From NCBI GenBank assembly GCA_025499705.1, contig JAFMVE010000014.1:52175-116174 (forward strand): a DNA stretch of 64,000 nucleotides, given 5' to 3'. A model generated the notes under the pieces. The model ran no database searches, was not told the DNA's origin, and saw only the letters and a program-made list of their open reading frames with translations. Position 1 is the first letter of the stretch. Every line of letters starts with the position of its first letter. Below are positions 1 through 64,000 of this stretch, one piece after another. The DNA is from Carboxylicivirga caseinilyticus (GTDB lineage: Bacteria > Bacteroidota > Bacteroidia > Bacteroidales > Marinilabiliaceae). A program made the translations under genes and the position numbers.

Positions 1-1
1 G

Positions 2-1060
2 GAATACAATCTTAAGAATTTTAACGTTGCAGAAGATTATTACGACATAAAACAACAAGCAGACCAGTTAAAACAAGACATAGAAAGGCTTCATCAGCAA
101 TTGGAGTTAATCAAAATTCAAATTTCAAATATTGATGAAAGTCGAAAAATATCTCCAGATATTGAAAGAAACAAAATAGAACAGGTATATAAAGAAGCCT
201 CTGTATTACTGCAAGACCAAGCCATAAAACAATTAGCAGAGCTTGAAAAATTCTATGAGCATCTTTCTCGAAATAGAGAAAAAAGGTTGTTAGACCAAAA
301 AAATGAACTGCTACGCAAAGCTAAATTATTTGAAATTACGAAGCATAGCAAAAGTGCTGAGTTGGACGGAAAACTGAAATACTTAGATGCCCATCAAGCA
401 CTTGACATGTTTACTAAGCTTTCTAATAATTTATCTGACTTAAAGAGTAAAAAAGAAAATTTGGAGCAATATGAGGAATTACTAGAAAGCTATTCGGAAG
501 AAAGCCGTAAAATAAGCAAATTGCAGTTGGATGAATCAGAAAAAACAGCTATTTACTTAAAAGATGCAAGTGAAGTAATTGCTCGAACAAACGATTTTTT
601 TAGAACTCTTGTTAAAAGGTTTTATCCCAAAGCAGCAGCAGGTATCACAATCCATAATAATGAAGGAGAAAATCAAATACGCTTTGACATTGATGCTAAA
701 ATAGAGTTTGATAAATCTGATGGTATAAGTAATGTAAAAACATTCTGTTACGACATGACCCTTTTATTAAAAGGATATGGTCACAATGTTGATTTTATTT
801 TCCATGATAGCCGATTACTTGAAGGAATAGATCCAAGACAGAAATTTGATCTAATAACGATACTAAAAGAATATATAGAAGGAAGCAGTAAGCAATACAT
901 TATAACAGTTAATTACAATCAATTAGAAGAAATTAAACCATTATTTCAATCAGAGGATGATTATTATAAGTTTGTAAAGGAAAACACTATTCTTGAACTA
1001 AAAGACAGTAGTGCTTCGGATAAACTTTTGGGTATTCAGGTTGATATGGATTACGAATAA
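2..1060 (+). CDS. DUF2326 (YydD/ABC-3C type) protein, C-terminal part
   Basis: The reading frame is open from base 2, so the true start lies outside the window and about 352 C-terminal residues are visible. The first two thirds is charged and helical (coiled coil, rich in K, E, L and Q). The last 150 residues carry the DUF2326 signature, with a hydrophobic strand ending FIFHDSRLLEGIDPRQ, the C-terminal half of an SMC/RecN-like ATPase head. Proteins of this family (COG5293) are the ATPases of ABC-three-component systems, which are predicted conflict or defence modules. Partner genes would be upstream, off the window. It lies beyond the last attC-like site of the cassette array and faces it. 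Whether it is a further cassette or chromosomal flank cannot be decided here. Family call confident; role inferred. Confidence 0.8.
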   Translation, partial: EYNLKNFNVAEDYYDIKQQADQLKQDIERLHQQLELIKIQISNIDESRKISPDIERNKIEQVYKEASVLLQDQAIKQLAELEKFYEHLSRNREKRLLDQKNELLRKAKLFEITKHSKSAELDGKLKYLDAHQALDMFTKLSNNLSDLKSKKENLEQYEELLESYSEESRKISKLQLDESEKTAIYLKDASEVIARTNDFFRTLVKRFYPKAAAGITIHNNEGENQIRFDIDAKIEFDKSDGISNVKTFCYDMTLLLKGYGHNVDFIFHDSRLLEGIDPRQKFDLITILKEYIEGSSKQYIITVNYNQLEEIKPLFQSEDDYYKFVKENTILELKDSSASDKLLGIQVDMDYE

Positions 1061-1269
1061 TTCCTTCACTTCATCTTAATTCAGCAAGTTTCATATCGAT
1101 ATCTTGTCAAAATAAATGGTAAAATCAAAAAGTTATCAACACCTATACTTTTATTTTTTACCAGAAAAAAAAGGGCAAAATGTATGTCCACCCCATTTGA
1201 GAATGGGTATTAAAACCCACTGCAAATATCTGTATTGCAACTGATTAAAAAAACGCTTTTATAGACTGT
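1061..1269. other. Spacer between DUF2326 gene and terminal attC-like site
   Basis: No gene is seen. A small hairpin lies at 1192-1207 (CCCATT / AATGGG, 4-base loop), followed by GGGT/ACCC at 1205-1218. It has no T-run, so a terminator call would be weak. This stretch joins the cassette array to whatever the DUF2326 gene belongs to. Confidence 0.4.
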
Positions 1270-1398
1270 CATGGTTTGCGGTATGACCAGTAAGGGATTG
1301 CGGGCGATTTCCTATCAAGATACATGAAAAGATAGAGCGGGCTACAAACCTCCGCATACCACTGAAACTCTTATTGGCTATACCGCGTGTTGTGGGTA
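1270..1398 (-). repeat. attC-like site A (array-distal)
   Basis: Outer arms GCGGTAT near 1278 and ATACCGC at 1380-1386 pair. The pairing extends inward through ..CCA.TAAG with a few mismatches. The right end, 1389-1398, is complementary to 2710-2719, the start of the DUF4062 cassette. The left end reads CATGG where the other five sites read AACG, so the half-site facing the DUF2326 gene is degenerate. The centre shares the motif GAGCGGGCTACAAACCT with site C. Confidence 0.8.
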
Positions 1399-1404
1399 TG
1401 TGCT

Positions 1405-2658
1405 TTAATCGTTGACTTCATCAGATTTATTAACAACCTCTAGTATTTCATTTTCCTCTAAAGTTTCTAGAGCATCCGCTTCAATATTTTCAACTTCAAG
1501 TTCTATTTGCAGATCTTGACTTATTGGCTCAGGCAAAATATCAGCATAGATTTTGACTTGAAAATTAATTTTCCCAGAGATTTCTGCACCAATCAACATT
1601 GTTTGCTTCGGTACAACTTCTCTTTTAGGCTGTAGAGCTCTTATCTCAACACTACTTATCCATCTACCATCATTATCCTTTATCTGTAGACTTTCACCTT
1701 CTATTAAATCACCTAAGGAAAAACCAATCCCCATTGGATCTCCTGTTTTAGATGGCTTTTTAATCGAAAAGCGAGTATTACTTTTAATATTTAGTTCTTT
1801 AATATCTGATGTTATAATTATGTCCAAGAAAATATCTCGAGCACCAATTATACTATTATTCTTTAACCAAAAATTAATAGGAACATACATTGAAGAGTTT
1901 ACTAAATACTCAAGATATTCACGATAATAGTCAGTATTCTGCCTGTCAAAAAGGTATCCTTTACTTTTCTTATTGTCTTCTTTAATAGCTAACTTAAAAT
2001 CAGGCACTTTATCTAAATTTTTTAGTTCAATAAATTTAGATTTCAGTTTAATTGATTGTCCTAAAGTTTTTTCGTTCTTTTTATCAAAAAACTCTAAGGA
2101 TATATTTGAAGTCGAATTATTTTGGTCTCCATTATTTGAATTTAATGTTGCAATTAAATTTCTCAACTGTATTTCAATTTGCTTAGCTAGTTTATCTCGA
2201 AATTCAATTTGGCTATTATAATTTTCTACAAGTGCTTTTGGGAAAGTTTTTTCTTTAAAATCTCTCAGCTTTTTCAACTGATCCAAATCTAACGAGTTTG
2301 GATCCTTTTTGACTTGTGAAAAATATAGCATTACAGGCTTCCCTTGATTTGCAATTCTTTCAATTTCCTCCAATGTTCCGCTATCTGCAACACCTGTTGG
2401 GCTACCAATTCGCGTCCAAAAAACACCGATCAACAAATCTGAATGGTCTACAACCTGTCTATTAATTACTTCTTGAGGTCTTTTTCCATATTCTGGTGCT
2501 GAATGAGTCTCCCATCTTAATGGTAATAACACGATCTGTCTTTCATGAGAATTTAAGTCATTCCATTCTTGAATGGTTTTTACTGCAATTTCTCTTTCTT
2601 CTTCTACATCTGAAGGAGATGCTATAAGTATCCTAAATACCTTTGCTTCGTATGCCAT
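1405..2658 (-). CDS. DUF4062 (TIR-like) domain protein
   Basis: 417 aa with no signal peptide, so cytoplasmic. Residues about 6-120 match DUF4062: FRILIASPSDVEEEREIAV near the start, then WETHSAPEYGKRPQ, DLLIGVFWTRIGSPTG and GKPVMLYF. DUF4062 is a flavodoxin/TIR-like fold that occurs as the N-terminal part of NTPase-type immune proteins. The C-terminal 230 residues are not recognised and end in a very acidic tail. There is no NTPase domain, so the sensor side is unknown. It is the sole gene of the last cassette. Its stop codon lies seven bases from the end of site A, and its start is about 60 bp inside the cassette border. An antiphage role is an inference from domain and context. Confidence 0.75.
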   Translation of the reverse strand: MAYEAKVFRILIASPSDVEEEREIAVKTIQEWNDLNSHERQIVLLPLRWETHSAPEYGKRPQEVINRQVVDHSDLLIGVFWTRIGSPTGVADSGTLEEIERIANQGKPVMLYFSQVKKDPNSLDLDQLKKLRDFKEKTFPKALVENYNSQIEFRDKLAKQIEIQLRNLIATLNSNNGDQNNSTSNISLEFFDKKNEKTLGQSIKLKSKFIELKNLDKVPDFKLAIKEDNKKSKGYLFDRQNTDYYREYLEYLVNSSMYVPINFWLKNNSIIGARDIFLDIIITSDIKELNIKSNTRFSIKKPSKTGDPMGIGFSLGDLIEGESLQIKDNDGRWISSVEIRALQPKREVVPKQTMLIGAEISGKINFQVKIYADILPEPISQDLQIELEVENIEADALETLEENEILEVVNKSDEVND

Positions 2659-2709
2659 GTATTAATATTTTATCATTCTTGTTTAATTATATTGAACCTT
2701 TGTTTGCAT

Positions 2710-2845
2710 TACCCACAACGTTTGCTGGATGAAGTCGTGGCGACTGGTCGTGGTGTCGTGTCACCCGTTAGGGGGACTAAGACGCTAGACAAAGGCGTCA
2801 GGACGAGCAAACCCAGCCATGCTTTATTCCAGCGTGTTACCTGCT
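2710..2845 (-). repeat. attC-like site B
   Basis: 136 bp. The outer arms GCTGGATGAAG (about 2724-2734) and CTTTATTCCAGC (2822-2833) pair. The left border TACCCACAAC matches the cassette start rule (complement at 1389-1398). The right border GTTACCTGCT (2836-2845) is the complement of 3447-3456. It is nearly identical over its whole length to site E at 6620-6755, with a handful of substitutions. Confidence 0.85.
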
Positions 2846-2851
2846 GTTTTT

Positions 2852-3427
2852 TTATTTTTTATAGGTGTCCCAAATTAGTTTTCCGTCAAAATCGATTTTG
2901 TACTTTGTTTTGCCAAAATCTGTAAGTAAGATTCCATCACTTTCAATTTTAAATTCTTCTTCGTTGTCTGTAGATACAAAAATGTCTGCACCACCAAATT
3001 CCCATTTTTTATTACCTTCTTTGTCAAGTTTTGTTACTTGAAATTCTCCATGTACAATGTAGTCGTCTTGCTGTCTGAATATTTGAAAACAAGTCGCTTG
3101 GTCTGATTGAGTTTTCCATTTCAATCTAAGGTCAGGTAGTGTCAAGCAAAAAATTGTATCACAACAACATAGTAGCAGTTGGTCTTTGTCGAAAAGTAAT
3201 GAATTTTGATGGATATATGTGGCTCCGCCTGAACCAATAATTATGCAACTGTCAATAATTTGGTCGTCCTGATAAATTTTAATTCCATGTTTGGATGTTG
3301 GATAATCTGTCGCGCCATTACCAAAGAAATGCTTTGAATAATGAAAACTGTTATCTGTCGAACCAAATTTGTATGTCGGTTCGTCTAGTACTTCAATCGT
3401 TAGGTCTTTATATTGTTGTCGATTCAT
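2852..3427 (-). CDS. Unknown soluble protein of a cassette
   Basis: 191 aa with no signal peptide or membrane segment. I do not recognise a named family. The composition suggests beta-sheet repeats like a short propeller: blocks such as LLLCCCDTIFCLTLPDLRLKW, QATCFQIFRQQDDYIVHGE, KLDKEGNKKWEFGGADIFV and YKIDFDGKLIW each end in a tryptophan strand. It fills the cassette between sites B and C. Its stop is six bases from site B, and its start codon is about 20 bp from the cassette border, leaving little room for a promoter of its own. Expression probably depends on read-through from upstream cassettes. Function unknown. Confidence 0.75.
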   Translation of the reverse strand: MNRQQYKDLTIEVLDEPTYKFGSTDNSFHYSKHFFGNGATDYPTSKHGIKIYQDDQIIDSCIIIGSGGATYIHQNSLLFDKDQLLLCCCDTIFCLTLPDLRLKWKTQSDQATCFQIFRQQDDYIVHGEFQVTKLDKEGNKKWEFGGADIFVSTDNEEEFKIESDGILLTDFGKTKYKIDFDGKLIWDTYKK

Positions 3428-3446
3428 TATGTTGTCGTCCCAAAAT

Positions 3447-3583
3447 AGCAGGTAACGGTAAATTGTATGAGTAGTGGCAGATTGCGTGGCACTTTCCTGT
3501 CAAACCGCTACGCAGTTTGAGCGGGCTACAAACCTTGATATTTACCACATCGCCTGCCATTACTTATACAAAGTGTTAGTTGC
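3447..3583 (-). repeat. attC-like site C
   Basis: 137 bp. An 18-bp arm at 3463-3480 (TTGTATGAGTAGTGGCAG) pairs with 3554-3571 at 16 of 18 positions. The borders AGCAGGTAAC (3447-3456) and GTTAGTTGC (3575-3583) are complementary to 2836-2845 and 5334-5342 respectively. The centre resembles sites A and D (..TTTCCTGTCAA.. and GAGCGGGCTACAAACCT). Confidence 0.87.
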
Positions 3584-3589
3584 TGTATT

Positions 3590-5179
3590 TTATAAATTAA
3601 TTGTTCTTTCTATATTTATTTGCTCCAAAAAAGTCTCATCGTGCGAAATGACAATCAATGTACCCTGATAATCATTGATGACATTTGTTAGTATTTCTAT
3701 GTTATAAATATCCAAATTATTGGTTGGTTCGTCCAAAATTATGATGTCTGGCGATTGATTGTAAATGCTTAAATAACATAACATCAAACGCATTCTTTCC
3801 CCACCACTTAAAGCACTGCAAGGCTTGTCCCAATCTTCTTTCGGGAACAAGAACCTATTTAGTCTTATTTTTATTTCGTGTTCCTGCAATGCAAAAGTAT
3901 TAAATTGCTGTGACTGCTCATAAACTTTTCTGTTATTGTCTATTAACGAATAATCTTGGTCAATATAAACCGATTTGTTTTCTGCAATAAAGACTGTGCC
4001 GATTTGGGGTACAAGATGCCCCAAAACCATTTTAATCAAAGTCGTTTTTCCTGAGCCGTTCGCCCCTTTTATTGCTATTCGTTCCCCACTGACGATTTGA
4101 AAATTCAGATTTTCTCTCCATAAATACTTTTCAGTTGTGTACCCAAAATTAATATTGTTTGCAATAAAGAGATTTTTGCCTTTGTGCAGTTTTGAATTGT
4201 CAAATCCAAACCTCATTTGATTAATTTCAGAAAGGGAAGAACGCAACTTTTGTAATTCTGTTCTAATATTTCCTATTTTTTCTGTGTGAACTCCTGCTAT
4301 TTTAGCAGTACTTAATTCTGCACTGTTTTTCATTGTATTGGAAACTATTTTAGGAAGACCTGCTTTTCCACTACTCTTTTTGGCTCGTGCGTCCAATTTC
4401 CTTTGACGTTCCAAGGTTTCACGTTGTTTCTCTTTGGCTTTTTTCAAATCCTTTTCCTTGCTTTGGATATTTTGGTTCAGCGCATTTATTTCAATTTGTT
4501 TTTGTTCCTTATAAAAGTCGTAATCACCACCATAGACTTTAATTCCATTTGAGTTTAATTCGCAAACGGTATCCAAAAGGTTCAGTAATTTTCTGTCGTG
4601 GCTTACAATAACCAAGGTGCTTTCTGTTGATTGAATAAAATCATACAACAGTTGCCTGCCAAAAATGTCCAAATGATTGCTTGGTTCGTCCAATAAAACC
4701 AACTCATATTGATGGATAGAAATGCCTGCAAGAAAAACTTTTGTCTTCTGTCCGCCACTAAGGGTCTCCATTTTCTGAGACAGGTCTAAATTGGATAAAT
4801 GCCAATATTTCAGTGCATCTTTACAACGGTCTTCTATTGTCCAATCATCATTGAGTGAATTGAAATTGTCTTCACTCATATTTCCGTTTAGAATTTCTTT
4901 TAAGGCTTTTAGTTTATTTTCAATCCGTAATGCCTGTGCAATAGTCAAATGGTTAAATTGTCCGAAAATTTGTGGTATATAATACGGCTCAGTATCAATG
5001 TTTATTTTACCACCTGACGGGTCTAACTCTTTAGCAATAATTTTTAACAACGTTGATTTTCCCACTCCGTTGCTACCAATCAAGGCTATTTTGTCGTGGT
5101 TGTTTACTGCGAGGTTGATGTCGCTAAACAGCAAATCTTTATTAGGATGTGTATATGATACACTATGTAAAGTCAACAT
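3590..5179 (-). CDS. ABC-F family ATPase, candidate ribosome protection protein
   Basis: 529 aa from ATG at 5179. An upstream in-frame ATG at 5212 would add 11 residues, but homologues usually start at MLTLHSVSY. There are two ATPase halves. The first has Walker A GSNGVGKST, LSGGQ and DEPSNHLD; the second has GANGSGKTT, LSGGERMRL and DEPTNNLD. A basic helical interdomain linker of about 100 residues separates them, and no membrane segment is present. ABC-F proteins bind the ribosomal E site; some with long linkers dislodge macrolides, lincosamides, streptogramins or pleuromutilins. Which drugs, if any, cannot be read from sequence. It fills the cassette between sites C and D and sits next to the erm cassette. 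A -7 motif lies about 120 bp upstream. Confidence 0.88.
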   Translation of the reverse strand: MLTLHSVSYTHPNKDLLFSDINLAVNNHDKIALIGSNGVGKSTLLKIIAKELDPSGGKINIDTEPYYIPQIFGQFNHLTIAQALRIENKLKALKEILNGNMSEDNFNSLNDDWTIEDRCKDALKYWHLSNLDLSQKMETLSGGQKTKVFLAGISIHQYELVLLDEPSNHLDIFGRQLLYDFIQSTESTLVIVSHDRKLLNLLDTVCELNSNGIKVYGGDYDFYKEQKQIEINALNQNIQSKEKDLKKAKEKQRETLERQRKLDARAKKSSGKAGLPKIVSNTMKNSAELSTAKIAGVHTEKIGNIRTELQKLRSSLSEINQMRFGFDNSKLHKGKNLFIANNINFGYTTEKYLWRENLNFQIVSGERIAIKGANGSGKTTLIKMVLGHLVPQIGTVFIAENKSVYIDQDYSLIDNNRKVYEQSQQFNTFALQEHEIKIRLNRFLFPKEDWDKPCSALSGGERMRLMLCYLSIYNQSPDIIILDEPTNNLDIYNIEILTNVINDYQGTLIVISHDETFLEQINIERTINL

Positions 5180-5297
5180 AATTTCTTTCTTTGTAAAAAA
5201 TGAAACACTCACAGCAAAATATTCTGCCGTGCTTTTTTATCTATATGTGAAAGAAATTATTTTTTCATCCCTGCTGACTGTTTAGTTTTTGATTTTG

Positions 5298-5305
5298 CAA
5301 ATATA
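5298..5305 (-). promoter_or_regulatory. Candidate -7 element for the ABC-F gene
   Basis: The minus strand reads TATATTTG, matching the Bacteroidota -7 consensus TAnnTTTG, about 120 bp before the preferred start. No clear -33 TTTG lies at the usual spacing. It is inside the ABC-F cassette, just after the site D border. Confidence 0.45.
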
Positions 5306-5333
5306 TAAAATTGCGTGGTAGTCTCCTAATATT

Positions 5334-5471
5334 GCAACTAACGGATTGGCGGTATGTTTTTGTTGCCGATTTCGAAGCACTGTCCTGTCAAGTTACACGA
5401 AAGTTTATTAGATGTAGAAACGCTGAAACCCGCACTATCTCGGCAATAAAATATACCGCCTGTTGTGCGTA
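5334..5471 (-). repeat. attC-like site D
   Basis: The outer arms GGCGGTAT (5348-5355) and ATACCGCC (5453-5460) pair perfectly. A second block GTTGCCGA / TCGGCAAT extends the stem. The borders GCAACTAAC (5334-5342) and GTTGTGCGT (5462-5470) are complementary to 3575-3583 and 6620-6628. It separates the divergently transcribed ABC-F and erm genes. Confidence 0.87.
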
Positions 5472-5495
5472 CGGCTTTTATTTTTTTCATTTTTT

Positions 5496-5526
5496 TTTGC
5501 AAATTAAAACAAAGTTACTAATTTTG
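5496..5526 (+). promoter_or_regulatory. Bacteroidota-type promoter for the erm gene
   Basis: TTTG at 5496-5499, a 19-base spacer, then TAATTTTG at 5519-5526. Both the -33 and -7 motifs and the spacing match the Bacteroides consensus. It lies inside the erm cassette, so the gene carries its own promoter and can be expressed against the direction of the array. The predicted start of transcription is about 230 bases before the erm start codon, leaving a long leader. Confidence 0.7.
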
Positions 5527-5554
5527 CATTCAATTATTTAATTTTTTTTTCATT

Positions 5555-5587
5555 ATGTATTACAGCAGACCTTGGACGACTATCTAA
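5555..5587 (+). CDS. Possible erm leader peptide ORF (10 codons)
   Basis: The first ATG after the predicted promoter opens a 10-codon frame, MYYSRPWTTI, ending in TAA. Its last codons and stop fall in a small hairpin (CTATC / GATAG). Inducible erm genes are often controlled by drug-dependent stalling on such leader peptides. No match to a known leader is claimed, and no strong ribosome binding site is visible. The call is speculative. Confidence 0.3.
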   Translation: MYYSRPWTTI

Positions 5588-5764
5588 GTGATAGACAGTC
5601 CCAAATAAAATTCCTATAATCTTTTTGGTAAGACAAACAGTCTATGCCTTAGTGTGTCGTCATTTTTAATGAATGCATTGCTTTGTCATAGTTGCGCTGT
5701 CAGGTAATACTGTCTTTCACTTCGCTGTGATTTGAATTCAAGTATTCACCTGTAAGAAGTCATA

Positions 5765-6565
5765 ATGAATAAAAATAAATTACCTGTAAGATTTACGGGT
5801 CAGCACTTTACAATTGACAAAGTGCTAATTGAAGATGCAATAAAACAATCAAGAATTAATCAAAACGATACGGTCTTAGATATTGGTGCAGGAAAAGGAT
5901 TTCTAACTGTACATCTACTACAAAAGGCAAAATTAGTCATTGCGATTGAGAATGATTTTGAGTTAATAACATATCTAAAACACAAGTTTAAACAAACTCA
6001 AAACATTCAAGTTTTTGGATGTGATTTCAGAAATTATAAAATTCCTAATTTTTCGTTTAAGGTTGTTTCTAATATACCATTTGGTATAACATCAGAAATT
6101 TTAAAAATATTGATGTTTGAAAATATGGAAAATTTTCAGGGCGGTTCAATTTTCCTGCAATTAGAACCTGCTAAAAAGTTATTTGCAGACAAAATCTTCA
6201 ATCCTTACACTATCCTATATCATACATTTTATAGTTTGAAGATAGTTTACGAAATAAATCCTAATAGTTTTATACCTCCTCCAACTGTTAAGTCTGCTTT
6301 TCTTAAAATTGAACGAAAACCTTTACATATTGATTTTAATCAGAAAGTCAAATATTTAAATTTCCTATCCTTTCTGTTACAAAAACCTAATTTATCTGTC
6401 AGAACGGCTTTAAAATTAATATTCAGAAAAAGTCAGGTTAATGAGATTTCCGAAAAATTTGGAATTAATTTGAACTTAAAAATCGTGAATCTATTTCCAA
6501 GTCAATGGGAAGAATGTTTTATTGAAATGCTGAAAGTTGTTCCTGAAAAGTTCCACCCTTCATAA
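5765..6565 (+). CDS. erm: rRNA adenine N6-methyltransferase, Erm(F)-like
   Basis: 266 aa, the same length as Erm(F). The first residues match it almost throughout (LPVRFTGQHFTIDKVLI) and so does the C terminus (EMLKVVPEKFHPS). The SAM-binding motif DIGAGKGFLT is at residues 39-48 and the target-adenine motif is NIPF at 103-106, with F where Erm(F) has Y. Enzymes of this family dimethylate A2058 of 23S rRNA and give macrolide-lincosamide-streptogramin B resistance. I judge identity to Erm(F) from memory as clearly homologous but well below identical. The gene lies alone in its cassette, between sites D and E, and is the only cassette gene on the plus strand. It has its own promoter and a long leader. 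Confidence 0.93.
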   Translation: MNKNKLPVRFTGQHFTIDKVLIEDAIKQSRINQNDTVLDIGAGKGFLTVHLLQKAKLVIAIENDFELITYLKHKFKQTQNIQVFGCDFRNYKIPNFSFKVVSNIPFGITSEILKILMFENMENFQGGSIFLQLEPAKKLFADKIFNPYTILYHTFYSLKIVYEINPNSFIPPPTVKSAFLKIERKPLHIDFNQKVKYLNFLSFLLQKPNLSVRTALKLIFRKSQVNEISEKFGINLNLKIVNLFPSQWEECFIEMLKVVPEKFHPS

Positions 6566-6619
6566 TCAATTCTTTTTTGTCAGGGAGTATTTCCATCGTG
6601 GGTGTCTTCTTTTTAGCTG

Positions 6620-6755
6620 ACGCACAACGGTTGCTGGATGAAGTCGTGGCGCGTTAGTCGTGGTGTCGTGTCACCCGATAGGGGGACTAAGACGGTAGAC
6701 AAAGGCGTCAGGACGAGCCAACCTAGCCATGCTTTATTCCAGCGTGTTACCGCCA
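6620..6755 (-). repeat. attC-like site E
   Basis: 136 bp, nearly identical to site B, with the same arms GCTGGATGAAG and CTTTATTCCAGC. The borders ACGCACAAC (6620-6628) and GTTACCGCCA (6746-6755) differ from those of site B and instead match the erm and lipoprotein cassettes they delimit. The right end overlaps the last codons of the lipoprotein gene. Confidence 0.87.
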
Positions 6756-7414
6756 GTTATTTGTTGTTTTTTTAATTCTAGATTATTGTCAATTAACTCA
6801 ATTTGATATTTCCCGTTATAATTCTCAACTGTAATTTTATTGGATTCCAATTGAGTCAAGTCAAATTTTTTATTAAACATTATTCTTGGTTTCCCATTAC
6901 TAAATTCTATAAAAGTTAAAAGACCAGGTTCACTTGCGTAAACCCAGCTAAACAATCCAATTAATTTCGTCTTTCCAAAATCGGTCAACAACAAGAAGTC
7001 CGTATTAAATTGATTTTGTTCTTTTATAAAATCAGGTACTGGATAATTATTATCAAAACGAACCCAGCCGTCAAAATTGGTTTTCATCCAACTCTCACCA
7101 TTGTCTAGTTTTATCTCTATTTGATGAAAATCTCCAGGGTCATTTTCGAATCCATTAAGTTTGTATAGAATTAATGTGTCTTGTTTTTGATTTTGGTTTA
7201 AATCAGCAATAAACTCTTTAACACGATAATTAGTCAATTCAGGATTCTCTGGATATAACCATTCATCACGGTAAAAACCGTCAATAAGTTTTGAATTTAA
7301 TACGAATCCAACTTTTTCAGAATTTAGAGCAGTGTCTTTATTCTCCGTTTGGTTTGACTTACAAGAAGTCATAATTAAAACCAATATTAATATTCTCGAA
7401 ATCTTCATTTTCAT
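6734..7414 (-). CDS. Small lipoprotein of unknown function
   Basis: 226 aa. The N terminus MKMKISRILILVLIMTSCKS is a lipoprotein signal peptide with lipobox MTSC, so the product is predicted to be membrane-anchored outside the cytoplasm. No family is recognised in the mature part, which looks beta-rich (..FDGWVRFDNNYPVPDF.., ..LLLTDFGKTKLIGLFSWVY..). The phrase LLTDFGKTK also occurs in the unknown protein at 2852-3427, a possible distant link. It is the sole gene of its cassette. The start codon is three bases after the border repeat, so no promoter fits inside the cassette, and the last codons run into site E. Confidence 0.75.
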   Translation of the reverse strand: MKMKISRILILVLIMTSCKSNQTENKDTALNSEKVGFVLNSKLIDGFYRDEWLYPENPELTNYRVKEFIADLNQNQKQDTLILYKLNGFENDPGDFHQIEIKLDNGESWMKTNFDGWVRFDNNYPVPDFIKEQNQFNTDFLLLTDFGKTKLIGLFSWVYASEPGLLTFIEFSNGKPRIMFNKKFDLTQLESNKITVENYNGKYQIELIDNNLELKKQQITGGNTLE

Positions 7415-7417
7415 TAT

Positions 7418-7621
7418 TGGCGGTAACGGTGGCGGTATGAAACGTAAGGGCTTTATTGCAATACATTATCTAACCGCTAAGTAGCCAAAACTACGTTTTG
7501 ACACCGAATTTAAAACATTTTACAAAACCGTCAAAACGTAGTTTTGGCGAGGCTGATTAAATGCCGAAAAGTTACATAACCTACTGAACCCCTTATGTTT
7601 TATGACCGCGTGTTAGGCAAC
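7418..7621 (-). repeat. attC-like site F with extra internal hairpin
   Basis: 204 bp, the longest of the six. The outer stem GCGGTATGAAACGTAAGGG pairs with CCCTTATGTTTTATGACCGC, with one extra base on one strand. Inside is a perfect 19-bp inverted repeat (7484-7502 and 7530-7548) around a 27-base loop. The borders TGGCGGTAAC (7418-7427) and GTTAGGCAAC (7612-7621) are complementary to 6746-6755 and 10063-10072. On the minus strand its first core reads GCCTAAC, the classical inverse core of integron cassettes. Confidence 0.87.
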
Positions 7622-8811
7622 GTTTTTTTTATCCCTAAGGCTAATTTGTATGCCAACAATGGAGGAACTGCATTTCCAACTTGAGTAAATTGTCTTGCTG
7701 CTGAACCTGTAAATATATAATTGTCAGGAAATGTTTGTAATCTTGCTGATTCCCTTGCTGACAATGTTCTCGGAGAATAAGGGTGTAGATGAGAACGTCC
7801 ACCACCTTTTGTTCCTCCTGCTATTACTGTTTTTGAAGGTAAAAAAGGATTTAGTCTGTCAACACGACCTCGTTGGTCTCTCATTCCATAGTCTAACTGA
7901 ATATATCTTAAAATTGATTCTGCTGTATGGTTTCTTGTTACGTGATTCTCAATACCATCAAGGTCAGTATGAAAGACATCGTAGCTTGCTGACTGAAAAA
8001 CATTTGGTTTAGGAAACTCAAAATTATTTTTACCCTTTATTCCTATTATGAAAAGACGTCTTCTATTTTGAGGAACTCCATAATCTGCAGAATTTATAAC
8101 TGTTGGTTTTGTTATTGAATATCCTAAATTAGATAATTTATCTAAATGCTTTTGAATTAAATCAGCCTCATCTAATTCTCCTAAACCTGGAACATTTTCA
8201 ATAAGAAAAGCCTTTGGTAAAAAATATTCAATGAACCATAAATAATCAAATAACAAATTGCCTTTTTCCTTATCCTCAAAACCTAAACGCTTAAAATTAT
8301 CATCTTGCTTTTTAAACCGTTGATTGGATGCGATACTGAAAGGTTGACAAGGTGGTCCACCATGAAAAACGCCATTGAAGTTTTTTGAAATTCCAACATT
8401 TTTTATCAAAATGTCTTTAAGCGTTTCTCTTTCTCTTACATCGCCTGTAAAATCAGATGGTCCAATTACAATTTTTTCTGGATTGTTAAGTCTTAAAGTG
8501 TTGCAAAAAAGTTCAGTATTTTCAATTGATGCGAGATTATTAAATCCTGCATATTTAAATCCGATATCTAAACCACCTGCCCCCGAAAAAAAGCTAATTG
8601 CCGGAATATTTTCAGTAGAAGGAACAATATCATTTAATGATTCTGCTTTTCCCTGTCTATTAAAGCCATTAACGTAATTATTGTATCTCAGATTGTCATA
8701 TGACAAACTTTTATTCTTTAATTCCTCATGCAAAGGGATTTCGTTTAAAATGCAGTAATTTAACATTTTAACTTGCTCTTCAATACTTAATTTATCCCTA
8801 AGTTCTTTCAT
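7600..8811 (-). CDS. DNA (cytosine-5-)-methyltransferase
   Basis: 403 aa and complete. In order: motif I ISFFSGAGGLDIGF (about 72-85), motif IV GGPPCQPFS with catalytic Cys155, motif VI ENV (205-207), motif VIII QNRRRLFIIG (248-257), motif IX-like RTLSARESARLQTFPDNY (348-365) and motif X QVGNAVPP (377-384). It transfers methyl groups to cytosine C5 at an unknown site and should protect against the endonuclease encoded just upstream. The two genes overlap by 4 bp (ATGA), which suggests translational coupling. The last few codons lie within site F, so the C-terminal residues NTRS are contributed by the recombination site. Confidence 0.93.
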   Translation of the reverse strand: MKELRDKLSIEEQVKMLNYCILNEIPLHEELKNKSLSYDNLRYNNYVNGFNRQGKAESLNDIVPSTENIPAISFFSGAGGLDIGFKYAGFNNLASIENTELFCNTLRLNNPEKIVIGPSDFTGDVRERETLKDILIKNVGISKNFNGVFHGGPPCQPFSIASNQRFKKQDDNFKRLGFEDKEKGNLLFDYLWFIEYFLPKAFLIENVPGLGELDEADLIQKHLDKLSNLGYSITKPTVINSADYGVPQNRRRLFIIGIKGKNNFEFPKPNVFQSASYDVFHTDLDGIENHVTRNHTAESILRYIQLDYGMRDQRGRVDRLNPFLPSKTVIAGGTKGGGRSHLHPYSPRTLSARESARLQTFPDNYIFTGSAARQFTQVGNAVPPLLAYKLALGIKKTLPNTRS

Positions 8812-9980
8812 ATAACCAACTTCCTTTTTGCTTGCAAATATACATCTTTTGCCTCGTTTTTACTTCTAAAATCATCAATACTCTCTGCGTCTAACCAAGT
8901 CTTGTAAAATAAGTGTACACTTTTATGACAAGACGGACAAAGACCAATCAAATCATCCATTGACGTGCCCTTTGTTGAAATAGCAATTGTAGATGAAAGC
9001 GGCAAAATGTGATGCATTTCAATTAAATATTTTGTCCAAGGATATCTTAGGCTCATATTTGTTTCACACATATGACAAACAGGTTCTGGGTTGTTTTGAA
9101 GAAATACTTTTCTCAATAATGGACTTCTTTCTATTTTTAAGTGTGTAACTCTTGATTTTTTACCCTCAATAAATAATTCATCTGAGGCTGATTCACGACT
9201 TCTAATTTTTGTTGGTAGAATAATTCCATCACTGGTTTTCGTTAACTTCAGAAAATCTTCTTCTTTTAATTTGTTTGGCAATAATAGCTTTGGTGTAATC
9301 AATTTTCTAAATTCTGGAGAATTGATTTCATCATTGTCTATATCTAAGTACAATGAATTATTAAACCATTTTAAAATGCTCATTTGGCTTATAAAGATTA
9401 GCATTTCTCTTACTTGCCTTTTTTGGTCACCTTTTATAGTATATGGAATTGGAAGAAGCTTCTTGTAATCTTCAATAGTTTCAAAGCCTGTACAATTATT
9501 AGCTATGATAATTCCAAATACTTCTTCTATCGTTATTTTGGGTTCATCACCCAATTCTATACGCGATGCTAAAAATTTAAGAATAGCGCAAAATGGATGG
9601 ATTACGTTATCTTTTGGGTTATAATCTTGAAATGCTGGAAAAGGAAACCGAAATCGAGGAATATAAAGAGAAAAATAATCATCAACATCGTTAATACTTC
9701 CATCTTGCCTGCAAATTTCAAGACAGAAGTCAGTTGCTTGCAGTTTGCCATCTATCTTTGTAGCTAAAAATGAACACTCAAAAACTCTTTTGTAATTTCT
9801 CCAAACGGTATAATTTGAAGGTGCAAATGGCAAGTTTGTTTTATCTTCGAGAGCATTTCTTAAAATGTCTGTACCAGCTAACATTGACGTTCCTGATAAT
9901 TCGCTCAATACCTCAGCCATATTTTTCAACACATCAAATTGAAAATATAATAATCTACCTTGATCCCATCTCCAAATCAT
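8808..9980 (-). CDS. HNH endonuclease, probable type II restriction enzyme
   Basis: 390 aa. The C-terminal HNH module has a zinc frame C302xxC305 and C348xxC351, and a core EMHHILPLS with H323/H324. The sequence DDLIGLCPSCHKSVH follows. The N-terminal 280 residues are not a recognised domain and presumably recognise DNA. Adjacency and 4-bp overlap with the C5-methyltransferase indicate a restriction-modification pair carried by the first cassette, with the nuclease gene first. The start ATG is about 80 bp inside the cassette border. Upstream in-frame codons were not needed. Recognition sequence unknown. Confidence 0.85.
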   Translation of the reverse strand: MIWRWDQGRLLYFQFDVLKNMAEVLSELSGTSMLAGTDILRNALEDKTNLPFAPSNYTVWRNYKRVFECSFLATKIDGKLQATDFCLEICRQDGSINDVDDYFSLYIPRFRFPFPAFQDYNPKDNVIHPFCAILKFLASRIELGDEPKITIEEVFGIIIANNCTGFETIEDYKKLLPIPYTIKGDQKRQVREMLIFISQMSILKWFNNSLYLDIDNDEINSPEFRKLITPKLLLPNKLKEEDFLKLTKTSDGIILPTKIRSRESASDELFIEGKKSRVTHLKIERSPLLRKVFLQNNPEPVCHMCETNMSLRYPWTKYLIEMHHILPLSSTIAISTKGTSMDDLIGLCPSCHKSVHLFYKTWLDAESIDDFRSKNEAKDVYLQAKRKLVI

Positions 9981-10062
9981 AAAATTTGATTCAATAGTTT
10001 AAAAGTCTAAAATAATCATTTTTCTCATTACTTATCTTGGCTTGATGAACGCTCTTTTAAAT

Positions 10063-10170
10063 GTTGCCTAACTCTCCAATAAACGGAGTATTACTGTTAT
10101 TTTTAATTTACCCATTTTTTTATTCCACTATACATACCGTATAGGGTTGTAAAGCGGACATTGTTTTATG
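10063..10170 (-). other. attI-like recombination site between recombinase and array
   Basis: Plus-strand 10063-10072 (GTTGCCTAAC) is the exact complement of the far end of site F (7612-7621). This marks the start of the first cassette and, with it, the array insertion point. On the minus strand the junction reads GGAGAG^TTAGGCAAC. Just outside is a short inverted repeat CTCC / GGAG (10074-10077, 10085-10088), then CTATAC / GTATAG (10128-10133, 10139-10144), then the recombinase stop codon. A folded attC does not occur here, as expected for an attI. Confidence 0.65.
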
Positions 10171-11313
10171 TTAATTATATAAATCATCCAATGGATTTTT
10201 AATCCTTTTCAATTCTTTGTTACTTACGTAAGTATAAATCTCTGTAGTTTTACTCGAACTATGTCCGAGCAATTCTTGTATGTATCTTAAATCTGTTCCT
10301 TGTTCCAGTAAATGAGTCGCAAAAGAATGCCTGAGCATATGTGGAGTTACTCTTCTTTTTATTCCGGCTTTAAGTGCCGATCGTTTTAATACCTTTTGAA
10401 TACTTGTTGTAGAATATGGTTCTCCAGGTGTAGCACCCTCAAATAACCAATACTTTGGCCTGTATTTCTTGTAGTATTCTCTTAATTCAATTAAAAGGTT
10501 CTTCGATAGTGTTGTATATCTATCCTTCTTTCCTTTTGCATTAATAATTCTAACCTGATATCTGTCCGAAATAATATCGTTAAGTTTTAAATGTATTAAT
10601 TCACTTATCCTCAATCCAGCCGAATATATTAAAGATAGAACACACCTTTGTTTTAAATTGTCAGTACATCTGAGAATCTTTACTACCTCTTCTCTGCTTA
10701 GTACTTTGGGTAAAGTATTTGAAGATCTGGGACGCTCCAGTTTATAGTGTATCGGTTCTTGACCCAAAACCTTTTCGTAATAAAATTTAATGGCACTTAT
10801 TCGCTGATTTTGTTCTGATGCGGATATTTTATTTTCACGAATTAGTTTCAATAAGTATTCCGAGATTTGTTCATAGCTTATTTCATTAACATTTTGATCT
10901 TTAAATTCAAATACAAAATCCCTAAAGTAGGCCAGATATGTTCTTTTTGTGTTTTCGCTATATCTTTTCTCATCCAGATGCTTTGTATATGAATCCGGTA
11001 TTTGAACCGTTTTTCGATACTCATACTTCATATTAACAGGCACCTTAATGTCCTTATCTATACTTTGAGTATCATTTCGTTTGAGTAAAGCTTCATAATT
11101 TACAAAAGCTTTAGATTTCAAAGCATGAAATACTGTATTTAAATTAAATTCTTGCAAAAATAAATACCAACATTTATTAGTATTACTCCAGTGCAATTTA
11201 AGTTCATCTTTTAGTTGTCGAATAAGTTCTTGATTAAACTCAAACTTAAAGAAAACTACTTTTTCACCTCGATGTATTCCTGGCTCAAGTATTATAATTG
11301 GTTTGGCTGGCAA
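10171..11313 (-). CDS. Tyrosine recombinase, probable cassette integrase
   Basis: 380 aa from a TTG codon; an in-frame TAA four codons upstream rules out a longer start. Residues 1-78 form an extra N-terminal domain (..FEFNQELIRQLKDELKLHW..KCWYL..). A SAM-like core-binding domain follows at 100-190 and a XerC/D-like catalytic domain at 200-375. Catalytic residues visible are R235 (AGLRISEL), K262, H325 and R328 (PHMLRHSFATH), H351 (LGHSS) and Y360 (IYTYV). The stretch between the LSKNLLIELREYYK helix and PHMLRH is short, so the extra helix-bearing insertion that marks integron IntI proteins is absent. The gene points toward the array, and its stop is about 100 bp from the first cassette. Confidence 0.88.
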   Translation of the reverse strand: MPAKPIIILEPGIHRGEKVVFFKFEFNQELIRQLKDELKLHWSNTNKCWYLFLQEFNLNTVFHALKSKAFVNYEALLKRNDTQSIDKDIKVPVNMKYEYRKTVQIPDSYTKHLDEKRYSENTKRTYLAYFRDFVFEFKDQNVNEISYEQISEYLLKLIRENKISASEQNQRISAIKFYYEKVLGQEPIHYKLERPRSSNTLPKVLSREEVVKILRCTDNLKQRCVLSLIYSAGLRISELIHLKLNDIISDRYQVRIINAKGKKDRYTTLSKNLLIELREYYKKYRPKYWLFEGATPGEPYSTTSIQKVLKRSALKAGIKRRVTPHMLRHSFATHLLEQGTDLRYIQELLGHSSSKTTEIYTYVSNKELKRIKNPLDDLYN

Positions 11314-12255
11314 GAAACTTTAGTTTAAATTAATTATTCCATTTCTTATCTACAATATAACAAATTTTGATTAAAATCTACACAGCTTTATCTTGTTACA
11401 AACTCATCATTTTGCCATACATCTGCTCAAAAGCTGGAAAATCAAAGGTGGAAACCTTTATTATTTCTGCTATGATTATGGCTATACACCATCAAGTGAA
11501 TCAGGTAAAGTAATGGTTATTCAACAACAGTATTATATGAAGTAACTCACAACCGATTTTTGTAACCAACTCTTTAATTGTGTTTGAATCAAATATAAAC
11601 TGGTAATACTGCACTTCTGGTAATGCTTCGCCATCTCACTCCCAATAGCACGCTATGAGTAAGTCGATGTTTGTAAGTCAATGACTATACTCTTTGTGCC
11701 CATCAACACTCATCATGCTCCCACACAAACAGCAATTGTATAATTCCGACTTAGGTTTGATTACGAATCATAAAAAAACATATTTTTTTTGAAAATTCAA
11801 ATGATACAGTTAAATCGAAGACCAAACATTTCTGTTATTTTTCAACAAATTTTGTAGCTTCAATACCATTATACTATCAAAGGAGAACCTTTTCAGCTAA
11901 ACAAATCATTAAACTCTAAATAACACATCCGGTCTAACTAATTATTTTTCAAACCGTTTTTTAAGTTACAGTAACATTCTATCAACAAATACTAAATCAG
12001 TTGCCAACTGCACTCCTGTTTTCACCTTTGCTAAAATCAGAACTACTATAATATCTATTTACAATACAATTGAAAAAACAAATAAAGACAATAAGATATT
12101 TTTATTGAATAATAACGAATATGAGTATAGTAGGTACGAAAAGTGTATTTGTAATATGTAAACCATATTTATTTAAGTATCTTCAGATGTGTTTTATAAC
12201 TCTTAATCGTAAAAGCTAAGTTATCATCCACCTAAATCATCCTAATTACAACAAA
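11314..12255. other. Gene-poor spacer between recombinase and GH78 gene
   Basis: No intact gene is seen in 940 bp. A stretch open on the plus strand to a TAA at about 11542 encodes a tail-like segment (LKSWKIKGGNLYYFCYDYGY..) with no start codon, and may be the remnant of a lost gene. It probably marks the outer border of the integron-like element. No clear TAnnTTTG promoter with a good -33 was found for the GH78 gene. Confidence 0.4.
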
Positions 12256-14994
12256 ATGAAAAAATCAAATCTCCGCCTCTTAATTGCCTTAGTTTTTTTC
12301 GTTGTGTCTCATGGTATTTCAGCAAAAACAGAAATCAAAAATCTGGTTACTGAGTATCTCACCAATCCGGTGGGCATCGACATAATAAAGCCACGTTTGA
12401 GTTGGCAACTTTTTTCTACCGAAACCAACGTTATGCAGTCGGCCTATGAAATAAGAATGGCATCTTCATCTAATAACTTAATAAAAGGAAAAGATCTGAT
12501 TTGGAGCAGTGGCAAGATCCTGAGCGATCAATCGGTAAATATCGAATACAATGGTCCTGAACTTCAATCAAAACAACGGGTTTACTGGCAGGTACGCATT
12601 TGGGATCAAAAAGGTAAAGTAAGCAAATGGAGTCAGCCTGCCTTTTGGGAGATGGGACTCTTACAAACAACCGACTGGAAAGCAAAATGGATAAGTGCTA
12701 ACGAAGACAAAACTGATTCACCCCTTCCCTGTCCTTATTTTCGCAAACAATTTTCAACTGCAAAAACCATTCAATCAGCCAGAATCTATGTTACGTCTCT
12801 GGGTCTTTATCAACTGTTTTTAAATGGCGAGAAAGTAAGTAATGATTTATTCTCGCCCGGTTGGACGAGTTACAACAAAAGGCTTCAATACCAAACCTAC
12901 GATGTAACTTCACTTTTAAAAAATGAAAATGCAATAGGTGCAATTCTGGGTGATGGCTGGTATCGCGGACGAATCGGATGGGCCCGAAACAAAAACTATT
13001 ACGGCAACAAGCTTGCCTTATTACTTCAACTCGAAATAAAATATTCCGATGGATCTGCCGAAACGATTATAAGTGACGAAAACTGGAAAACAAGCACTGG
13101 TCCTATTCTGGCATCCGGCATTTACGATGGCGAAACATACGATGCCCGTTTGGAGAAAAAAGGCTGGTCAACCTCCACTTTTGATGATAACCAGTGGAAC
13201 AGTGTCATCATCCTCGATCATTCGAAAGACATGTTGGTTGCTTCGCAAAGTAATCCTGTACAAGGCACTATCGAAATTAAACCCATTGCCATCATCACAA
13301 CGCCTAAAGGCGAAACAGTTTTGGATATGGGACAAAATATGACCGGTTGGCTTCGAATGAAAGTTAAAGGCGAGCAAGGAAACAAGGTAAGCCTGAGCTT
13401 TGGCGAAGTATTAGACAAAGAAGGTAATTTTTATCGCGATAACATGCGAAGTGCCAAAACAACCGACACATATATTCTACAGGGAGACGAAGAAGAAACC
13501 TTTGAACCACATTTTACCTTTCATGGATTCCGCTTTGTTAAATTAATTGATTATCCGGGTACTCCTCAATTGGATGATTTTACGGGTGTGGTTATTCATT
13601 CCGATATGCAGCCCACCGGATCATTTAGCTGTTCCGACTCGTTAATCAACCAGCTGCAGCATAATATCCAGTGGGGTCAGCGAGGTAATTTTCTCGATAT
13701 TCCTACCGACTGTCCACAGCGCGACGAAAGACTGGGATGGACAGGCGATGCACAGGTTTTTAGTATGACGGCTGCTTATAACTTCAATGTAGCACCATTC
13801 TTTACCAAGTGGTCAAAAGACATAGCTGCCGATCAGCATCCCGATGGAAAAATCCCTCATGTAATACCCGATGTAATGCTGGGGCGAGAAGGTGGATCAA
13901 CAGCCTGGGCCGATGCGTCGGTGATTATTCCCTGGACGGTTTATCAGGTTTATGGTGATAAACGAATACTGGAAGATCAGTACGAAAGCATGAAAGCATG
14001 GGTCGAGTTTATGAAGTCGCAATCTAACGATGACAGCCTTTGGACCAAAGGATTCCATTTTGGCGATTGGCTGGCTTTTGCAACAACCTGGTCTGACTAC
14101 CCGGGAGCAACCACCGAAAAGGACTTGATTGCCAACGCTTACTTTTATTATTCCACACAATTATTGAGTAAAGCGGCAAAGGTGATTGGCAAAACAGATG
14201 ATGTGCAGAAATACGAAGCTCTTTGCAATAAGATTAAAGAGGCTTTTAACAAAGAGTATGTAACGCCGAACGGTCGCCTGGTTTCACACACGCAAACAGC
14301 TTATGTACTGGCTCTGGCTTTTGGTTTATTGCCGGATGAGTTGCAAACTAAAGCAACTGAATACTTTGCCAACGATGTAAGAAGATTTGGTCATCTCACA
14401 ACCGGTTTTGTAGGCACTCCTCTCCTATGCCATACGCTATCAGCAACCGGCCACGACGATTTGGCTTTTATGCTCTTAACCCGCAAAGATTATCCTTCTT
14501 GGTTATATCCGGTTACACAAGGCGCCACCACCATTTGGGAACGCTGGGACGGTCAAAAACCGGATGGTAGTTTTCAGGATGTAGGTATGAACAGTTTTAA
14601 CCATTATGCCTACGGTGCCATTGGTGAATGGCTGTACAGTTATGTTGCAGGTTTACAAATCGATCCTGAAAATGCCGGATATAAACACTTTAATCTTTGC
14701 CCACATATTGGTGGAGGATTAACAAATGCCAAAGCCGAATTTCATTCAATGTATGGAACCATCCTGTCAGCATGGACAAAAGAAGGCGAAACATTTATTT
14801 ATAACATTAAGATTCCGGCCAACACAACAGCTACTATTGAATTACCGTTAGCTAAAGCAAATAAGGTTGTTATGAACAATAAAGAGTTAATACAAAGCAA
14901 AAACAACGGATTAAAAGAAGATACTGACAAGGTAATTGTTAACCTGGGTTCCGGAAACTATACTTTTAAATATCCTATAAAAGCCGTAAAATAA
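12256..14994 (+). CDS. GH78 alpha-L-rhamnosidase
   Basis: 912 aa with a cleavable signal peptide (MKKSNLRLLIALVFFVVSHGISA). The N terminus NLVTEYLTNPVGIDIIKPRLSW opens the typical beta-sandwich region. The catalytic alpha/alpha barrel spans about 460-830. The general acid motif DCPQRDERLGWTGD is near residue 485, and the base motif IWERWDG is near 762. The enzyme removes terminal alpha-L-rhamnose from plant, bacterial or algal glycans outside the cytoplasm. It is a single gene followed by a strong terminator, so it is not co-transcribed with the genes around it. No partner rhamnose genes are visible. Length and motifs are standard for the family. Confidence 0.93.
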   Translation: MKKSNLRLLIALVFFVVSHGISAKTEIKNLVTEYLTNPVGIDIIKPRLSWQLFSTETNVMQSAYEIRMASSSNNLIKGKDLIWSSGKILSDQSVNIEYNGPELQSKQRVYWQVRIWDQKGKVSKWSQPAFWEMGLLQTTDWKAKWISANEDKTDSPLPCPYFRKQFSTAKTIQSARIYVTSLGLYQLFLNGEKVSNDLFSPGWTSYNKRLQYQTYDVTSLLKNENAIGAILGDGWYRGRIGWARNKNYYGNKLALLLQLEIKYSDGSAETIISDENWKTSTGPILASGIYDGETYDARLEKKGWSTSTFDDNQWNSVIILDHSKDMLVASQSNPVQGTIEIKPIAIITTPKGETVLDMGQNMTGWLRMKVKGEQGNKVSLSFGEVLDKEGNFYRDNMRSAKTTDTYILQGDEEETFEPHFTFHGFRFVKLIDYPGTPQLDDFTGVVIHSDMQPTGSFSCSDSLINQLQHNIQWGQRGNFLDIPTDCPQRDERLGWTGDAQVFSMTAAYNFNVAPFFTKWSKDIAADQHPDGKIPHVIPDVMLGREGGSTAWADASVIIPWTVYQVYGDKRILEDQYESMKAWVEFMKSQSNDDSLWTKGFHFGDWLAFATTWSDYPGATTEKDLIANAYFYYSTQLLSKAAKVIGKTDDVQKYEALCNKIKEAFNKEYVTPNGRLVSHTQTAYVLALAFGLLPDELQTKATEYFANDVRRFGHLTTGFVGTPLLCHTLSATGHDDLAFMLLTRKDYPSWLYPVTQGATTIWERWDGQKPDGSFQDVGMNSFNHYAYGAIGEWLYSYVAGLQIDPENAGYKHFNLCPHIGGGLTNAKAEFHSMYGTILSAWTKEGETFIYNIKIPANTTATIELPLAKANKVVMNNKELIQSKNNGLKEDTDKVIVNLGSGNYTFKYPIKAVK

Positions 14995-15015
14995 TTCATT
15001 TTCATTATTGAAAAC

Positions 15016-15052
15016 AAAAGGCTCCTTTTTGTTTAGATAAGAGGAGCCTTTA
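15016..15052. terminator. Bidirectional terminator after GH78
   Basis: Perfect 10-bp stem AAAGGCTCCT (15017-15026) / AGGAGCCTTT (15042-15051) with flanking A and T bases, 22 bp after the GH78 stop codon. Confidence 0.85.
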
Positions 15053-15372
15053 CTATATCACAAAACAGTTATCATCCATATCTCATTAACTATAATACTC
15101 TTTTAAATAAATCATACCATTAATTTTATTGCTCTATATACTAACCATATTTTTGCATATACATTTCTCATTATACATTAAAACAATTACTCCCCTAAAT
15201 AATGGAGCTATGAAAGGTTGTCGAAAATTATTGACAATTACCTCTTGATCATTTTTGAGATAGGTCATATCTTTTAAGATAGGAAATCCCCCTCCTGATT
15301 TTTTATCCATACCAACCCATTATCATTTACACTCAGAAAGTGTGAATATGTATAACTTTTAAAAGGGAGGTT
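15053..15372 (+). promoter_or_regulatory. Upstream region of porin gene with strong ribosome binding site
   Basis: No gene is seen here. The last bases before the porin ATG read AAAAGGGAGGTT, an unusually good Shine-Dalgarno match for a Bacteroidota gene, and this fixes the start at 15373. No convincing -7/-33 pair was recognised. Confidence 0.45.
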
Positions 15373-16452
15373 ATGGTGAAGCCAGTTGTTATTTCCATGT
15401 TGGTTTGCATTTTAATTGCGCCTTGCAAAGTAAGTGCACAAGAACAAAAAGAATTTACTCCAACATTAAAATGGAGTGGTTTTACACACATGTGGATTGG
15501 TTACGTCCAGCGCGATAATCTGGATGTTCATTATGGTTTTATTCCCAGGTACGTTCGTTTAAAAGCTTCGGGCAAGCTCACACCCGATGTTCAATTTGCT
15601 ATACAGGCATCCTACGACAAAGGTACTCCAGCTTTACTGGATGTTTTTCTTTCGTATGAGCCTTCGCCATTTTTTAAAGTACGAGTTGGCCAGTTTCCTG
15701 TTCCGGGAATTAAATCGGCCGTCCATTCTTCTCCCCTTTGGGGAACTGCTAAAATGAAACTAAACGATAGGCCTACAATTGCACAAAACTGGAATTCAAA
15801 TGTTGCCTTGTCGGGTTTTAGAAGTGGCGGAGTAATGTTGTATGGAGGAATCACAGATGACAAAGTTCAATATTTTGCCATGATATCCATGCCACATGCA
15901 GGCCCCAACTATTACTGGAACCCAAGCGTTAAATCGCCCCGCTACGAAAACGATGAAAATGGTCTGGCATTATTCACCCGACTCGAATTCAGACCCGTAA
16001 AGAATGTCGAAACAGGATTAAGTTTTCATACCGGTTCCGGCACTGTAGGCGACACCATTAAAACTAACAGAAATTCGTTCAGCGTGTATTTCGTCACTCA
16101 GTATCAAAAGCTGTATTTTATGACCGAATACATTGCCGGTATGAATAAGCAGTTTCTTAACGATATTAAGGACAGTGAGTTTAGTTACTCCGGTTTCTTT
16201 GCCGAAACAGCTTATAAAATCACACCAAAACTGGAACCCACCTTGCGGTATGATTATTACATACCCATTAAAGATGCATTTGATGCAATTGGATATAAAA
16301 AATACAGCAACATTACAGTTGGTTTAAACTATTATGTTTTTAAGAACATCGCTTTAATGACGAATTACGTTATGCGAACGGAAGACCCTGCCGAAGGTTA
16401 TTCAACCATACACAACGACTTGTTTTACGTTCAGTTACGATTTAAATATTAA
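15373..16452 (+). CDS. Outer-membrane porin, OprO/P-like
   Basis: 359 aa with a signal peptide ending near VSAQ. The mature part alternates in 8-12 residue amphipathic beta strands and ends in an aromatic residue (..FYVQLRFKY), typical of outer-membrane barrels. The text FKVRVGQFPVPG and the general layout resemble phosphate-selective porin O/P relatives in Bacteroidota. Substrate unknown. It is followed after 24 bp by a chemoreceptor gene in the same direction, so the two are probably one transcript. This pairing suggests that the solute passing the porin, or the envelope state, is sensed, but that is inference. Confidence 0.75.
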   Translation: MVKPVVISMLVCILIAPCKVSAQEQKEFTPTLKWSGFTHMWIGYVQRDNLDVHYGFIPRYVRLKASGKLTPDVQFAIQASYDKGTPALLDVFLSYEPSPFFKVRVGQFPVPGIKSAVHSSPLWGTAKMKLNDRPTIAQNWNSNVALSGFRSGGVMLYGGITDDKVQYFAMISMPHAGPNYYWNPSVKSPRYENDENGLALFTRLEFRPVKNVETGLSFHTGSGTVGDTIKTNRNSFSVYFVTQYQKLYFMTEYIAGMNKQFLNDIKDSEFSYSGFFAETAYKITPKLEPTLRYDYYIPIKDAFDAIGYKKYSNITVGLNYYVFKNIALMTNYVMRTEDPAEGYSTIHNDLFYVQLRFKY

Positions 16453-16476
16453 TACTTCATTCAAATATCCAAAGTC

Positions 16477-18021
16477 ATGAAAAATATATCTATTAAGTAC
16501 AGATTAATAACAATGATAAGTGTGTTTCTATTGTTCTTTCTGGTTAGTTTCATTCTATCCATTAACAATATGAACAGGATGATTGATAATACCGAAACCA
16601 TTTACAAAATAAGACTGGCAGGAATTCAAAACCTTGTGGAAGCAGACAGGGATGCATATCAGTCAAATCTGGCAATTAATCATGCCATCTTAAACAATGA
16701 GGTTTCCGACAATGAAAAATCAGGCTATTTTGATGAAATAACAACCAATTTGGGCCAAATTGATGAAAGGTTTCATGTATTTATAGATAATTACAAGAAA
16801 TCATCGAGCACTCCTCACCCTGATCTTGAACAGACTTACGAGGAAGGGTATGCTGAATTGGGAAAAGTTACCTCAACAATTATAGATGAGCTTAAAAGCA
16901 ACAATTATGAAGAAGCTTCTATAGTATACTTTACAAACTATCTTCCGATTTTTGAAGAAGTGCGTTCTGTTCTTGATGAATTCACCAATATCAGTTCAGA
17001 AGAAGCTCAATTGGAATATGACTCCATTACAGCTACCAGTTTAAGCAGTAAAATCACCTTCTTTGTAATTTTCATCGTTATCATGGTTATTGCCATTGTA
17101 GGAGGTATATTTCTGGTCAATTCCATTACCAGGCCATTATCGCAGGGCATTTCCTTTGCAACAGAGATTTCGCAGGGCAATCTTGATGCATCCATTGAAG
17201 ATCCGGGAAGTAATGAAATTGGACATCTTACTCATGCCCTAATGAACATGGCTAACAAACTAAAAGAAGTAGTTTCCAACATTATGGAAGGTGCCAGCTA
17301 TGTTTCATCGGCAAGCGAACAAATAAATTCATCTGCTCAAACCATGAGTCAGGGAGCCAATCAACAAGCTGCTTCGGTTGAACAAATATCCTCTACCGTT
17401 GAACAGATGGTTTCTAATATTGAGCAGAATACCGACAATGCACGACAGACTGAAAAAATTTCTTCCACGGCTCAATCAGGCATTGGTGAAGTTAGTCAAC
17501 ACTCAAGCAATACGGTAAGTGCCAACAAACAGATTAGTGAGAAGATTGATATCATCAATGTTATTGCCCTCCAAACAAATATACTTGCTTTAAACGCAGC
17601 GGTTGAAGCTGCTCGAGCCGGTGATCAGGGACGAGGTTTTGCTGTAGTGGCTGGAGAAGTAAGAAAACTGGCCGAACGAAGTAAAGTAGCAGCCCAGGAA
17701 ATAGTCATGCTGGCCAACAGCAGCCTTGATCTGGCTCAAAAAGCCGGAAGCAGAATGGATGAAATTCTGCCAGACATTGAAACAACCGCCAATCTGGTGA
17801 AAGAAATCACAGCTGCCAGTCTTGAGCAAAAGAACGGGGCTTCAGAAATTAATAATGCTATTCAGCAGTTAAACGGTGTAACCCAGCAAACAGCATCGGT
17901 AAGTGAAGAGCTTGCTTCCAGTGCCGAAGAACTCAATAGTCAGGCTGAACAATTAGTTGAGCTGGTAAGCTTTTTTAAACTAAAAACGAACTCCAAACCT
18001 ACCACTTCTATGGCTGGCTAA
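16477..18021 (+). CDS. Methyl-accepting chemotaxis protein
   Basis: 514 aa. The first membrane helix is at about 10-30. A periplasmic four-helix-bundle-type sensor follows at about 31-190, a second helix at about 191-214 ([20 protein letters not shown]), HAMP to about 268, then a long signalling coiled coil. The conserved hairpin tip has [20 protein letters not shown] followed by [20 protein letters not shown]. It should feed a CheA/CheW array controlling motility, possibly gliding or another pathway. No che genes are in the window. It forms a likely operon with the porin and ends before a strong terminator. Confidence 0.9.
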
Positions 18022-18044
18022 CAATATTTGAATCATATCACGTC

Positions 18045-18082
18045 AAAAAACCCGGGGTAATATTCTCACACCCGGGTTTTCT
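18045..18082. terminator. Convergent terminator, MCP / GH29
   Basis: Perfect stem AAAACCCGGG (18047-18056) / CCCGGGTTTT (18071-18080) between the convergent chemoreceptor and fucosidase genes, with A and T tracts on both sides, so it serves both strands. Confidence 0.9.
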
Positions 18083-18106
18083 ATTTATTTCAGATATAAT
18101 TCTTCT

Positions 18107-19471
18107 TTAATCATTTAACTCCACCCCATGCCCTATTCCTCTGTACAACGAAAAAGGTTCCTTAAACTCCACCTTAATGACCGACACATAACGGGCATCC
18201 TCAGCCTGACTAACGTCCATCACAATAATGCCGGGTATATCGTTCCAGGGTGTTGAATCCTGAATTTTAAAAGGTACATCCAGTTTATTATGCAACATGG
18301 TAATATTTTGTACTTCGCCTTTAATACCTCTCAAAGTCAACATCTGATTAAACTTACCCATGCAAAACAAATAAATGCTTTTACCATCTGCCGATAAGGT
18401 TGTTTCTCCATCAAAATGACCATACGGTATTCCGGGTTGACCATAACGCACTGCCTCTTCATGAATATGATACCACGCTCCTATCTCTTCCAACAAATCA
18501 ATCTGACGTTGTTCTATTGTACCATCTGCTTTAGGACCCACATCGAGCAACAGATTACCGCCTTTTGCAACCGATCGCACAAAGGTCTCGATCAAAAACT
18601 TGGGTGATTTATAATCATTATCATCTTTCTGGTAGCCCCACGATTCGTTCATAGTCAAACATAATTCCCACGGTCTTTCAGGTGTTTTTATCGGCGGATC
18701 CTGTTCCGGTGTGTTGTAATCGCCATATGAGTTCAATCGCGAATTAACCACTATATTAGGATTCCAGGTCAGCAAAGAATCTTTTATCACTCGCGATGGC
18801 CATTCGTCGGCTTTATGTTCCCAATCGCCATCAAACCATATTAAATCGGGTTGGTATCGATCAAAAAGCTCTTTCATTTGATTGAGATTAAACTGTTGAA
18901 AGCGACTCCACTTCGTCCAGTAAGTCTGCATTTTTGGATAAGGATAAAGTTTTCGTAGCTTCTTTTCAGGCCGGGGAAAATTAATGGGTGAATAATCAGG
19001 ATGTGACCAGTCGCACAGCGAATAGTAAACACCCACTTTCATTCCAGCCTTTCTTACAGCATCAACATAAGGCGTATAAACATCGCGCTTGGCTGCACTC
19101 CAGTCTTTTGCATTAATCTTAGAATATTTGGTATCCCACAAAGCAAAGCCATCATGATGTTTGGATGTCATCACCACATAGTCGGCACCCACTTTTTTAA
19201 ACAAAGCAGCCCATTCCTCCGGATGATAATTTTCGGCTGTAAAAACAGAAGCCTTACCTTCCATATAATCGCTCCAGCTGATACTTTTATGATACATTGC
19301 CCACGATTCAGAAGTAGTGCCCTCGGAATACAAACCCCAATGAATAAAAATACCCAGGCGGGCTTCCCGAAACCATTCCATTCGTTCATTATAAGCTTCA
19401 GTAGTCTCTTTTTGAGCAACAGCAATTGTTGTAATCAATATTGACAATAAAAGGATAATGGATTTTTTCAT
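18107..19471 (-). CDS. GH29 alpha-L-fucosidase (first)
   Basis: 454 aa from the ATG at 19471, which begins a clear signal peptide (MKKSIILLLSILITTIAVAQ). An upstream ATG at 19528 would mask it and is not preferred. The GH29 barrel includes RLGIFIHWGLYSEGTTSESW, TSKHHDGFALWD and LIWFDGDWE, with the nucleophile Asp near residue 212. It removes alpha-linked L-fucose in the periplasm or outside. The gene is followed by the terminator shared with the chemoreceptor. It is separated from the next hydrolase gene by the GxxExxY repeat array, so it may once have been contiguous with the fucosidase/hexosaminidase series. Confidence 0.92.
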   Translation of the reverse strand: MKKSIILLLSILITTIAVAQKETTEAYNERMEWFREARLGIFIHWGLYSEGTTSESWAMYHKSISWSDYMEGKASVFTAENYHPEEWAALFKKVGADYVVMTSKHHDGFALWDTKYSKINAKDWSAAKRDVYTPYVDAVRKAGMKVGVYYSLCDWSHPDYSPINFPRPEKKLRKLYPYPKMQTYWTKWSRFQQFNLNQMKELFDRYQPDLIWFDGDWEHKADEWPSRVIKDSLLTWNPNIVVNSRLNSYGDYNTPEQDPPIKTPERPWELCLTMNESWGYQKDDNDYKSPKFLIETFVRSVAKGGNLLLDVGPKADGTIEQRQIDLLEEIGAWYHIHEEAVRYGQPGIPYGHFDGETTLSADGKSIYLFCMGKFNQMLTLRGIKGEVQNITMLHNKLDVPFKIQDSTPWNDIPGIIVMDVSQAEDARYVSVIKVEFKEPFSLYRGIGHGVELND

Positions 19472-19573
19472 GATTGAGTTTTTGTTTGAAGTTACAATTT
19501 CTGAATTAATGATACCATAATTAAACAATCACAAATTCAATAAAAACAATTCCGTAGGAATTAAACAATACAA

Positions 19574-20870
19574 TAAGCGAAAGAAGTGAATCACTATAAT
19601 TTAAATACTCTATTAATTGACTAAAACAACACAAATTTCACCAATTGGCACAAATAAAATTCTTTTAGAATCTGTGAAATCTGTGTAATGTGTGGTTAAA
19701 TTTATTTTTAAAGTATATAATCAACGTTTGGTGGAAGCGCATAAATATCATGGACCTGGATCATTAGTAACAGTATATCAGGAAGCATAAGCCAAAGAAG
19801 TGAATCACTATATTTTAAATACTCTATGAATAGAATAAAATACCACAAATTTCACCAATTAACACAAATAAAATTCTCTTAGAATTTGAGCAATCTGTGT
19901 AATTTGTGGTTTAAGATATATAATCAACGATTAGTGGAAGCGCATAAATATCTTGGCCTGGATCATTAGAAACAGAATATCAGGAAGCCTAAGCCAAAGA
20001 AGTGAATCACTATATTTTAAATACTCTATGAATTGAATAAACCACCACAAATTTCACAAATTAACGCAAATAAAATTCTTTTATGTTTTATGAAATCTGT
20101 GTAATTTGTGGTTCATATAATTTTAAAATATATAATCAGTGATTAATGGAAGGCTTTCTGTTTAAAAGGGAATGTTATAGAATAATAGGTTGCTGTATGG
20201 AGGTGCATAAATATCTTGGCCCAGGATTATTAGAAGCAGTTTATCAGGAAGCTTTAGCAATGGAACTGAAACAAAACAAAATTCCTTTCGCACAAGAAGT
20301 TGAATTACAAATAGATTACAAAGGAGTAATTCTTAATAAGAAATACAAAGCAGATTTGATATGTTTTAATGAAATAATTGTTGAGCTAAAGGCTGTCAAG
20401 GAACTTGATGATATACATTATTCACAGCTTATCAATTATTTAAAAATCACCAATAAGAAAGTAGGTTTACTAATTAATTTCGGAAGTGAATCACTCGAAT
20501 TTAAACGCTTTATTAATTGAATAAAACACCACAAATTTCACCAATTAACACAAACCAAATTCTTTTAGAATTTGTGCAATCTGTGTAATTTGTGGTTAAT
20601 ATAATTTATAAAGTATATAATCAACGATTAGTGGAAGCGCATAAGTATCATGGACCTGGATTATTAGTAACAGTATATCAGGATACATAAGCGAAAGAAG
20701 TGAATCGCTATAATTTAAACACTCTATTAATCGAATAAACTACCACAAATTTCACTAATTACCACAAACCAAATTCCTTTAGATTTTGTGAAATCTGTGT
20801 GATTTGTGGTTTATAATATTAACAATAATCAATGGAAGGCATTTTGATTAAAAAGGAGAAGTTACTAACA
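19574..20870 (+). repeat. Tandem array of palindromes and internally deleted GxxExxY copies
   Basis: Units start near 19574, 19789, 19991, 20481 and 20689 and are about 200-215 bp where no full gene is inserted. Each unit holds three parts: the last codons of a GxxExxY gene (GAAGTGAATCAC..TTAATTGA), a 70-bp imperfect palindrome (ACCACAAATTTCAC.. / ..GTGTAATTTGTGGT), and codons about 19-41 of the same gene, starting GTGGAAGCGCATAA. All short copies share the same fusion point. In the full gene it lies between GAACTGAA (20263-20270) and GAAGTGAA (20483-20490), a 220-bp deletion at a near-repeat. The fifth unit runs into the start of another gene copy (MEGILIKK..) that soon breaks off. Confidence 0.9.
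20146..20520 (+). CDS. GxxExxY family protein, PD-(D/E)XK nuclease-like
   Basis: 124 aa with no signal peptide. The family signature GPGLLEAVY is at residues 26-34. The stretch ADLICFNEIIVELKAV gives the D...ExK pattern of PD-(D/E)XK nucleases, with a conserved YSQLINYL helix after it. The family is common and often multicopy in Bacteroidota, and its biological role is not established. This is the only intact copy in an array of palindromes and deleted copies, which suggests a selfish or repeat-associated element rather than a housekeeping gene. It sits between two hydrolase genes that face the other way. Nuclease activity is predicted, not shown. Confidence 0.85.
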   Translation: MEGFLFKRECYRIIGCCMEVHKYLGPGLLEAVYQEALAMELKQNKIPFAQEVELQIDYKGVILNKKYKADLICFNEIIVELKAVKELDDIHYSQLINYLKITNKKVGLLINFGSESLEFKRFIN

Positions 20871-20903
20871 AAAAGCCCCGATTCTAATTAAAACCGGGGC
20901 ATG
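20871..20903 (-). terminator. Terminator after GH20 gene
   Basis: GCCCCGATT / AACCGGGGC (8 of 9 paired; outer arms 20875-20880 and 20895-20900) followed on the minus strand by a T-rich run, 20 bp after the GH20 stop codon. Confidence 0.75.
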
Positions 20904-20923
20904 TCCTATCTTAAAAAAACCAA

Positions 20924-22441
20924 TTAATACTCACAACCGGTTGCAATATAAACATGGTTATAGTTTAACTTCCAGCTATCGTATACCTTGAAGATATAAG
21001 GTAGTTTTCGGTTCATATTTTCCCAGTCTCTCAGATCCTGATTGGTCCATGCAACTTCTGACAACAATGCAAAACGAGGAAAGATTCTCATCTCGGCTGT
21101 TTCATTGCTGGTAACATATTCAGTCCATAAATTACCCTGAACACCAATCACCTTATCGTGGTATTTAGGATCCAAATCTTCAGGAATAGGATCATAGTTA
21201 TAGGTTTTGTGCAGTGGAGTGGCATAAGGAAAGGCCAATGGTTCAAAATGCTCCTTATCGTACGATACATAAAAATCGAAATACATCCGATGATTTAAAG
21301 TTGAAACCACATCATTTCCTCTTTCTGCAGCTACTTTAGTCATATTTTCCTTAGTCCAGAAACGCCAGTGATAAACAGTTGCTGTTTTACTCATATCACC
21401 CTCCAAAATCTCATCCCAACCGGCAATCTGCTTGCCTTTGGCCATCACCGTTTTCTCTATCTCCTTTAAAAACCACGACTGAAGTTCTTCTTCATTTTTC
21501 AATCCCAAATCCTTAATCATCCTCTGACAGGATGCACTTTTCTCCCATTGCTCCTTAGGACATTCATCTCCTCCAATATGAATTAAACGATATGGAAATA
21601 AATCGCACACTTCGCTGATGACATCTTTAGCAAACTCCAGCGTTTTAGGATTGCTTACATCCAGCACATCGTGCGAAACACCCCAATACTGACGAACCTC
21701 GTACGATTCTTTTGGACCCAACTCGGGGTAAGCATGCAAAGCTGCCATCATATGACCCGGCATATCAATTTCAGGAATCACATCAATACCCAACTTAGCT
21801 GCATATTCAATCACTTCCTTAATCTGTTCCTGAGTGTAAAAATAACCCTTTCCATACTCAACACCATCAGTAGGACAATCCATAATATCCGGCTTCCAAC
21901 CTACCTGAGTCGCTTTTCTTATCGAACCTTTCTCTGTAAGCAAAGGATATTTTTTGATTTCAATTCTCCAGCCCTGGTCGTCGGATAAATGCCAGTGAAA
22001 CTTATTCAACTTATGAAAAGCCATACGATCCAGAGTCTTTTTCACAAACTCCATTCCCTGAAAATGACGTGCTTCATCCAACATAAACCCCCGGTGTTTA
22101 AAGCGAGGCTTATCATCAATTTTAACCAAAGGAATATAGTTGGTGACTCCATCGTTGTCCTGCAGTTGAGACAAGGTTGCTTCGGCATACATCTTTGCCA
22201 CATCTGTAGCATATGTTATAGTAACGCCTTTTGTGTTTACCTCCAGCTTGTACTCTTCTTTACCAAGGTTGCTATCCTGATTATATACAACATCGGGTGC
22301 TTCGCCATAAGTGTAACGTCCTGCTATTACCTCCATATTGTTAGGCTCAGGTATAACGTGCGTTTGATAAACGATGTCATTGTTCTGGCAGCAACTTGCC
22401 AAAGCAATGGTTATTAGGGCAAATAGAAAAAACTTCTTCAT
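20924..22441 (-). CDS. GH20 beta-N-acetylhexosaminidase lipoprotein
   Basis: 505 aa with lipoprotein signal ALASC near residue 16. A small GH20 N-terminal domain (HVIPEPNNMEVIAG.., about 28-115) precedes the barrel, which begins RGFMLDEARHF. HWHLSDDQGWRIEIKKYP and the catalytic pair HIGGDECPKEQW (Asp-Glu near 292-293) are present. It cleaves terminal beta-linked GlcNAc or GalNAc by substrate-assisted catalysis at the cell envelope. In this setting it could act on N-glycan antennae or on the chitobiose core. It is part of the minus-strand series with GH29 and GH3 genes, though separated from the next gene by 342 bp of structured spacer and a terminator. Confidence 0.93.
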   Translation of the reverse strand: MKKFFLFALITIALASCCQNNDIVYQTHVIPEPNNMEVIAGRYTYGEAPDVVYNQDSNLGKEEYKLEVNTKGVTITYATDVAKMYAEATLSQLQDNDGVTNYIPLVKIDDKPRFKHRGFMLDEARHFQGMEFVKKTLDRMAFHKLNKFHWHLSDDQGWRIEIKKYPLLTEKGSIRKATQVGWKPDIMDCPTDGVEYGKGYFYTQEQIKEVIEYAAKLGIDVIPEIDMPGHMMAALHAYPELGPKESYEVRQYWGVSHDVLDVSNPKTLEFAKDVISEVCDLFPYRLIHIGGDECPKEQWEKSASCQRMIKDLGLKNEEELQSWFLKEIEKTVMAKGKQIAGWDEILEGDMSKTATVYHWRFWTKENMTKVAAERGNDVVSTLNHRMYFDFYVSYDKEHFEPLAFPYATPLHKTYNYDPIPEDLDPKYHDKVIGVQGNLWTEYVTSNETAEMRIFPRFALLSEVAWTNQDLRDWENMNRKLPYIFKVYDSWKLNYNHVYIATGCEY

Positions 22442-22783
22442 ATTAATTCTTTTACTATGATATTAATATCGTTAAGAGCGTAATTTTTTTTAATCCTTAA
22501 TTTAAACAGCTCAAGCCGCAAGCCTTTTGGTTTCTCCGATTTTCAATTCATTTCTTGTCTTGATACAAGAAACGAAACAAAGAAAATCAAGGCTACATTA
22601 GAGATGATTTCTAATTCTTGCAGCTCTTAAGTGCGGCCGGGTGATCTTCGAACAAGTTCTCAGCTTCCCGGTCTTACTAAAGACCTACTGCGCCTCATTC
22701 TTCATCCCTAATGAGGCCGAATCAGTAGCTTAAATACTAAAAAGTTGCCCCCTCTATGCAAGAGAACAACTTTCATTTAGTTT
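22442..22783. repeat. Structured spacer with hairpins and a terminator
   Basis: No gene is seen. At 22521-22594 several nested arms pair: AGCCTT/AAGGCT, ATTTTC/GAAAAT and TTTCTTGT/ACAAGAAA. At 22685-22728 CTACTG..GCCTCATT pairs with AATGAGGC..CAGTAG. At 22741-22773 AAAGTTG / CAACTTT around CTCT/AGAG looks like the terminator of the GH29 gene to the right. The first hairpin resembles dispersed intergenic palindromes common in this phylum. Confidence 0.6.
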
Positions 22784-24232
22784 TTATAAATTTCTGTTAT
22801 CAGCATCAATGGCAGCCTGTGAATTACCAAACTCTTTACCGGCCATCTTTTCTACTTTCGATATCTCAAAGGCCACAGCATATTGAGCGGTTCCTTTTTT
22901 CTTTGGCATATCTACCAATGTTGAATTACCCTGTTGTGAAAAATTAACCTGTTTACCAGTTGCAACATCAGTAACAACTGCATCTTTAGCAACCAAACAA
23001 CCTGGTAACATAGCCTTAGTCATCTGCTCACCTTCTTCGAGCAAAACAATTGCATATACCTTTTTACCATCTTTCGATTTCGTGTATCTTACATTAGCCT
23101 CGGCATAAGGAGCAACTGCTCTGGTGCTGTAAATAGCTTTTCCGTTGATTTTTAACCATTCACCCATTTCGCGCACTACTTCCACCTCTTTTTTATTGAA
23201 CCAACCTTCAGGAGAAGCTCCCAGGTCAAGTAAAAGGTTTCCTCCTTTCGAAACAATGTCGATTAGCTTATGAGTCAATTCACGGGCTTCTTTTACATTT
23301 GTTTCTTCGCTTTCTACAAAACGATAGGAGAAACAGCAGTTAACAGTCATACAGGTCTCCCAAGGAATAGCTTCTGCTTCTCCCGGAATATGTTGTTCAG
23401 GAGTACGGTAGTTTTCCCATCGTCCGCCAACCCAACGATCAACCACCATTATTCCAGGTTGTTTCTCACGACACATAGCTCCTACTCTGTCCATTCCCAT
23501 ATCCTGGCCTCTGTTGGCTTTATCAGCCCACGCTCCATCTAACCAAAGAATGTCAATATCACCGTAATTCGTCATCAACTCCTCTACCTGATTGTAAAAG
23601 AAATCAGTGTATTTTTTCCACCAATCGGGGTGACGCTCAATTTTATAGTTAACATTACGCCCCGGACTTTCAAATGATGGTGACCAGTAGTAAGGACTGT
23701 GCCAGTCGGGTTTTGAGATATAAGCACCAATCATCATGTTTTTGTTTCGCATGGCATCAAACAACGATCCTGTAATATCAGCGTATTTAGCATTTGCATA
23801 CGGATACTCTGGGTTGGTGATTTTATAATCTGTTTGCTTGGTATCCCACATGGTAAATCCATCGTGGTGCTTGGTAGTGAATACAAAGTACTTCGCTCCC
23901 ATATCCACTGCCAGGTCTGCCCATTGATCGGGACTGAATTTGGTCGGATTAAAACGCTTAGGTAAATCAAAGTAATGATCTCTGAATTCTTTCAGGTTTT
24001 CGTGTGGTGTTAACCAATCCACATCCTCCGATACTACCGGCCACGATTCACATAAACCTTCTACAGAATATGCTCCCCAGTGAACAAAGAATCCCAATTT
24101 AAGATCCTGCCACTCATCAAGCTTTTCCAACACTTGTTCATCTTCCTCCACCACGTATTCTTTTCCTGCCCATTGAGCAAAGGCAGCTGATGTAGCAAGA
24201 GTTAACGCGATTGATAAAAATATTTTTTTCAT
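22784..24232 (-). CDS. GH29 alpha-L-fucosidase (second)
   Basis: 482 aa with a signal peptide (MKKIFLSIALTLATSAAFAQ). Family motifs are LGFFVHWGAYSVEGLCESW, TTKHHDGFTMWDT, and DILWLDGAW with nucleophile Asp near 233. The C-terminal beta domain includes MTKAMLPGCLVAKDAVVTD. It resembles the fucosidase at 60787-62220 in layout (both have the EEWQDLK/DEWQDLK opening and a TGYGDVDILWLDG or TNYGDIDILWLDG segment), so the two are probably paralogues. Transcribed with the GH3 gene upstream, with a 100-bp gap containing a palindromic repeat. Confidence 0.92.
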   Translation of the reverse strand: MKKIFLSIALTLATSAAFAQWAGKEYVVEEDEQVLEKLDEWQDLKLGFFVHWGAYSVEGLCESWPVVSEDVDWLTPHENLKEFRDHYFDLPKRFNPTKFSPDQWADLAVDMGAKYFVFTTKHHDGFTMWDTKQTDYKITNPEYPYANAKYADITGSLFDAMRNKNMMIGAYISKPDWHSPYYWSPSFESPGRNVNYKIERHPDWWKKYTDFFYNQVEELMTNYGDIDILWLDGAWADKANRGQDMGMDRVGAMCREKQPGIMVVDRWVGGRWENYRTPEQHIPGEAEAIPWETCMTVNCCFSYRFVESEETNVKEARELTHKLIDIVSKGGNLLLDLGASPEGWFNKKEVEVVREMGEWLKINGKAIYSTRAVAPYAEANVRYTKSKDGKKVYAIVLLEEGEQMTKAMLPGCLVAKDAVVTDVATGKQVNFSQQGNSTLVDMPKKKGTAQYAVAFEISKVEKMAGKEFGNSQAAIDADNRNL

Positions 24233-24248
24233 ATCTTTTCTTTTAATG

Positions 24249-24315
24249 AACCTCAGATTATACAGATTACTTTTGTTACAAAAAAAAAATCTGTGTATCT
24301 GCGTAATCTGTGGTT
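24249..24315. repeat. Extragenic palindrome related to the GxxExxY array palindromes
   Basis: AACCTCAGATTATACAGATT (24249-24268) faces AATCTGTG..GCGTAATCTGTGGTT (24289-24315) across an A-rich loop. The arm AACCACAGATTACGCAGAT resembles the arm AACCACAAATTACACAGATT of the array at 19574-20870. Confidence 0.6.
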
Positions 24316-24331
24316 ATAGATTAAAAAGCTT

Positions 24332-26980
24332 TTAGTCTTCTAACTGATAGCTGTTCATTAAAGTGAATTCTTCCTGTAATGAAAGATCATTGGAATTAGA
24401 ACCTGTCATTACCCTGAATTCACCTGCTTCAACTGCCCATTGTTTATCAACATTCCATAATCTCAAATCCTGTTTACCCAAAGTAAAGGTAAAAGTCTTT
24501 GTCTCACCGGCCTTTATCATTTGTTTATCAAATGCCTTTAATGATTTAACCGGCGTAGTTACCGACGATTTTAAATCCCGAACGTAAATCTGAACTACTT
24601 CTTTACCATCTACCTTAGAAGTGTTGGTAACATCAACACTCACATTCACTTTAAAGTCACCTGCAGACTCATCAACAGCCACTTTAAGGTTATTATATTC
24701 GTATGTTGAATAAGATAAACCGTATCCGAAAGGATACAAAGGCTGATCATCTTTATCAACATAGCGATAGATAGTTGTAGGCTTTTGATTGTAATATATG
24801 GGTAGCTGACCAACCGACTTGGCAACCGAAACCGGCATTCGTCCTGATGGGTTTGTTTTACCAAACAATACGTTGGCAATGGCATTTCCGCCTTGCTCAC
24901 CTGCAAACCAGGCTTCAACCAAAGCATTTGCATTTTCCGAAACCCAGTTGGTAGCCAATGGACGACCGTTTTGCAATACAACAATATATGGTTTGCCCGT
25001 TTTGTGTACTTCTTTAATCAATTCTTCCTGATCGGATGACAATCCTAGAGTCGCCACATCACGATTTTCATTTACTGTTTTGGTATTTTCTCCCACTGTG
25101 ATGATAGCCAGATCAGATTGACGCGCAAGCTTCACTGCACGGGCAATACCTTCGTTCTTTTTCGACCATCGTAAAGATGCTGTTGCATGCCATTGATTGT
25201 CGTAAAATTCGTATCGAATATTGTATCTAACTCCTTTTTTGAAATTGTATTTAGCTCTGGTAATAGGTGTTGTTCCTTTCCAGGCATCAATCACCAACTC
25301 ATCGTTGATGTACAAGCGCGAACCATCATCAGAGCTGGTACCAACCCAGCCGTTTACATCCACATCAGTTTTGATATATCCTTCCCAACGAGCCGAAAAG
25401 AAATCATCTTCAATACCCGGGTAAGGATTCCAGGGCCATTCGAAATCAACCAATTCATCAACACGAGTCAGTACTGGTTCTCCTTTCAATTCCATATTGT
25501 TGAAGAATGAGGCCTTCAGGCCTTTCTCACCATTTCCATGGAAAAGATACTTACTGTCAATAACTGTTCCTCGCTCAACAATAGTTGCTCCCTGTTCATA
25601 CACAAATTGTGTCTCTGGTGAAGCAGCTTTTAAACCAGCTATAAGCGAAACCCCTTCAGCATCAGCTGCGGTGTAACCACCCAGTTCAGCATAGTTGGCC
25701 AAAGGACCTAATACAGCAATCTTCTTATATTTATTGGCTTCCAATGGAAGGATTCCGTCGTTCTCCAACAACACAATTCCCTCCTCTGCAATATTTAAAG
25801 CAGTTTGAATATGATCATCACAATGGTAATATTCATCAATTCTTTCCTGTGTAATAAAAGGCTCTTCAAACAAACCGAGGCGAAACTTGGTATAAAGGAT
25901 TCCTTTAACTGCGCGATTGATGTATTTCTCATCCAATTTACCTGTTTGCACCAGATCAATTAAAGTAGCCTGATAAGTACTGTCGGTGAAATCATAGAAC
26001 TGCATATCCATACCAGCTTTTGTTGCTTTGCGGATTGCATCCTGTGGAGACTCAGCAAAGTGATGTACATTCCAAAGGAAACGCATGGCACCAAGGTCTG
26101 ATACAGTATATCCTTTAAATCCCCATTCATTGCGCAATACATCAGTTAATAACCATTCGTTTCCGATACATGGGATTCCGTCCAACTCAGAATAAGCCGA
26201 CATCACATTTAAGGCACCTGCCTCTTTGATGGCACGCTCAAACGCAGGTAGAAAATCCATTCGGGCAGTACGCTCGCCTAGCAATACTGGTGAGGCATTC
26301 GATCCAGAGATAGGTGCTGAATGAACAGCATAATGCTTGGGTCCTGCCACCATCGAAAAAGGTGATTTAGGATCAAGGCCACCCATTCCTTGAATGATCT
26401 GCACTCCAATTTCTGAAGTTAAATAAGTATCTTCTGAATATAATTCGGCTACTCTACCCCAGCGTGGCTCGCGGGCAATACCTAAAGTAGGACCTAAAGC
26501 AACATGAGCCCCATGAATACGGGCTTCGGTACCAATAACCTTACCCACTTTATTCATCAGTTCTTTATTCCATGAAGCTCCCATACCTATTGGCATTGGA
26601 AAAACAGTTGCTCCCTGAGTCAGATAGCCATGAAGCATCTCTTCCATCAACATCACCGGAATACCTAAACGAGAGTTTTCCATGGTAATACGTTGTACCG
26701 TATTATACTCTTCAGCAGTTTTAGGATAGAAATCATGAATTGATCCCAATCCCAGATCTCCAACCTGCTCTGTAACTTTTTCCTTATTAATCTCACCATC
26801 CACTTTCAGATAATCACCCCGGGTCATGTTCATCTGACGCACCTTTTCCTGCAGCGTCATCTCCTTCAAAAGAAGTTCCGCTCGTGTCTCTTCCGGTAAC
26901 GATGCATCTTTCCACCCCTCTGTCCTTCCGCAGGCCGAAACCATCAGGGCAATTAACAGTATTTGTGCAATCCTTTTCAT
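24332..26980 (-). CDS. GH3 beta-glycosidase with PA14 insert, lipoprotein
   Basis: 882 aa with lipobox VSAC near residue 17. The GH3 N-terminal barrel contains the nucleophile motif YTVSDLGAMRF (Asp near 294). The C-terminal sandwich domain is split by a PA14 domain at about 490-620 (GLKASFFNN.., WEGYIKTDVDVNGWVG, GSRLYINDELVIDAW). A fibronectin III-like domain closes the protein (..GKEVVQIYVRDLKSSVTTP..). PA14-bearing GH3 enzymes include beta-glucosidases, xylosidases and others, so the specificity is open. It acts at the cell envelope and sits between two GH29 genes of the same strand, 20 bp from the upstream one. Confidence 0.9.
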   Translation of the reverse strand: MKRIAQILLIALMVSACGRTEGWKDASLPEETRAELLLKEMTLQEKVRQMNMTRGDYLKVDGEINKEKVTEQVGDLGLGSIHDFYPKTAEEYNTVQRITMENSRLGIPVMLMEEMLHGYLTQGATVFPMPIGMGASWNKELMNKVGKVIGTEARIHGAHVALGPTLGIAREPRWGRVAELYSEDTYLTSEIGVQIIQGMGGLDPKSPFSMVAGPKHYAVHSAPISGSNASPVLLGERTARMDFLPAFERAIKEAGALNVMSAYSELDGIPCIGNEWLLTDVLRNEWGFKGYTVSDLGAMRFLWNVHHFAESPQDAIRKATKAGMDMQFYDFTDSTYQATLIDLVQTGKLDEKYINRAVKGILYTKFRLGLFEEPFITQERIDEYYHCDDHIQTALNIAEEGIVLLENDGILPLEANKYKKIAVLGPLANYAELGGYTAADAEGVSLIAGLKAASPETQFVYEQGATIVERGTVIDSKYLFHGNGEKGLKASFFNNMELKGEPVLTRVDELVDFEWPWNPYPGIEDDFFSARWEGYIKTDVDVNGWVGTSSDDGSRLYINDELVIDAWKGTTPITRAKYNFKKGVRYNIRYEFYDNQWHATASLRWSKKNEGIARAVKLARQSDLAIITVGENTKTVNENRDVATLGLSSDQEELIKEVHKTGKPYIVVLQNGRPLATNWVSENANALVEAWFAGEQGGNAIANVLFGKTNPSGRMPVSVAKSVGQLPIYYNQKPTTIYRYVDKDDQPLYPFGYGLSYSTYEYNNLKVAVDESAGDFKVNVSVDVTNTSKVDGKEVVQIYVRDLKSSVTTPVKSLKAFDKQMIKAGETKTFTFTLGKQDLRLWNVDKQWAVEAGEFRVMTGSNSNDLSLQEEFTLMNSYQLED

Positions 26981-27000
26981 ATATTTTATTTTATTATTCT

Positions 27001-29229
27001 CTAAAACAGATCAATTTCTGCTATAGCAGCCTGTTGGCTGTCACCAGCAATTTCCTTTGTTGTAATTCTTACAAATTGAGCCTCAACCGACTCTTTGAAG
27101 TAATGCGTACGGGTTGTTGGCATATTTATCAGATTACCAAACTCAAAATCATCTGCCTTAACCCATGATTTTCCGTTACTACTTATCTCTACCACACCGC
27201 GCTGGATCATTCCTTCTTTGTTTTCTTTTTGTGGAGTATAAGAAAATCCTTTCAAGATTTTTAACTCCGAAAGATCAATGGTAATAGTATGTTTATGTCC
27301 GGCATTTGTCAACCAGTATGTTTCAACATCTGCATCAATGGCAAGAACTGCTTCGTGATCTTTCAGCTGAGAACTTGTGTTTTTCACTTTCCAATCTTTT
27401 TTAATCAACCCAACATTCTGAAGTAAAACAGGACCCTGCTTTCCATTATTAAAAGCTCGGGCTTTCACTTCAGCTGATTCAATCAATACAGGTTCAGTAA
27501 ACAGCTCAGATTCCATCGTTGGCTCAGATCCATCCAACGTATATCTGATTTGCAGATTTTTATTCAAATTAGCTACAGGATCCAACCCATGTAATTTCCA
27601 GCGAAAAACATGCTTACTGGGTTCAATGGTTACTTTTCCTTCGATATCGCGTGTCAGCTGCAACTGAGGAGGCTGAACATCGCAATAATAAGCAGCTATA
27701 TTTGCTATTGCCGGATAATAACGCGAATCAAGAACAGTGAACCGGAACTTATCGGAAGTAACCTGAGGGAAACGAAGAATTCGTTTATATCCAATATTAG
27801 TTCCTTTTGCAATCTCCTTCCATTCACCTTTAATCCAGGCTTCCACTTTATGGTCAGCAACACGCTCGCCATGCGACTGAATAGCTTCCTGAATTACAAA
27901 ACGATTAATGGTTACAGGCTCCTTAGTGGTAATCTCAATACTGTTGTTTGTTTCATCAAGCAATTCAAAAGTGGAAGTATTTCCATCCAATACCTTAGTT
28001 GAACCGGCTGCTGATGCAAACAAATTAGTTCCGTAAGTATTTTTAATTCTTTCACCTGTTTCTTTCAATACTTTGACATCCTCATCAGAAAATAAACCAT
28101 CACGATTTGGAGGTATATTTAACAGGAAGATTGAGTTTCCACCCACTGAGCGCTCATACATATCAAAAACATCATCTGTACTTCGTACCATTTGTGTAAG
28201 ATCGTCACGATAAAACCATCCTTCGCGAATTGATGTATTGGTTTCGGCTGGTTGATAATGCAAATACTTTCCTTGCACCAGCTTCTCCTCACTTGCCAGA
28301 TCATGATCCATCAAATCCGGAAACATATTCATAGTTTGAGGATTATCCTGATAAGGAATCACATTCCATTCTGTATTGCGGGTATCTCCTTCCTCGTTAC
28401 CACACCAACGAATATCTTCTTTACCAAAGATAACTGCATCGGGTGCCAACTCTTTAATCATCTTTCTCCAGGCTCGGTAATTATACTTTTGACCACCTTT
28501 ATGTTTTGGGTGAGCTCCATCGAACCAAACCTCATGAATGGGTCCATACTCAGTGAGTAATTCAAAAAGCTGATTCATAAAATACTCATTGTAATCGTCC
28601 ACATTGGCGGTAAAAGTGGCTTTATTTTCAAACGGACGACCTTTTACAGGGCGAGGAATAACTCTATCGGTATATGAACTCAGGTTTCCATATAAACCAT
28701 CAAGGCTTTCAATCTGGTATAAATCGGCAGGCGAAAGATAGATACCCAGCTTTAATCCATATTTTTGACACGATGCAGATAAGTGTTTTAACACATCTCC
28801 TTTTCCATTTTCAAAAGGAGACGACATTACACCATGTTTAGTGTAACGACTTTGCCATAAGACAAAACCGTCATGATGTTTGGCAGTAAAAATAACTTTT
28901 GTCATGCCGGCTGCCTTAATGCTTTCGCACCATTGGTCAGTATTAATATTTTGAAGGTTAAAAACCATTGGATCTTCAAAGCCATTACCCCACTCTTTTT
29001 GGGTGAAAGTATTAGGACCAAAGTGTATAAAAGCAATAAACTCATCTTCTAAAGCTTTGATTTGCTCCTGAGTAGGAACAACGTGAGCTGCCTTTAAGAT
29101 AATACTATCTGGCGTATCTGTCTCTGTAACAGCAATAGTATTGGCAGTTTTCATTAATAAACCTGACGGTCCGTTACAACCGACGATTAAAGACAAAACA
29201 AACAGGCAAAAGACAATGCGTTTTTCCAT
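27001..29229 (-). CDS. GH29 fucosidase with C-terminal binding domains, lipoprotein
   Basis: 742 aa with lipoprotein signal LIVGC near residue 18. The GH29 barrel at about 40-370 shows FIAFIHFGPNTFTQKEWGNG, TAKHHDGFVLWQSRY and EVWFDGAH (nucleophile Asp near 237). The opening FGPNTFT and the layout fit the GH29-B type, which prefers branched alpha-1,3/1,4-fucose. Downstream are an F5/8C-type (CBM32-like) region, a CHB_HEX/FN3-like segment (IRYTLDGSEPTMESELF) and a second discoidin-like domain to the end. First gene of the minus-strand hydrolase series, beginning at the 775-bp divergent control region. Confidence 0.9.
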   Translation of the reverse strand: MEKRIVFCLFVLSLIVGCNGPSGLLMKTANTIAVTETDTPDSIILKAAHVVPTQEQIKALEDEFIAFIHFGPNTFTQKEWGNGFEDPMVFNLQNINTDQWCESIKAAGMTKVIFTAKHHDGFVLWQSRYTKHGVMSSPFENGKGDVLKHLSASCQKYGLKLGIYLSPADLYQIESLDGLYGNLSSYTDRVIPRPVKGRPFENKATFTANVDDYNEYFMNQLFELLTEYGPIHEVWFDGAHPKHKGGQKYNYRAWRKMIKELAPDAVIFGKEDIRWCGNEEGDTRNTEWNVIPYQDNPQTMNMFPDLMDHDLASEEKLVQGKYLHYQPAETNTSIREGWFYRDDLTQMVRSTDDVFDMYERSVGGNSIFLLNIPPNRDGLFSDEDVKVLKETGERIKNTYGTNLFASAAGSTKVLDGNTSTFELLDETNNSIEITTKEPVTINRFVIQEAIQSHGERVADHKVEAWIKGEWKEIAKGTNIGYKRILRFPQVTSDKFRFTVLDSRYYPAIANIAAYYCDVQPPQLQLTRDIEGKVTIEPSKHVFRWKLHGLDPVANLNKNLQIRYTLDGSEPTMESELFTEPVLIESAEVKARAFNNGKQGPVLLQNVGLIKKDWKVKNTSSQLKDHEAVLAIDADVETYWLTNAGHKHTITIDLSELKILKGFSYTPQKENKEGMIQRGVVEISSNGKSWVKADDFEFGNLINMPTTRTHYFKESVEAQFVRITTKEIAGDSQQAAIAEIDLF

Positions 29230-30004
29230 ACTTTATTTCTTTTTTAAGAATGGTTTTAATATGATTCAAAAATCTGTTTTAGTTTGCTTAAAAACAACAT
29301 TTCGAAACTAAATAAAAGTTAAAACAAACTTTTTATAAGTATTTTGATTGCAAATATAAGGTTTTAAAACAAAAGTAGTTCTTCTGAAATTGTCCAATTA
29401 TTCTAAAACAAGATCCTTTTATCTAGCTTACACATTCATTATCAATTTATTTAATCTTTCTTAGATATTCAATAATTGAATCTACCGGAATGAAGTGATT
29501 ATTTATTAAGCAGCAACAGAATCGCGATAAAAAGAATAATTACAACATTTATCATCCACTATTTCATTAGCTTATACAGACATTCCACTTTGAATCTTTA
29601 CTTAGCCTAAAATGATAATAAACTCATTTTAATTCATGCACATTCATGCAATTATCAACACAAATATATGCACATAATTTTATTAACTTACTATGAAATA
29701 CCGAATTAATTGCATATAAATGCGTTTTATCGCCATATTAAGAGTAGTTAATTATCAAAAACAGCATTATAACTTTAACATAAAAAGCGACACTACAAAC
29801 CAACCCCAAAATTAGTCTATCAATCTATTTATCTTTACTTTAAAACATTAAATACCAAACAAAAATTGAACTTATCATAGAATTATTCAATATCAAAAAC
29901 TTTAAAATAATGCTGATTAAAAGAAAAATTAACACCAAACATGCAAATACATGCAAATAAGAAATTAAATTTGCATTAACTAAATAGCAAAATCTGTATC
30001 AATC
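29230..30004. promoter_or_regulatory. Divergent control region between the two glycan operons
   Basis: There is no gene in 775 bp. On the plus strand TAAATTTG (29966-29973) fits the -7 consensus, 32 bases before the PNGase start. On the minus strand TATATTTG (29351-29358) fits the -7 for the GH29-CBM gene; neither has an ideal -33. Two tandem 10-bp direct repeats built on ATGCA occur, ATTCATGCA at 29632-29640 and 29642-29650, and CATGCAAATA at 29940-29949 and 29950-29959. More ATGCA-like words lie near 29669 and 29711. The second pair lies immediately upstream of the plus-strand -7 motif, where a repressor would act. The DeoR protein encoded two genes in is a candidate. Confidence 0.55.
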
Positions 30005-31225
30005 ATGTTGAAATATATCTTCACCTTTTCACTGATCATTACTCTGGCATCTTGTACAAGCAAACAAGAATCAATTGGAGATAAAGAGATAGAAATTTTT
30101 CAGAATCAAGCCATCAACTTTAATCCGGAAGAGAACACAACCAATCTGAGTGATGATATTATCAAAATAGACAACGGCAGAATCATTCTCAAAAAAGTAT
30201 CCTTACCAAAGTATTCAAAACATGTGAACATCAGCATTGAAGCCGAAATTGTTTCAGCTGGTGATCCATGGGATAAAACAGGATCATTATTTATCATTCC
30301 ATCATCAAGCAACATAAACTTTTTAACGGAACACGATGCTTTTGTTGATATTTATAAAGACACAAAAGACGAAGACTTGTTTGCAGGCATAATTCCAACA
30401 GGTAAATATTCGCCTGCAATTGAGCTCCTACGTTTTATGACTCCTTTTGGCGTTGGTCATTTCTCTCACGATGACCAAATTCTGAAACGCAAACCTGTTT
30501 ACATTCCTCACTGGGAAGAAAAAGTAACCTGGATACAAGACATCACTCAGCTTTGCAGCGAACTGGAAAATGAAGTATGGATAGGGGCCTTTGTTGATGT
30601 TTGGACAAAACAAGGATATGCCATTTCTGCCAAATTAAAATACCAGGAGTCAAAGGCTGAAGTTTATAAAAAGGAAGAAACAAAGGTGATTCCATTAGCC
30701 AATACAATGCGCTACATTAGTCCTCAGCGATTATTCGATGGATTCAGCCGAAACGACATCACCTATGATTTTGAAGTAACAGACGATTTTTCAACAGCAC
30801 AGTTGTACTATATCACAACCGGGCATGGTGGGCATAGCGAGGGTGATGAATTTGTTAAGAAAGAAAATATTGTATCTGTAAACGGAACGGTCCTTTATAA
30901 AGATATCCCCTGGAGAGACGATTGCGCATCATATCGTCGATTCAATCCTCACTCTGGCGTTTGGACCATGAAAAGAACGGCTCGCGTTGGCAACCTTAGA
31001 ACAGGCGATACCAAAGAATCAGAAATTGAAGAATTCATAGCTTCATCTGATTTATCCAGATCGAACTGGTGCCCGGGCTCCCAGATTGAACCAATGGTTT
31101 TTAATGTAACGAACCTGAAAAAAGGAAGAAACAGCATAACAATCAGCATACCAGAAGCTCAACCTGAAACCATCAATGAGTTGAATCACTGGAATGTTTC
31201 AGCCTACATTGTTTTAACCCGATAA
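30005..31225 (+). CDS. PNGase F-like peptide:N-glycanase lipoprotein
   Basis: 406 aa with lipobox LASC near residue 17. The C-terminal half matches the N-glycanase C domain of PNGase F: YYITTGHGGHSEGDEFVKK (about 266-284), VPWR-like IPWRDDCASYRRFNP, SRSNWCPGSQIEP (near 354) and NHWNVSAYIV. The N-terminal half has the paired-domain strand pattern (..ELLRFMTPFGVGHF.. and ..WIGAFVDVWTKQGYAISAKL..). Such enzymes hydrolyse the amide bond between the innermost GlcNAc and asparagine, releasing whole N-glycans. The gene opens a run of alpha- and beta-mannosidases, which supports this. Exact preference (core fucose tolerance) is unknown. Confidence 0.88.
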   Translation: MLKYIFTFSLIITLASCTSKQESIGDKEIEIFQNQAINFNPEENTTNLSDDIIKIDNGRIILKKVSLPKYSKHVNISIEAEIVSAGDPWDKTGSLFIIPSSSNINFLTEHDAFVDIYKDTKDEDLFAGIIPTGKYSPAIELLRFMTPFGVGHFSHDDQILKRKPVYIPHWEEKVTWIQDITQLCSELENEVWIGAFVDVWTKQGYAISAKLKYQESKAEVYKKEETKVIPLANTMRYISPQRLFDGFSRNDITYDFEVTDDFSTAQLYYITTGHGGHSEGDEFVKKENIVSVNGTVLYKDIPWRDDCASYRRFNPHSGVWTMKRTARVGNLRTGDTKESEIEEFIASSDLSRSNWCPGSQIEPMVFNVTNLKKGRNSITISIPEAQPETINELNHWNVSAYIVLTR

Positions 31226-31249
31226 TCTTGCTAAAATAATGAATCAACC

Positions 31250-32011
31250 ATGTTAAAAGAAGAAAGACAAAATATCATCTTAGAAAAAATCAAACAATCA
31301 TCTAAGGTATTATCATCAGAGCTAAGCATTGATTTAAATGTTTCGGAAGACACCATTCGGCGCGATTTAAAAGAACTGTCGCAACAAGGTTTGATTCGTA
31401 AGGTGCATGGTGGAGCCATCTTAACCGATTCATCATCGTACATACCCATGAAATACGATGACAGAAAAACATTTGCAGCTGAAGAAAAACAATTGATTGC
31501 TCAAAAGGCAGTTTCATTGCTCAAAGATGATATGCTGATATTTATTGACGGAGGAACCACCAATCTGGAAATAGCAAAACAGCTACCTTCTGATATTAAA
31601 CTATCGGTCATGACCAATTGTCTGCCAGTTGCATCGGAATTATTATCAAAAAGTAATGTTCATACTTACTTCTTAGGTGGAGAATTTTTGTCTGATGTAC
31701 CCATTACAGTGGGCACAGATACTCTAAACCTGCTAAACGAAGTAAATGCCGACATATTTTTTATTGGAACACGAAGCCTTAGTATCGACAGAGGTCTTAC
31801 TGATATTGACAGGTCGGAAGTATTGGTCAAACGTAAAATGTCTGAACGAAGTGCTAAAACAGTTTCAGTTGCACTGAGCGAAAAACTTGATTCGGTTCAG
31901 AATTTCAACATCATACCCATTGAAAAACTGGATATTTTAATAACAGAGCTCAATCCGGACAATCCAATATTAAAACCTTATATAAAACTTGGTTCTTTAC
32001 AAGTAATATAA
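31250..32011 (+). CDS. DeoR-family transcriptional regulator
   Basis: 253 aa. N-terminal DeoR helix-turn-helix (VLSSELSIDLNVSEDTIRRD, then LKELSQQGLIRKVHGGAIL) at about 1-55, followed by a sugar-phosphate sensor domain with DGGTTNLEIAKQLP and ADIFFIGTRSL. Members usually repress sugar catabolic operons and release DNA on binding a phosphorylated sugar. It sits second in the N-glycan run, 24 bp after the PNGase gene, so it probably regulates the operon it belongs to. The ligand may be a mannose- or hexosamine-derived phosphate, which is an inference. Confidence 0.92.
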   Translation: MLKEERQNIILEKIKQSSKVLSSELSIDLNVSEDTIRRDLKELSQQGLIRKVHGGAILTDSSSYIPMKYDDRKTFAAEEKQLIAQKAVSLLKDDMLIFIDGGTTNLEIAKQLPSDIKLSVMTNCLPVASELLSKSNVHTYFLGGEFLSDVPITVGTDTLNLLNEVNADIFFIGTRSLSIDRGLTDIDRSEVLVKRKMSERSAKTVSVALSEKLDSVQNFNIIPIEKLDILITELNPDNPILKPYIKLGSLQVI

Positions 32012-32072
32012 ACCAAAAAAATAGTAGGCAACTACTAATCTCAGATAAAATTGAAAGTAGTAAACAGAAGCA

Positions 32073-32825
32073 ATGTATAAATTAGAAGTTAGCACTTACA
32101 GTATTGAAGGTGTAAAAGAAGCATTAAAATTGGGAGTTGACAGACTGGAGCTATGTGCCAACATTAAAGAAGGCGGAACTACTCCCAGCTTTGGCTTTAT
32201 AAAGGCAGCCTTGAACACAGGCCACTCCAATGTATTTATTATAGTTAGGCCACGTGGAGGTGATTTTCTTTATTCGAATGATGAATTTGATATCATAAAA
32301 AAAGACATCATCGAAGCGAAAAAAATGGGCGTTCACGGTGTTGTGTGCGGCATTTTAAATGCAGATGGATCAATCGACAAATGCAGAACAAGACAACTGG
32401 TAGAATTAGCAGAACCTATGAAATTCACCTTTCATCGCGCTTTTGACATGTCGTGTGACTATAAAAAATCATTAGCAGATTTAATTGACTTAAAAGTAGA
32501 TACCGTATTAACTTCGGGAACAAAAGAAACTGCTTTAGAAGGAAAAGAAATCATTAAAGAACTGGTTGAAATAGCTGCAGGTAAAATAAATATTTTGGTT
32601 GGAAGCGGTGTTAATGCCAGTAATATTGAAGAATTGCAAGTTGCAACAGGCGCCAATGAATTTCACATGTCGGCAGTTAAAATGATTCAGTCGGAAATGA
32701 CTTTTACCAACAACAATTTAAATATGGGTAACATCGAATCAGAAGAATACCTTAAACAGACCGTTGACGAAGAAAAGATTGAAGCCGCAATGAAAGTTAT
32801 TAAAAAACTGAACAACACATTATAA
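32073..32825 (+). CDS. cutC: CutC family protein
   Basis: 250 aa, a small TIM barrel with no signal peptide. CutC motifs: LEVSTYSIEGVKEALKLGVD then RLELCANIKEGGTTPSFG, IIVRPRGGDFLYS, FHRAFDMS and NILVGSGVNASNI. The family is named for copper homeostasis, but the evidence for that role is thin. Placement between a sugar regulator and a beta-mannosidase in an N-glycan operon suggests a sugar-related role here. No metal-handling gene is adjacent. Family call firm; function open. Confidence 0.92.
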   Translation: MYKLEVSTYSIEGVKEALKLGVDRLELCANIKEGGTTPSFGFIKAALNTGHSNVFIIVRPRGGDFLYSNDEFDIIKKDIIEAKKMGVHGVVCGILNADGSIDKCRTRQLVELAEPMKFTFHRAFDMSCDYKKSLADLIDLKVDTVLTSGTKETALEGKEIIKELVEIAAGKINILVGSGVNASNIEELQVATGANEFHMSAVKMIQSEMTFTNNNLNMGNIESEEYLKQTVDEEKIEAAMKVIKKLNNTL

Positions 32826-32856
32826 ATCTTACTAAACATCGATAAAACTCAGTCCT

Positions 32857-35403
32857 ATGTTACAAAGATTATTACAACTATCATTCATATTCATCCTCGC
32901 AATCCTTTATTCCTGTTCTTCCAGGGATCAGGCATTAAAAAGCTACGAATTGAATGCAGACTGGACTTTTCGTCAGGCTGATGAAGAAAGCTGGCATCCT
33001 GCCATTGTTCCGGGTAACGTACATATCGACCTTGAAAACGCTGGAATTATTGATAATCCGTTTTATGGAACCAATGAGGATAGCGTACAATGGGTCGAAC
33101 ATAAAGACTGGGTTTATCAGGGTGAATTTACAATTAATGATGAAACACTGAATTTTGATAATATAGAATTAGAATTTCTGGGATTGGACACCTATGCTGA
33201 TGTAACATTAAATGGTCATAAACTATTTAGTTCGGAGAATATGTTTCTTGCCTACAGCAGTGAGGTAAAGCAGTATTTAAAGAAAGGCACCAATAAGCTT
33301 GAGGTTCTTTTTCATTCACCCATTAAAATGGCAATGCCTTTGCATAAAAAGGCAAAATATACCTATCCTGCCGATAACGACCGATCGGAAGAACATTTGA
33401 GTGTATACACCCGCAAGGCGCCCTATCATTATGGTTGGGATTGGGGCCCACGCTTTGTTACTTCAGGCATTTGGCGTCCTGTTAAAATAAACGCCTGGAA
33501 TGATGCCCGTTTTAACGATGTTCAGTTTGTACAAAACACTTTGAGTGAAGAAAAAGCAGAAATAACCTTCAACTACGAAATAGAAGCATCAACAGCTTCA
33601 AATGCAACCGTTTCCTTAACTTTTGGAAGTATCGAAGCCAACAAAGAAGTTGAACTTCAGAAAGGGAAAAACAGAGTATCCATTGATATTACAGTTGATA
33701 ATCCAGAAATCTGGTGGCCCAATGGCATGGGTGAACAAAAACTATATGCTGTCACATCTGAATTAAAAACCAATAGTCAGCTTTTGGATTCAAAGAGTCA
33801 AAAAATTGGTTTGAGAACCATTGAAGTTATTAATCAACCTGATTCTTTAGGCGTTAGTTTCTACTTCAAGGTAAATGGCACTCCAACTTATATGCGTGGG
33901 GTAAATTACATACCAAATGATATCTTTTTAGGCAGAATGACTGATTCTGTTTACCAAAACAACTTCAATGATTTATTGGCCTCTAATATGAACATGGTTC
34001 GGATTTGGGGTGGTGGTGTTTACGAAGACGATCGCTTCTTCGACCTGGCAGACGAAAAAGGTATTTTATTATGGCAGGATTTTATGTTTGCCTGTACTAT
34101 GTATCCGTCGGATGATGTGTTTCTGGCAAATGTGGCCAACGAAGCAGAATACAACATCAAACGCCTGCGTAATCACCCAAGTTTGGCAATCTGGTGTGGT
34201 AACAACGAGATAAATGTTGGATGGCATAATTGGGGGTGGCAACAAACTTATGGCTATACCGAAGAAGATCAAAAAGAGCTTCTGGAAGGATACAACAAAT
34301 TATTTCATCAATTATTACCAAACAAACTCAAAGAACTGGATCCACAACGTTTCTATTACGATTCATCACCCATCAGTAACTGGGGTGATATCAATGATAT
34401 GAAGATAGCCGACAACCACTATTGGGGTGTATGGTGGGGCAAACATGAATTTGAAAAGATGAACGAATATGTTCCTCGATTTATGAGCGAATTTGGCTTT
34501 CAATCCTTCCCTTCGATGGAAACAATAAAAACTTTTTCGGAAGAAAAGGACTGGGACATTGAATCCGATGTGATGAAGACCCATCAAAAGAGCTCAATTG
34601 GCAATGTAACCATTAAAGAATACATGCAACGCGATTATAATATGCCAACCAACTTCGTAGATTTTGTCTACCTCAACCAGGTAATGCAGGCTGAAGGTAT
34701 GCGCATTGGTTTTGAAGCTCAGCGTCGCAATAAACCTTTCTGCATGGGTTCACTTTACTGGCAACTAAACGATGTTTGGCCGGTGGTGTCATGGTCGGGA
34801 ATTGATTATTATGGACGTTGGAAGGCCATGCAGTATTTCATCAAAAAAGCGTATGAACCGGTAATCACTTCCTCAGTAATGGATAATGATTATCTTCAGG
34901 TCAATCTGATTTCAGATAAAATTACTGAAACCAATGTGACAAGCTCCTTACAAATTATACAACTCGATGGCACCGTTATATGGGAACAAAACAAAGAATA
35001 CAAACTGGAACCAAATGCAAACCAGGTTATTCTGAAAACTCCTTTAAAACAATTGATTGGAAGCATTGCTAAAAACAAGGTTATACTTGTAATGAATACT
35101 GTATACGATTCAAACCAAACCGAGACAACCTTCTTATTCTCTAAAGTGAAGCAACTTGCTTTGCAGAATCCTGATGTTGATATTAAGGTTATTGAGAATG
35201 GAAATATAGCTGAAGTAACTCTTAAAAGTTATGCATTTGTAAAAAACATTGAGTTAGTAGCTGAAGGTATCGATGGCAAATGGAGCGATAATTACTTTGA
35301 TATGATTCCCGAGAAAGAATATAAAATCAGTTTTAACAGCAACAATCCAATTCATGATCTGAAATCCAAATTGCAAGTTAAATCTGTAAAAAATACCTAC
35401 TAG
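32857..35403 (+). CDS. GH2 beta-mannosidase lipoprotein
   Basis: 848 aa with lipobox LYSC near residue 20. The order is a sugar-binding domain (DWTFRQADEESWHPAIVPGN), a beta-sandwich and a TIM barrel. Family features are WDWGPRFVTSGIWRPV, MVRIWGGGVYEDDRFFDLAD, the acid/base motif WCGNNEINVGW (Glu near 450) and the nucleophile motif RFMSEFGFQSFPS (Glu near 544). It cleaves terminal beta-mannose, in an N-glycan setting the Man-beta-1,4-GlcNAc core link left after the alpha-mannosidases. It is envelope-anchored. The next gene starts 2 bp after the stop, so translation may be coupled. Confidence 0.93.
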   Translation: MLQRLLQLSFIFILAILYSCSSRDQALKSYELNADWTFRQADEESWHPAIVPGNVHIDLENAGIIDNPFYGTNEDSVQWVEHKDWVYQGEFTINDETLNFDNIELEFLGLDTYADVTLNGHKLFSSENMFLAYSSEVKQYLKKGTNKLEVLFHSPIKMAMPLHKKAKYTYPADNDRSEEHLSVYTRKAPYHYGWDWGPRFVTSGIWRPVKINAWNDARFNDVQFVQNTLSEEKAEITFNYEIEASTASNATVSLTFGSIEANKEVELQKGKNRVSIDITVDNPEIWWPNGMGEQKLYAVTSELKTNSQLLDSKSQKIGLRTIEVINQPDSLGVSFYFKVNGTPTYMRGVNYIPNDIFLGRMTDSVYQNNFNDLLASNMNMVRIWGGGVYEDDRFFDLADEKGILLWQDFMFACTMYPSDDVFLANVANEAEYNIKRLRNHPSLAIWCGNNEINVGWHNWGWQQTYGYTEEDQKELLEGYNKLFHQLLPNKLKELDPQRFYYDSSPISNWGDINDMKIADNHYWGVWWGKHEFEKMNEYVPRFMSEFGFQSFPSMETIKTFSEEKDWDIESDVMKTHQKSSIGNVTIKEYMQRDYNMPTNFVDFVYLNQVMQAEGMRIGFEAQRRNKPFCMGSLYWQLNDVWPVVSWSGIDYYGRWKAMQYFIKKAYEPVITSSVMDNDYLQVNLISDKITETNVTSSLQIIQLDGTVIWEQNKEYKLEPNANQVILKTPLKQLIGSIAKNKVILVMNTVYDSNQTETTFLFSKVKQLALQNPDVDIKVIENGNIAEVTLKSYAFVKNIELVAEGIDGKWSDNYFDMIPEKEYKISFNSNNPIHDLKSKLQVKSVKNTY

Positions 35404-35405
35404 TC

Positions 35406-36566
35406 ATGAATAAATTATTATTGTTTGCATTACTTGCCTTAGTAACCTTTTCGTGCAAAGGCAAGTACGACGAAGAATTAACAAAAGCTCTGGAATTAAG
35501 CGGCAACAACCGGGCTCAACTGGAAAAGACCATTGAACACTACGATGGAGAACAACAGGAGGCAGCTAAATTTCTGATCAGATATATGCCTGAGCGTGAT
35601 CTGACTACATTGAATTTTGAATTTCTGACGGAGAATATAGATTATGCCTATGTTGCACGCGAAGAATTTCCCTGGGCTCAGGCTCTGGATAAGGAAACCT
35701 TTTTCAACGAGGTACTCCCCTATGTTTCATTGAACGAAACCCGCGAACGCTGGCGTGCTGATTTCTACACCCGTTTTAAAAAATATCTTACTGATGCCAA
35801 AACTATTGAAGATGCCATCTGGGCCATCAACAATAATATTTTAAATGAGGTGAACGTTGAATACAATACCAAGCGTAATAAGCCTGATCAGAGTCCATAC
35901 GAATCAATGGAGATAAACATGGCTTCCTGTTCAGGGTTATCCATTCTTTTGGTTGATGCCTTTCGTGCAGTTGGAATTCCTTCACGTGTTGCCGGAACAC
36001 CCAATTGGTACAACAATTCAGGTAATCACAACTGGGTTGAAGTAAAAGTGAACGGCCAATGGCATTTTACCGAATATTATCCTTCCGGAACATTTGATGA
36101 AGCCTGGTTTTTGGAACGTGCAGGTAAAGCTAATGATGAAGATGCCTATCAATGGATTTATGCTTCCTCATACAAACCAACAGAAATAACTTTCCCCCTT
36201 GTTTGGGACGAAAATATCAAATATGTATATGCTACCAACGAAACACCTCGATACAAAAGGCTTTACGCTGAACAAAATCTGGGTGTGGTTAATGGCATTC
36301 CTGTTCAGGTTATTATGTTATTAGGTGACCAATGCAGCATTAGTGGCAATAACCGTGTTAAAGCAGAAGTTAAATTGCTTAACAACGGCTCAGTGGCTGA
36401 CAGTGGATATACCAGTGGACCCGAAGATGATATGAATCGTTATCTGACTTTTCCGCTTGATAAGAATAAAAAATATGAACTTCAGTTCGTCAACTCAAAA
36501 GGAGAAACCATTACTCAATCATTTGGGACGGAAGACCAGGAAGAACAAATTATTCTGAGTTATTAA
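35406..36566 (+). CDS. Transglutaminase-like lipoprotein, candidate peptidase or glycoamidase
   Basis: 386 aa with lipobox TFSC near residue 17. The transglutaminase-like core spans about 140-250: ASCSGLSILLVDAFRAVGIP (Cys near 174), GNHNWVEVKVNGQWHF (His near 207) and TEYYP. The third position of the usual Cys-His-Asp triad appears to be Glu (near 223). A beta-sandwich tail follows. The fold is shared by proteases, transglutaminases and the eukaryotic Png1-type peptide:N-glycanase. Being wedged between a beta-mannosidase and a CBM-like protein in an N-glycan operon, it may act on the peptide or amide part of glycopeptides. The activity is not known. Confidence 0.75.
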   Translation: MNKLLLFALLALVTFSCKGKYDEELTKALELSGNNRAQLEKTIEHYDGEQQEAAKFLIRYMPERDLTTLNFEFLTENIDYAYVAREEFPWAQALDKETFFNEVLPYVSLNETRERWRADFYTRFKKYLTDAKTIEDAIWAINNNILNEVNVEYNTKRNKPDQSPYESMEINMASCSGLSILLVDAFRAVGIPSRVAGTPNWYNNSGNHNWVEVKVNGQWHFTEYYPSGTFDEAWFLERAGKANDEDAYQWIYASSYKPTEITFPLVWDENIKYVYATNETPRYKRLYAEQNLGVVNGIPVQVIMLLGDQCSISGNNRVKAEVKLLNNGSVADSGYTSGPEDDMNRYLTFPLDKNKKYELQFVNSKGETITQSFGTEDQEEQIILSY

Positions 36567-36627
36567 TAAATCAGTCAAAATGAATGTTAGATAATTAGAA
36601 ATTACAATTCATAAAAGTAAAAAAGCA

Positions 36628-37692
36628 TTGAAGAAGTTACTGATCATTCTATTTTTAGCAGCAACCATTGGTTTACAGGCTCAGGAATTCAACTTTATTG
36701 AACCTGAACAATACTTGTGTTATAAAATCGACCATGACTTTACCATTGATGGAAACATCAATAAAACGGAGTGGCAAAAGGCAGATTGGACTCACCTTTT
36801 TGTTGATATTGAAGGAAGAGATTTTAAAAAGCCTTATTACAATACAAGAGCCAAAATGCAATGGAGCGATCAGTACCTTTATTTTGCTTTTGAATTAAAG
36901 GATCATCATATCTGGGCCAATATCACTCAGAAAGATGCCGTAATTTTCCATGATAACGACATTGAGATTTTTATTGATGCCAATGGAGATACTCACAATT
37001 ATCTCGAACTTGAATTAAACGCCTTGAATACGGTTTGGGATTTATTTCTAACAAAACCCTATCGTGAAGGCAGTCCTGTTTTAAACGAATTTGATTTTGT
37101 GGGATTACAAACGGCAGTGCAAATAAATGGCACATTGAACAATCCACATGATGAAGATGATTCATGGACAGTGGAAGTAGCCATTCCATGGTCAAATCTG
37201 GTTACCACATTTACTCATCGTCGTTTACCTCATCATGGAGAAAATATGCGCATGAACTTTTCACGGGTTCAATGGGAAACTCAGGTAGTTGATGACAAGT
37301 ATGAAAAAGTCCGAAACCCTGAAACAGCCAAACCTCTTCCTGAAAACAACTGGATTTGGTCGCCAATGGGTGTAATTGATATGCACCGTCCGGAGCTTTG
37401 GGGAATAGTAACATTCGTTGATCAACCAATTAATCAATCTTTCTTCAATAAAGATGAGGAGATATTACGACAGTTATTATCGCACATTTACAAAGTACAG
37501 CGAAGTGAGTATCGAAAAACCGGAAAATACTTTCACACACCTGATCAGTTAAACATTACAAATGAATTACTTGCAAAATATAACATCCATATGGATGTAC
37601 TCGAATATTCATTTGAATTAAAAGGATCTACTCCTGATAATAAAGTCAGTTATTATTGTAATACCGAAGGTCGTTTAGTTAAAATCCAATAA
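36628..37692 (+). CDS. CBM9-like carbohydrate-binding protein
   Basis: 354 aa. A TTG start is proposed, since no ATG precedes the signal peptide (MKKLLIILFLAATIGLQAQ). The CBM9-like fold (about 30-240) has the usual pattern: IDGNINKTEWQKADW, YLYFAFELKDHHIWA, DNDIEIFIDANGD, YLELELNALNTVWDL, DSWTVEVAIPW and MRMNFSRVQWE. The remaining 110 residues are helical and unassigned. It is expected to bind sugars in the periplasm or at the surface, and has no catalytic domain. The start is 61 bp after the preceding gene in the N-glycan run. Confidence 0.8.
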   Translation: MKKLLIILFLAATIGLQAQEFNFIEPEQYLCYKIDHDFTIDGNINKTEWQKADWTHLFVDIEGRDFKKPYYNTRAKMQWSDQYLYFAFELKDHHIWANITQKDAVIFHDNDIEIFIDANGDTHNYLELELNALNTVWDLFLTKPYREGSPVLNEFDFVGLQTAVQINGTLNNPHDEDDSWTVEVAIPWSNLVTTFTHRRLPHHGENMRMNFSRVQWETQVVDDKYEKVRNPETAKPLPENNWIWSPMGVIDMHRPELWGIVTFVDQPINQSFFNKDEEILRQLLSHIYKVQRSEYRKTGKYFHTPDQLNITNELLAKYNIHMDVLEYSFELKGSTPDNKVSYYCNTEGRLVKIQ

Positions 37693-37702
37693 AGTAAAGT
37701 CT

Positions 37703-38749
37703 ATGAAGTTACCTGTTTTATTTATAGCATTGTTTTCTTTGATATTCGTATCCTGTTCGACAAAAAAGCAGGAAGTAGAAACCAAAAACTGGATCTGGGT
37801 TTATGCCAACAAGGACAAAACAACTGATGAGTGGACTCAACAGTTGGAGCAATACAATAAAATAGGAATTAAAGCCATTTTACTGGGAGCAAATAAGGAG
37901 GTATTACAAAGGGTAATACCATTGGCACATCAGAAAAACATTGAGGTACACGCCTGGATGTGGACTTTAAACCGCAACGGCGATACGATAGCTGCACAAA
38001 ATCCCAATTGGTTTTCAGTAAATCGTTTGGGTGAATCGTGTTACGACAAAAAGCCCTATGTTAATTATTACAGCTGGGTGTGCCCTTCCATTCCTGAGGT
38101 ACAAAAGCACATTTTAAAACAGGTAGCCGATCTTCTAAAAATCGAAGGTCTTGACGGCATACATCTCGATTACGTAAGATATTCCGATGCTATCTTACCC
38201 AAAGGATTATGGAAAAAATACGATTTAGTTCAAGACAAAGTTTATCCGGAATGGGATTACGGTTACAACCCTTCCAATCTTAAATTTTTCAAAGCCTTGT
38301 ACGGATATAACCCGGTAGATCTGAAAGATCCGAACACAGATGAAAACTGGGTTGAATTCAGACTAAATACGGTTACTGAATTGGTGAATAAAATTGCCGA
38401 TCTGGTTCATAGTCAAAACAAACAACTGACAGCGGCAGTATTTCCTTCGCCTCGAATGGCTCGCGAAATGGTTTACCAGGCTTGGGACCAATGGAATCTT
38501 GATGCAGCACTTCCAATGATCTACCACAATTTTTACGAAGAAGACCTGGACTGGATTGGTGAGACAACAGCAGATGGTGTGGCAACAATTGATGGAAAAT
38601 TCCCCATCTACACAGGTTTGTTTGTACCTGATTTAAAAGATGGTGATTTAAAAGCTGCAACTAAAATTGCCATTGGATCAGGCGCTGAAGGATGGGCTTT
38701 GTTCGATGCCGGTTCATTTGAAAGATTACATCAATCTAAAATTGAATAA
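37703..38749 (+). CDS. GHL10-like glycoside hydrolase lipoprotein
   Basis: 348 aa with lipobox VSC near residue 18. The TIM-barrel features are WIWVYANKDKTTDEW, IEVHAWMWTLNRNGD, NPNWFSVNRLGESC, GLDGIHLDYVRYSD (the conserved strand with acidic residues) and LDAALPMIYHNFYEEDLDWI. This matches the putative glycoside hydrolase group near GH10/GHL10. The GxDGIxxDYxRY strand is also reminiscent of GH18-like enzymes. The substrate is unknown; the operon suggests an N-glycan or glycopeptide. It ends one base before the start of the first GH92 gene. Confidence 0.78.
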   Translation: MKLPVLFIALFSLIFVSCSTKKQEVETKNWIWVYANKDKTTDEWTQQLEQYNKIGIKAILLGANKEVLQRVIPLAHQKNIEVHAWMWTLNRNGDTIAAQNPNWFSVNRLGESCYDKKPYVNYYSWVCPSIPEVQKHILKQVADLLKIEGLDGIHLDYVRYSDAILPKGLWKKYDLVQDKVYPEWDYGYNPSNLKFFKALYGYNPVDLKDPNTDENWVEFRLNTVTELVNKIADLVHSQNKQLTAAVFPSPRMAREMVYQAWDQWNLDAALPMIYHNFYEEDLDWIGETTADGVATIDGKFPIYTGLFVPDLKDGDLKAATKIAIGSGAEGWALFDAGSFERLHQSKIE

Positions 38750-38750
38750 A

Positions 38751-41006
38751 ATGAGAATATATTCAGGCATTATAATCAGCCTTCTTCTGTGGTCATGTTC
38801 AAATAAACAGATTGCCACCAATAATGATACAAGTTTACTAAGCTATGTGAATCCTTTTATGGGCACAGACGGACCTGGTAACACCTACCCCGGAGCCCAA
38901 TTTCCCTTCGGTGCTGTTCAGTTAAGTCCGGATCATGGATTAAGTGGCTGGGATCGCATATCGGGTTACTCCTACCCCGACACCATCATTAGTGGATTTA
39001 GTCATATGCATTTAAGCGGCACCGGTGCTGGCGATTTATACGACCTGCTCTTCATGCCCATCAACAATCGTAGTTCAAGAACGATCAAGGAGAATGGTAA
39101 CCGCCCCTTTTCAGTTTTCTCCCACTCTGAAGAGGGAGCCTCTCCGGGATACTATTGGGTGATGCTTCAGGACTTTGGTATAAAGGCAGAAATGACGGCA
39201 ACCACCCGAGGCGGAGTTCAACGCTACCACTTTCCCGCCGACGCAGGTAAAGCCGTTATTCTCGATTTGGGATATGCCTTAAATTGGGATGGCCCCACTG
39301 ACACCTACATCAAAATTATTGATAACAATACTCTAATAGGTTATCGCTTATCATCTGGTTGGGCAGCCGACCAACGTGTGTATTTTAAAGCTGAGTTTTC
39401 AATACCCTTCAATACCTACCAGCTATTTGAAGAAGACAATGAAGTTCAATCAGAGGCTCATGCAAAACACACAAAAATCAAACTCAATTTCGACTCTAAC
39501 CAGGAAGAAGTGATTGAGATTAAGGTATCATTGGCATCTTCTAATTTGGAAGGAGCCAAAGCCAACTTTGCTTCTGAATTAGCCAACAAAAGCTTTGCTG
39601 AAATAAAAGTGGAAGCGGAACAAGCATGGATGAATGAATTATCAAAGATTTCCATTGAATCCAATGATGAAGAGCTGAAGAAAACTTTTTATACCACACT
39701 TTATCAAACCATGTTGAATCCACGTGTTTTTTCTGATGTAAACGGGTATTATAAAGCTCCGAATGGAAAAACAGAACATGCTGATAATTTTACGCGTTAT
39801 GAGTTATTCTCTCTATGGGATACTTTCAGAGCGGCTCATCCACTTTACACGATTATGCACCCAAACAGGGTTCAGGATATGGTTAAATCCTTCATGGCTC
39901 ATTATCACGAGAGTGGATTATTACCTGTTTGGTCACTCGAGGGCAACGAAACCAATATGATGATTGGCTATCATTCGGTACCTGTTATTGTAGATGCTTA
40001 TTTTAAAGGTTTATTGAATGATTTAAATGCTGAAGACCTGTATACGGCCTGCAAAGCATCTGCCATGCAGGATGCTCACCGAATAGACGAGTATAAAGCA
40101 AAAGGTTTTGTTACGGCAGATGAAAAGCATGAAAACTGGTCGGTATCCCTGACATTGGAATATGCTTATGATGATTGGTGCATTGCCCAATTGGCAAAAG
40201 ATCTTGATAAGCAAGAAGACTATCAGTATTTCATGAAACGATCTGACAACTGGGCCAATCACTACGATGATGAAAGCTCTTTTCTGAGAACAATTGAAGC
40301 TGATGGTACCTTTATCAAACATTTTATACCTAAAGAATATACACATGATTACTGCGAATCGAATGCATGGCAGTATTTCTGGTTTGTTCCTCATAATATT
40401 CAAGGCTTGATAAATAAATTAGGTTCATCAGAACGGTTTGAAGAAAAACTGGATTCGATGTTTAGCTATTATCCCCAACCCGATGATAAACTTCCCATCT
40501 TCAGCACAGGTATAATAGGCCAGTATGCACATGGAAATGAACCAAGCCATCATGTTGGTTATTTGTACAATTTTATTGGTAAACCCTGGAAGACACAGGC
40601 AATCGTACGACAGATAGCTGAAAGTCAGTATTCCGCAACTCCAGATGGACATTGTGGAAACGAAGATTGTGGACAAATGTCGGCCTGGTTTGTGTATTCA
40701 GCTTTGGGCTTTTACCCGGTTAATCCGGCAGATGGCAACTATGTTATCGGAAGCCCTCTAATGAATAAAGCAACCATCCGACTAGAAAATGGCAAACAAT
40801 TTGTTGTAAAAGCTGAGAATCTGTCAAAAGACAATATTTATATACAGGAAGCCATCCTTAATGGCAAAACACTGAAAAAATCCTACATCCGACACCAGGA
40901 CATAATTAATGGAGGCGAGTTGATCTTTTTAATGGGATCAGAGCCCAATATTGACTTATGGACTGATACGAATGCTTATCCTCCGTCCGACGAACTAAAA
41001 GATTAG
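38751..41006 (+). CDS. GH92 alpha-mannosidase (first), lipoprotein
   Basis: 751 aa from the ATG at 38751, one base after the previous stop. A longer frame from 38667 overlaps that gene and is not preferred. Lipobox WSC is near residue 15. GH92 motifs are TYPGAQFPFGAVQLSPD, FSHMHLSGTGAGD, EGNETNMMIGYHSV, GNEPSHHVGY (about 593) and GNEDCGQMSAW (about 635) with the calcium/catalytic acidic residues. GH92 enzymes are calcium-dependent inverting exo-alpha-mannosidases. Linkage (1,2-, 1,3- or 1,6-) cannot be told from sequence by eye. First of three in the operon. Confidence 0.93.
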   Translation: MRIYSGIIISLLLWSCSNKQIATNNDTSLLSYVNPFMGTDGPGNTYPGAQFPFGAVQLSPDHGLSGWDRISGYSYPDTIISGFSHMHLSGTGAGDLYDLLFMPINNRSSRTIKENGNRPFSVFSHSEEGASPGYYWVMLQDFGIKAEMTATTRGGVQRYHFPADAGKAVILDLGYALNWDGPTDTYIKIIDNNTLIGYRLSSGWAADQRVYFKAEFSIPFNTYQLFEEDNEVQSEAHAKHTKIKLNFDSNQEEVIEIKVSLASSNLEGAKANFASELANKSFAEIKVEAEQAWMNELSKISIESNDEELKKTFYTTLYQTMLNPRVFSDVNGYYKAPNGKTEHADNFTRYELFSLWDTFRAAHPLYTIMHPNRVQDMVKSFMAHYHESGLLPVWSLEGNETNMMIGYHSVPVIVDAYFKGLLNDLNAEDLYTACKASAMQDAHRIDEYKAKGFVTADEKHENWSVSLTLEYAYDDWCIAQLAKDLDKQEDYQYFMKRSDNWANHYDDESSFLRTIEADGTFIKHFIPKEYTHDYCESNAWQYFWFVPHNIQGLINKLGSSERFEEKLDSMFSYYPQPDDKLPIFSTGIIGQYAHGNEPSHHVGYLYNFIGKPWKTQAIVRQIAESQYSATPDGHCGNEDCGQMSAWFVYSALGFYPVNPADGNYVIGSPLMNKATIRLENGKQFVVKAENLSKDNIYIQEAILNGKTLKKSYIRHQDIINGGELIFLMGSEPNIDLWTDTNAYPPSDELKD

Positions 41007-41010
41007 AACA

Positions 41011-42009
41011 ATGAGTGGAAGAAGAAATTTTATTAAGATGGCTTTAATGGGAGGCGCTGCTATTGCTTCCCAGGGTTTAAAGGCACGAACTGCGAAAGCC
41101 AATGGTTTTAAAGGAAAATCCGGAAATAAGCCTTTGGTAATATCAACCTGGAACCATGGTATCCCGGCCAATGCCGAGGCATGGAAAATCTTAAGCAAAG
41201 GTGGAAAGTCGATTGATGCAGTTGAAAAAGGCGTAATGATTCCTGAAGGTGATCCAGAAATACGCAGCGTAGGCTATGGAGGATACCCTGACAGGGATGG
41301 TAATGTTACATTGGATGCTTCCATCATGGATTACAATATGGATACGGGAGCTGTCTGTTTCCTGCAAGGTATTAAACACCCAATTAATGTAGCCAGGTTG
41401 GTAATGGATAAAACACCTCATGTGATGCTATCCGGAGAAGGAGCATTGCAATTTGCCTTGGAACAAGGATTTAAAACCGAGAATCTATTAACCGAAAAAT
41501 CCAGAAAAGACTGGGAAGAGTGGAAAAAGAAATCGGATTACAAACCGGTTATCAATATTGAAAATCATGATACTATAGGCATGTTGGCCATCGATAAAGA
41601 AGGTCGTGTAGCAGGAGCTTGCACCACATCAGGGGCATCATGGAAAATGTACGGACGTGTTGGTGATTCTCCTATTGTAGGTGCAGGTTTATTTGTTGAT
41701 GGTGAGGTAGGCGGAGCCACAGCTACCGGCTTGGGAGAAGCAGTTATTCGCACTGCAGGTAGTGCCATTGTGGTTGAATTAATGCGTAATGGACTGTCTC
41801 CATTTGATGCCTGCAAAGAAGCCACTCATCGTATTTACAAACAGCACAAAGGCCGTCCTGAATTTGACTATCTGCAGGTTGGATTTATTGCCATCAACAA
41901 ACATGGCGAATACGGTGGTTACAGCCTTCGCAAAGGATTTAACTATGCTGTTTACGACGAAAAGGCTGGTAATCGAATGGAAGATGCTGTATATTATTAC
42001 GAAGAATAA
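41011..42009 (+). CDS. Glycosylasparaginase, Tat-exported
   Basis: 332 aa. The N terminus MSGRRNFIKMALMGGAAIAS is a twin-arginine signal, so it is folded before export. The Ntn-hydrolase core has WNHGIPANAEAW, GGYPDRDGNVTLDA, the autocleavage site NHDTIGM (nucleophile Thr about 188) and GATATGLGEAVI. N4-(beta-GlcNAc)-asparaginases split the GlcNAc-Asn bond once the peptide has been trimmed to a single asparagine. The PNGase F-like enzyme attacks the same bond in longer peptides, so the operon holds two routes. Start 4 bp after the GH92 gene. Confidence 0.93.
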   Translation: MSGRRNFIKMALMGGAAIASQGLKARTAKANGFKGKSGNKPLVISTWNHGIPANAEAWKILSKGGKSIDAVEKGVMIPEGDPEIRSVGYGGYPDRDGNVTLDASIMDYNMDTGAVCFLQGIKHPINVARLVMDKTPHVMLSGEGALQFALEQGFKTENLLTEKSRKDWEEWKKKSDYKPVINIENHDTIGMLAIDKEGRVAGACTTSGASWKMYGRVGDSPIVGAGLFVDGEVGGATATGLGEAVIRTAGSAIVVELMRNGLSPFDACKEATHRIYKQHKGRPEFDYLQVGFIAINKHGEYGGYSLRKGFNYAVYDEKAGNRMEDAVYYYEE

Positions 42010-42024
42010 ACAAGAGGATTGGTA

Positions 42025-45000
42025 ATGAAGATATTTAAAAATAATGCAAAGTATTTAATCAAAAACCTCCCCCTTGCTATCCTTTTCCTTTTTGTATCAA
42101 CACTAAATGCACAGGAAAAGGATTATACCCAATTTGTTGATCCTTTTATTGGGACAGGTGGTCACGGCCATACTTTCCCGGGAGCAACACTGCCGTTTGG
42201 CATGGTCCAGCTAAGTCCGGATACCGGAGTGGAAGGCTGGGACTGGTGTTCGGGCTACCATGCTTCCGACAGTTCGATTATTGGTTTTTCGCACACGCAT
42301 TTAAGTGGAACAGGTGGAGCCGATTATGGCGATGTACTACTAATGCCAACCATTGGAAAAGTAAATTTTGAACCAGGCACCAAAGCTGATCCTGACGCAG
42401 GTTATCGAAGCCGTTTTAGTCATCAGAACGAAACAGCTTCACCGGGTTATTACTCGGTTCTGTTAGAAGATTATAATATCAAGGCTGAATTAACTGCCAC
42501 GCTTCGTACAGGAATGCATAAATACACGTTTCCAGCCTCTGAAGATGCTCACATCATACTTGATCTGAAACACGGAATTGCAAATAATGTAACTGATTCG
42601 GAGCTTAAAATACTTTCTGACACTAAGGTGGAAGGAAAACGTTTTTCGCAGGGATGGGCCAGTAATCAACAATTATTTTTTGCCATTGAATTTTCTAAAC
42701 CTTTTGAAAAAAAAGAACTGGCAAAGGATGATCAGATCATTTCTTCCACATCTGAAGCACAGGGTAAAAATATTAAAGCTGCCTTTAGTTATCAAACAAA
42801 AGAAGGTGAAAGCATCCTTGTGAAAGTGGCCATCTCATCTGTATCATGCGAAAATGCATGGGCTAACATGAAGGCCGAAAACAGCGGATTTGATTTTGAT
42901 GTAATCCTGACTAAAGCTAAAGAAACATGGAACAAAGAATTATCCAGGATTGAAGTGGAAGGTGGTTCTGCTGATGATAAAGTGATCTTTTACACAGCTT
43001 TGTATCATACTAAAATACACCCTAATACATTTCAAGATGTTAATGGTGAGTATCGAGGTATGGATATGAAGGTTCATAAAGCTGAAGACCGTACTCATTA
43101 CACTTTATATTCATTATGGGATACATTCCGTGCGTTACATCCTCTTTACTCCATTATCGACACAAAAAATAACAACGATTTTATCAAGGCGATGATTGCC
43201 AAGTATGATGAATCGGGCCGTTTGCCTGTTTGGGAACTGTGGAGCAACGAAACCAACACCATGATTGGCTACCATTCGGTACCTGTAATTGCCGATGCAA
43301 TTCTAAAAGGATATTACACAGGCGATGTAGAAAAAGCTTACCAGGCAATGGTAAGCTCAGCCATGACTGATGGGCAGGGATTAAAAGACTATAAACACAT
43401 GCATTATATTCCGCGCGAAAAAGAAGCTAACTCTGTATCGAAAACAGTGGAATATGCCTTTGATGATTATGCCATCGCCCAGGTTGCTCTGAAATTAGGC
43501 AAAATGGATGATTACAAGGAATTCACGCTTCGATCACTTAATTATAAAAACGTGTTTGATCCGGAAACTAAATTTATGCGTGGACGTGACGAAAACGGAG
43601 TATGGAATCCCTACTTTAATCCAATGGCCATCACATTATTTGGATCCGGAGATTTTACCGAAGGAAATTCCTGGCACTATTCATTCTTTGCTCCTCACGA
43701 CATGAACGGGTTGATTGAGTTATATGGAGGGAAAGAAGCTTTCATTGCCAAGTTGGATGAGATGTTCGGTCAGGAAGCGGTAAACGACAATGAGCATGCA
43801 CATGATGTTACCGGACTGATCGGTCAGTACGCACAGGGTAACGAACCATCGCACCATGTAATTTACACCTACAATTTTGCCCAGCGTCCGGATAAAACAC
43901 AGGCAATGATTCGTCGCGTATTACAAGAGATGTATACTACTGATAGAGATGGTTACAGTGGAAATGAAGATACAGGTCAGATGTCTGCCTGGTATGTTTT
44001 ATCATCCATGGGCTTCTACCCTATGAATCCTGTTAGTGATCAATACATAATTGGAAGTCCTGCATTTGAGAAAATCACCATTAACCTCGAGGATGGTAAA
44101 CAATTTGTTATTGAAGCCAGGAACAATTCTGAGTCTAATGTTTATATCAGCTCTGCCACATTGAATGGTAAAGCTTATAAGTATACCTACCTCAAACATT
44201 CAGATATTATTAAGGGTGGTAAACTAACCTTCGAGATGAGTTCAACTCCTCAAAACTGGGGAACATCCATTGAAGCAACTCCTGTTGAATGGGCTAAAGA
44301 AGAAGGTATTGAAATTGAGCCTCGTCCATTAAAGGCTTTTATGCCATATCCGGCTACTCAGTCACGTAATTTTGAAGATGAACTTTCGGTAGCATTGCAA
44401 TGTCAAACAGAAGATGTAGTTATTTATTATACGCTGGATGGAAGCATTCCTACTACAAATTCAAAGATATACAGCAAGCCTATCGTTCTAAAGAAATCAA
44501 CAACATTAAAAGCTATCAGTGTTAAGGATGGTTATATCAACAGTGATGTTAAAAACATTCAGTTCCGTAAAGCCTATTTTAACAACGGAACCAATGAATA
44601 TCCTATTCTTTCAAGCAATGCAACTATATCAGAAGCTTATAATCCGGGTATTCAAACATTGATTGATGGCAAGTTGGGTTCGAACAATTATCGCGATGGA
44701 CTTTGGACTGGCACAAACGATGAAAAATTTGAAGCAGTCATTGATTTTGGCAAAAAGAACAAAATCAGTCAGGTGAGTGTGAATTTCACTCAAAACACCG
44801 GATCATGGATCTTTCCACCTAAATCAATTACTATTTCAGGATCGAATGACGGTGAAAACTTTACAGAGATTGCGAAAGAAGAATATGAACTACCAAACAG
44901 TCATGTTGACATACTAGTTTTAACGAAAAAACTGGTTGCAAAGACAAAAGTTCATTATTTAAAAGTAGTCATTGAAAGTGGAGGTATATTGCCAAGCTGG

Positions 45001-45057
45001 CACTCAGGATCAGGTTTACCATCCTACTTATTCATTGATGAGATAACGGTTGAGTAA
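42025..45057 (+). CDS. GH92 alpha-mannosidase (second) with C-terminal binding domains
   Basis: 1010 aa from the ATG at 42025, preceded at six bases by AAGAGGA. A TTG two codons earlier is possible. Signal peptide to about residue 30. The GH92 part has GGHGHTFPGATLPFGMVQLS, FSHTHLSGTGGADYGD, WSNETNTMIGYHSVPV, GNEPSHHVIY (about 604) and GNEDTGQMSAW (about 645). From about 770 there is a chitobiase-type C-terminal segment (VIYYTLDGSIPTTNSKIYSK) and then an F5/8C-like domain (TINYRDGLWTG-like region to the end), which probably bind glycans. Longest of the three GH92 proteins and the only one with these extensions. Confidence 0.92.
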   Translation: MKIFKNNAKYLIKNLPLAILFLFVSTLNAQEKDYTQFVDPFIGTGGHGHTFPGATLPFGMVQLSPDTGVEGWDWCSGYHASDSSIIGFSHTHLSGTGGADYGDVLLMPTIGKVNFEPGTKADPDAGYRSRFSHQNETASPGYYSVLLEDYNIKAELTATLRTGMHKYTFPASEDAHIILDLKHGIANNVTDSELKILSDTKVEGKRFSQGWASNQQLFFAIEFSKPFEKKELAKDDQIISSTSEAQGKNIKAAFSYQTKEGESILVKVAISSVSCENAWANMKAENSGFDFDVILTKAKETWNKELSRIEVEGGSADDKVIFYTALYHTKIHPNTFQDVNGEYRGMDMKVHKAEDRTHYTLYSLWDTFRALHPLYSIIDTKNNNDFIKAMIAKYDESGRLPVWELWSNETNTMIGYHSVPVIADAILKGYYTGDVEKAYQAMVSSAMTDGQGLKDYKHMHYIPREKEANSVSKTVEYAFDDYAIAQVALKLGKMDDYKEFTLRSLNYKNVFDPETKFMRGRDENGVWNPYFNPMAITLFGSGDFTEGNSWHYSFFAPHDMNGLIELYGGKEAFIAKLDEMFGQEAVNDNEHAHDVTGLIGQYAQGNEPSHHVIYTYNFAQRPDKTQAMIRRVLQEMYTTDRDGYSGNEDTGQMSAWYVLSSMGFYPMNPVSDQYIIGSPAFEKITINLEDGKQFVIEARNNSESNVYISSATLNGKAYKYTYLKHSDIIKGGKLTFEMSSTPQNWGTSIEATPVEWAKEEGIEIEPRPLKAFMPYPATQSRNFEDELSVALQCQTEDVVIYYTLDGSIPTTNSKIYSKPIVLKKSTTLKAISVKDGYINSDVKNIQFRKAYFNNGTNEYPILSSNATISEAYNPGIQTLIDGKLGSNNYRDGLWTGTNDEKFEAVIDFGKKNKISQVSVNFTQNTGSWIFPPKSITISGSNDGENFTEIAKEEYELPNSHVDILVLTKKLVAKTKVHYLKVVIESGGILPSWHSGSGLPSYLFIDEITVE

Positions 45058-45154
45058 ATTATTGATGAGTCGATTAATCGATTTTCAATGCGACAATCTG
45101 TGATTCAATAATATCTAATGCATTAATCTTGATTGAGAATAAAAACATTCAAAC

Positions 45155-47386
45155 ATGAAACGAATATTAACCATCATAACAGCAGTTGGCCTATTGAGTT
45201 CTCTAAGTGCTCAAAACCCGGCTGACTATGTCAATCCGTTTATTGGCAGCGATAACTACGGAACAACTAATCCGGGGGCTATTGTTCCCAGAGGGATGAT
45301 CTCGGCTGTTCCCTTTAATGTATCGGGCCAACCCAACAAACATGAAAAAGACAGTAATTGGTGGAGTACCCCATACTCAAACGTAAACGAGACATTTACA
45401 GGTTTTAGTCATGTAAATCTTTCGGGTGTTGGATGCCCTGACCTGGGAACCATTATTCTGATGCCTACAACTGGAGAACTCAGAACAAGTCCCGGTGAAT
45501 ATGCAACAGCATACACCGACGAAGAGGCTGAGCCTGGTTATTACAGTAACAAACTGACTCGTTACGATATTAAAACAGAAGTAACAGCAAGTGTAAGAAG
45601 TGCTATTAACCGTTATACTTTCCCAGCAGGACAGGCAAACATATTATTAAACCTGGGACTGGGATTAACTAACGAGCAGGATGGTTATTTGCGCATTACA
45701 TCCAGCAACGAAGTGGAAGGCTTCAGAACCGTTGGCTCTTTTTGTTACAACAGTCCTGATGAGATTTACCCGGTTTATTTTGTAATTAAGCTTGATAAAA
45801 AAGCCGATACTTACGGAACCTGGAAAAAGCCACCGCATTATAATGGTGTTGAAGGCAACTGGATGGGTTATAACGGTAAAACCCGTTTAATGGAAGAGTA
45901 TACCAAACCTTTGGTTGGTGACAGTATCGGGGCTTATTTCACTTATCAGTTTGATAAAGAAACCGAAATTGAGGTACAGATTGGTGTAAGCTATGTGAGT
46001 ATAGACAATGCCCGTGAAAATCTACAAAAAGAAATTGCTGGTAAACATTTTGATGAGATCCGCACTCAAGCTTATAATAAATGGAACGAAACCCTTTCGC
46101 ACATCAAGGTAAAAGGTGGTACCGAAGATCAGAAAACGATTTTTTATACAGCCTTGTATCACACCCATATCCATCCCAATACACTGAATGATGTAAATGG
46201 TGAATTCCCAACTGTTGGTTCTGGTAAAACTGGTCGGACCGATGGAACCCGTTACACTGTTTTCTCATTATGGGACACCTACCGCAACATGCATCAGCTA
46301 ATGAGTCTGGTGTATCCCGAAGAGCAATTAGGAATGGTTCGTTCAATGATTGATATGTATAAAGAAAACGGCTGGTTACCTAAGTGGGAATTGAACTCAA
46401 CCGAGACTTTTACCATGGTAGGAGATCCTGCTGCAGTTGTGATTGCGGACACTTATATGCGTGGCTTGCGCGATTTTGATACAGAACTGGCAATGGAGGC
46501 CATGCTCAAGAGCGCCACTCAAACAGAAAAAAACCCATTACGTCCGGAATTAAGCGAATACTTAAAACACAAGTACATACCTGTTCAGGAAGAATTTGAT
46601 GGTTCTGTTTCAACCACATTAGAATATGGCGCTGCTGACTTTGCTATTGCTCAGATGGCAAAAGAAATGGGACGAACTACAACCTATAAAACCTTTATGG
46701 AACGTGCCGGATATTATAAAAATATGTACGATAAAGGCGAAGGTGTGATGCGACCCCGAATGAGTGATGGCAGCTGGTTTGCACCCTTCTCTCCTATGGA
46801 TGGTGCCAACTTTAAGCCTGTTACCGGATTTATTGAAGGAACCTCCTGGCATTATTCGTTTATGGTACCCTACGATGCCAAAGGTTTGATTAAACTGAAT
46901 GGAGGAAGTAAGAAGTTTGTTAACAAGCTTCAAAGCGTGTTTGACAATGGTTTATACGAGCCCGACAATGAACCTGACATGGGTTATGCTTTTCTTTTCA
47001 ACTATATAAAAGGTGAAGAGTGGCGAACTCAAAAAGAAGTTCGCAAGATTATTGATCATGATTACTCAAATACACCTGCAGGAATACCAGGTAACGATGA
47101 TACCGGAACCATGTCGGCCTGGCTGGCATTTGCAATGATGGGCATCTATCCTGATGCTCCGGCTGTTCCCCAATACACTATTTGCAGCCCTTATTTCGAT
47201 GAAATCAGTATCCAGCTGAATTCAGATTTTTACAGTGGTAAAAATTTCACTATTGAAACGGTTAAAGCAACAAATGAAGCGACCACAATCGATAAGATGG
47301 AGTTAAATGGTAAACCTTTAAACAGCTATTTTATCAGTCACGATGATATTGTAAAGGGTGGGAAGCTCAAAATCTGGATGAAGTAA
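45155..47386 (+). CDS. GH92 alpha-mannosidase (third, divergent)
   Basis: 743 aa with a signal peptide (MKRILTIITAVGLLSSLSAQ). GH92 motifs are changed relative to its two neighbours: TNPGAIVPRGMISAVPFNVS in place of the PGA.LPFGMVQLSPD motif, NLSGVGCPDLGTI in place of HLSGTG, NSTETFTMVGDPAAVV in place of NETN.MIGYHSVPV, EPDNEPDMGYAF in place of GNEPSHH, and GNDDTGTMSAW (about 646) for GNEDTGQMSAW. The catalytic acidic residues seem kept, but the substrate pocket is likely different. Last gene of the operon, after a 97-bp gap, and followed by a terminator. Confidence 0.9.
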   Translation: MKRILTIITAVGLLSSLSAQNPADYVNPFIGSDNYGTTNPGAIVPRGMISAVPFNVSGQPNKHEKDSNWWSTPYSNVNETFTGFSHVNLSGVGCPDLGTIILMPTTGELRTSPGEYATAYTDEEAEPGYYSNKLTRYDIKTEVTASVRSAINRYTFPAGQANILLNLGLGLTNEQDGYLRITSSNEVEGFRTVGSFCYNSPDEIYPVYFVIKLDKKADTYGTWKKPPHYNGVEGNWMGYNGKTRLMEEYTKPLVGDSIGAYFTYQFDKETEIEVQIGVSYVSIDNARENLQKEIAGKHFDEIRTQAYNKWNETLSHIKVKGGTEDQKTIFYTALYHTHIHPNTLNDVNGEFPTVGSGKTGRTDGTRYTVFSLWDTYRNMHQLMSLVYPEEQLGMVRSMIDMYKENGWLPKWELNSTETFTMVGDPAAVVIADTYMRGLRDFDTELAMEAMLKSATQTEKNPLRPELSEYLKHKYIPVQEEFDGSVSTTLEYGAADFAIAQMAKEMGRTTTYKTFMERAGYYKNMYDKGEGVMRPRMSDGSWFAPFSPMDGANFKPVTGFIEGTSWHYSFMVPYDAKGLIKLNGGSKKFVNKLQSVFDNGLYEPDNEPDMGYAFLFNYIKGEEWRTQKEVRKIIDHDYSNTPAGIPGNDDTGTMSAWLAFAMMGIYPDAPAVPQYTICSPYFDEISIQLNSDFYSGKNFTIETVKATNEATTIDKMELNGKPLNSYFISHDDIVKGGKLKIWMK

Positions 47387-47418
47387 TTAGCACCTACTAC
47401 TATTATCATTATACTATC

Positions 47419-47452
47419 TAAAAGCAGCTTCTCAATCTCGGGAGCTGCTTTA
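47419..47452. terminator. Terminator closing the N-glycan operon
   Basis: AAAGCAGCT (47421-47429) / AGCTGCTTT (47443-47451) with a 13-base loop and flanking A/T bases, 33 bp after the last GH92 stop. The convergent HxlR gene ends at 47479, so the hairpin can serve both. Confidence 0.85.
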
Positions 47453-47478
47453 GTATTTTAGTTTAAACAACTATAGAA

Positions 47479-47850
47479 TCAGTTGGATGGAATCACATCC
47501 AACACATTTTTCCGATGTGATGCTCCCCATTTTTGCAGTTGCAGAATTATTTTTACCAATTCATTTCCCGGAGTTGTTAACGAGTACTCTACAGACTTTA
47601 GATTATCATTAAGTTCTTTACGATTTACAACTCCATTGATCTCCAACTCCTTTAACTCTTTTGATAAGATTCGCGGAGATATGCCATGGCATTTTTTCAT
47701 CTCGTTAAAACGTTTGGGTTCTGATGCCAGACAGAGGATTAACCGCATCTTCCACTTTCCGTTCAACACACACATTAAATCATTGAGAGGCACAAAGAAA
47801 CCATTACAGTCCCCTAGTCCTGAACATTTAACACAAGCCATCGATTTCAA
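47479..47850 (-). CDS. HxlR-family winged-helix regulator
   Basis: 123 aa. HxlR core: LMCVLNGKWKMRLILCLASE, RFNEMKKCHGISPRILSKEL, KELEINGVVNRKEL, VEYSLTTPGNELVKII. The N terminus carries a small cysteine cluster (CVKCSGLGDC) that could be redox- or metal-sensitive. An internal ATG three codons in is an alternative start. HxlR proteins often respond to aldehydes, quinones or other electrophiles and control an adjacent gene. The divergent neighbour is a small membrane protein 84 bp away. Confidence 0.87.
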   Translation of the reverse strand: MKSMACVKCSGLGDCNGFFVPLNDLMCVLNGKWKMRLILCLASEPKRFNEMKKCHGISPRILSKELKELEINGVVNRKELNDNLKSVEYSLTTPGNELVKIILQLQKWGASHRKNVLDVIPSN

Positions 47851-47934
47851 TTAAGTAACCAGTAACAAAAAGAATACTTGTACAAAAGTAACCGAATTAA
47901 TTATTTACTTTGCAGCTCATCAGAAGAAAGAAAA

Positions 47935-48213
47935 ATGAGCATCGCAATCGTTTCTTTTACATCATTTACTATCAATCTGTTATTAGGTAGATGGAGAGCA
48001 AAATATAAGAAGTTCACCATAGCATGGTGGTTACTTATTCATGCATCTATACCTATCCTAATTCCTTTGCGCATCTGGTTGGATACTCCCAAAATATGGA
48101 TACCTCTGTTTATTGGTATTGCAATTGCCGGTCAATTTATTGGCTCAAGAGTATTAACAGATAATTCAATTGAGAAAAAAAAAGGACTAATAAAATTAGA
48201 ATTATCGGGTTAA
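47935..48213 (+). CDS. Small membrane protein of unknown function
   Basis: 92 aa from the ATG at 47935 (MSIAIVSFTSFTINLLLGRW); a frame from 47878 would add 19 polar residues. Three hydrophobic stretches are visible: about 1-16, 28-45 (FTIAWWLLIHASIPILIPL) and 52-68 (IWIPLFIGIAIAGQFIG). The family is not recognised by name. Divergent from the HxlR gene, of which it may be the target. Confidence 0.6.
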   Translation: MSIAIVSFTSFTINLLLGRWRAKYKKFTIAWWLLIHASIPILIPLRIWLDTPKIWIPLFIGIAIAGQFIGSRVLTDNSIEKKKGLIKLELSG

Positions 48214-48282
48214 CTAATTGATAAACAAATTTAAAATTTTTCTTCCAGGGACATAATTAAACTGCTAGAGAACATCATTTTA

Positions 48283-49254
48283 TTATTCAAATTCCTGAAT
48301 TAGTTTCTGCACTTTACTTTTAAGTTGATTAAAGAAACGAAATCGCTCCCGCTCAGAAGTACCGCTTAACTGCATCGACTTGGATATGGTATTGTTAATC
48401 CATTTCTCTGTTTCTTCATTAAATGCTGAATCAGCAGTAAAAATGGCATTAATGGTAAATAACTTTATGGATGTTGTAGTGCCGGTTGAACCTTTCATTT
48501 GAATAAAGTCGTTCTGCATATCTACCGGACTGAGGTAAAAATTAAAAGGCGTGGATATTCCTTTGTATACTTTAGCTGCAACTTGTGTTTTTTGCTCAAT
48601 ATCACAAACCATATCATGCAATTGATTAACCAATTGCAATGCTGTTTCTTTTGATTCAAAACTGCCAATATCCCTATAATATTCTAATAAATTCAAAATC
48701 GGTTCGATGGTATGATCACTCCATATCTCAATGGAAGGGATTTGTAGGAACGAATCAACTATGGTTTGATAGGGGACTTTAAGTTTATCAGGATTTAACT
48801 TTTTTACAAAAGCTTCATAGGTAATTACCTCGTTGTTTAAACTTCGAAAAAGGGCATAGACCTTAAAAAAAGTAAGTTCGGTATATGGAAGAAAATGGAA
48901 TATGGGAACATCCTGAGCAGTTATCTTACATTCATTGCCTTTATCTGTAGCTAAACCAGTATACAAACGAGCCAGTCTGTCCATGTACATTTCATAAACC
49001 TGTGCTGATGAAAAATCAAGTGGTGAATAGTTAAATGGTATTGAATCAACCCTATGATTGAACAAATAATCCATGGAAATATTAAAATGCGAACACAATA
49101 ATTTCAATTCACTTAACGACAATTCCTTATCACCTCTAATTCTGCGATAAGTTGAATCGGAACTGATTCCTAATAAGTCACCTATAACATCGGCTAACCT
49201 TAAGTTCGGATCTATCTTCTTCTTAATTTCCTCAAAAAGCTGTTGTTGAATCAT
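48283..49254 (-). CDS. XRE-type helix-turn-helix regulator
   Basis: 323 aa. The N-terminal helix-turn-helix (about 15-65) reads LADVIGDLLGISSDSTYRRI and then GDKELSLSELKLLCSHFNIS, an XRE-like domain. The remaining 250 residues are helical and of no recognised family, perhaps a ligand- or protein-binding module. Such long XRE proteins are common in Bacteroidota, but their targets are mostly unknown. It stands alone, convergent with the small membrane protein gene and with a 260-bp free region upstream. Confidence 0.8.
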   Translation of the reverse strand: MIQQQLFEEIKKKIDPNLRLADVIGDLLGISSDSTYRRIRGDKELSLSELKLLCSHFNISMDYLFNHRVDSIPFNYSPLDFSSAQVYEMYMDRLARLYTGLATDKGNECKITAQDVPIFHFLPYTELTFFKVYALFRSLNNEVITYEAFVKKLNPDKLKVPYQTIVDSFLQIPSIEIWSDHTIEPILNLLEYYRDIGSFESKETALQLVNQLHDMVCDIEQKTQVAAKVYKGISTPFNFYLSPVDMQNDFIQMKGSTGTTTSIKLFTINAIFTADSAFNEETEKWINNTISKSMQLSGTSERERFRFFNQLKSKVQKLIQEFE

Positions 49255-49514
49255 TGGATTTATTAATGAAAAATCAATAAATAAACTAAAACTATTTGCA
49301 ATAATCCGTAAATATAAATCATATCAAATGGTTTATTGCAGAAATCAAGAAGAAAACCTTCAGTTACCAACATCATACAGTCCCGAATTTACTGAATATC
49401 CTTAAAAGCCTCCTTACCCTTTTCGAATTGTCGTTTTAGTCAGGCACTCTTCTAAAGTACTTTTGAATCTATCAAATCATTAAAAACAAATACAATTAAT
49501 TAAAAACAGGAGTC

Positions 49515-49718
49515 ATGTTAAAGAATTTTCTAATACTCATGCCACTAATAATCTTGGGTGGATTTCTATTCGGTAAATATGAAGCTTCGTCTGTTAATCA
49601 TGACCATTCAGTTAAAAAAGTAACTGAGATGCAATCAATGCACTTGAAAACTTCAAACGATCAACGACTAATTAAACCCATAAGGTTGTGTGGTAATACA
49701 AGCTCAGATTTATTCTGA
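49515..49718 (+). CDS. Small secreted or membrane-tethered protein
   Basis: 67 aa. The N-terminal hydrophobic helix MLKNFLILMPLIILGGFLFG is followed by a short polar tail with a few histidines (VNHDHSV). The ribosome binding site AGGAG lies just before the ATG, which supports a real gene. It overlaps the 3' end of the convergent DUF4198 gene by 9 bp. No family is recognised. Histidines and the cobalt/cobalamin-linked neighbour hint at metal binding, but this is weak. Confidence 0.55.
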   Translation: MLKNFLILMPLIILGGFLFGKYEASSVNHDHSVKKVTEMQSMHLKTSNDQRLIKPIRLCGNTSSDLF

Positions 49719-50510
49719 CAGATGAACTTCCAAAGTAAGTGAAGTATTGTAACTTTCCCATAGTGTGTCATCTATCTTCTTATGTATGGTGACAAATAAC
49801 AAAACAAGTCCAGCTTTTTTAGGTGTAAATGTAAACACTCCTTCTTCATTGGCATATATACTACTTTCTCTAACATTCTCAACATCATACAAGTCCTCTA
49901 TTCTTTTCTTTTCGTAATGCTCATTGTTATAAACCACCACAATTCGGGCATTCGCTACAGGTGTTCCATCATGATAAACTTTAAACTCAGTTTTCTGATT
50001 GAAAATCATTTCATTGGGTGATGATAATGGTATAATTTCAACTCCTTTGCCAACCAAATGAGTCTTATAATTAGCATTTCCCTTCATCAGATAAGTATCA
50101 GCACTACTGTAATATTGAAGACTTGTTAAGGTGCCTTCATGCTTTTTTATTTCATCAGAAAAATAAAGCTTGCCATCGGCTGTTTCGATTGCCTTGTATT
50201 TGGGTCCTTTACGCAAAGCAGCATGAATTCGATAGGTTCCTTCGCCAGATATTACCGGCTCGAGGTAGCAGGCTGCACATGTTTTTGCAGTTGGTTCCAG
50301 AACCTCCTCTCCATTAGGTCCAAACATGGTATAAAATGGAGCCACCATGGCAAAATCTGCCTGAAAAGGAAACTCAGTAAAGGAAGATTCTATTTGCAAT
50401 CGGTTATGCAATATAATAAACTGGTTAGGCTTTAAAAATGGCACATGAGCATCAACAATAAGAGTATTGAAAACACCTAACAACAAAACTAAAAGCACTA
50501 CTTTTTTCAT
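49710..50510 (-). CDS. DUF4198 periplasmic protein, candidate cobalt uptake component
   Basis: 266 aa with a signal peptide (cleavage near VDAHVP, leaving a free N-terminal His). Family features are AHVPFLKPNQFIIL, FAMVAPFYTMFGPNGEEV, a CAACY motif in the middle, VYHDGTPVANARIVVVY and KAGLVLLFVTIHKK. DUF4198 proteins are periplasmic Ig-like proteins linked to cobalt/nickel transport. The cobalamin riboswitch in its leader supports a link to cobalt or B12. Single-gene transcript as far as can be seen. Confidence 0.85.
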   Translation of the reverse strand: MKKVVLLVLLLGVFNTLIVDAHVPFLKPNQFIILHNRLQIESSFTEFPFQADFAMVAPFYTMFGPNGEEVLEPTAKTCAACYLEPVISGEGTYRIHAALRKGPKYKAIETADGKLYFSDEIKKHEGTLTSLQYYSSADTYLMKGNANYKTHLVGKGVEIIPLSSPNEMIFNQKTEFKVYHDGTPVANARIVVVYNNEHYEKKRIEDLYDVENVRESSIYANEEGVFTFTPKKAGLVLLFVTIHKKIDDTLWESYNTSLTLEVHLSE

Positions 50511-50617
50511 TGATATTTATTAAAGATTAAACATTCATCACAAAGTAGATGCGGGAAAATGAAAAGAATTTTTCGCGAAGTTATTATCTTCTGCCTTTCT
50601 CCCGAAAGCTACGATAC

Positions 50618-50762
50618 TTATATCCGGCAGGTCTTCTGACTTGTTCCTGTTTTATCGCCTTCCCATTCATTCATACAACAGTGGCTTGCATGATAAAACA
50701 TTTCATTGGAACTTACAGCTACGGGGATAGTTCCTGACTCTAACAGGATTCCCTTTTAATCG
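50618..50762 (-). promoter_or_regulatory. Cobalamin (B12) riboswitch
   Basis: Read on the minus strand the conserved blocks appear in order: AAAAGGGAATCCTG, GGAACTATCCCCGTAGCTGT (the B12 box region), AAGCCACTG, GGGAAGGC, and AAGTCAGAAGACCTGCC. It ends about 110 bases before the DUF4198 start codon. It should lower expression when adenosyl- or aquocobalamin is plentiful. Confidence 0.92.
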
Positions 50763-51122
50763 ATAAGAACCGAATACGAACGCAAAAATATAGAAAGAAT
50801 GTGTGAAACCTTACTAAAGACAGATAGATATTTTAAAATTATATTAGCTGACATTACCGTCCATTTTTTCTTTTTTAACTATGCCTCTAATAACTAAATT
50901 ATAAGCCACCACCCTCTGTTTTTAAACATCCATTTCTTAATTTTCTCGTTTTTTCTCACAAAATATCTTAAAACCCACACATTACAGAAATAAAACATCA
51001 TTTTATAGCAGTAGCATTGAATTACTCTTTCTATCTTTGCAACTTCAAAATAGCTGTTTGGGGGGACATGGAATCGAACAGTTGTATTTAAGAAATTAAA
51101 TAAAACACAAACAGTAACAGCT
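50763..51122 (+). promoter_or_regulatory. Upstream region of the exporter pair
   Basis: No gene. The sequence TATCTTTG at 51032-51039 fits the Bacteroidota -7 motif, about 84 bases before the exporter start. A -33 at the right spacing is not clear. Confidence 0.45.
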
Positions 51123-51896
51123 ATGGAAAAAAGTATCCATAAAGATCAGGTAGAACGGTTCGGATCCATTCTACTGGAAATTGGTTCCTTACTTATGAGT
51201 TACGGAGCCAACAGTATGCGAATCAGAGTAACACTTAACCGAATAGCTAAAGCCTTTGGCTATAATCTTGAGTTATTGATTACTCACCGTGCTTTAATGC
51301 TACATATCGACGACAAAGACGATCAGCACTCATTCAACCAACTAAAACGTACTTCACCCCATGGGGTTAATTTCCGTCTGGTTAGTGGCATCAGCAACAT
51401 GAGTTGGCGCATTGTAAGTGAGAAATGGTCGTTGGACGAAATTGAGAAAGAGATTGAGCGATTAAAAAGCCTTCCACATTATCCCCGAATCATTATACTC
51501 TTACTGGTAAGTCTTGCCGATTTATCATTTTGTCGTTTGTTTGGTGGAGGAATGATTGAAATGAGTATAGCTTTCGGAGCTACCTTCGTTGGCTTATTTG
51601 TTCGTCAGGAGGCTGTTAAAAAAACCTTTAATCCATACATATGTATCTTTTTTGCTTCTCTTGCTTCTTCATTGATATCAGGTTTAGCTGTTAAATTCAA
51701 TTTAGGAGATCATCCTGAATATGCATTTGCAACCTCTGTTTTATACCTGATTCCAGGAGTACCATTAGTCAACTCCTTTTCAGATATTATTGATGGTAAT
51801 ATTATGAATGGAATTGTGAGAGGTATGCACGGAATGGTAATCGTTTTATCTATCGCACTGGGATTGGCTTTATCATTATTAATTTATCAGATTTAA
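51123..51896 (+). CDS. Threonine/serine exporter family, large subunit (DUF1212, YjjP-like)
   Basis: 257 aa. The N-terminal cytoplasmic part (about 1-115) includes EIGSLLMSYGANSMRIRVTL and FRLVSGISNMSWRIVSEKW. About five hydrophobic helices follow (IIILLLVSLADLSFC, IAFGATFVGLFV, IFFASLASSLISG, LYLIPGVPLVNSF, VIVLSIALGLALSLL). In the ThrE family this half and the DUF3815 half are fused or split; here they are split, as in YjjP/YjjB, which export succinate in E. coli. Substrate here is unknown. The partner gene follows 3 bp later. Confidence 0.88.
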   Translation: MEKSIHKDQVERFGSILLEIGSLLMSYGANSMRIRVTLNRIAKAFGYNLELLITHRALMLHIDDKDDQHSFNQLKRTSPHGVNFRLVSGISNMSWRIVSEKWSLDEIEKEIERLKSLPHYPRIIILLLVSLADLSFCRLFGGGMIEMSIAFGATFVGLFVRQEAVKKTFNPYICIFFASLASSLISGLAVKFNLGDHPEYAFATSVLYLIPGVPLVNSFSDIIDGNIMNGIVRGMHGMVIVLSIALGLALSLLIYQI

Positions 51897-51899
51897 GAG

Positions 51900-52397
51900 A
51901 TGACTGTACTTTCAATTTTCGAACATATGTTATGGCCTGCACTGGCCTCAATAGGATTTGCTGTTTTATTTAATGTACCCCATCGTACTTTAATTGTAAT
52001 TCTGGGAATGGGAGCAGTTTGCGGCCTCACCAAATATGTTACAATGGAGTTTGGTATGCATGTAATTACTGCCAGCTTTTTAGCTGCAATTGTAGTAGGA
52101 TTTTTAAGTATCAGTGCAGCACAAAACAAACTCTCACCCATGTATGTATTTGCCATCCCATCAATCATTTCGATGATACCCGGGGCATTTTCATACCGTA
52201 CCATGCTGGGTTTAATACAATTAACACAAGATCTGAATCCGGATCAATACGTAGAAGTGCTGCATAATGTAACCAGTAATGGTTTAAATGCTGTATTTGT
52301 ATTATTGTCCATTTCTGTTGGTGTTTCAATTCCCATGCTATTGACACGTCATGAGTCTGCTCGTGAGATAGTAGCTTTGGTTAAACGAAATCCATAA
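51900..52397 (+). CDS. Threonine/serine exporter family, small subunit (DUF3815, YjjB-like)
   Basis: 165 aa with four to five membrane helices (MLWPALASIGFAVLFNV, TLIVILGMGAVCGLTKY, VITASFLAAIVVGFLSI, PSIISMIPGAFSYRTMLGLI, LNAVFVLLSISVGVSIPML). It contains the PGAFSYR motif of the ThrE C-terminal half. It follows the DUF1212 gene by 3 bp, so the two form one transporter unit. Confidence 0.88.
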   Translation: MTVLSIFEHMLWPALASIGFAVLFNVPHRTLIVILGMGAVCGLTKYVTMEFGMHVITASFLAAIVVGFLSISAAQNKLSPMYVFAIPSIISMIPGAFSYRTMLGLIQLTQDLNPDQYVEVLHNVTSNGLNAVFVLLSISVGVSIPMLLTRHESAREIVALVKRNP

Positions 52398-52400
52398 GAA

Positions 52401-52994
52401 TTACATTGCCTTACCCTTTTTATAATGAAAGTGGGTGGCAATGGTTTCAATCGCTATTTTAATGGCTTCTCCAATAGGATACATTTTTTGTGCCTTATTA
52501 TAATCGACAAACTGCAACCGCTGATAATAATCGGTTGCTTTGGGACCCAATGGTTTTAAGCGAAGTATTTCATTAGCTATGACTACCCCATTCTGATGTT
52601 CAGTTTGTATGGTTTTACAGGTGGCAAGAACACGTTGATCGTATTTATTTACACGATAGGTATATCCAAAAATTCTGCAGATTAGTCCCCTCTGCTCGTA
52701 AAACATGCATCCAATTCTGGAACCATTGATGGAGAATGTATCCAAAAGAGGACAAATAGCAGAATTATTAACCTGATCAATTCGAGATAAAATATCGTTG
52801 GATAAATCATTTTTAACCAAATGGTATGCCAATGGATAAAACTCAACTGGTGTTGCCTCAATATTGGAGGTTGTACAACACTTTATGCAATTATTAGCAC
52901 AGCTAATACCGGTTTGTTCTTTTAGTTTTTGAACGTCTTTTTCCAGTGTTTTGAATAATCTCTCAACAGCACGGACTTTGTGCACTATGGTCAT
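52401..52994 (-). CDS. YkgJ-family cysteine cluster protein
   Basis: 197 aa with no signal peptide. Cysteines are grouped as SCANNCIKCC near residue 31-40, then ICPLL, IGCMFYEQRGLICRIFGY and ATCKT, matching the CxxCxxCC zinc/iron-chelating family. The biochemical role is not known for most members. Convergent with the exporter pair, three bases apart. Confidence 0.82.
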   Translation of the reverse strand: MTIVHKVRAVERLFKTLEKDVQKLKEQTGISCANNCIKCCTTSNIEATPVEFYPLAYHLVKNDLSNDILSRIDQVNNSAICPLLDTFSINGSRIGCMFYEQRGLICRIFGYTYRVNKYDQRVLATCKTIQTEHQNGVVIANEILRLKPLGPKATDYYQRLQFVDYNKAQKMYPIGEAIKIAIETIATHFHYKKGKAM

Positions 52995-53188
52995 AAAATA
53001 TTCATCAATATGTTATCCAAATATATGCGAAAGAATGATAACTGATTCTGAGTAACTCAAATATTTTTATGAATTAAAAAACACTAATAACATGCACTTT
53101 TATCTCTAATATAAAGTTCTTTCAATAGTATATTTCAACTAATAAAAAAGTTAGATTAACTTTAATCTCATAAAAGCAATTATCCTAA

Positions 53189-53223
53189 AAAAGGTCAGGA
53201 AACCATTAATTATCCTGACCTTT
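53189..53223 (-). terminator. Terminator after DUF4838 gene
   Basis: AAGGTCAGGA (53191-53200) / TCCTGACCTT (53213-53222) around a 12-base loop with A and T runs, 13 bp past the stop codon. Confidence 0.85.
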
Positions 53224-53235
53224 ATAGAAATATAA

Positions 53236-55485
53236 TTATTGAATAATCAACTCATCAACAAACATCCAGCTTGGGTTACCAAAACCCCGATGCCATTCAG
53301 GACATTGTTTCATTGATTTAGCTGTTACTTTTAAATATCTGTATTTTTCTGTCTCAAATTGGATCGTAAAGGGTATTGACTGTACTAAAAAACCTCTGTC
53401 TTCATCCTTATTTTTTATTCTTCCCAACTCTTTAAACACTTTGCCATCGATTGACCCTTCAACTTTAACTTCCAATGGAAGAAAAGTCCAAGAATTAATA
53501 GCCTTCAAAAAGTTCATGTTCACTTTATGAACTTCCTCCTGTGATTCCAAATCAACAAGAAGAATCATATCATCACCTTCAAACCCTAACCATTTCTGGT
53601 GAAAATCCAATTCTCCAACCACTCCATCGTTTAAAGCCGAAGCTCCTCCAACAGGATACTTATCACTGTATAGGCTTAATATTTTAATATTCTTTCCTTT
53701 AGCTTTATTTAAGGCTGTTATTCGTTTTAACTTACTTAAAGCATAAGTACGATAATCATCCGTCTTAAAAAGTCGTTCATTAATATTTACAGCTCCGGTA
53801 TTAATTGAATTGATCGTAAATCGATTGAGATATTCTAACATTTCTTGTTTAACGACAATAGTATCAACACTTCTATCGAAATACGAAATACCATCAGGTT
53901 CTTCATTTAATGCAATATCAAGATATGCAAAATCAACCGCTAACCGGGCACGTTGAACCCTTTTTAGGTACACTGGATCATTTTTAACAGCCTCTTCTGC
54001 CCTATCCATTATTTCCTTATAGTCGTTCAGATACTGAGGCGCCAGATATGAATCCAAATAATCTGCAGGAAATCCGTAAATATCCAATCGTTCTGTTTGT
54101 TCGAATTTTTTCAGGTTTTGTTGAGTTGCATCAAAATATGAACGAATAAAAGGAGCTGCATCGCCATAATATTTAGCTATAAAATCATTAATTATTGAAT
54201 CAGCATTTGCATTGACATCCCACATTAATTTTGAAAGCAGATATTGCTTCAACTCGTTCAAATCCGACCAATTATGACCACTCCCTTGCTCAAACATGAT
54301 TTTAACACCATGTTGATGAAAAAAGCGAAGATTAGGTTGCAACACAGTAAAATTTGGAAACGGAGTTAAATAGTTTTTAAACTGTACTACATAATCCCAG
54401 GCAAAAATATTATCCGATAAGCGACTCCAGTCTTCCATATCTGTGACAAAATCAGCACTACGCTCATCATCTGCCAATGGCATACTTCGGTTACATTCAA
54501 TGGAACAAAACATGATGTTAACGTTCGGTAATGGTTTAATATTTTCAGGAGCCGAACGTGTAAAATTATATGCCAATGTTGATATTACTTTATCAGGAAA
54601 CTTAGATGCTATCTGATTGGCCATTTGAATGTAAGCTCCTGAAATATCCCCATATTTCTTATATAAGGCTTTGCAGTCTTCACATTCGCAATAATTAAAA
54701 CAATCATTTTGCGACACCGACCAGTATTTCTTTTCAGGATGTTGAGCCATCATGACTCCGAGGTTTTCAATCAAGGTTTGAATTGTACCCGCATTACTCA
54801 AACACAATTGCCCATCTTTTAATCGATGATTACCAACCAGTGAAAAATACTCAGGATGACTGTCGAAATACTTTTCAGGCGGAATTAAATGCTGAAAAGT
54901 ATGAACAAACAATCCCCACTCATCAAGATCTTCCAGTTTATTCCAATTCTTATAATCATGAAATTCATCATCATCAAAGCAAAGTTTACGCAAAGTAAAA
55001 TCTGGTTCATACACTTTTAAACCTTCGTTAAGAACAATCCTTTCTTTTTCAGGAATAAAGTATTCTGTTGGGGTTAACATATTACATCCAACATGTTCTT
55101 CCAGAAAGGTATATACAGCATACAAATTAGCTTTTCCGTTTTCTCCACATAAAATAATCTCCCTATCCTTTATTGAAATGATAAACCCATCCTCATCCAT
55201 AGAATCTATCCCCAGAGCTTGTTGATTAAGCAAATCGTTACCAATAAAAATGGTACTTTCATCAGCTATTGCCTCATTACTTAGAGAGAGACTTACACCA
55301 GACACTTTCTGAATAAACTCCTGTAATTGACGAGCAGCAAACAAGGTTGTACTATCAGCATTTGATGCAACAACTATTTGATAATCCGAATGATTATTTC
55401 GCATTAAATCAATAGTTGAAACAGATTTCTGACATCCATTCAATGTGATAAATACAAAAAACAGGATCAGTAAATTAAATTTCAT
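53236..55485 (-). CDS. DUF4838 lipoprotein with alpha-glucuronidase-like N domain
   Basis: 749 aa from the ATG at 55485, which starts a lipoprotein signal (..FVFITLNGCQKS); an ATG 10 codons earlier is less likely. Residues about 30-160 resemble the GH67 N-terminal domain (YQIVVASNADSTTLFAARQL.., DGFIISIKDREIILCGENG). The DUF4838 barrel follows (VHTFQHLIPPEKYFDSHPEY, QNDCFNYCECEDCKALY, VNIMFCSIECNRSMPL). The C terminus is F5/8C-like (WTFLPLEVKVEGSIDGKVF..). DUF4838 proteins sit in many Bacteroidota glycan loci, and their activity is mostly untested. A terminator separates it from the SusD gene upstream. Confidence 0.82.
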   Translation of the reverse strand: MKFNLLILFFVFITLNGCQKSVSTIDLMRNNHSDYQIVVASNADSTTLFAARQLQEFIQKVSGVSLSLSNEAIADESTIFIGNDLLNQQALGIDSMDEDGFIISIKDREIILCGENGKANLYAVYTFLEEHVGCNMLTPTEYFIPEKERIVLNEGLKVYEPDFTLRKLCFDDDEFHDYKNWNKLEDLDEWGLFVHTFQHLIPPEKYFDSHPEYFSLVGNHRLKDGQLCLSNAGTIQTLIENLGVMMAQHPEKKYWSVSQNDCFNYCECEDCKALYKKYGDISGAYIQMANQIASKFPDKVISTLAYNFTRSAPENIKPLPNVNIMFCSIECNRSMPLADDERSADFVTDMEDWSRLSDNIFAWDYVVQFKNYLTPFPNFTVLQPNLRFFHQHGVKIMFEQGSGHNWSDLNELKQYLLSKLMWDVNANADSIINDFIAKYYGDAAPFIRSYFDATQQNLKKFEQTERLDIYGFPADYLDSYLAPQYLNDYKEIMDRAEEAVKNDPVYLKRVQRARLAVDFAYLDIALNEEPDGISYFDRSVDTIVVKQEMLEYLNRFTINSINTGAVNINERLFKTDDYRTYALSKLKRITALNKAKGKNIKILSLYSDKYPVGGASALNDGVVGELDFHQKWLGFEGDDMILLVDLESQEEVHKVNMNFLKAINSWTFLPLEVKVEGSIDGKVFKELGRIKNKDEDRGFLVQSIPFTIQFETEKYRYLKVTAKSMKQCPEWHRGFGNPSWMFVDELIIQ

Positions 55486-55554
55486 TTTTAAGGTTTTATA
55501 AACGCTTAATATCATATTACCTGTTCATTAAAGTTATCAATTATCACAGAGTAA

Positions 55555-55586
55555 AAAGAGGAAACCCTTTGCAGAATTTCCTCTTT
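55555..55586 (-). terminator. Terminator after SusD gene
   Basis: AAAGAGGAAA (55555-55564) / TTTCCTCTTT (55577-55586) with a 12-base loop, 24 bp past the SusD stop codon. Confidence 0.85.
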
Positions 55587-55609
55587 CATTAATTATAACT
55601 GATAAATGG

Positions 55610-57175
55610 TTAATTTACATCCCACCATACTCTTACGCTACCTTTATCACCACCTGACAACGAACTTACTGCTTCATTAACAGCTGCTTCGTTAGTACTA
55701 TACTCGGTAGGCACATAAGTTAATCTTCGCATTACTCCATAATTACCGTCAGCATCCTCAGTATACAATAAAGGATAAAGAATATCGGCATCTGAACGAC
55801 GAAGGTCTGCCCATGTTTCCCATGACTCAGGGAAAAGAGCCAGATATTTTTGTACTGCAATCTGCTTTAATTGCTCAGCTTCTGTTGCCCCCCATGATAC
55901 AGGAACGTCAACAGGAGGAGTAGCACTACCACCTACTTTAGTATACTCAACAGCTAAAGTTGGTTCAACAGCCGTTGTAGTTCCAGCAAGGTAAGTATCA
56001 ATTGCAGATGCATCGCTAACACCCCATTGTGATAATGATAAACGAACACCTTCTTCGTACAAATCTTTAGCAGTGCCGCTCATATTCCAGCCTTTCAATG
56101 CACATTCTGCACGGTTGAAATAAGATTCTGCAGCCATCATAACTTCAATATCATGACCTGTATTGTCACCAAATGTAGTTTCCTGGTTCGATTGACTTAA
56201 AACAGATGTACTCCAGTCACGGGTAGTACCACCACCATTTGGCTGACCAATGTACTCTCCTTCACCGTTGGTACCATACCAGATCTCCATACGAGGATCG
56301 TTGTATCCTTTCAAGATACTTTCCATATCAGCTGACATATAGAATCCCCAATATTTAGCAATATCAACAAAGTTATTGTAAGTATCAGAAGTCACTGCAA
56401 AATAAGCACAATCATCATTGCTTTCCATTACACCAGCAGCCACCGCAGCTTCAGCTATTTCCTGTGCACGAGATGGATCGATATCTGAGATACGTAATGC
56501 TAAACGCAAACGCATTGAGTTAGCAAATTTTCTCCAAAGCTCAGTGTCACCACCATAGATAGCATCGTAATCTTTAAAAATACCTACTGTACCATTTAAT
56601 CCGCTAAGTGTTTCGTTCGCATTCTCTAACAATGCAAAGAAATCATCATACATATCTTCCTGTAAATCGTATGCTACTGAAGCACCTCCTTGTCCGGCAG
56701 CTGAATAAGCTATCGGTCCCCAAGAGTCGGTGAAACGGTGATACATAAATACTTTCCAGATATCCAAAACAGCTAATGCTTCTTCGTCGCCTTCGGCAGC
56801 TGTATAAGCATTACGTAACGAAGGAACAGCTAAGGTATAGAAACGTAACCATCCACGACTTCTCCATCCATCGTTAACACCGTTACGTTCAGTTTGCCAT
56901 CCAGTACTTCCACATGAGAAATAGTGAACAAAAAGCATAGAATGCAACATTGTTGCCAAACCATAAGTTCCGTAGTCATCACCAGAAATACTCCAAGAAG
57001 CATTTCCTAAACCTTTGTATTGCGCATTAGCAAATGAAGGTCCTGCCATAGAGGCATCCAATTGATCAGAAGTAAGTGTATTAGGATTGGTATTGATTTC
57101 GTCGAAATCTGATGTACATCCTGTTACATACAATAGGAATACTGCTGAAAATATTGTTGCTATATATTTTTTCAT
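55610..57175 (-). CDS. SusD/RagB-type glycan-binding lipoprotein
   Basis: 521 aa with lipobox VTGC near residue 19. The sequence TSDFDEINTNPNTLTSDQLD opens the mature protein, as in the SusD-like group 2. Helical TPR-like parts follow (..DIWKVFMYHRFTDSWGPIAY.., ..RKFANSMRLRLALRISDIDP..) and ..FNRAECALKGW.. lies toward the end. Surface lipoprotein that caps the SusC channel and binds glycan or peptide. It begins 12 bp after the SusC gene. Its partner has an in-frame stop, so the pair may no longer work. Confidence 0.92.
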   Translation of the reverse strand: MKKYIATIFSAVFLLYVTGCTSDFDEINTNPNTLTSDQLDASMAGPSFANAQYKGLGNASWSISGDDYGTYGLATMLHSMLFVHYFSCGSTGWQTERNGVNDGWRSRGWLRFYTLAVPSLRNAYTAAEGDEEALAVLDIWKVFMYHRFTDSWGPIAYSAAGQGGASVAYDLQEDMYDDFFALLENANETLSGLNGTVGIFKDYDAIYGGDTELWRKFANSMRLRLALRISDIDPSRAQEIAEAAVAAGVMESNDDCAYFAVTSDTYNNFVDIAKYWGFYMSADMESILKGYNDPRMEIWYGTNGEGEYIGQPNGGGTTRDWSTSVLSQSNQETTFGDNTGHDIEVMMAAESYFNRAECALKGWNMSGTAKDLYEEGVRLSLSQWGVSDASAIDTYLAGTTTAVEPTLAVEYTKVGGSATPPVDVPVSWGATEAEQLKQIAVQKYLALFPESWETWADLRRSDADILYPLLYTEDADGNYGVMRRLTYVPTEYSTNEAAVNEAVSSLSGGDKGSVRVWWDVN

Positions 57176-57187
57176 ATCTCCAATTTT

Positions 57188-60100
57188 TTAAAAATCCAAT
57201 TTCACGTTAAAACCAAATTCGCGTGTTGCAGGGATGTTAAATGATTCAATACCCTGAAGGTTACCAACACCAACACCTTGTTCCGGATCGAAGTATTTAG
57301 CATTATTCATGAAGAATAACAAGTTACGACCTACAACTGAGAAGTTAACACCAGCAAAAGGACCGTTACCTAGAACACTCTTTGGTAAAGAATAACCTAA
57401 AACTAATTCACGTAGACGAATGTTGGTTGCATCAAACACAAAGTCTTCAGCTGAGGCTGGATCACGACTGGCAACTTTAGTCCAGTAATCTTCTGCTAAA
57501 ACTGATGTTGTATTTGTAACATACGATACAGCTCCAGTAGCTTCATCTGTAATAGCATTTACACCATCAACTACAAAACCGTCAGTACGACCGTTTAATG
57601 TGATATCGCTCACACCAGCACCAGCCATACGAGCCTGAGTATAAGAAATTACTTCACCACCAATACGGAAATCAACCAGGAAGCTTAATGTGAAATTTTT
57701 ATAATTAAAACGGTTAGTTAAACCTGCTGTCCAGTCTGGATTGAAGTTACCAGCATACACATCAAATCCTGATGTTGTTTCAGGTAATCCAGTAATTTCA
57801 TTTACAATAATCTGTCCATCATCGTTTCTTGCAAAACCTCTGATATACAAATCACCATACTCTCCGCCTTCTTTTACAATAGTTTGCGCAACACGTTCAT
57901 ATCCGGTTGTGATTGATAACTCATCGCGACCTTCCATAATGCTCAATACGGTTGTTTTGTATTTAGCAAAGTTAGCAGTCAGGTCCCATGAGAAATCAGC
58001 ACGGTGCAATACATCGGCATTGAAAGTTAATTCAATACCTTTGTTCTCAATCTCTCCACCGTTAACATACTCAGTAGAATATCCTGATACTTCAGGTACA
58101 TTGATTGTAAAAATCTGGTTGCTTGTATTGGTTTTAAAATAAGTAAAATCCAAACCAATCTTGTTTCCGAAGAAACGGGCATCAACACCAAATTCTGTTG
58201 AAGCTGAGATTTCTGGCTTTAGGTTCTCGTTATTTTTAACTGTAGATGAAAGTACTACACCACCATTAAATCTGTAGTACAATAACTCATTACTTAAACG
58301 ATAAGGATCAGTATCGTTACTCACCTGAGCATATGAACCACGTGCTTTCAAGAAAGTAAGGAAATCTGACCTAATATCAAACATATCGCTCAATACAGCA
58401 GTTAAACCTACCGAAGGATAGAAGTAAGAACGGTTATCAGCTGGCAAAGTAGATGACCAGTCGTTACGAGTTGTTACATCCAGGTACAAATATTCTTTAT
58501 AACCTAATTGACCAAATGCATACAACGAGTTCATTTTCTTTTCATAGAAACTTGATGTTGGTGTTGATGTCTGAAGGTTGCTTAGCGCAAAGAAGTTTCT
58601 ACGGCTTAACTGACCACCAGCACTTAAAGAAGAACGTTTTTGGTATAACGAGTTACCACCCACGTTTAATCCTAATCTGAAATCACCAAAATCTTTGTTA
58701 TATGATAGTAAGAAATCAGAGTTTAATTCCATTGTCTGTCCAGATGTTTCTGAATAGCTACCATAGTCGTTACCCAAAACTGATAAAGAAGCATATTGCT
58801 TAGAAACAGCTTTGTTTGATGCTTGATCGATACCTGAACGTACCATTAAGCTCAAATCTTTAGTTAAATCATATTTTAAAGAGGCAAAACCGATAAAACG
58901 ATTTCTTACTTCTGTGTAAGGACGATTTAATGCATACCAATATGGGTTACCTCCCAATCCACCTACTGATGTAGGGTTTGGCCAGTTATATTGCAATAAG
59001 CCTGAAGCATCGGTATATTGATATTGCTCAATTTGCTCAAAAGGCATACTTCTGATCATTGTGTAAACTGCCTCACCAACTGAACTCTCACCTGTGTTAA
59101 GTGGATTTTCAATTGTTTGTGAGATAAAGTTAGCTTTTGAATCTAAATGTAATTTGTCAGACAAATCACTTGTTAAACGAATGTTTAAGTTGTGACGATC
59201 CAATTCGTTACCTTTTACAATACCTTTTGCCTCAGTATTGGTATATGAGAAATATCCCTGAATTTTTTCGTTACCCATAGATGCAGTAACTGTCTTAGCC
59301 CAGTTGTAACCTGTTTCGAATAAACTCATAGCGTTATCTGGCTGTGGAGTCATCGAATAGGTAGATGGACCTGCATAATCAGGATTGAATGACAATTGCC
59401 ATGCAGCTACTGATTGACCAGTCATTTCAGGCCCCCAGCTTAAACGACTTGTAGGATCGTAAACACCCTAAGAACCTTGTCCGTAAGTATTCTGTAGATT
59501 AAGCATGTCATATGCTTTCGAAAACATCAGATTCGATGATACAGATACTTTAGCCTTTTGATTGGAAGAACCTTTTTTAGTTGTAATGATGATAACACCG
59601 TTACTTGCGCGTGAACCATAAAGAGCTGCAGCAGAAGCACCTTTCAATACCGACATTGATTCAATATCTTCAGGGTTGATGTTTGAAATACCATCTGAAC
59701 TTGTTCTACCACCAATATCAGCAGACGCTGTACTAGCAACATTGTTATCCATTGGTACACCATCAATAACATACAATGGCTGGTTGTTTCCGGTTAAAGA
59801 ACGGTTACCACGTAATGTTACCCTTGATGAACTACCTACACCACCACCGGTAGTAGAGAAGTTCAAACCAGCAACCTTACCCGACAGTGAGTTGGCAACG
59901 TTCAAAGAACGAGCTTCGCTCAGTTCCTCAGTTGAAACAGTTTGTTGTGCGTAAGTCAAGGCTTTTTTCTCACGCTTAATACCTAAAGCTGTTACAACCA
60001 CACCTTCTAACTCTATTACATCTTCAATCATTGTTAGATTGATAGTTGTCTTTCCTGCTACAGGCATAACTTCCTCATTATAACCAATAAATGTAAAATG

Positions 60101-60406
60101 AAGAACGCTTGACTCTGATGGAACTGCGATTGAATAATTACCATCGATATCAGTAATTACTCCTTGTGTAGTTCCTTCAATTAGGATGGTTACTCCAATT
60201 AAAGGATCACCGTTTGCATCGGTAATTTTACCTGTAACCGTTTTTCCGTCCTGCTGAAGGCTCTCATTATTATTTGCAATACTTCCTTCAGCACTCACCA
60301 TTTGTGTAAAGCCTACTAAACACAGACTTAAAACCAATAGTAGTTTCATTCTCTCCTGAAACCTCCGTTTGGCTGCTTTAACAATTGTCTTTTTCATAGA
60401 TTCCAA
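57188..60406 (-). pseudogene. SusC/RagA-type TonB-dependent receptor with in-frame amber codon
   Basis: The total length is about 1072 codons, normal for the family. The N-terminal signal peptide and carboxypeptidase-like domain (VTGKITDANGDPLIGVTILI) are followed by the plug (VVVTALGIKREKKALTYAQ, PLYVIDGVPMDN, SMSVLKGASAAALYGSRASN), then the barrel. Codon 313 is TAG (59468-59470) in the same frame, directly after NTYGQGS and before GVYDPTSRLSWGPEM. There is no frameshift. One base change from CAG or GAG would explain it. The gene is split only by this codon; both parts otherwise read normally to the final aromatic-ended strand. Options are a recent nonsense mutation, readthrough, or a sequencing error. 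It should import oligosaccharides bound by SusD. Confidence 0.88.
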
Positions 60407-60786
60407 CTTGTTAAGTGAATAAAAATATTAGATTTAATTTTTAAGATTTATCTCTCAGTTTATTGTCTTTCTGTTCCTATCTGACCTGTCTCATAATGTT
60501 CAGAATTACTTTGGTTAAATTTTATTATCTTATTATCTATCAATACATTTCTTTTTACTTCTCCATTAAAAAAATGGTATAGAAATGGCTTGTACACACA
60601 AAATAGTTGTGTATAAAACTCATCGTTGTTGGATAATCTTTTGGAGTCAACCTGTCGCGATAGCTAAGCGCAACAGGTTGATCCAAAAGAAACTTACCAC
60701 TCCGATATCTTTGTATTTCTTAAATTGATAACCATCCCCTTTGTGATGAAATATTATCGCCTCACTCTTTACTATGCAGTAGCTCC
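60407..60786. repeat. Spacer with long palindrome between SusC and GH29
   Basis: No gene. CTTTTGGAGTCAACCTGTCG (60638-60657, continuing to 60659) pairs with CGCAACAGGTTGATCCAAAA (60669-60688, continuing to 60689): 20 of 21 positions with one bulge and a nine-base loop. It lacks a T-run and is a candidate dispersed extragenic palindrome. The SusC promoter should be in the left part, but no clear -7/-33 pair was found. Confidence 0.6.
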
Positions 60787-62220
60787 TTACTGCTTCTTAT
60801 ATTTAAATGCAATCGCCTTCCCCAAAGGCAATTCCTTCATATCTTTCGGTAAAACAACACTTACCTTATCCCCCGAAACCTGGTATTTAACCCGTTTCCC
60901 ATTAGAAACAAGTCTTATTGCACTTCCCTTAGAAGGAACATTTCCCTCCCAGGAAAAGGTAGTTTCCAACGTATCATCTTCGTCATAACAAGCAATTGCA
61001 TAGCAAGTCTTGTGATCCTTTGATTGAGTAAAAAAGACATTATCGCTCTGACAAACTTCCAATGATCGTGTAGCATAAATTGCTTCCCCGTTCTTCTGCA
61101 TCCATTGTCCTATCATTTTCAGACTTGCCACTTGTTCTGCTGTAAATTCTCCTTCCGGAGTAGGACCAACACCTAACAATAAAGAACCACCTTTAGCAAC
61201 TACTTCAACCAAAGTTCTTATCACCTGCGAGGTTGGCTTAAATCTATCTTTTGGAGAATAACCCCATGCACCACCAAGAGTAATACAACTCTCCCATGGA
61301 TGATCCAATGCTTTATCCGGAATTCTTTGTTCTGGCGTCTGATAATTCTCGTACAAACCACCAACCGTACGATCAACAATTAGCAATCCGGGTTGATTTT
61401 GTCGGGCCATATTAGCTATTGAAGGCATATCAATATCCTGACTCCATGAAGGTATGGGAGCTCCCCAGGCTCTAACCTCATCTGTTACCGTCTCTATAGG
61501 ACGAACCCAACCACCATCTAACCAAAGAATATCAACATCACCATAACCCGTCATCAATTCCTGAATCTGATTGAAAGTATACTTTTTGAATTGGTTCCAT
61601 CGCCATGGAAATTTGTCAGCATCGTAATTGTTATTACGATTTGGTGTAGCATACTTTTTCCACCAGTAATAATCAGAATGCCAGTCAGGTTTTGAGAAAT
61701 ATGTACCAACCATAAACCCTTGATTACGATAGGCATTCAATACATATTTCAATGCATCTGAATGATCGTTTGATCCAAAAGGTGAGTTTGCAATGCTATA
61801 ATCTGTCTGTTGCGTATTCCATAAACAAAAACCATCATGATGCTTGGTTGTAAAAACCAGATACTTCATACCAGCTTCCTTTGAAACTTCAGCCCATTGT
61901 TCTGGATTAAACTTAACCGGATTAAATTCATTAATCAATCCGAAATACCACTCTTTATAATCGTTATAACTAATGGTGCTATCACGATCAATCCAATCCT
62001 CAGAACAAACCGACCATGATTCAATAATTCCCGGAACAGCATATAAACCCCAATGAATAATAATACCAAACTTAAGATCCTGCCATTCCTCCAGTTTTTG
62101 AATCACCTGCTCATCCTTCGGGGCCATGTAATGCTCCGTTTGAGGATGTTCGTGTTGGGCAAATATCATTTGCGAAACAACAACCAGAAGAAATAAAAAT
62201 GTTAGAATAATTTTTCTCAT
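60787..62220 (-). CDS. GH29 alpha-L-fucosidase (third copy of the secreted type)
   Basis: 477 aa from the ATG at 62220 (MRKIILTFLFLLVVVSQMIFAQ); a frame from 62277 would add 19 residues ahead of the signal peptide. Motifs: LKFGIIIHWGLYAVPGIIESW, TTKHHDGFCLWNTQQTDYS, DVDILWLDGGWVRP (Asp near 234) and the C-terminal beta domain TLETTFSWEGNVPSKGS. Secreted fucosidase, closest in layout to the one at 22784-24232. It lies between the ROK kinase gene and the SusC gene on the same strand. Confidence 0.92.
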   Translation of the reverse strand: MRKIILTFLFLLVVVSQMIFAQHEHPQTEHYMAPKDEQVIQKLEEWQDLKFGIIIHWGLYAVPGIIESWSVCSEDWIDRDSTISYNDYKEWYFGLINEFNPVKFNPEQWAEVSKEAGMKYLVFTTKHHDGFCLWNTQQTDYSIANSPFGSNDHSDALKYVLNAYRNQGFMVGTYFSKPDWHSDYYWWKKYATPNRNNNYDADKFPWRWNQFKKYTFNQIQELMTGYGDVDILWLDGGWVRPIETVTDEVRAWGAPIPSWSQDIDMPSIANMARQNQPGLLIVDRTVGGLYENYQTPEQRIPDKALDHPWESCITLGGAWGYSPKDRFKPTSQVIRTLVEVVAKGGSLLLGVGPTPEGEFTAEQVASLKMIGQWMQKNGEAIYATRSLEVCQSDNVFFTQSKDHKTCYAIACYDEDDTLETTFSWEGNVPSKGSAIRLVSNGKRVKYQVSGDKVSVVLPKDMKELPLGKAIAFKYKKQ

Positions 62221-62330
62221 AATCTTATTGTGTACAATCTGTTTCAATTCAAACCAGATCTTTTCTAATTCTATCAAAAAATTTATTTATCAGCCCTTTC
62301 AACTAACGTTATATGTATAGTAGTTACTAT

Positions 62331-63215
62331 TTAAGCCGTTTTTAAAATTTCTTCTACAACATCTTTTTGAAGATAATAGGGCACTAATGCCGCAGCACCT
62401 AAAACTGGTATTTCACTATTTTCTGAAGCTATCAAAGCTGTTGTCTGTAAAGCGTTCTGATGAGGAAACTTCTTAAGAGTCTCTGTCATATTTGGCTCAA
62501 ACAGTTGATAAGCATTAGATAAAGAACCTCCCAAAATAATGGCTTCAGGACCATATGAATAAATAATGGTTTCGATAAGATGTGCTACATGTTCACCAAA
62601 ACTATTAAAAGCTTCTGTCGACTCCGCATCACCTGCCATTGCCTTTTCAGCTATCTCTTTACCGGTACTTTTACAGGTACGTTGAAAGAACTTACCACTG
62701 CAATAGTTTTCAAAATCAGCATCCTTATAACCAATACCTCCAAATTCACCCGCCATTGACAAATTACCAATGTGTAGTTTATCATTAACTAAAACACCGG
62801 CTCCAACACCTGTTCCCATAGCTAAGGCTACCAAATCAGAGTAAGCTTTACCTTTGCCGTAAAATTTCTCTCCCAATAAAAAGCAGTTAGCATCATTTCC
62901 GATAAACACCGGCAAATTAAAATACTCTGAAAGTGCTGACTTTAATTCAACATTCTTCCAGGCTGGTATATTCTGAACGTTATAAACAATTCCTTTTTCA
63001 ACATCAATTAATCCCGGAACTCCAACTCCAACACCTGCAACCTTTTCGTCCATAAGATTCTCAATTCCTTTAATCAGATCATTAATAATCTCGGACTTAC
63101 CCCTATATGCGTCGGTTGATGTTTTAAATTGCTTTACAACTTTCCCACCTTCAACATAGGCAAAATGCATCTTTGTTCCACCTACATCAACACCGATGTA
63201 ACACTCTTTATCCAT
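62331..63215 (-). CDS. ROK-family sugar kinase-like protein
   Basis: 294 aa. N-terminal ATP-binding motif CYIGVDVGGTKMHFAYVEGG, then GVGVGVPGLIDVEKG, GNDANCFLLGE and ALAMGTGVGAGVLVND. It has no helix-turn-helix, so it is a kinase-type ROK protein. The zinc motif CxCGxxGCxE expected after EFGGIGY is replaced by ENYCSGKFFQRTC, with only two scattered cysteines. It may phosphorylate a hexose or hexosamine released by the neighbouring fucosidase locus. It is 110 bp upstream of the GH29 gene and 69 bp from the broken ROK gene upstream of it. Confidence 0.88.
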   Translation of the reverse strand: MDKECYIGVDVGGTKMHFAYVEGGKVVKQFKTSTDAYRGKSEIINDLIKGIENLMDEKVAGVGVGVPGLIDVEKGIVYNVQNIPAWKNVELKSALSEYFNLPVFIGNDANCFLLGEKFYGKGKAYSDLVALAMGTGVGAGVLVNDKLHIGNLSMAGEFGGIGYKDADFENYCSGKFFQRTCKSTGKEIAEKAMAGDAESTEAFNSFGEHVAHLIETIIYSYGPEAIILGGSLSNAYQLFEPNMTETLKKFPHQNALQTTALIASENSEIPVLGAAALVPYYLQKDVVEEILKTA

Positions 63216-63284
63216 TTCCTTTTCTTAAAAAGTTATTATGTATAGCTCTGAAGCTATATCCCCTCATAAAAACTTAGGATCGTT

Positions 63285-63905
63285 CTAGTTAGTTATATAC
63301 TTTTCAAAAGCATTTTCCATCACTACAGCAACAGCTCCCAACATACCGATATTTGCTCCAAATTGAGTAGCAACAATTTTCGATTGTTCACTTATCTGTT
63401 TCATTGCATGTGTATTGATACCCTGACGAATTGGCGTTGTTATTAAATCGCCAGATTGCGCCAACATTCCACACAAAACAATAAGTTCTGGATTAAATAG
63501 CTGTATTAATATGGAAATTGCTTTACCAAGATTCAAACCTGTTTCATGCAATATCTTTATCGCATACTGATCTCCTCCTAAAGCTGATTTAATTATATTC
63601 TTTAATTCCAACGATTTGATATTCGGATTTTTCGTATCGAGTTTAATAGAGGTTTTTCCCTCTTTAACACCTTCTTCAGCCAGTTCTAAGACCCTGATTC
63701 CTGAAGCTACAGTCTCGATACACCCAAGTTTGCCACATCGACATAACTTACCATTTTCCACCATTGGAATATGACTGAATTCACCCGCAAATCCTGAAGT
63801 TCCCCGATAAAGATTTCCGTTTAATATCATTCCTAAACCGATTCCCCAATCGAGATATAAAACCAGAATATCTTTCTTTCCTTTTGCGCTGCCTAATCTG
63901 AATTC
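63285..63905 (-). pseudogene. ROK-family protein, 5'-truncated by an insertion
   Basis: About 206 C-terminal residues read as a normal ROK protein from FRLGSAKGKKDILVLYLDWG onward. They include GIGLGMILNGNLYRG, the zinc motif CRCGKLGCIETVA and LIVLCGMLAQSGD. The usual ROK text leading to ..ALGE before FRLG is missing. Upstream the frame changes to unrelated sequence (RITFWTPSE..) at about 63905. The N-terminal part (a helix-turn-helix if it is a NagC-type regulator) is lost or lies beyond the insertion. A full kinase rather than a regulator is an alternative. Confidence 0.75.
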
Positions 63906-64000
63906 AGAGGGTGTCCAAAAAGTGATTCTGCAAATAAGGAATCTTTCAAATTGTAACTTTACTTTCATTATACCCCACCAAACCTCCCCTAAAAGGGAGG
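63906..64000. mobile_element. Probable end of an insertion element
   Basis: The break in the ROK gene starts with GGGTGTCCAAAAAGTG, which looks like the terminal inverted repeat of an insertion sequence. The last bases hold a small palindrome CCTCCCCTAAAAGGGAGG at the window end. No transposase is visible, since the element runs off the window. Family not assigned. Confidence 0.5.

What the first reader, a model, noticed from the sequence alone, without database searches (positions are those of the whole stretch)
1270..11313. Integron-like cassette array in a Bacteroidota genome
Six unrelated cargo units are separated by six folded repeats and headed by a tyrosine recombinase. Each cassette start is the exact complement of the start of its own repeat. 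The organisation is that of an integron, but the sites mostly do not fit the published attC core (RYYYAAC/GTTRRRY), so standard attC models could miss it.
Basis: partly seen in the sequence, partly recalled or inferred. Interest (0 to 1): 0.95.

Follow-up and report, generated by a model that had tools for sequence, protein, structure and literature searches.

The report
Bacteroidota integron lacking IntI's hallmark domain
This stretch is a row of gene cassettes headed by a recombinase that lacks the hallmark insert of known integron enzymes; one of its cassettes sits letter for letter in another genus between different neighbours, so the row likely works as a gene-swapping platform, of a kind found widely in the Bacteroidota, which likely also builds the toxin-immunity arrays of gut bacteria.

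Summary
Window 1273-10072 (minus strand) is six head-to-tail cassettes; each one's first 9-10 nt are the exact reverse complement of the start of its own terminal hairpin (6 of 6). The rule holds in 89 of 100 cassettes of a complete same-genus genome (shuffled 1.1%) and 98 of 105 neighbouring pairs in named loci (shuffled 2.2%). Cassettes move as units: cassette 4 is 100% identical in another genus, both ends at the predicted cut, neighbours different; 33 of 100 cassettes in the complete genome recur cut to cut. The recombinase groups with IntI against Xer (100/98.6) but lacks the IntI-specific insertion, as do the 31 relatives aligned with it; the sites mostly miss the attC cores; the enzyme reads towards the array. 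Sites occur in 144 of 296 genomes of the phylum. A Parabacteroides rAID immunity array, of a kind whose origin is called open in print, follows the same rule with short sites. Reading: an integron lineage without the IntI insert. Recombination itself is untested.

The parts
10171..11313 (-). Tyrosine recombinase (integrase), 380 aa: own N-terminal domain (about 1-84), SAM-like core-binding domain, catalytic domain; transcribed towards the array; no IntI insertion
   Evidence: (R235, K260, H325, R328, H351, Y360 invariant in 54 rows; their catalytic roles are recalled)
10073..10170 (-). attI-like insertion point: 98 nt between recombinase stop and first cassette start, ending in a short inverted repeat (CTCC..GGAG) just before the cut
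7428..10072 (-). Cassette c6 (first): HNH-endonuclease gene 8808-9980 and C5-cytosine DNA methyltransferase gene 7600-8811, likely a restriction-modification pair
7428..7621 (-). attC-like site s6, 194 nt, with an extra 19-bp perfect inverted repeat in its loop
6629..7427 (-). Cassette c5: 226-aa protein without a family match (ORF 6734-7414)
6629..6755 (-). attC-like site s5, 127 nt
5343..6628 (-). Cassette c4: Erm-family 23S rRNA methyltransferase gene 5765-6565, which lies on the + strand, inverted relative to the other cargo; 100% identical copy in genome G197
5343..5470 (-). attC-like site s4, 128 nt
3457..5342 (-). Cassette c3: ABC-F protein gene 3590-5212, ribosomal-protection-like (379.9 bits, cut-off 380)
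3457..3583 (-). attC-like site s3, 127 nt
2720..3456 (-). Cassette c2: 191-aa protein without a family match (ORF 2852-3427)
2720..2845 (-). attC-like site s2, 126 nt
1273..2719 (-). Cassette c1 (last): DUF4062-like protein gene 1405-2658 (21 bits, below the Pfam cut-off 24.7; matches PADLOC candidate PDC-S60 over residues 6-196)
1273..1398 (-). attC-like site s1, 126 nt, last of the array; followed by ATGAC instead of GTT
1174..1272 (-). Array-end border shared with two other genomes after a last site (ATGAC.GT... about 80 nt ...GGTGGACATACATTTTGCC)

Best explanation
This is a cassette array of the integron kind, headed by a tyrosine recombinase that lacks the IntI-specific insertion, and it likely gains, loses and reorders its genes by recombination between a site next to the recombinase gene and the hairpin site at the end of each cassette. 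Shown by comparison: the unit is cut-to-cut; each cassette carries one hairpin site at its end; its start pairs with the start of its own site, so that this pairing would be complete in a free circle; an identical unit sits in another genus between different neighbours, and near-identical units recur within one genome; the first cassette begins 35-165 nt after the recombinase stop in 25 of the 28 arrays where its start was found. Inferred: the recombinase catalyses the exchange; one strand of the site (the bottom strand, here the window + strand) is the folded substrate, chosen by two conserved G.T pairs that become A.C mismatches on the other strand; new cassettes enter next to the recombinase; cassettes are read in its direction. 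Cargo here is a likely restriction-modification pair, two ribosome-related genes that resemble antibiotic-resistance determinants, and unknowns. The lineage is widespread in the Bacteroidota and likely includes the rAID immunity arrays of gut Bacteroidales.
For: Private start/end complement 6 of 6 in the window, 89 of 100 in G002 against 1.1% shuffled, 56 of 64 at 8 nt or more in a mixed set of own-genome, relative and named loci, 98 of 105 in named loci against 2.2%. Whole-unit mobility: cassette c4 identical over 1,290 nt in another genus with both ends at the predicted cut and different flanks, in an array headed by its own recombinase, 41% identical; 12 families covering 33 of 100 G002 cassettes recur cut to cut. 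First cassette start found after the recombinase in 28 of 30 arrays tried. Recombinase and sites co-occur: 78 of 296 genomes with both, odds ratio 13.8; in 80 named loci all 143 sites have one orientation to the recombinase and 141 lie downstream of it. Two conserved G.T pairs; in circle form the bottom strand folds better in 5 of 6. Recombinase groups with IntI against Xer, 100/98.6; best Foldseek match is integron integrase 2A3V.
Against: No recombination was observed; nothing here shows a circle or an active enzyme. 66 of 144 site-bearing genomes have no recombinase at my threshold and 12 of 90 recombinase-bearing genomes show no site. 44 of 80 named recombinase loci show no site with model R2; many contigs end near the gene, but I did not sort them. 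11 of 100, 8 of 64 and 7 of 105 pairs fail; in the array of G236 only 2 of 6 pass. For s6 the top strand folds slightly better, and array-form sites fold only modestly better than shuffles. The last site is followed by ATG, not GTT. By plain sequence score an archaeal Xer (4A8E, 150.5 bits) beats IntI4 (133.2). Monophyly of the insert-less recombinases is unresolved (71/73), few other simple recombinases were in the tree, and five of its seven IntI are close to IntI1. No shuffle control was run for the attI search. 67 of 100 G002 cassettes have no near-full-length copy there.
Confidence: 0.86

Rival explanations
1. An ordinary integron: the recombinase is an IntI and the sites are attC sites within the known range.
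For: Same logic; best Foldseek match is 2A3V; IntI and these recombinases form one group; NCBI names some relatives 'site-specific tyrosine recombinase/integron integrase'.
Against: TIGR02249 score 222.1 is under its cut-off 265; the IntI insertion is absent from the window protein and the 31 relatives aligned (one, L079, has 4 residues in its second part) while present in 7 of 7 IntI; 0 of 100 G002 sites fit both published cores; a true IntI does occur in the class (421.9 bits in G181, 1 of 149 genomes over the cut-off), so the two kinds coexist.
Confidence: 0.08
2. A static run of genes separated by repeats, reshuffled only by homologous recombination between repeats.
For: Sites s2 and s5 are 90% identical over 114 nt, enough for homologous exchange.
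Against: Exchange inside repeats would put breakpoints inside them; the G197 copy ends at both predicted cuts, and its upstream site is unlike the window's upstream site. It does not explain the private complement or the cassette start close after the recombinase.
Confidence: 0.03
3. Xer-dif-like modules: cassettes moved by the housekeeping XerC/XerD at short core sites.
For: The host has two further proteins that look like XerC/D; 66 site-bearing genomes have no array recombinase at my threshold.
Against: Sites are 126-194 nt hairpins with private arms; arrays are headed by their own recombinase, with sites in a fixed orientation to it, and the two co-occur.
Confidence: 0.03

Closest known systems
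Integrons with IntI integrase, attI and attC (class 1; Vibrio superintegrons)
   Same: Cassette array, one hairpin site per cassette, cassette start pairs with its own site start, AAC/GTT at the junction, insertion point beside the integrase gene, most genes in one orientation (66 of the 75 G002 cassettes with an ORF of 50 aa or more; 25 have none), related recombinase
   Different: No IntI-specific insertion; an N-terminal domain of about 84 residues instead; cores mostly off RYYYAAC/GTTRRRY; integrase reads towards the array in the window and in most relatives seen (divergent layout being usual for integrons is recalled); two conserved G.T pairs in the stem, which I did not compare with classical attC sites
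rAID, recombinase-associated acquired interbacterial defence (gut Bacteroidales; Ross et al. 2019, not held here; PMC12247911, passages read)
   Same: Recombinase 43.5% identical to the window's, no IntI insertion, directional cassettes with the same private complement: 8 consecutive cassettes in L167, 2 in L190
   Different: Site mostly 45-49 nt from arm to cut instead of 126-194; cut mostly reads CC-ATTA; cargo is immunity genes, which the window lacks
Archaeal XerA / XerC / XerD recombinases
   Same: Catalytic core and SAM-like domain; 4A8E is the best single sequence match among solved structures (150.5 bits)
   Different: Tree separates six Xer proteins from array recombinases plus IntI at 100/98.6; I know of no cassette arrays for them (recalled)

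Membership tests
Integron (IntI/attI/attC) | Tyrosine recombinase gene beside the array | tested here: met
   PF00589 137.1 bits, cut-off 27.1
Integron (IntI/attI/attC) | IntI-specific additional domain in the catalytic part | tested here: not met
   31 + 11 alignment columns filled in 7 of 7 IntI, empty in the window protein and in the 31 relatives but for 4 residues of L079 in the second part; 62 IntI4 residues face 20 of the window protein there
Integron (IntI/attI/attC) | Curated integron-integrase profile TIGR02249 | tested here: not met
   222.1 bits, cut-off 265
Integron (IntI/attI/attC) | attC: one imperfect inverted repeat with outer and inner arm pairs at the end of each cassette | tested here: met
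Integron (IntI/attI/attC) | attC cores RYYYAAC and GTTRRRY | tested here: not met
   Window 1 of 6 and 0 of 6; G002 13 of 100 and 14 of 100, both together 0 of 100 (4 of 104 sites without AAC in place left out)
Integron (IntI/attI/attC) | Cassette start complementary to its own attC start | tested here: met
   6 of 6; 89 of 100 exact; 98 of 105 at 8 nt or more
Integron (IntI/attI/attC) | attI next to the integrase gene | tested here: met
   First cassette start located in 28 of 30 arrays, 25 of these within 35-165 nt of the stop; its activity is not testable here
Integron (IntI/attI/attC) | Cassettes are mobile units | tested here: met
   By comparison only:
Integron (IntI/attI/attC) | Recombination of the folded bottom strand of attC | tested here: inconclusive
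   Bottom strand folds better in 5 of 6 circle forms; conserved G.T pairs point to it; no activity data
Integron (IntI/attI/attC) | Array promoter Pc | not tested
   -
rAID | rAID-type tyrosine recombinase | tested here: met
   43.5% identity to the Parabacteroides recombinase; both within a set of 13 rows, 96/77
rAID | Array of co-oriented orphan immunity genes | tested here: not met
   Window cargo is restriction-modification, Erm-like, ABC-F, DUF4062-like and unknown; one gene is inverted

The most novel reading that the evidence does not exclude
A whole second branch of integrons runs through the phylum Bacteroidota: its recombinases never had the insertion held to be essential for integron function, yet they move cassettes with private folded ends between genera, in arrays of up to dozens of cassettes, and the gut rAID immunity arrays are its short-site form. 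Cassette capture would then be older than the IntI insertion, and a large cassette pool has been left out of integron surveys.
Probability: 0.65. Interest if true: 0.93.

Novelty: new variant of a known kind. Interest (0 to 1): 0.86.

Why it matters
Integrons are defined and searched for by IntI with its extra insertion and by attC models; IntegronFinder 2.0 names one complete integron in Bacteroidetes, in Salinibacter ruber (passages read). Here sites of another make are found in 144 of 296 genomes sampled from the phylum. If the enzyme works without the insertion, its supposed essential role must be rethought, and what selects the folded strand becomes a testable question (two conserved G.T pairs). 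A 2025 preprint calls the mechanism of rAID biogenesis an area of active research (passages read); the cassette rule gives a direct test. An identical Erm-like cassette in two genera suggests that resistance-like genes travel this way outside the monitored integron classes.

Tried and rejected
Rfam found nothing at the array; no tRNA in the window. A first alignment of the top strand did not show the stem well, so the models were built on the bottom strand. Folding energies of single array-form sites are not decisive, so I relied on complement statistics and unit boundaries. I considered the ~48-50 kb stretches between G002 site clusters as part of the integron; they resemble each other but most of their length holds no site, and they are set aside. 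TIGR02249 across 149 class genomes finds three matches, one of them over the cut-off. A quick tree warned of long branches; the careful one replaced it. Ten paper searches listed, apart from rAID papers, nothing whose title or abstract start describes Bacteroidota arrays of this kind; the library holds only openly licensed papers, so this is no proof of absence. I recall that Ross et al. 2019 call rAID-1 clusters suggestive of active gene acquisition and may liken them to integrons; that paper was not held.
Full report
What is in the window. On the minus strand a 380-aa tyrosine recombinase (10171-11313; PF00589 137.1 bits) is followed by six cassettes, cut to cut: 10072-7428, 7427-6629, 6628-5343, 5342-3457, 3456-2720, 2719-1273. 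Each starts GTT and ends in a 126-194 nt hairpin site. The first 9-10 nt of each cassette are the exact reverse complement of the first 9-10 nt of its own site, 6 of 6. Cargo: an HNH endonuclease plus C5 DNA methyltransferase, a 226-aa unknown, an Erm-family 23S rRNA methyltransferase (225.3 bits, broad Erm cut-off 212; below the Erm(F) one), an ABC-F protein (379.9 bits, cut-off 380), a 191-aa unknown and a DUF4062-like protein. The Erm-like gene is inverted relative to the rest. What these genes do in the host was not tested.

The rule is general. Model R1, a covariance model of the six sites, found 104 sites at E up to 0.1 in the 260 kb I fetched from G002, a complete genome of the same genus, all on one strand. 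They lie in four clusters, the first directly after the recombinase. Of 100 neighbouring pairs under 5 kb apart, 89 show a 9-of-9 complement between cassette start and own site; shuffling the partners gives 1.1%. A mixed set (own genome, relatives, named loci) gives 56 of 64 at 8 nt or more. In 80 named loci found by the recombinase (the best 80 of 568), model R2 (built on 95 matches that include the window sites) gives 143 sites in 36 loci; all 143 lie on the strand opposite the recombinase and 141 downstream of it (the two exceptions are in L109). Of 105 neighbouring pairs 98 have a complement of 8 nt or more, shuffled 2.2%; GTT stands at the cut in 139 of 143. Titles include Winogradskyella, Aquimarina, Algoriphagus, Arundinibacter, Rufibacter and Bacteroidales; three MAG titles name other groups (L035 Rhodobacteraceae, L038 Neomarinimicrobiota, L055 Desulfurellales), which may be binning errors or transfer and were not followed. 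At E up to 1, R2 found only the six window sites in the window, 100 kb of E. coli K-12 and 120 kb of the stretches between G002 clusters.

Cassettes move as whole units. The window array as a DNA query against 60 relatives gives one identical match outside its own genome: G197, another genus of the family, 1,290 nt at 100%. It is cassette c4. On both sides identity stops at the predicted cut; the upstream site there is unlike the window's, and the next cassette starts GTTGGCGTTC instead of GTTAGTTGCA. In G197 it is again third, counting the sites found, in an array headed by its own recombinase (41% identical); the next cassette carries a SMODS/SLATT_4 pair. In G002, 33 of 100 cassettes fall in 12 families of near-full-length copies (one family down to 85.5% identity, and its members do not all share one start; the others 95.4% or more), ends at the same cuts, neighbours mostly different; one family includes a tandem pair. 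Since C stands before and GTT after nearly every cut, the breakpoint is fixed only to within C-GTT; the classical G^TT (recalled) is compatible.

Insertion point. Searching for the complement of the first site's start between recombinase stop and first site placed the first cassette start in 28 of 30 arrays, besides the window; in 25 of 28 it lies 35-165 nt after the stop codon (exceptions 243, 446 and 785 nt; no shuffle control). By eye, many are preceded by a palindrome a few nt before the cut (for example GGATATA...TATATCC-AATT^GTT). I read this as the attI; its use is inferred.

The site. On 143 aligned sites (141 distinct; fitted to the model, so leaning towards it) the bottom strand has 2,291 Watson-Crick cells, 345 G.T, 25 A.C and 98 others. 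Two stem pairs are G.T in 94 of 139 and 134 of 138. On the other strand these are A.C mismatches, so the two strands differ in a fixed way. With each window cassette closed in silico into a circle, the outer arms pair over about 10 bp and the bottom strand is the more stable one in 5 of 6 (s6 is the exception). Strand choice by these pairs is inference.

The recombinase. In an alignment of 43 proteins the two-part insertion (31 and 11 columns) is present in 7 of 7 IntI, five of them close to IntI1, and absent in 32 of 32 array recombinases, the Parabacteroides one included, but for 4 residues of L079 in the second part. IntI4 (2A3V) aligns in two stretches; between them 62 IntI4 residues face 20 of the window protein. 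PMC8138268 (passages) says the insertion is not fully conserved in its integron-like subgroup but essential for integron function. The careful tree separates array recombinases plus IntI from six Xer proteins at 100/98.6; the array recombinases alone stand at 71/73, so whether IntI is sister to them or arose inside them is open. Sequence search alone ranks archaeal XerC-like 4A8E (150.5 bits) over IntI4 (133.2); Foldseek's best solved structure is 2A3V (E 3.2e-16) on a model of mean pLDDT 83.4 and pTM 0.56.

Spread. R2 sites at E up to 1e-6 occur in 144 of 296 phylum genomes, although only 11 candidates per genome were scored; the recombinase at E up to 1e-50 in 90 of 296. Both in 78, sites only 66, recombinase only 12, neither 140; odds ratio 13.8, Fisher p 4.6e-19, relatedness not corrected. 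Of 28 recombinase places that I picked from the printed lists, 26 had a listed site on the same contig: in 22 the nearest lies downstream in the usual orientation (0.9 to 26 kb away), in 4 upstream. For two of those four I fetched the array (G236, G242): the recombinase matches only from residue 109 on and reads away from the array, the classical layout. The private complement holds at 8 nt or more in 11 of 13 pairs of G242 and 2 of 6 of G236.

rAID. The best plasmid match is a Parabacteroides distasonis recombinase (43.5%) followed by T6SS immunity genes. R2 does not find its short sites. A scan with a cut pattern that I chose after reading this locus finds eight consecutive cassettes there with the private complement over 8-11 nt, seven sites of 45-49 nt and one of 72, and two cassettes in G178, a genome not looked at before; shuffled pairs of these loci give 0.14 hits, the opposite strands 1 and 0. 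PMC12247911 (passages) defines rAID by a tyrosine recombinase, co-oriented short genes and conserved intergenic motifs, and calls its biogenesis open.

Verdict. It works like an integron by the features that comparison could test. It is not filed as an IntI integron, because the insertion, the family cut-off and the core motifs were tested and not met. I rate it a new variant of a known kind: a branch of integrons without the IntI insertion. Novelty in print could only be checked in an open-licence library.

Noticed in passing
G002:C1 about 2783243-2833149, 2847052-2897258, 2922369-2970293 (L143-L152): Three stretches of 48-50 kb between site clusters resemble each other at about 70-76% over many kb; genes in two of them encode a Strawberry-notch-type helicase and an LPD1 domain. 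They look like related mobile elements stacked between cassette arrays.
   Followed up: partly
window 1174-1272; L114; L146: Three genomes share an array-end border after a last site: ATGAC.GT, about 80 nt, then GGTGGACATACATTTTGCC; of 20 genomes searched only G000 and G002 have it, once each, G014 is the third (L114). Unexplained; possibly the old attI half or the edge of a carrier element.
   Followed up: partly
L193 (G236), L192 (G242): Short recombinases, apparently without the N-terminal domain, sit beside arrays of the same sites but read away from them, the classical integron layout.
   Followed up: partly
window 10171-11313, residues 1-84: N-terminal domain with order b-b-a-b-b-a-b-a and conserved W42, S43, W49. 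It may stand in for the missing IntI insertion.
   Followed up: no
window 7484-7548: Site s6 holds an extra hairpin with 19-bp perfect arms in its loop; sites of 189-196 nt recur in G002.
   Followed up: no
L154, L155, L156 (own-genome contigs C114, C115, C77): Other array pieces of this genome sit on contigs that end in or near sites, so draft assemblies likely break at these repeats and undercount them.
   Followed up: partly
L194 (G197) 9804-11558: The cassette next to the shared Erm-like cassette holds a SMODS nucleotidyltransferase and a SLATT_4 membrane protein, a CBASS-like pair.
   Followed up: partly
window 101-1060 (+): DUF2326 protein just outside the array end; matches only positions 288-580 of the 581-position PADLOC candidate PDC-M68B (134 bits), with an in-frame stop at 23-25, so the gene may be truncated.
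   Followed up: no
L035, L038, L055: Recombinase relatives on MAG contigs titled Rhodobacteraceae, Neomarinimicrobiota and Desulfurellales; L035 also carries sites. Binning error or transfer beyond the phylum.
   Followed up: no
window 50609-50789 (-): Cobalamin riboswitch, 99.9 bits, unrelated to the array.
   Followed up: no
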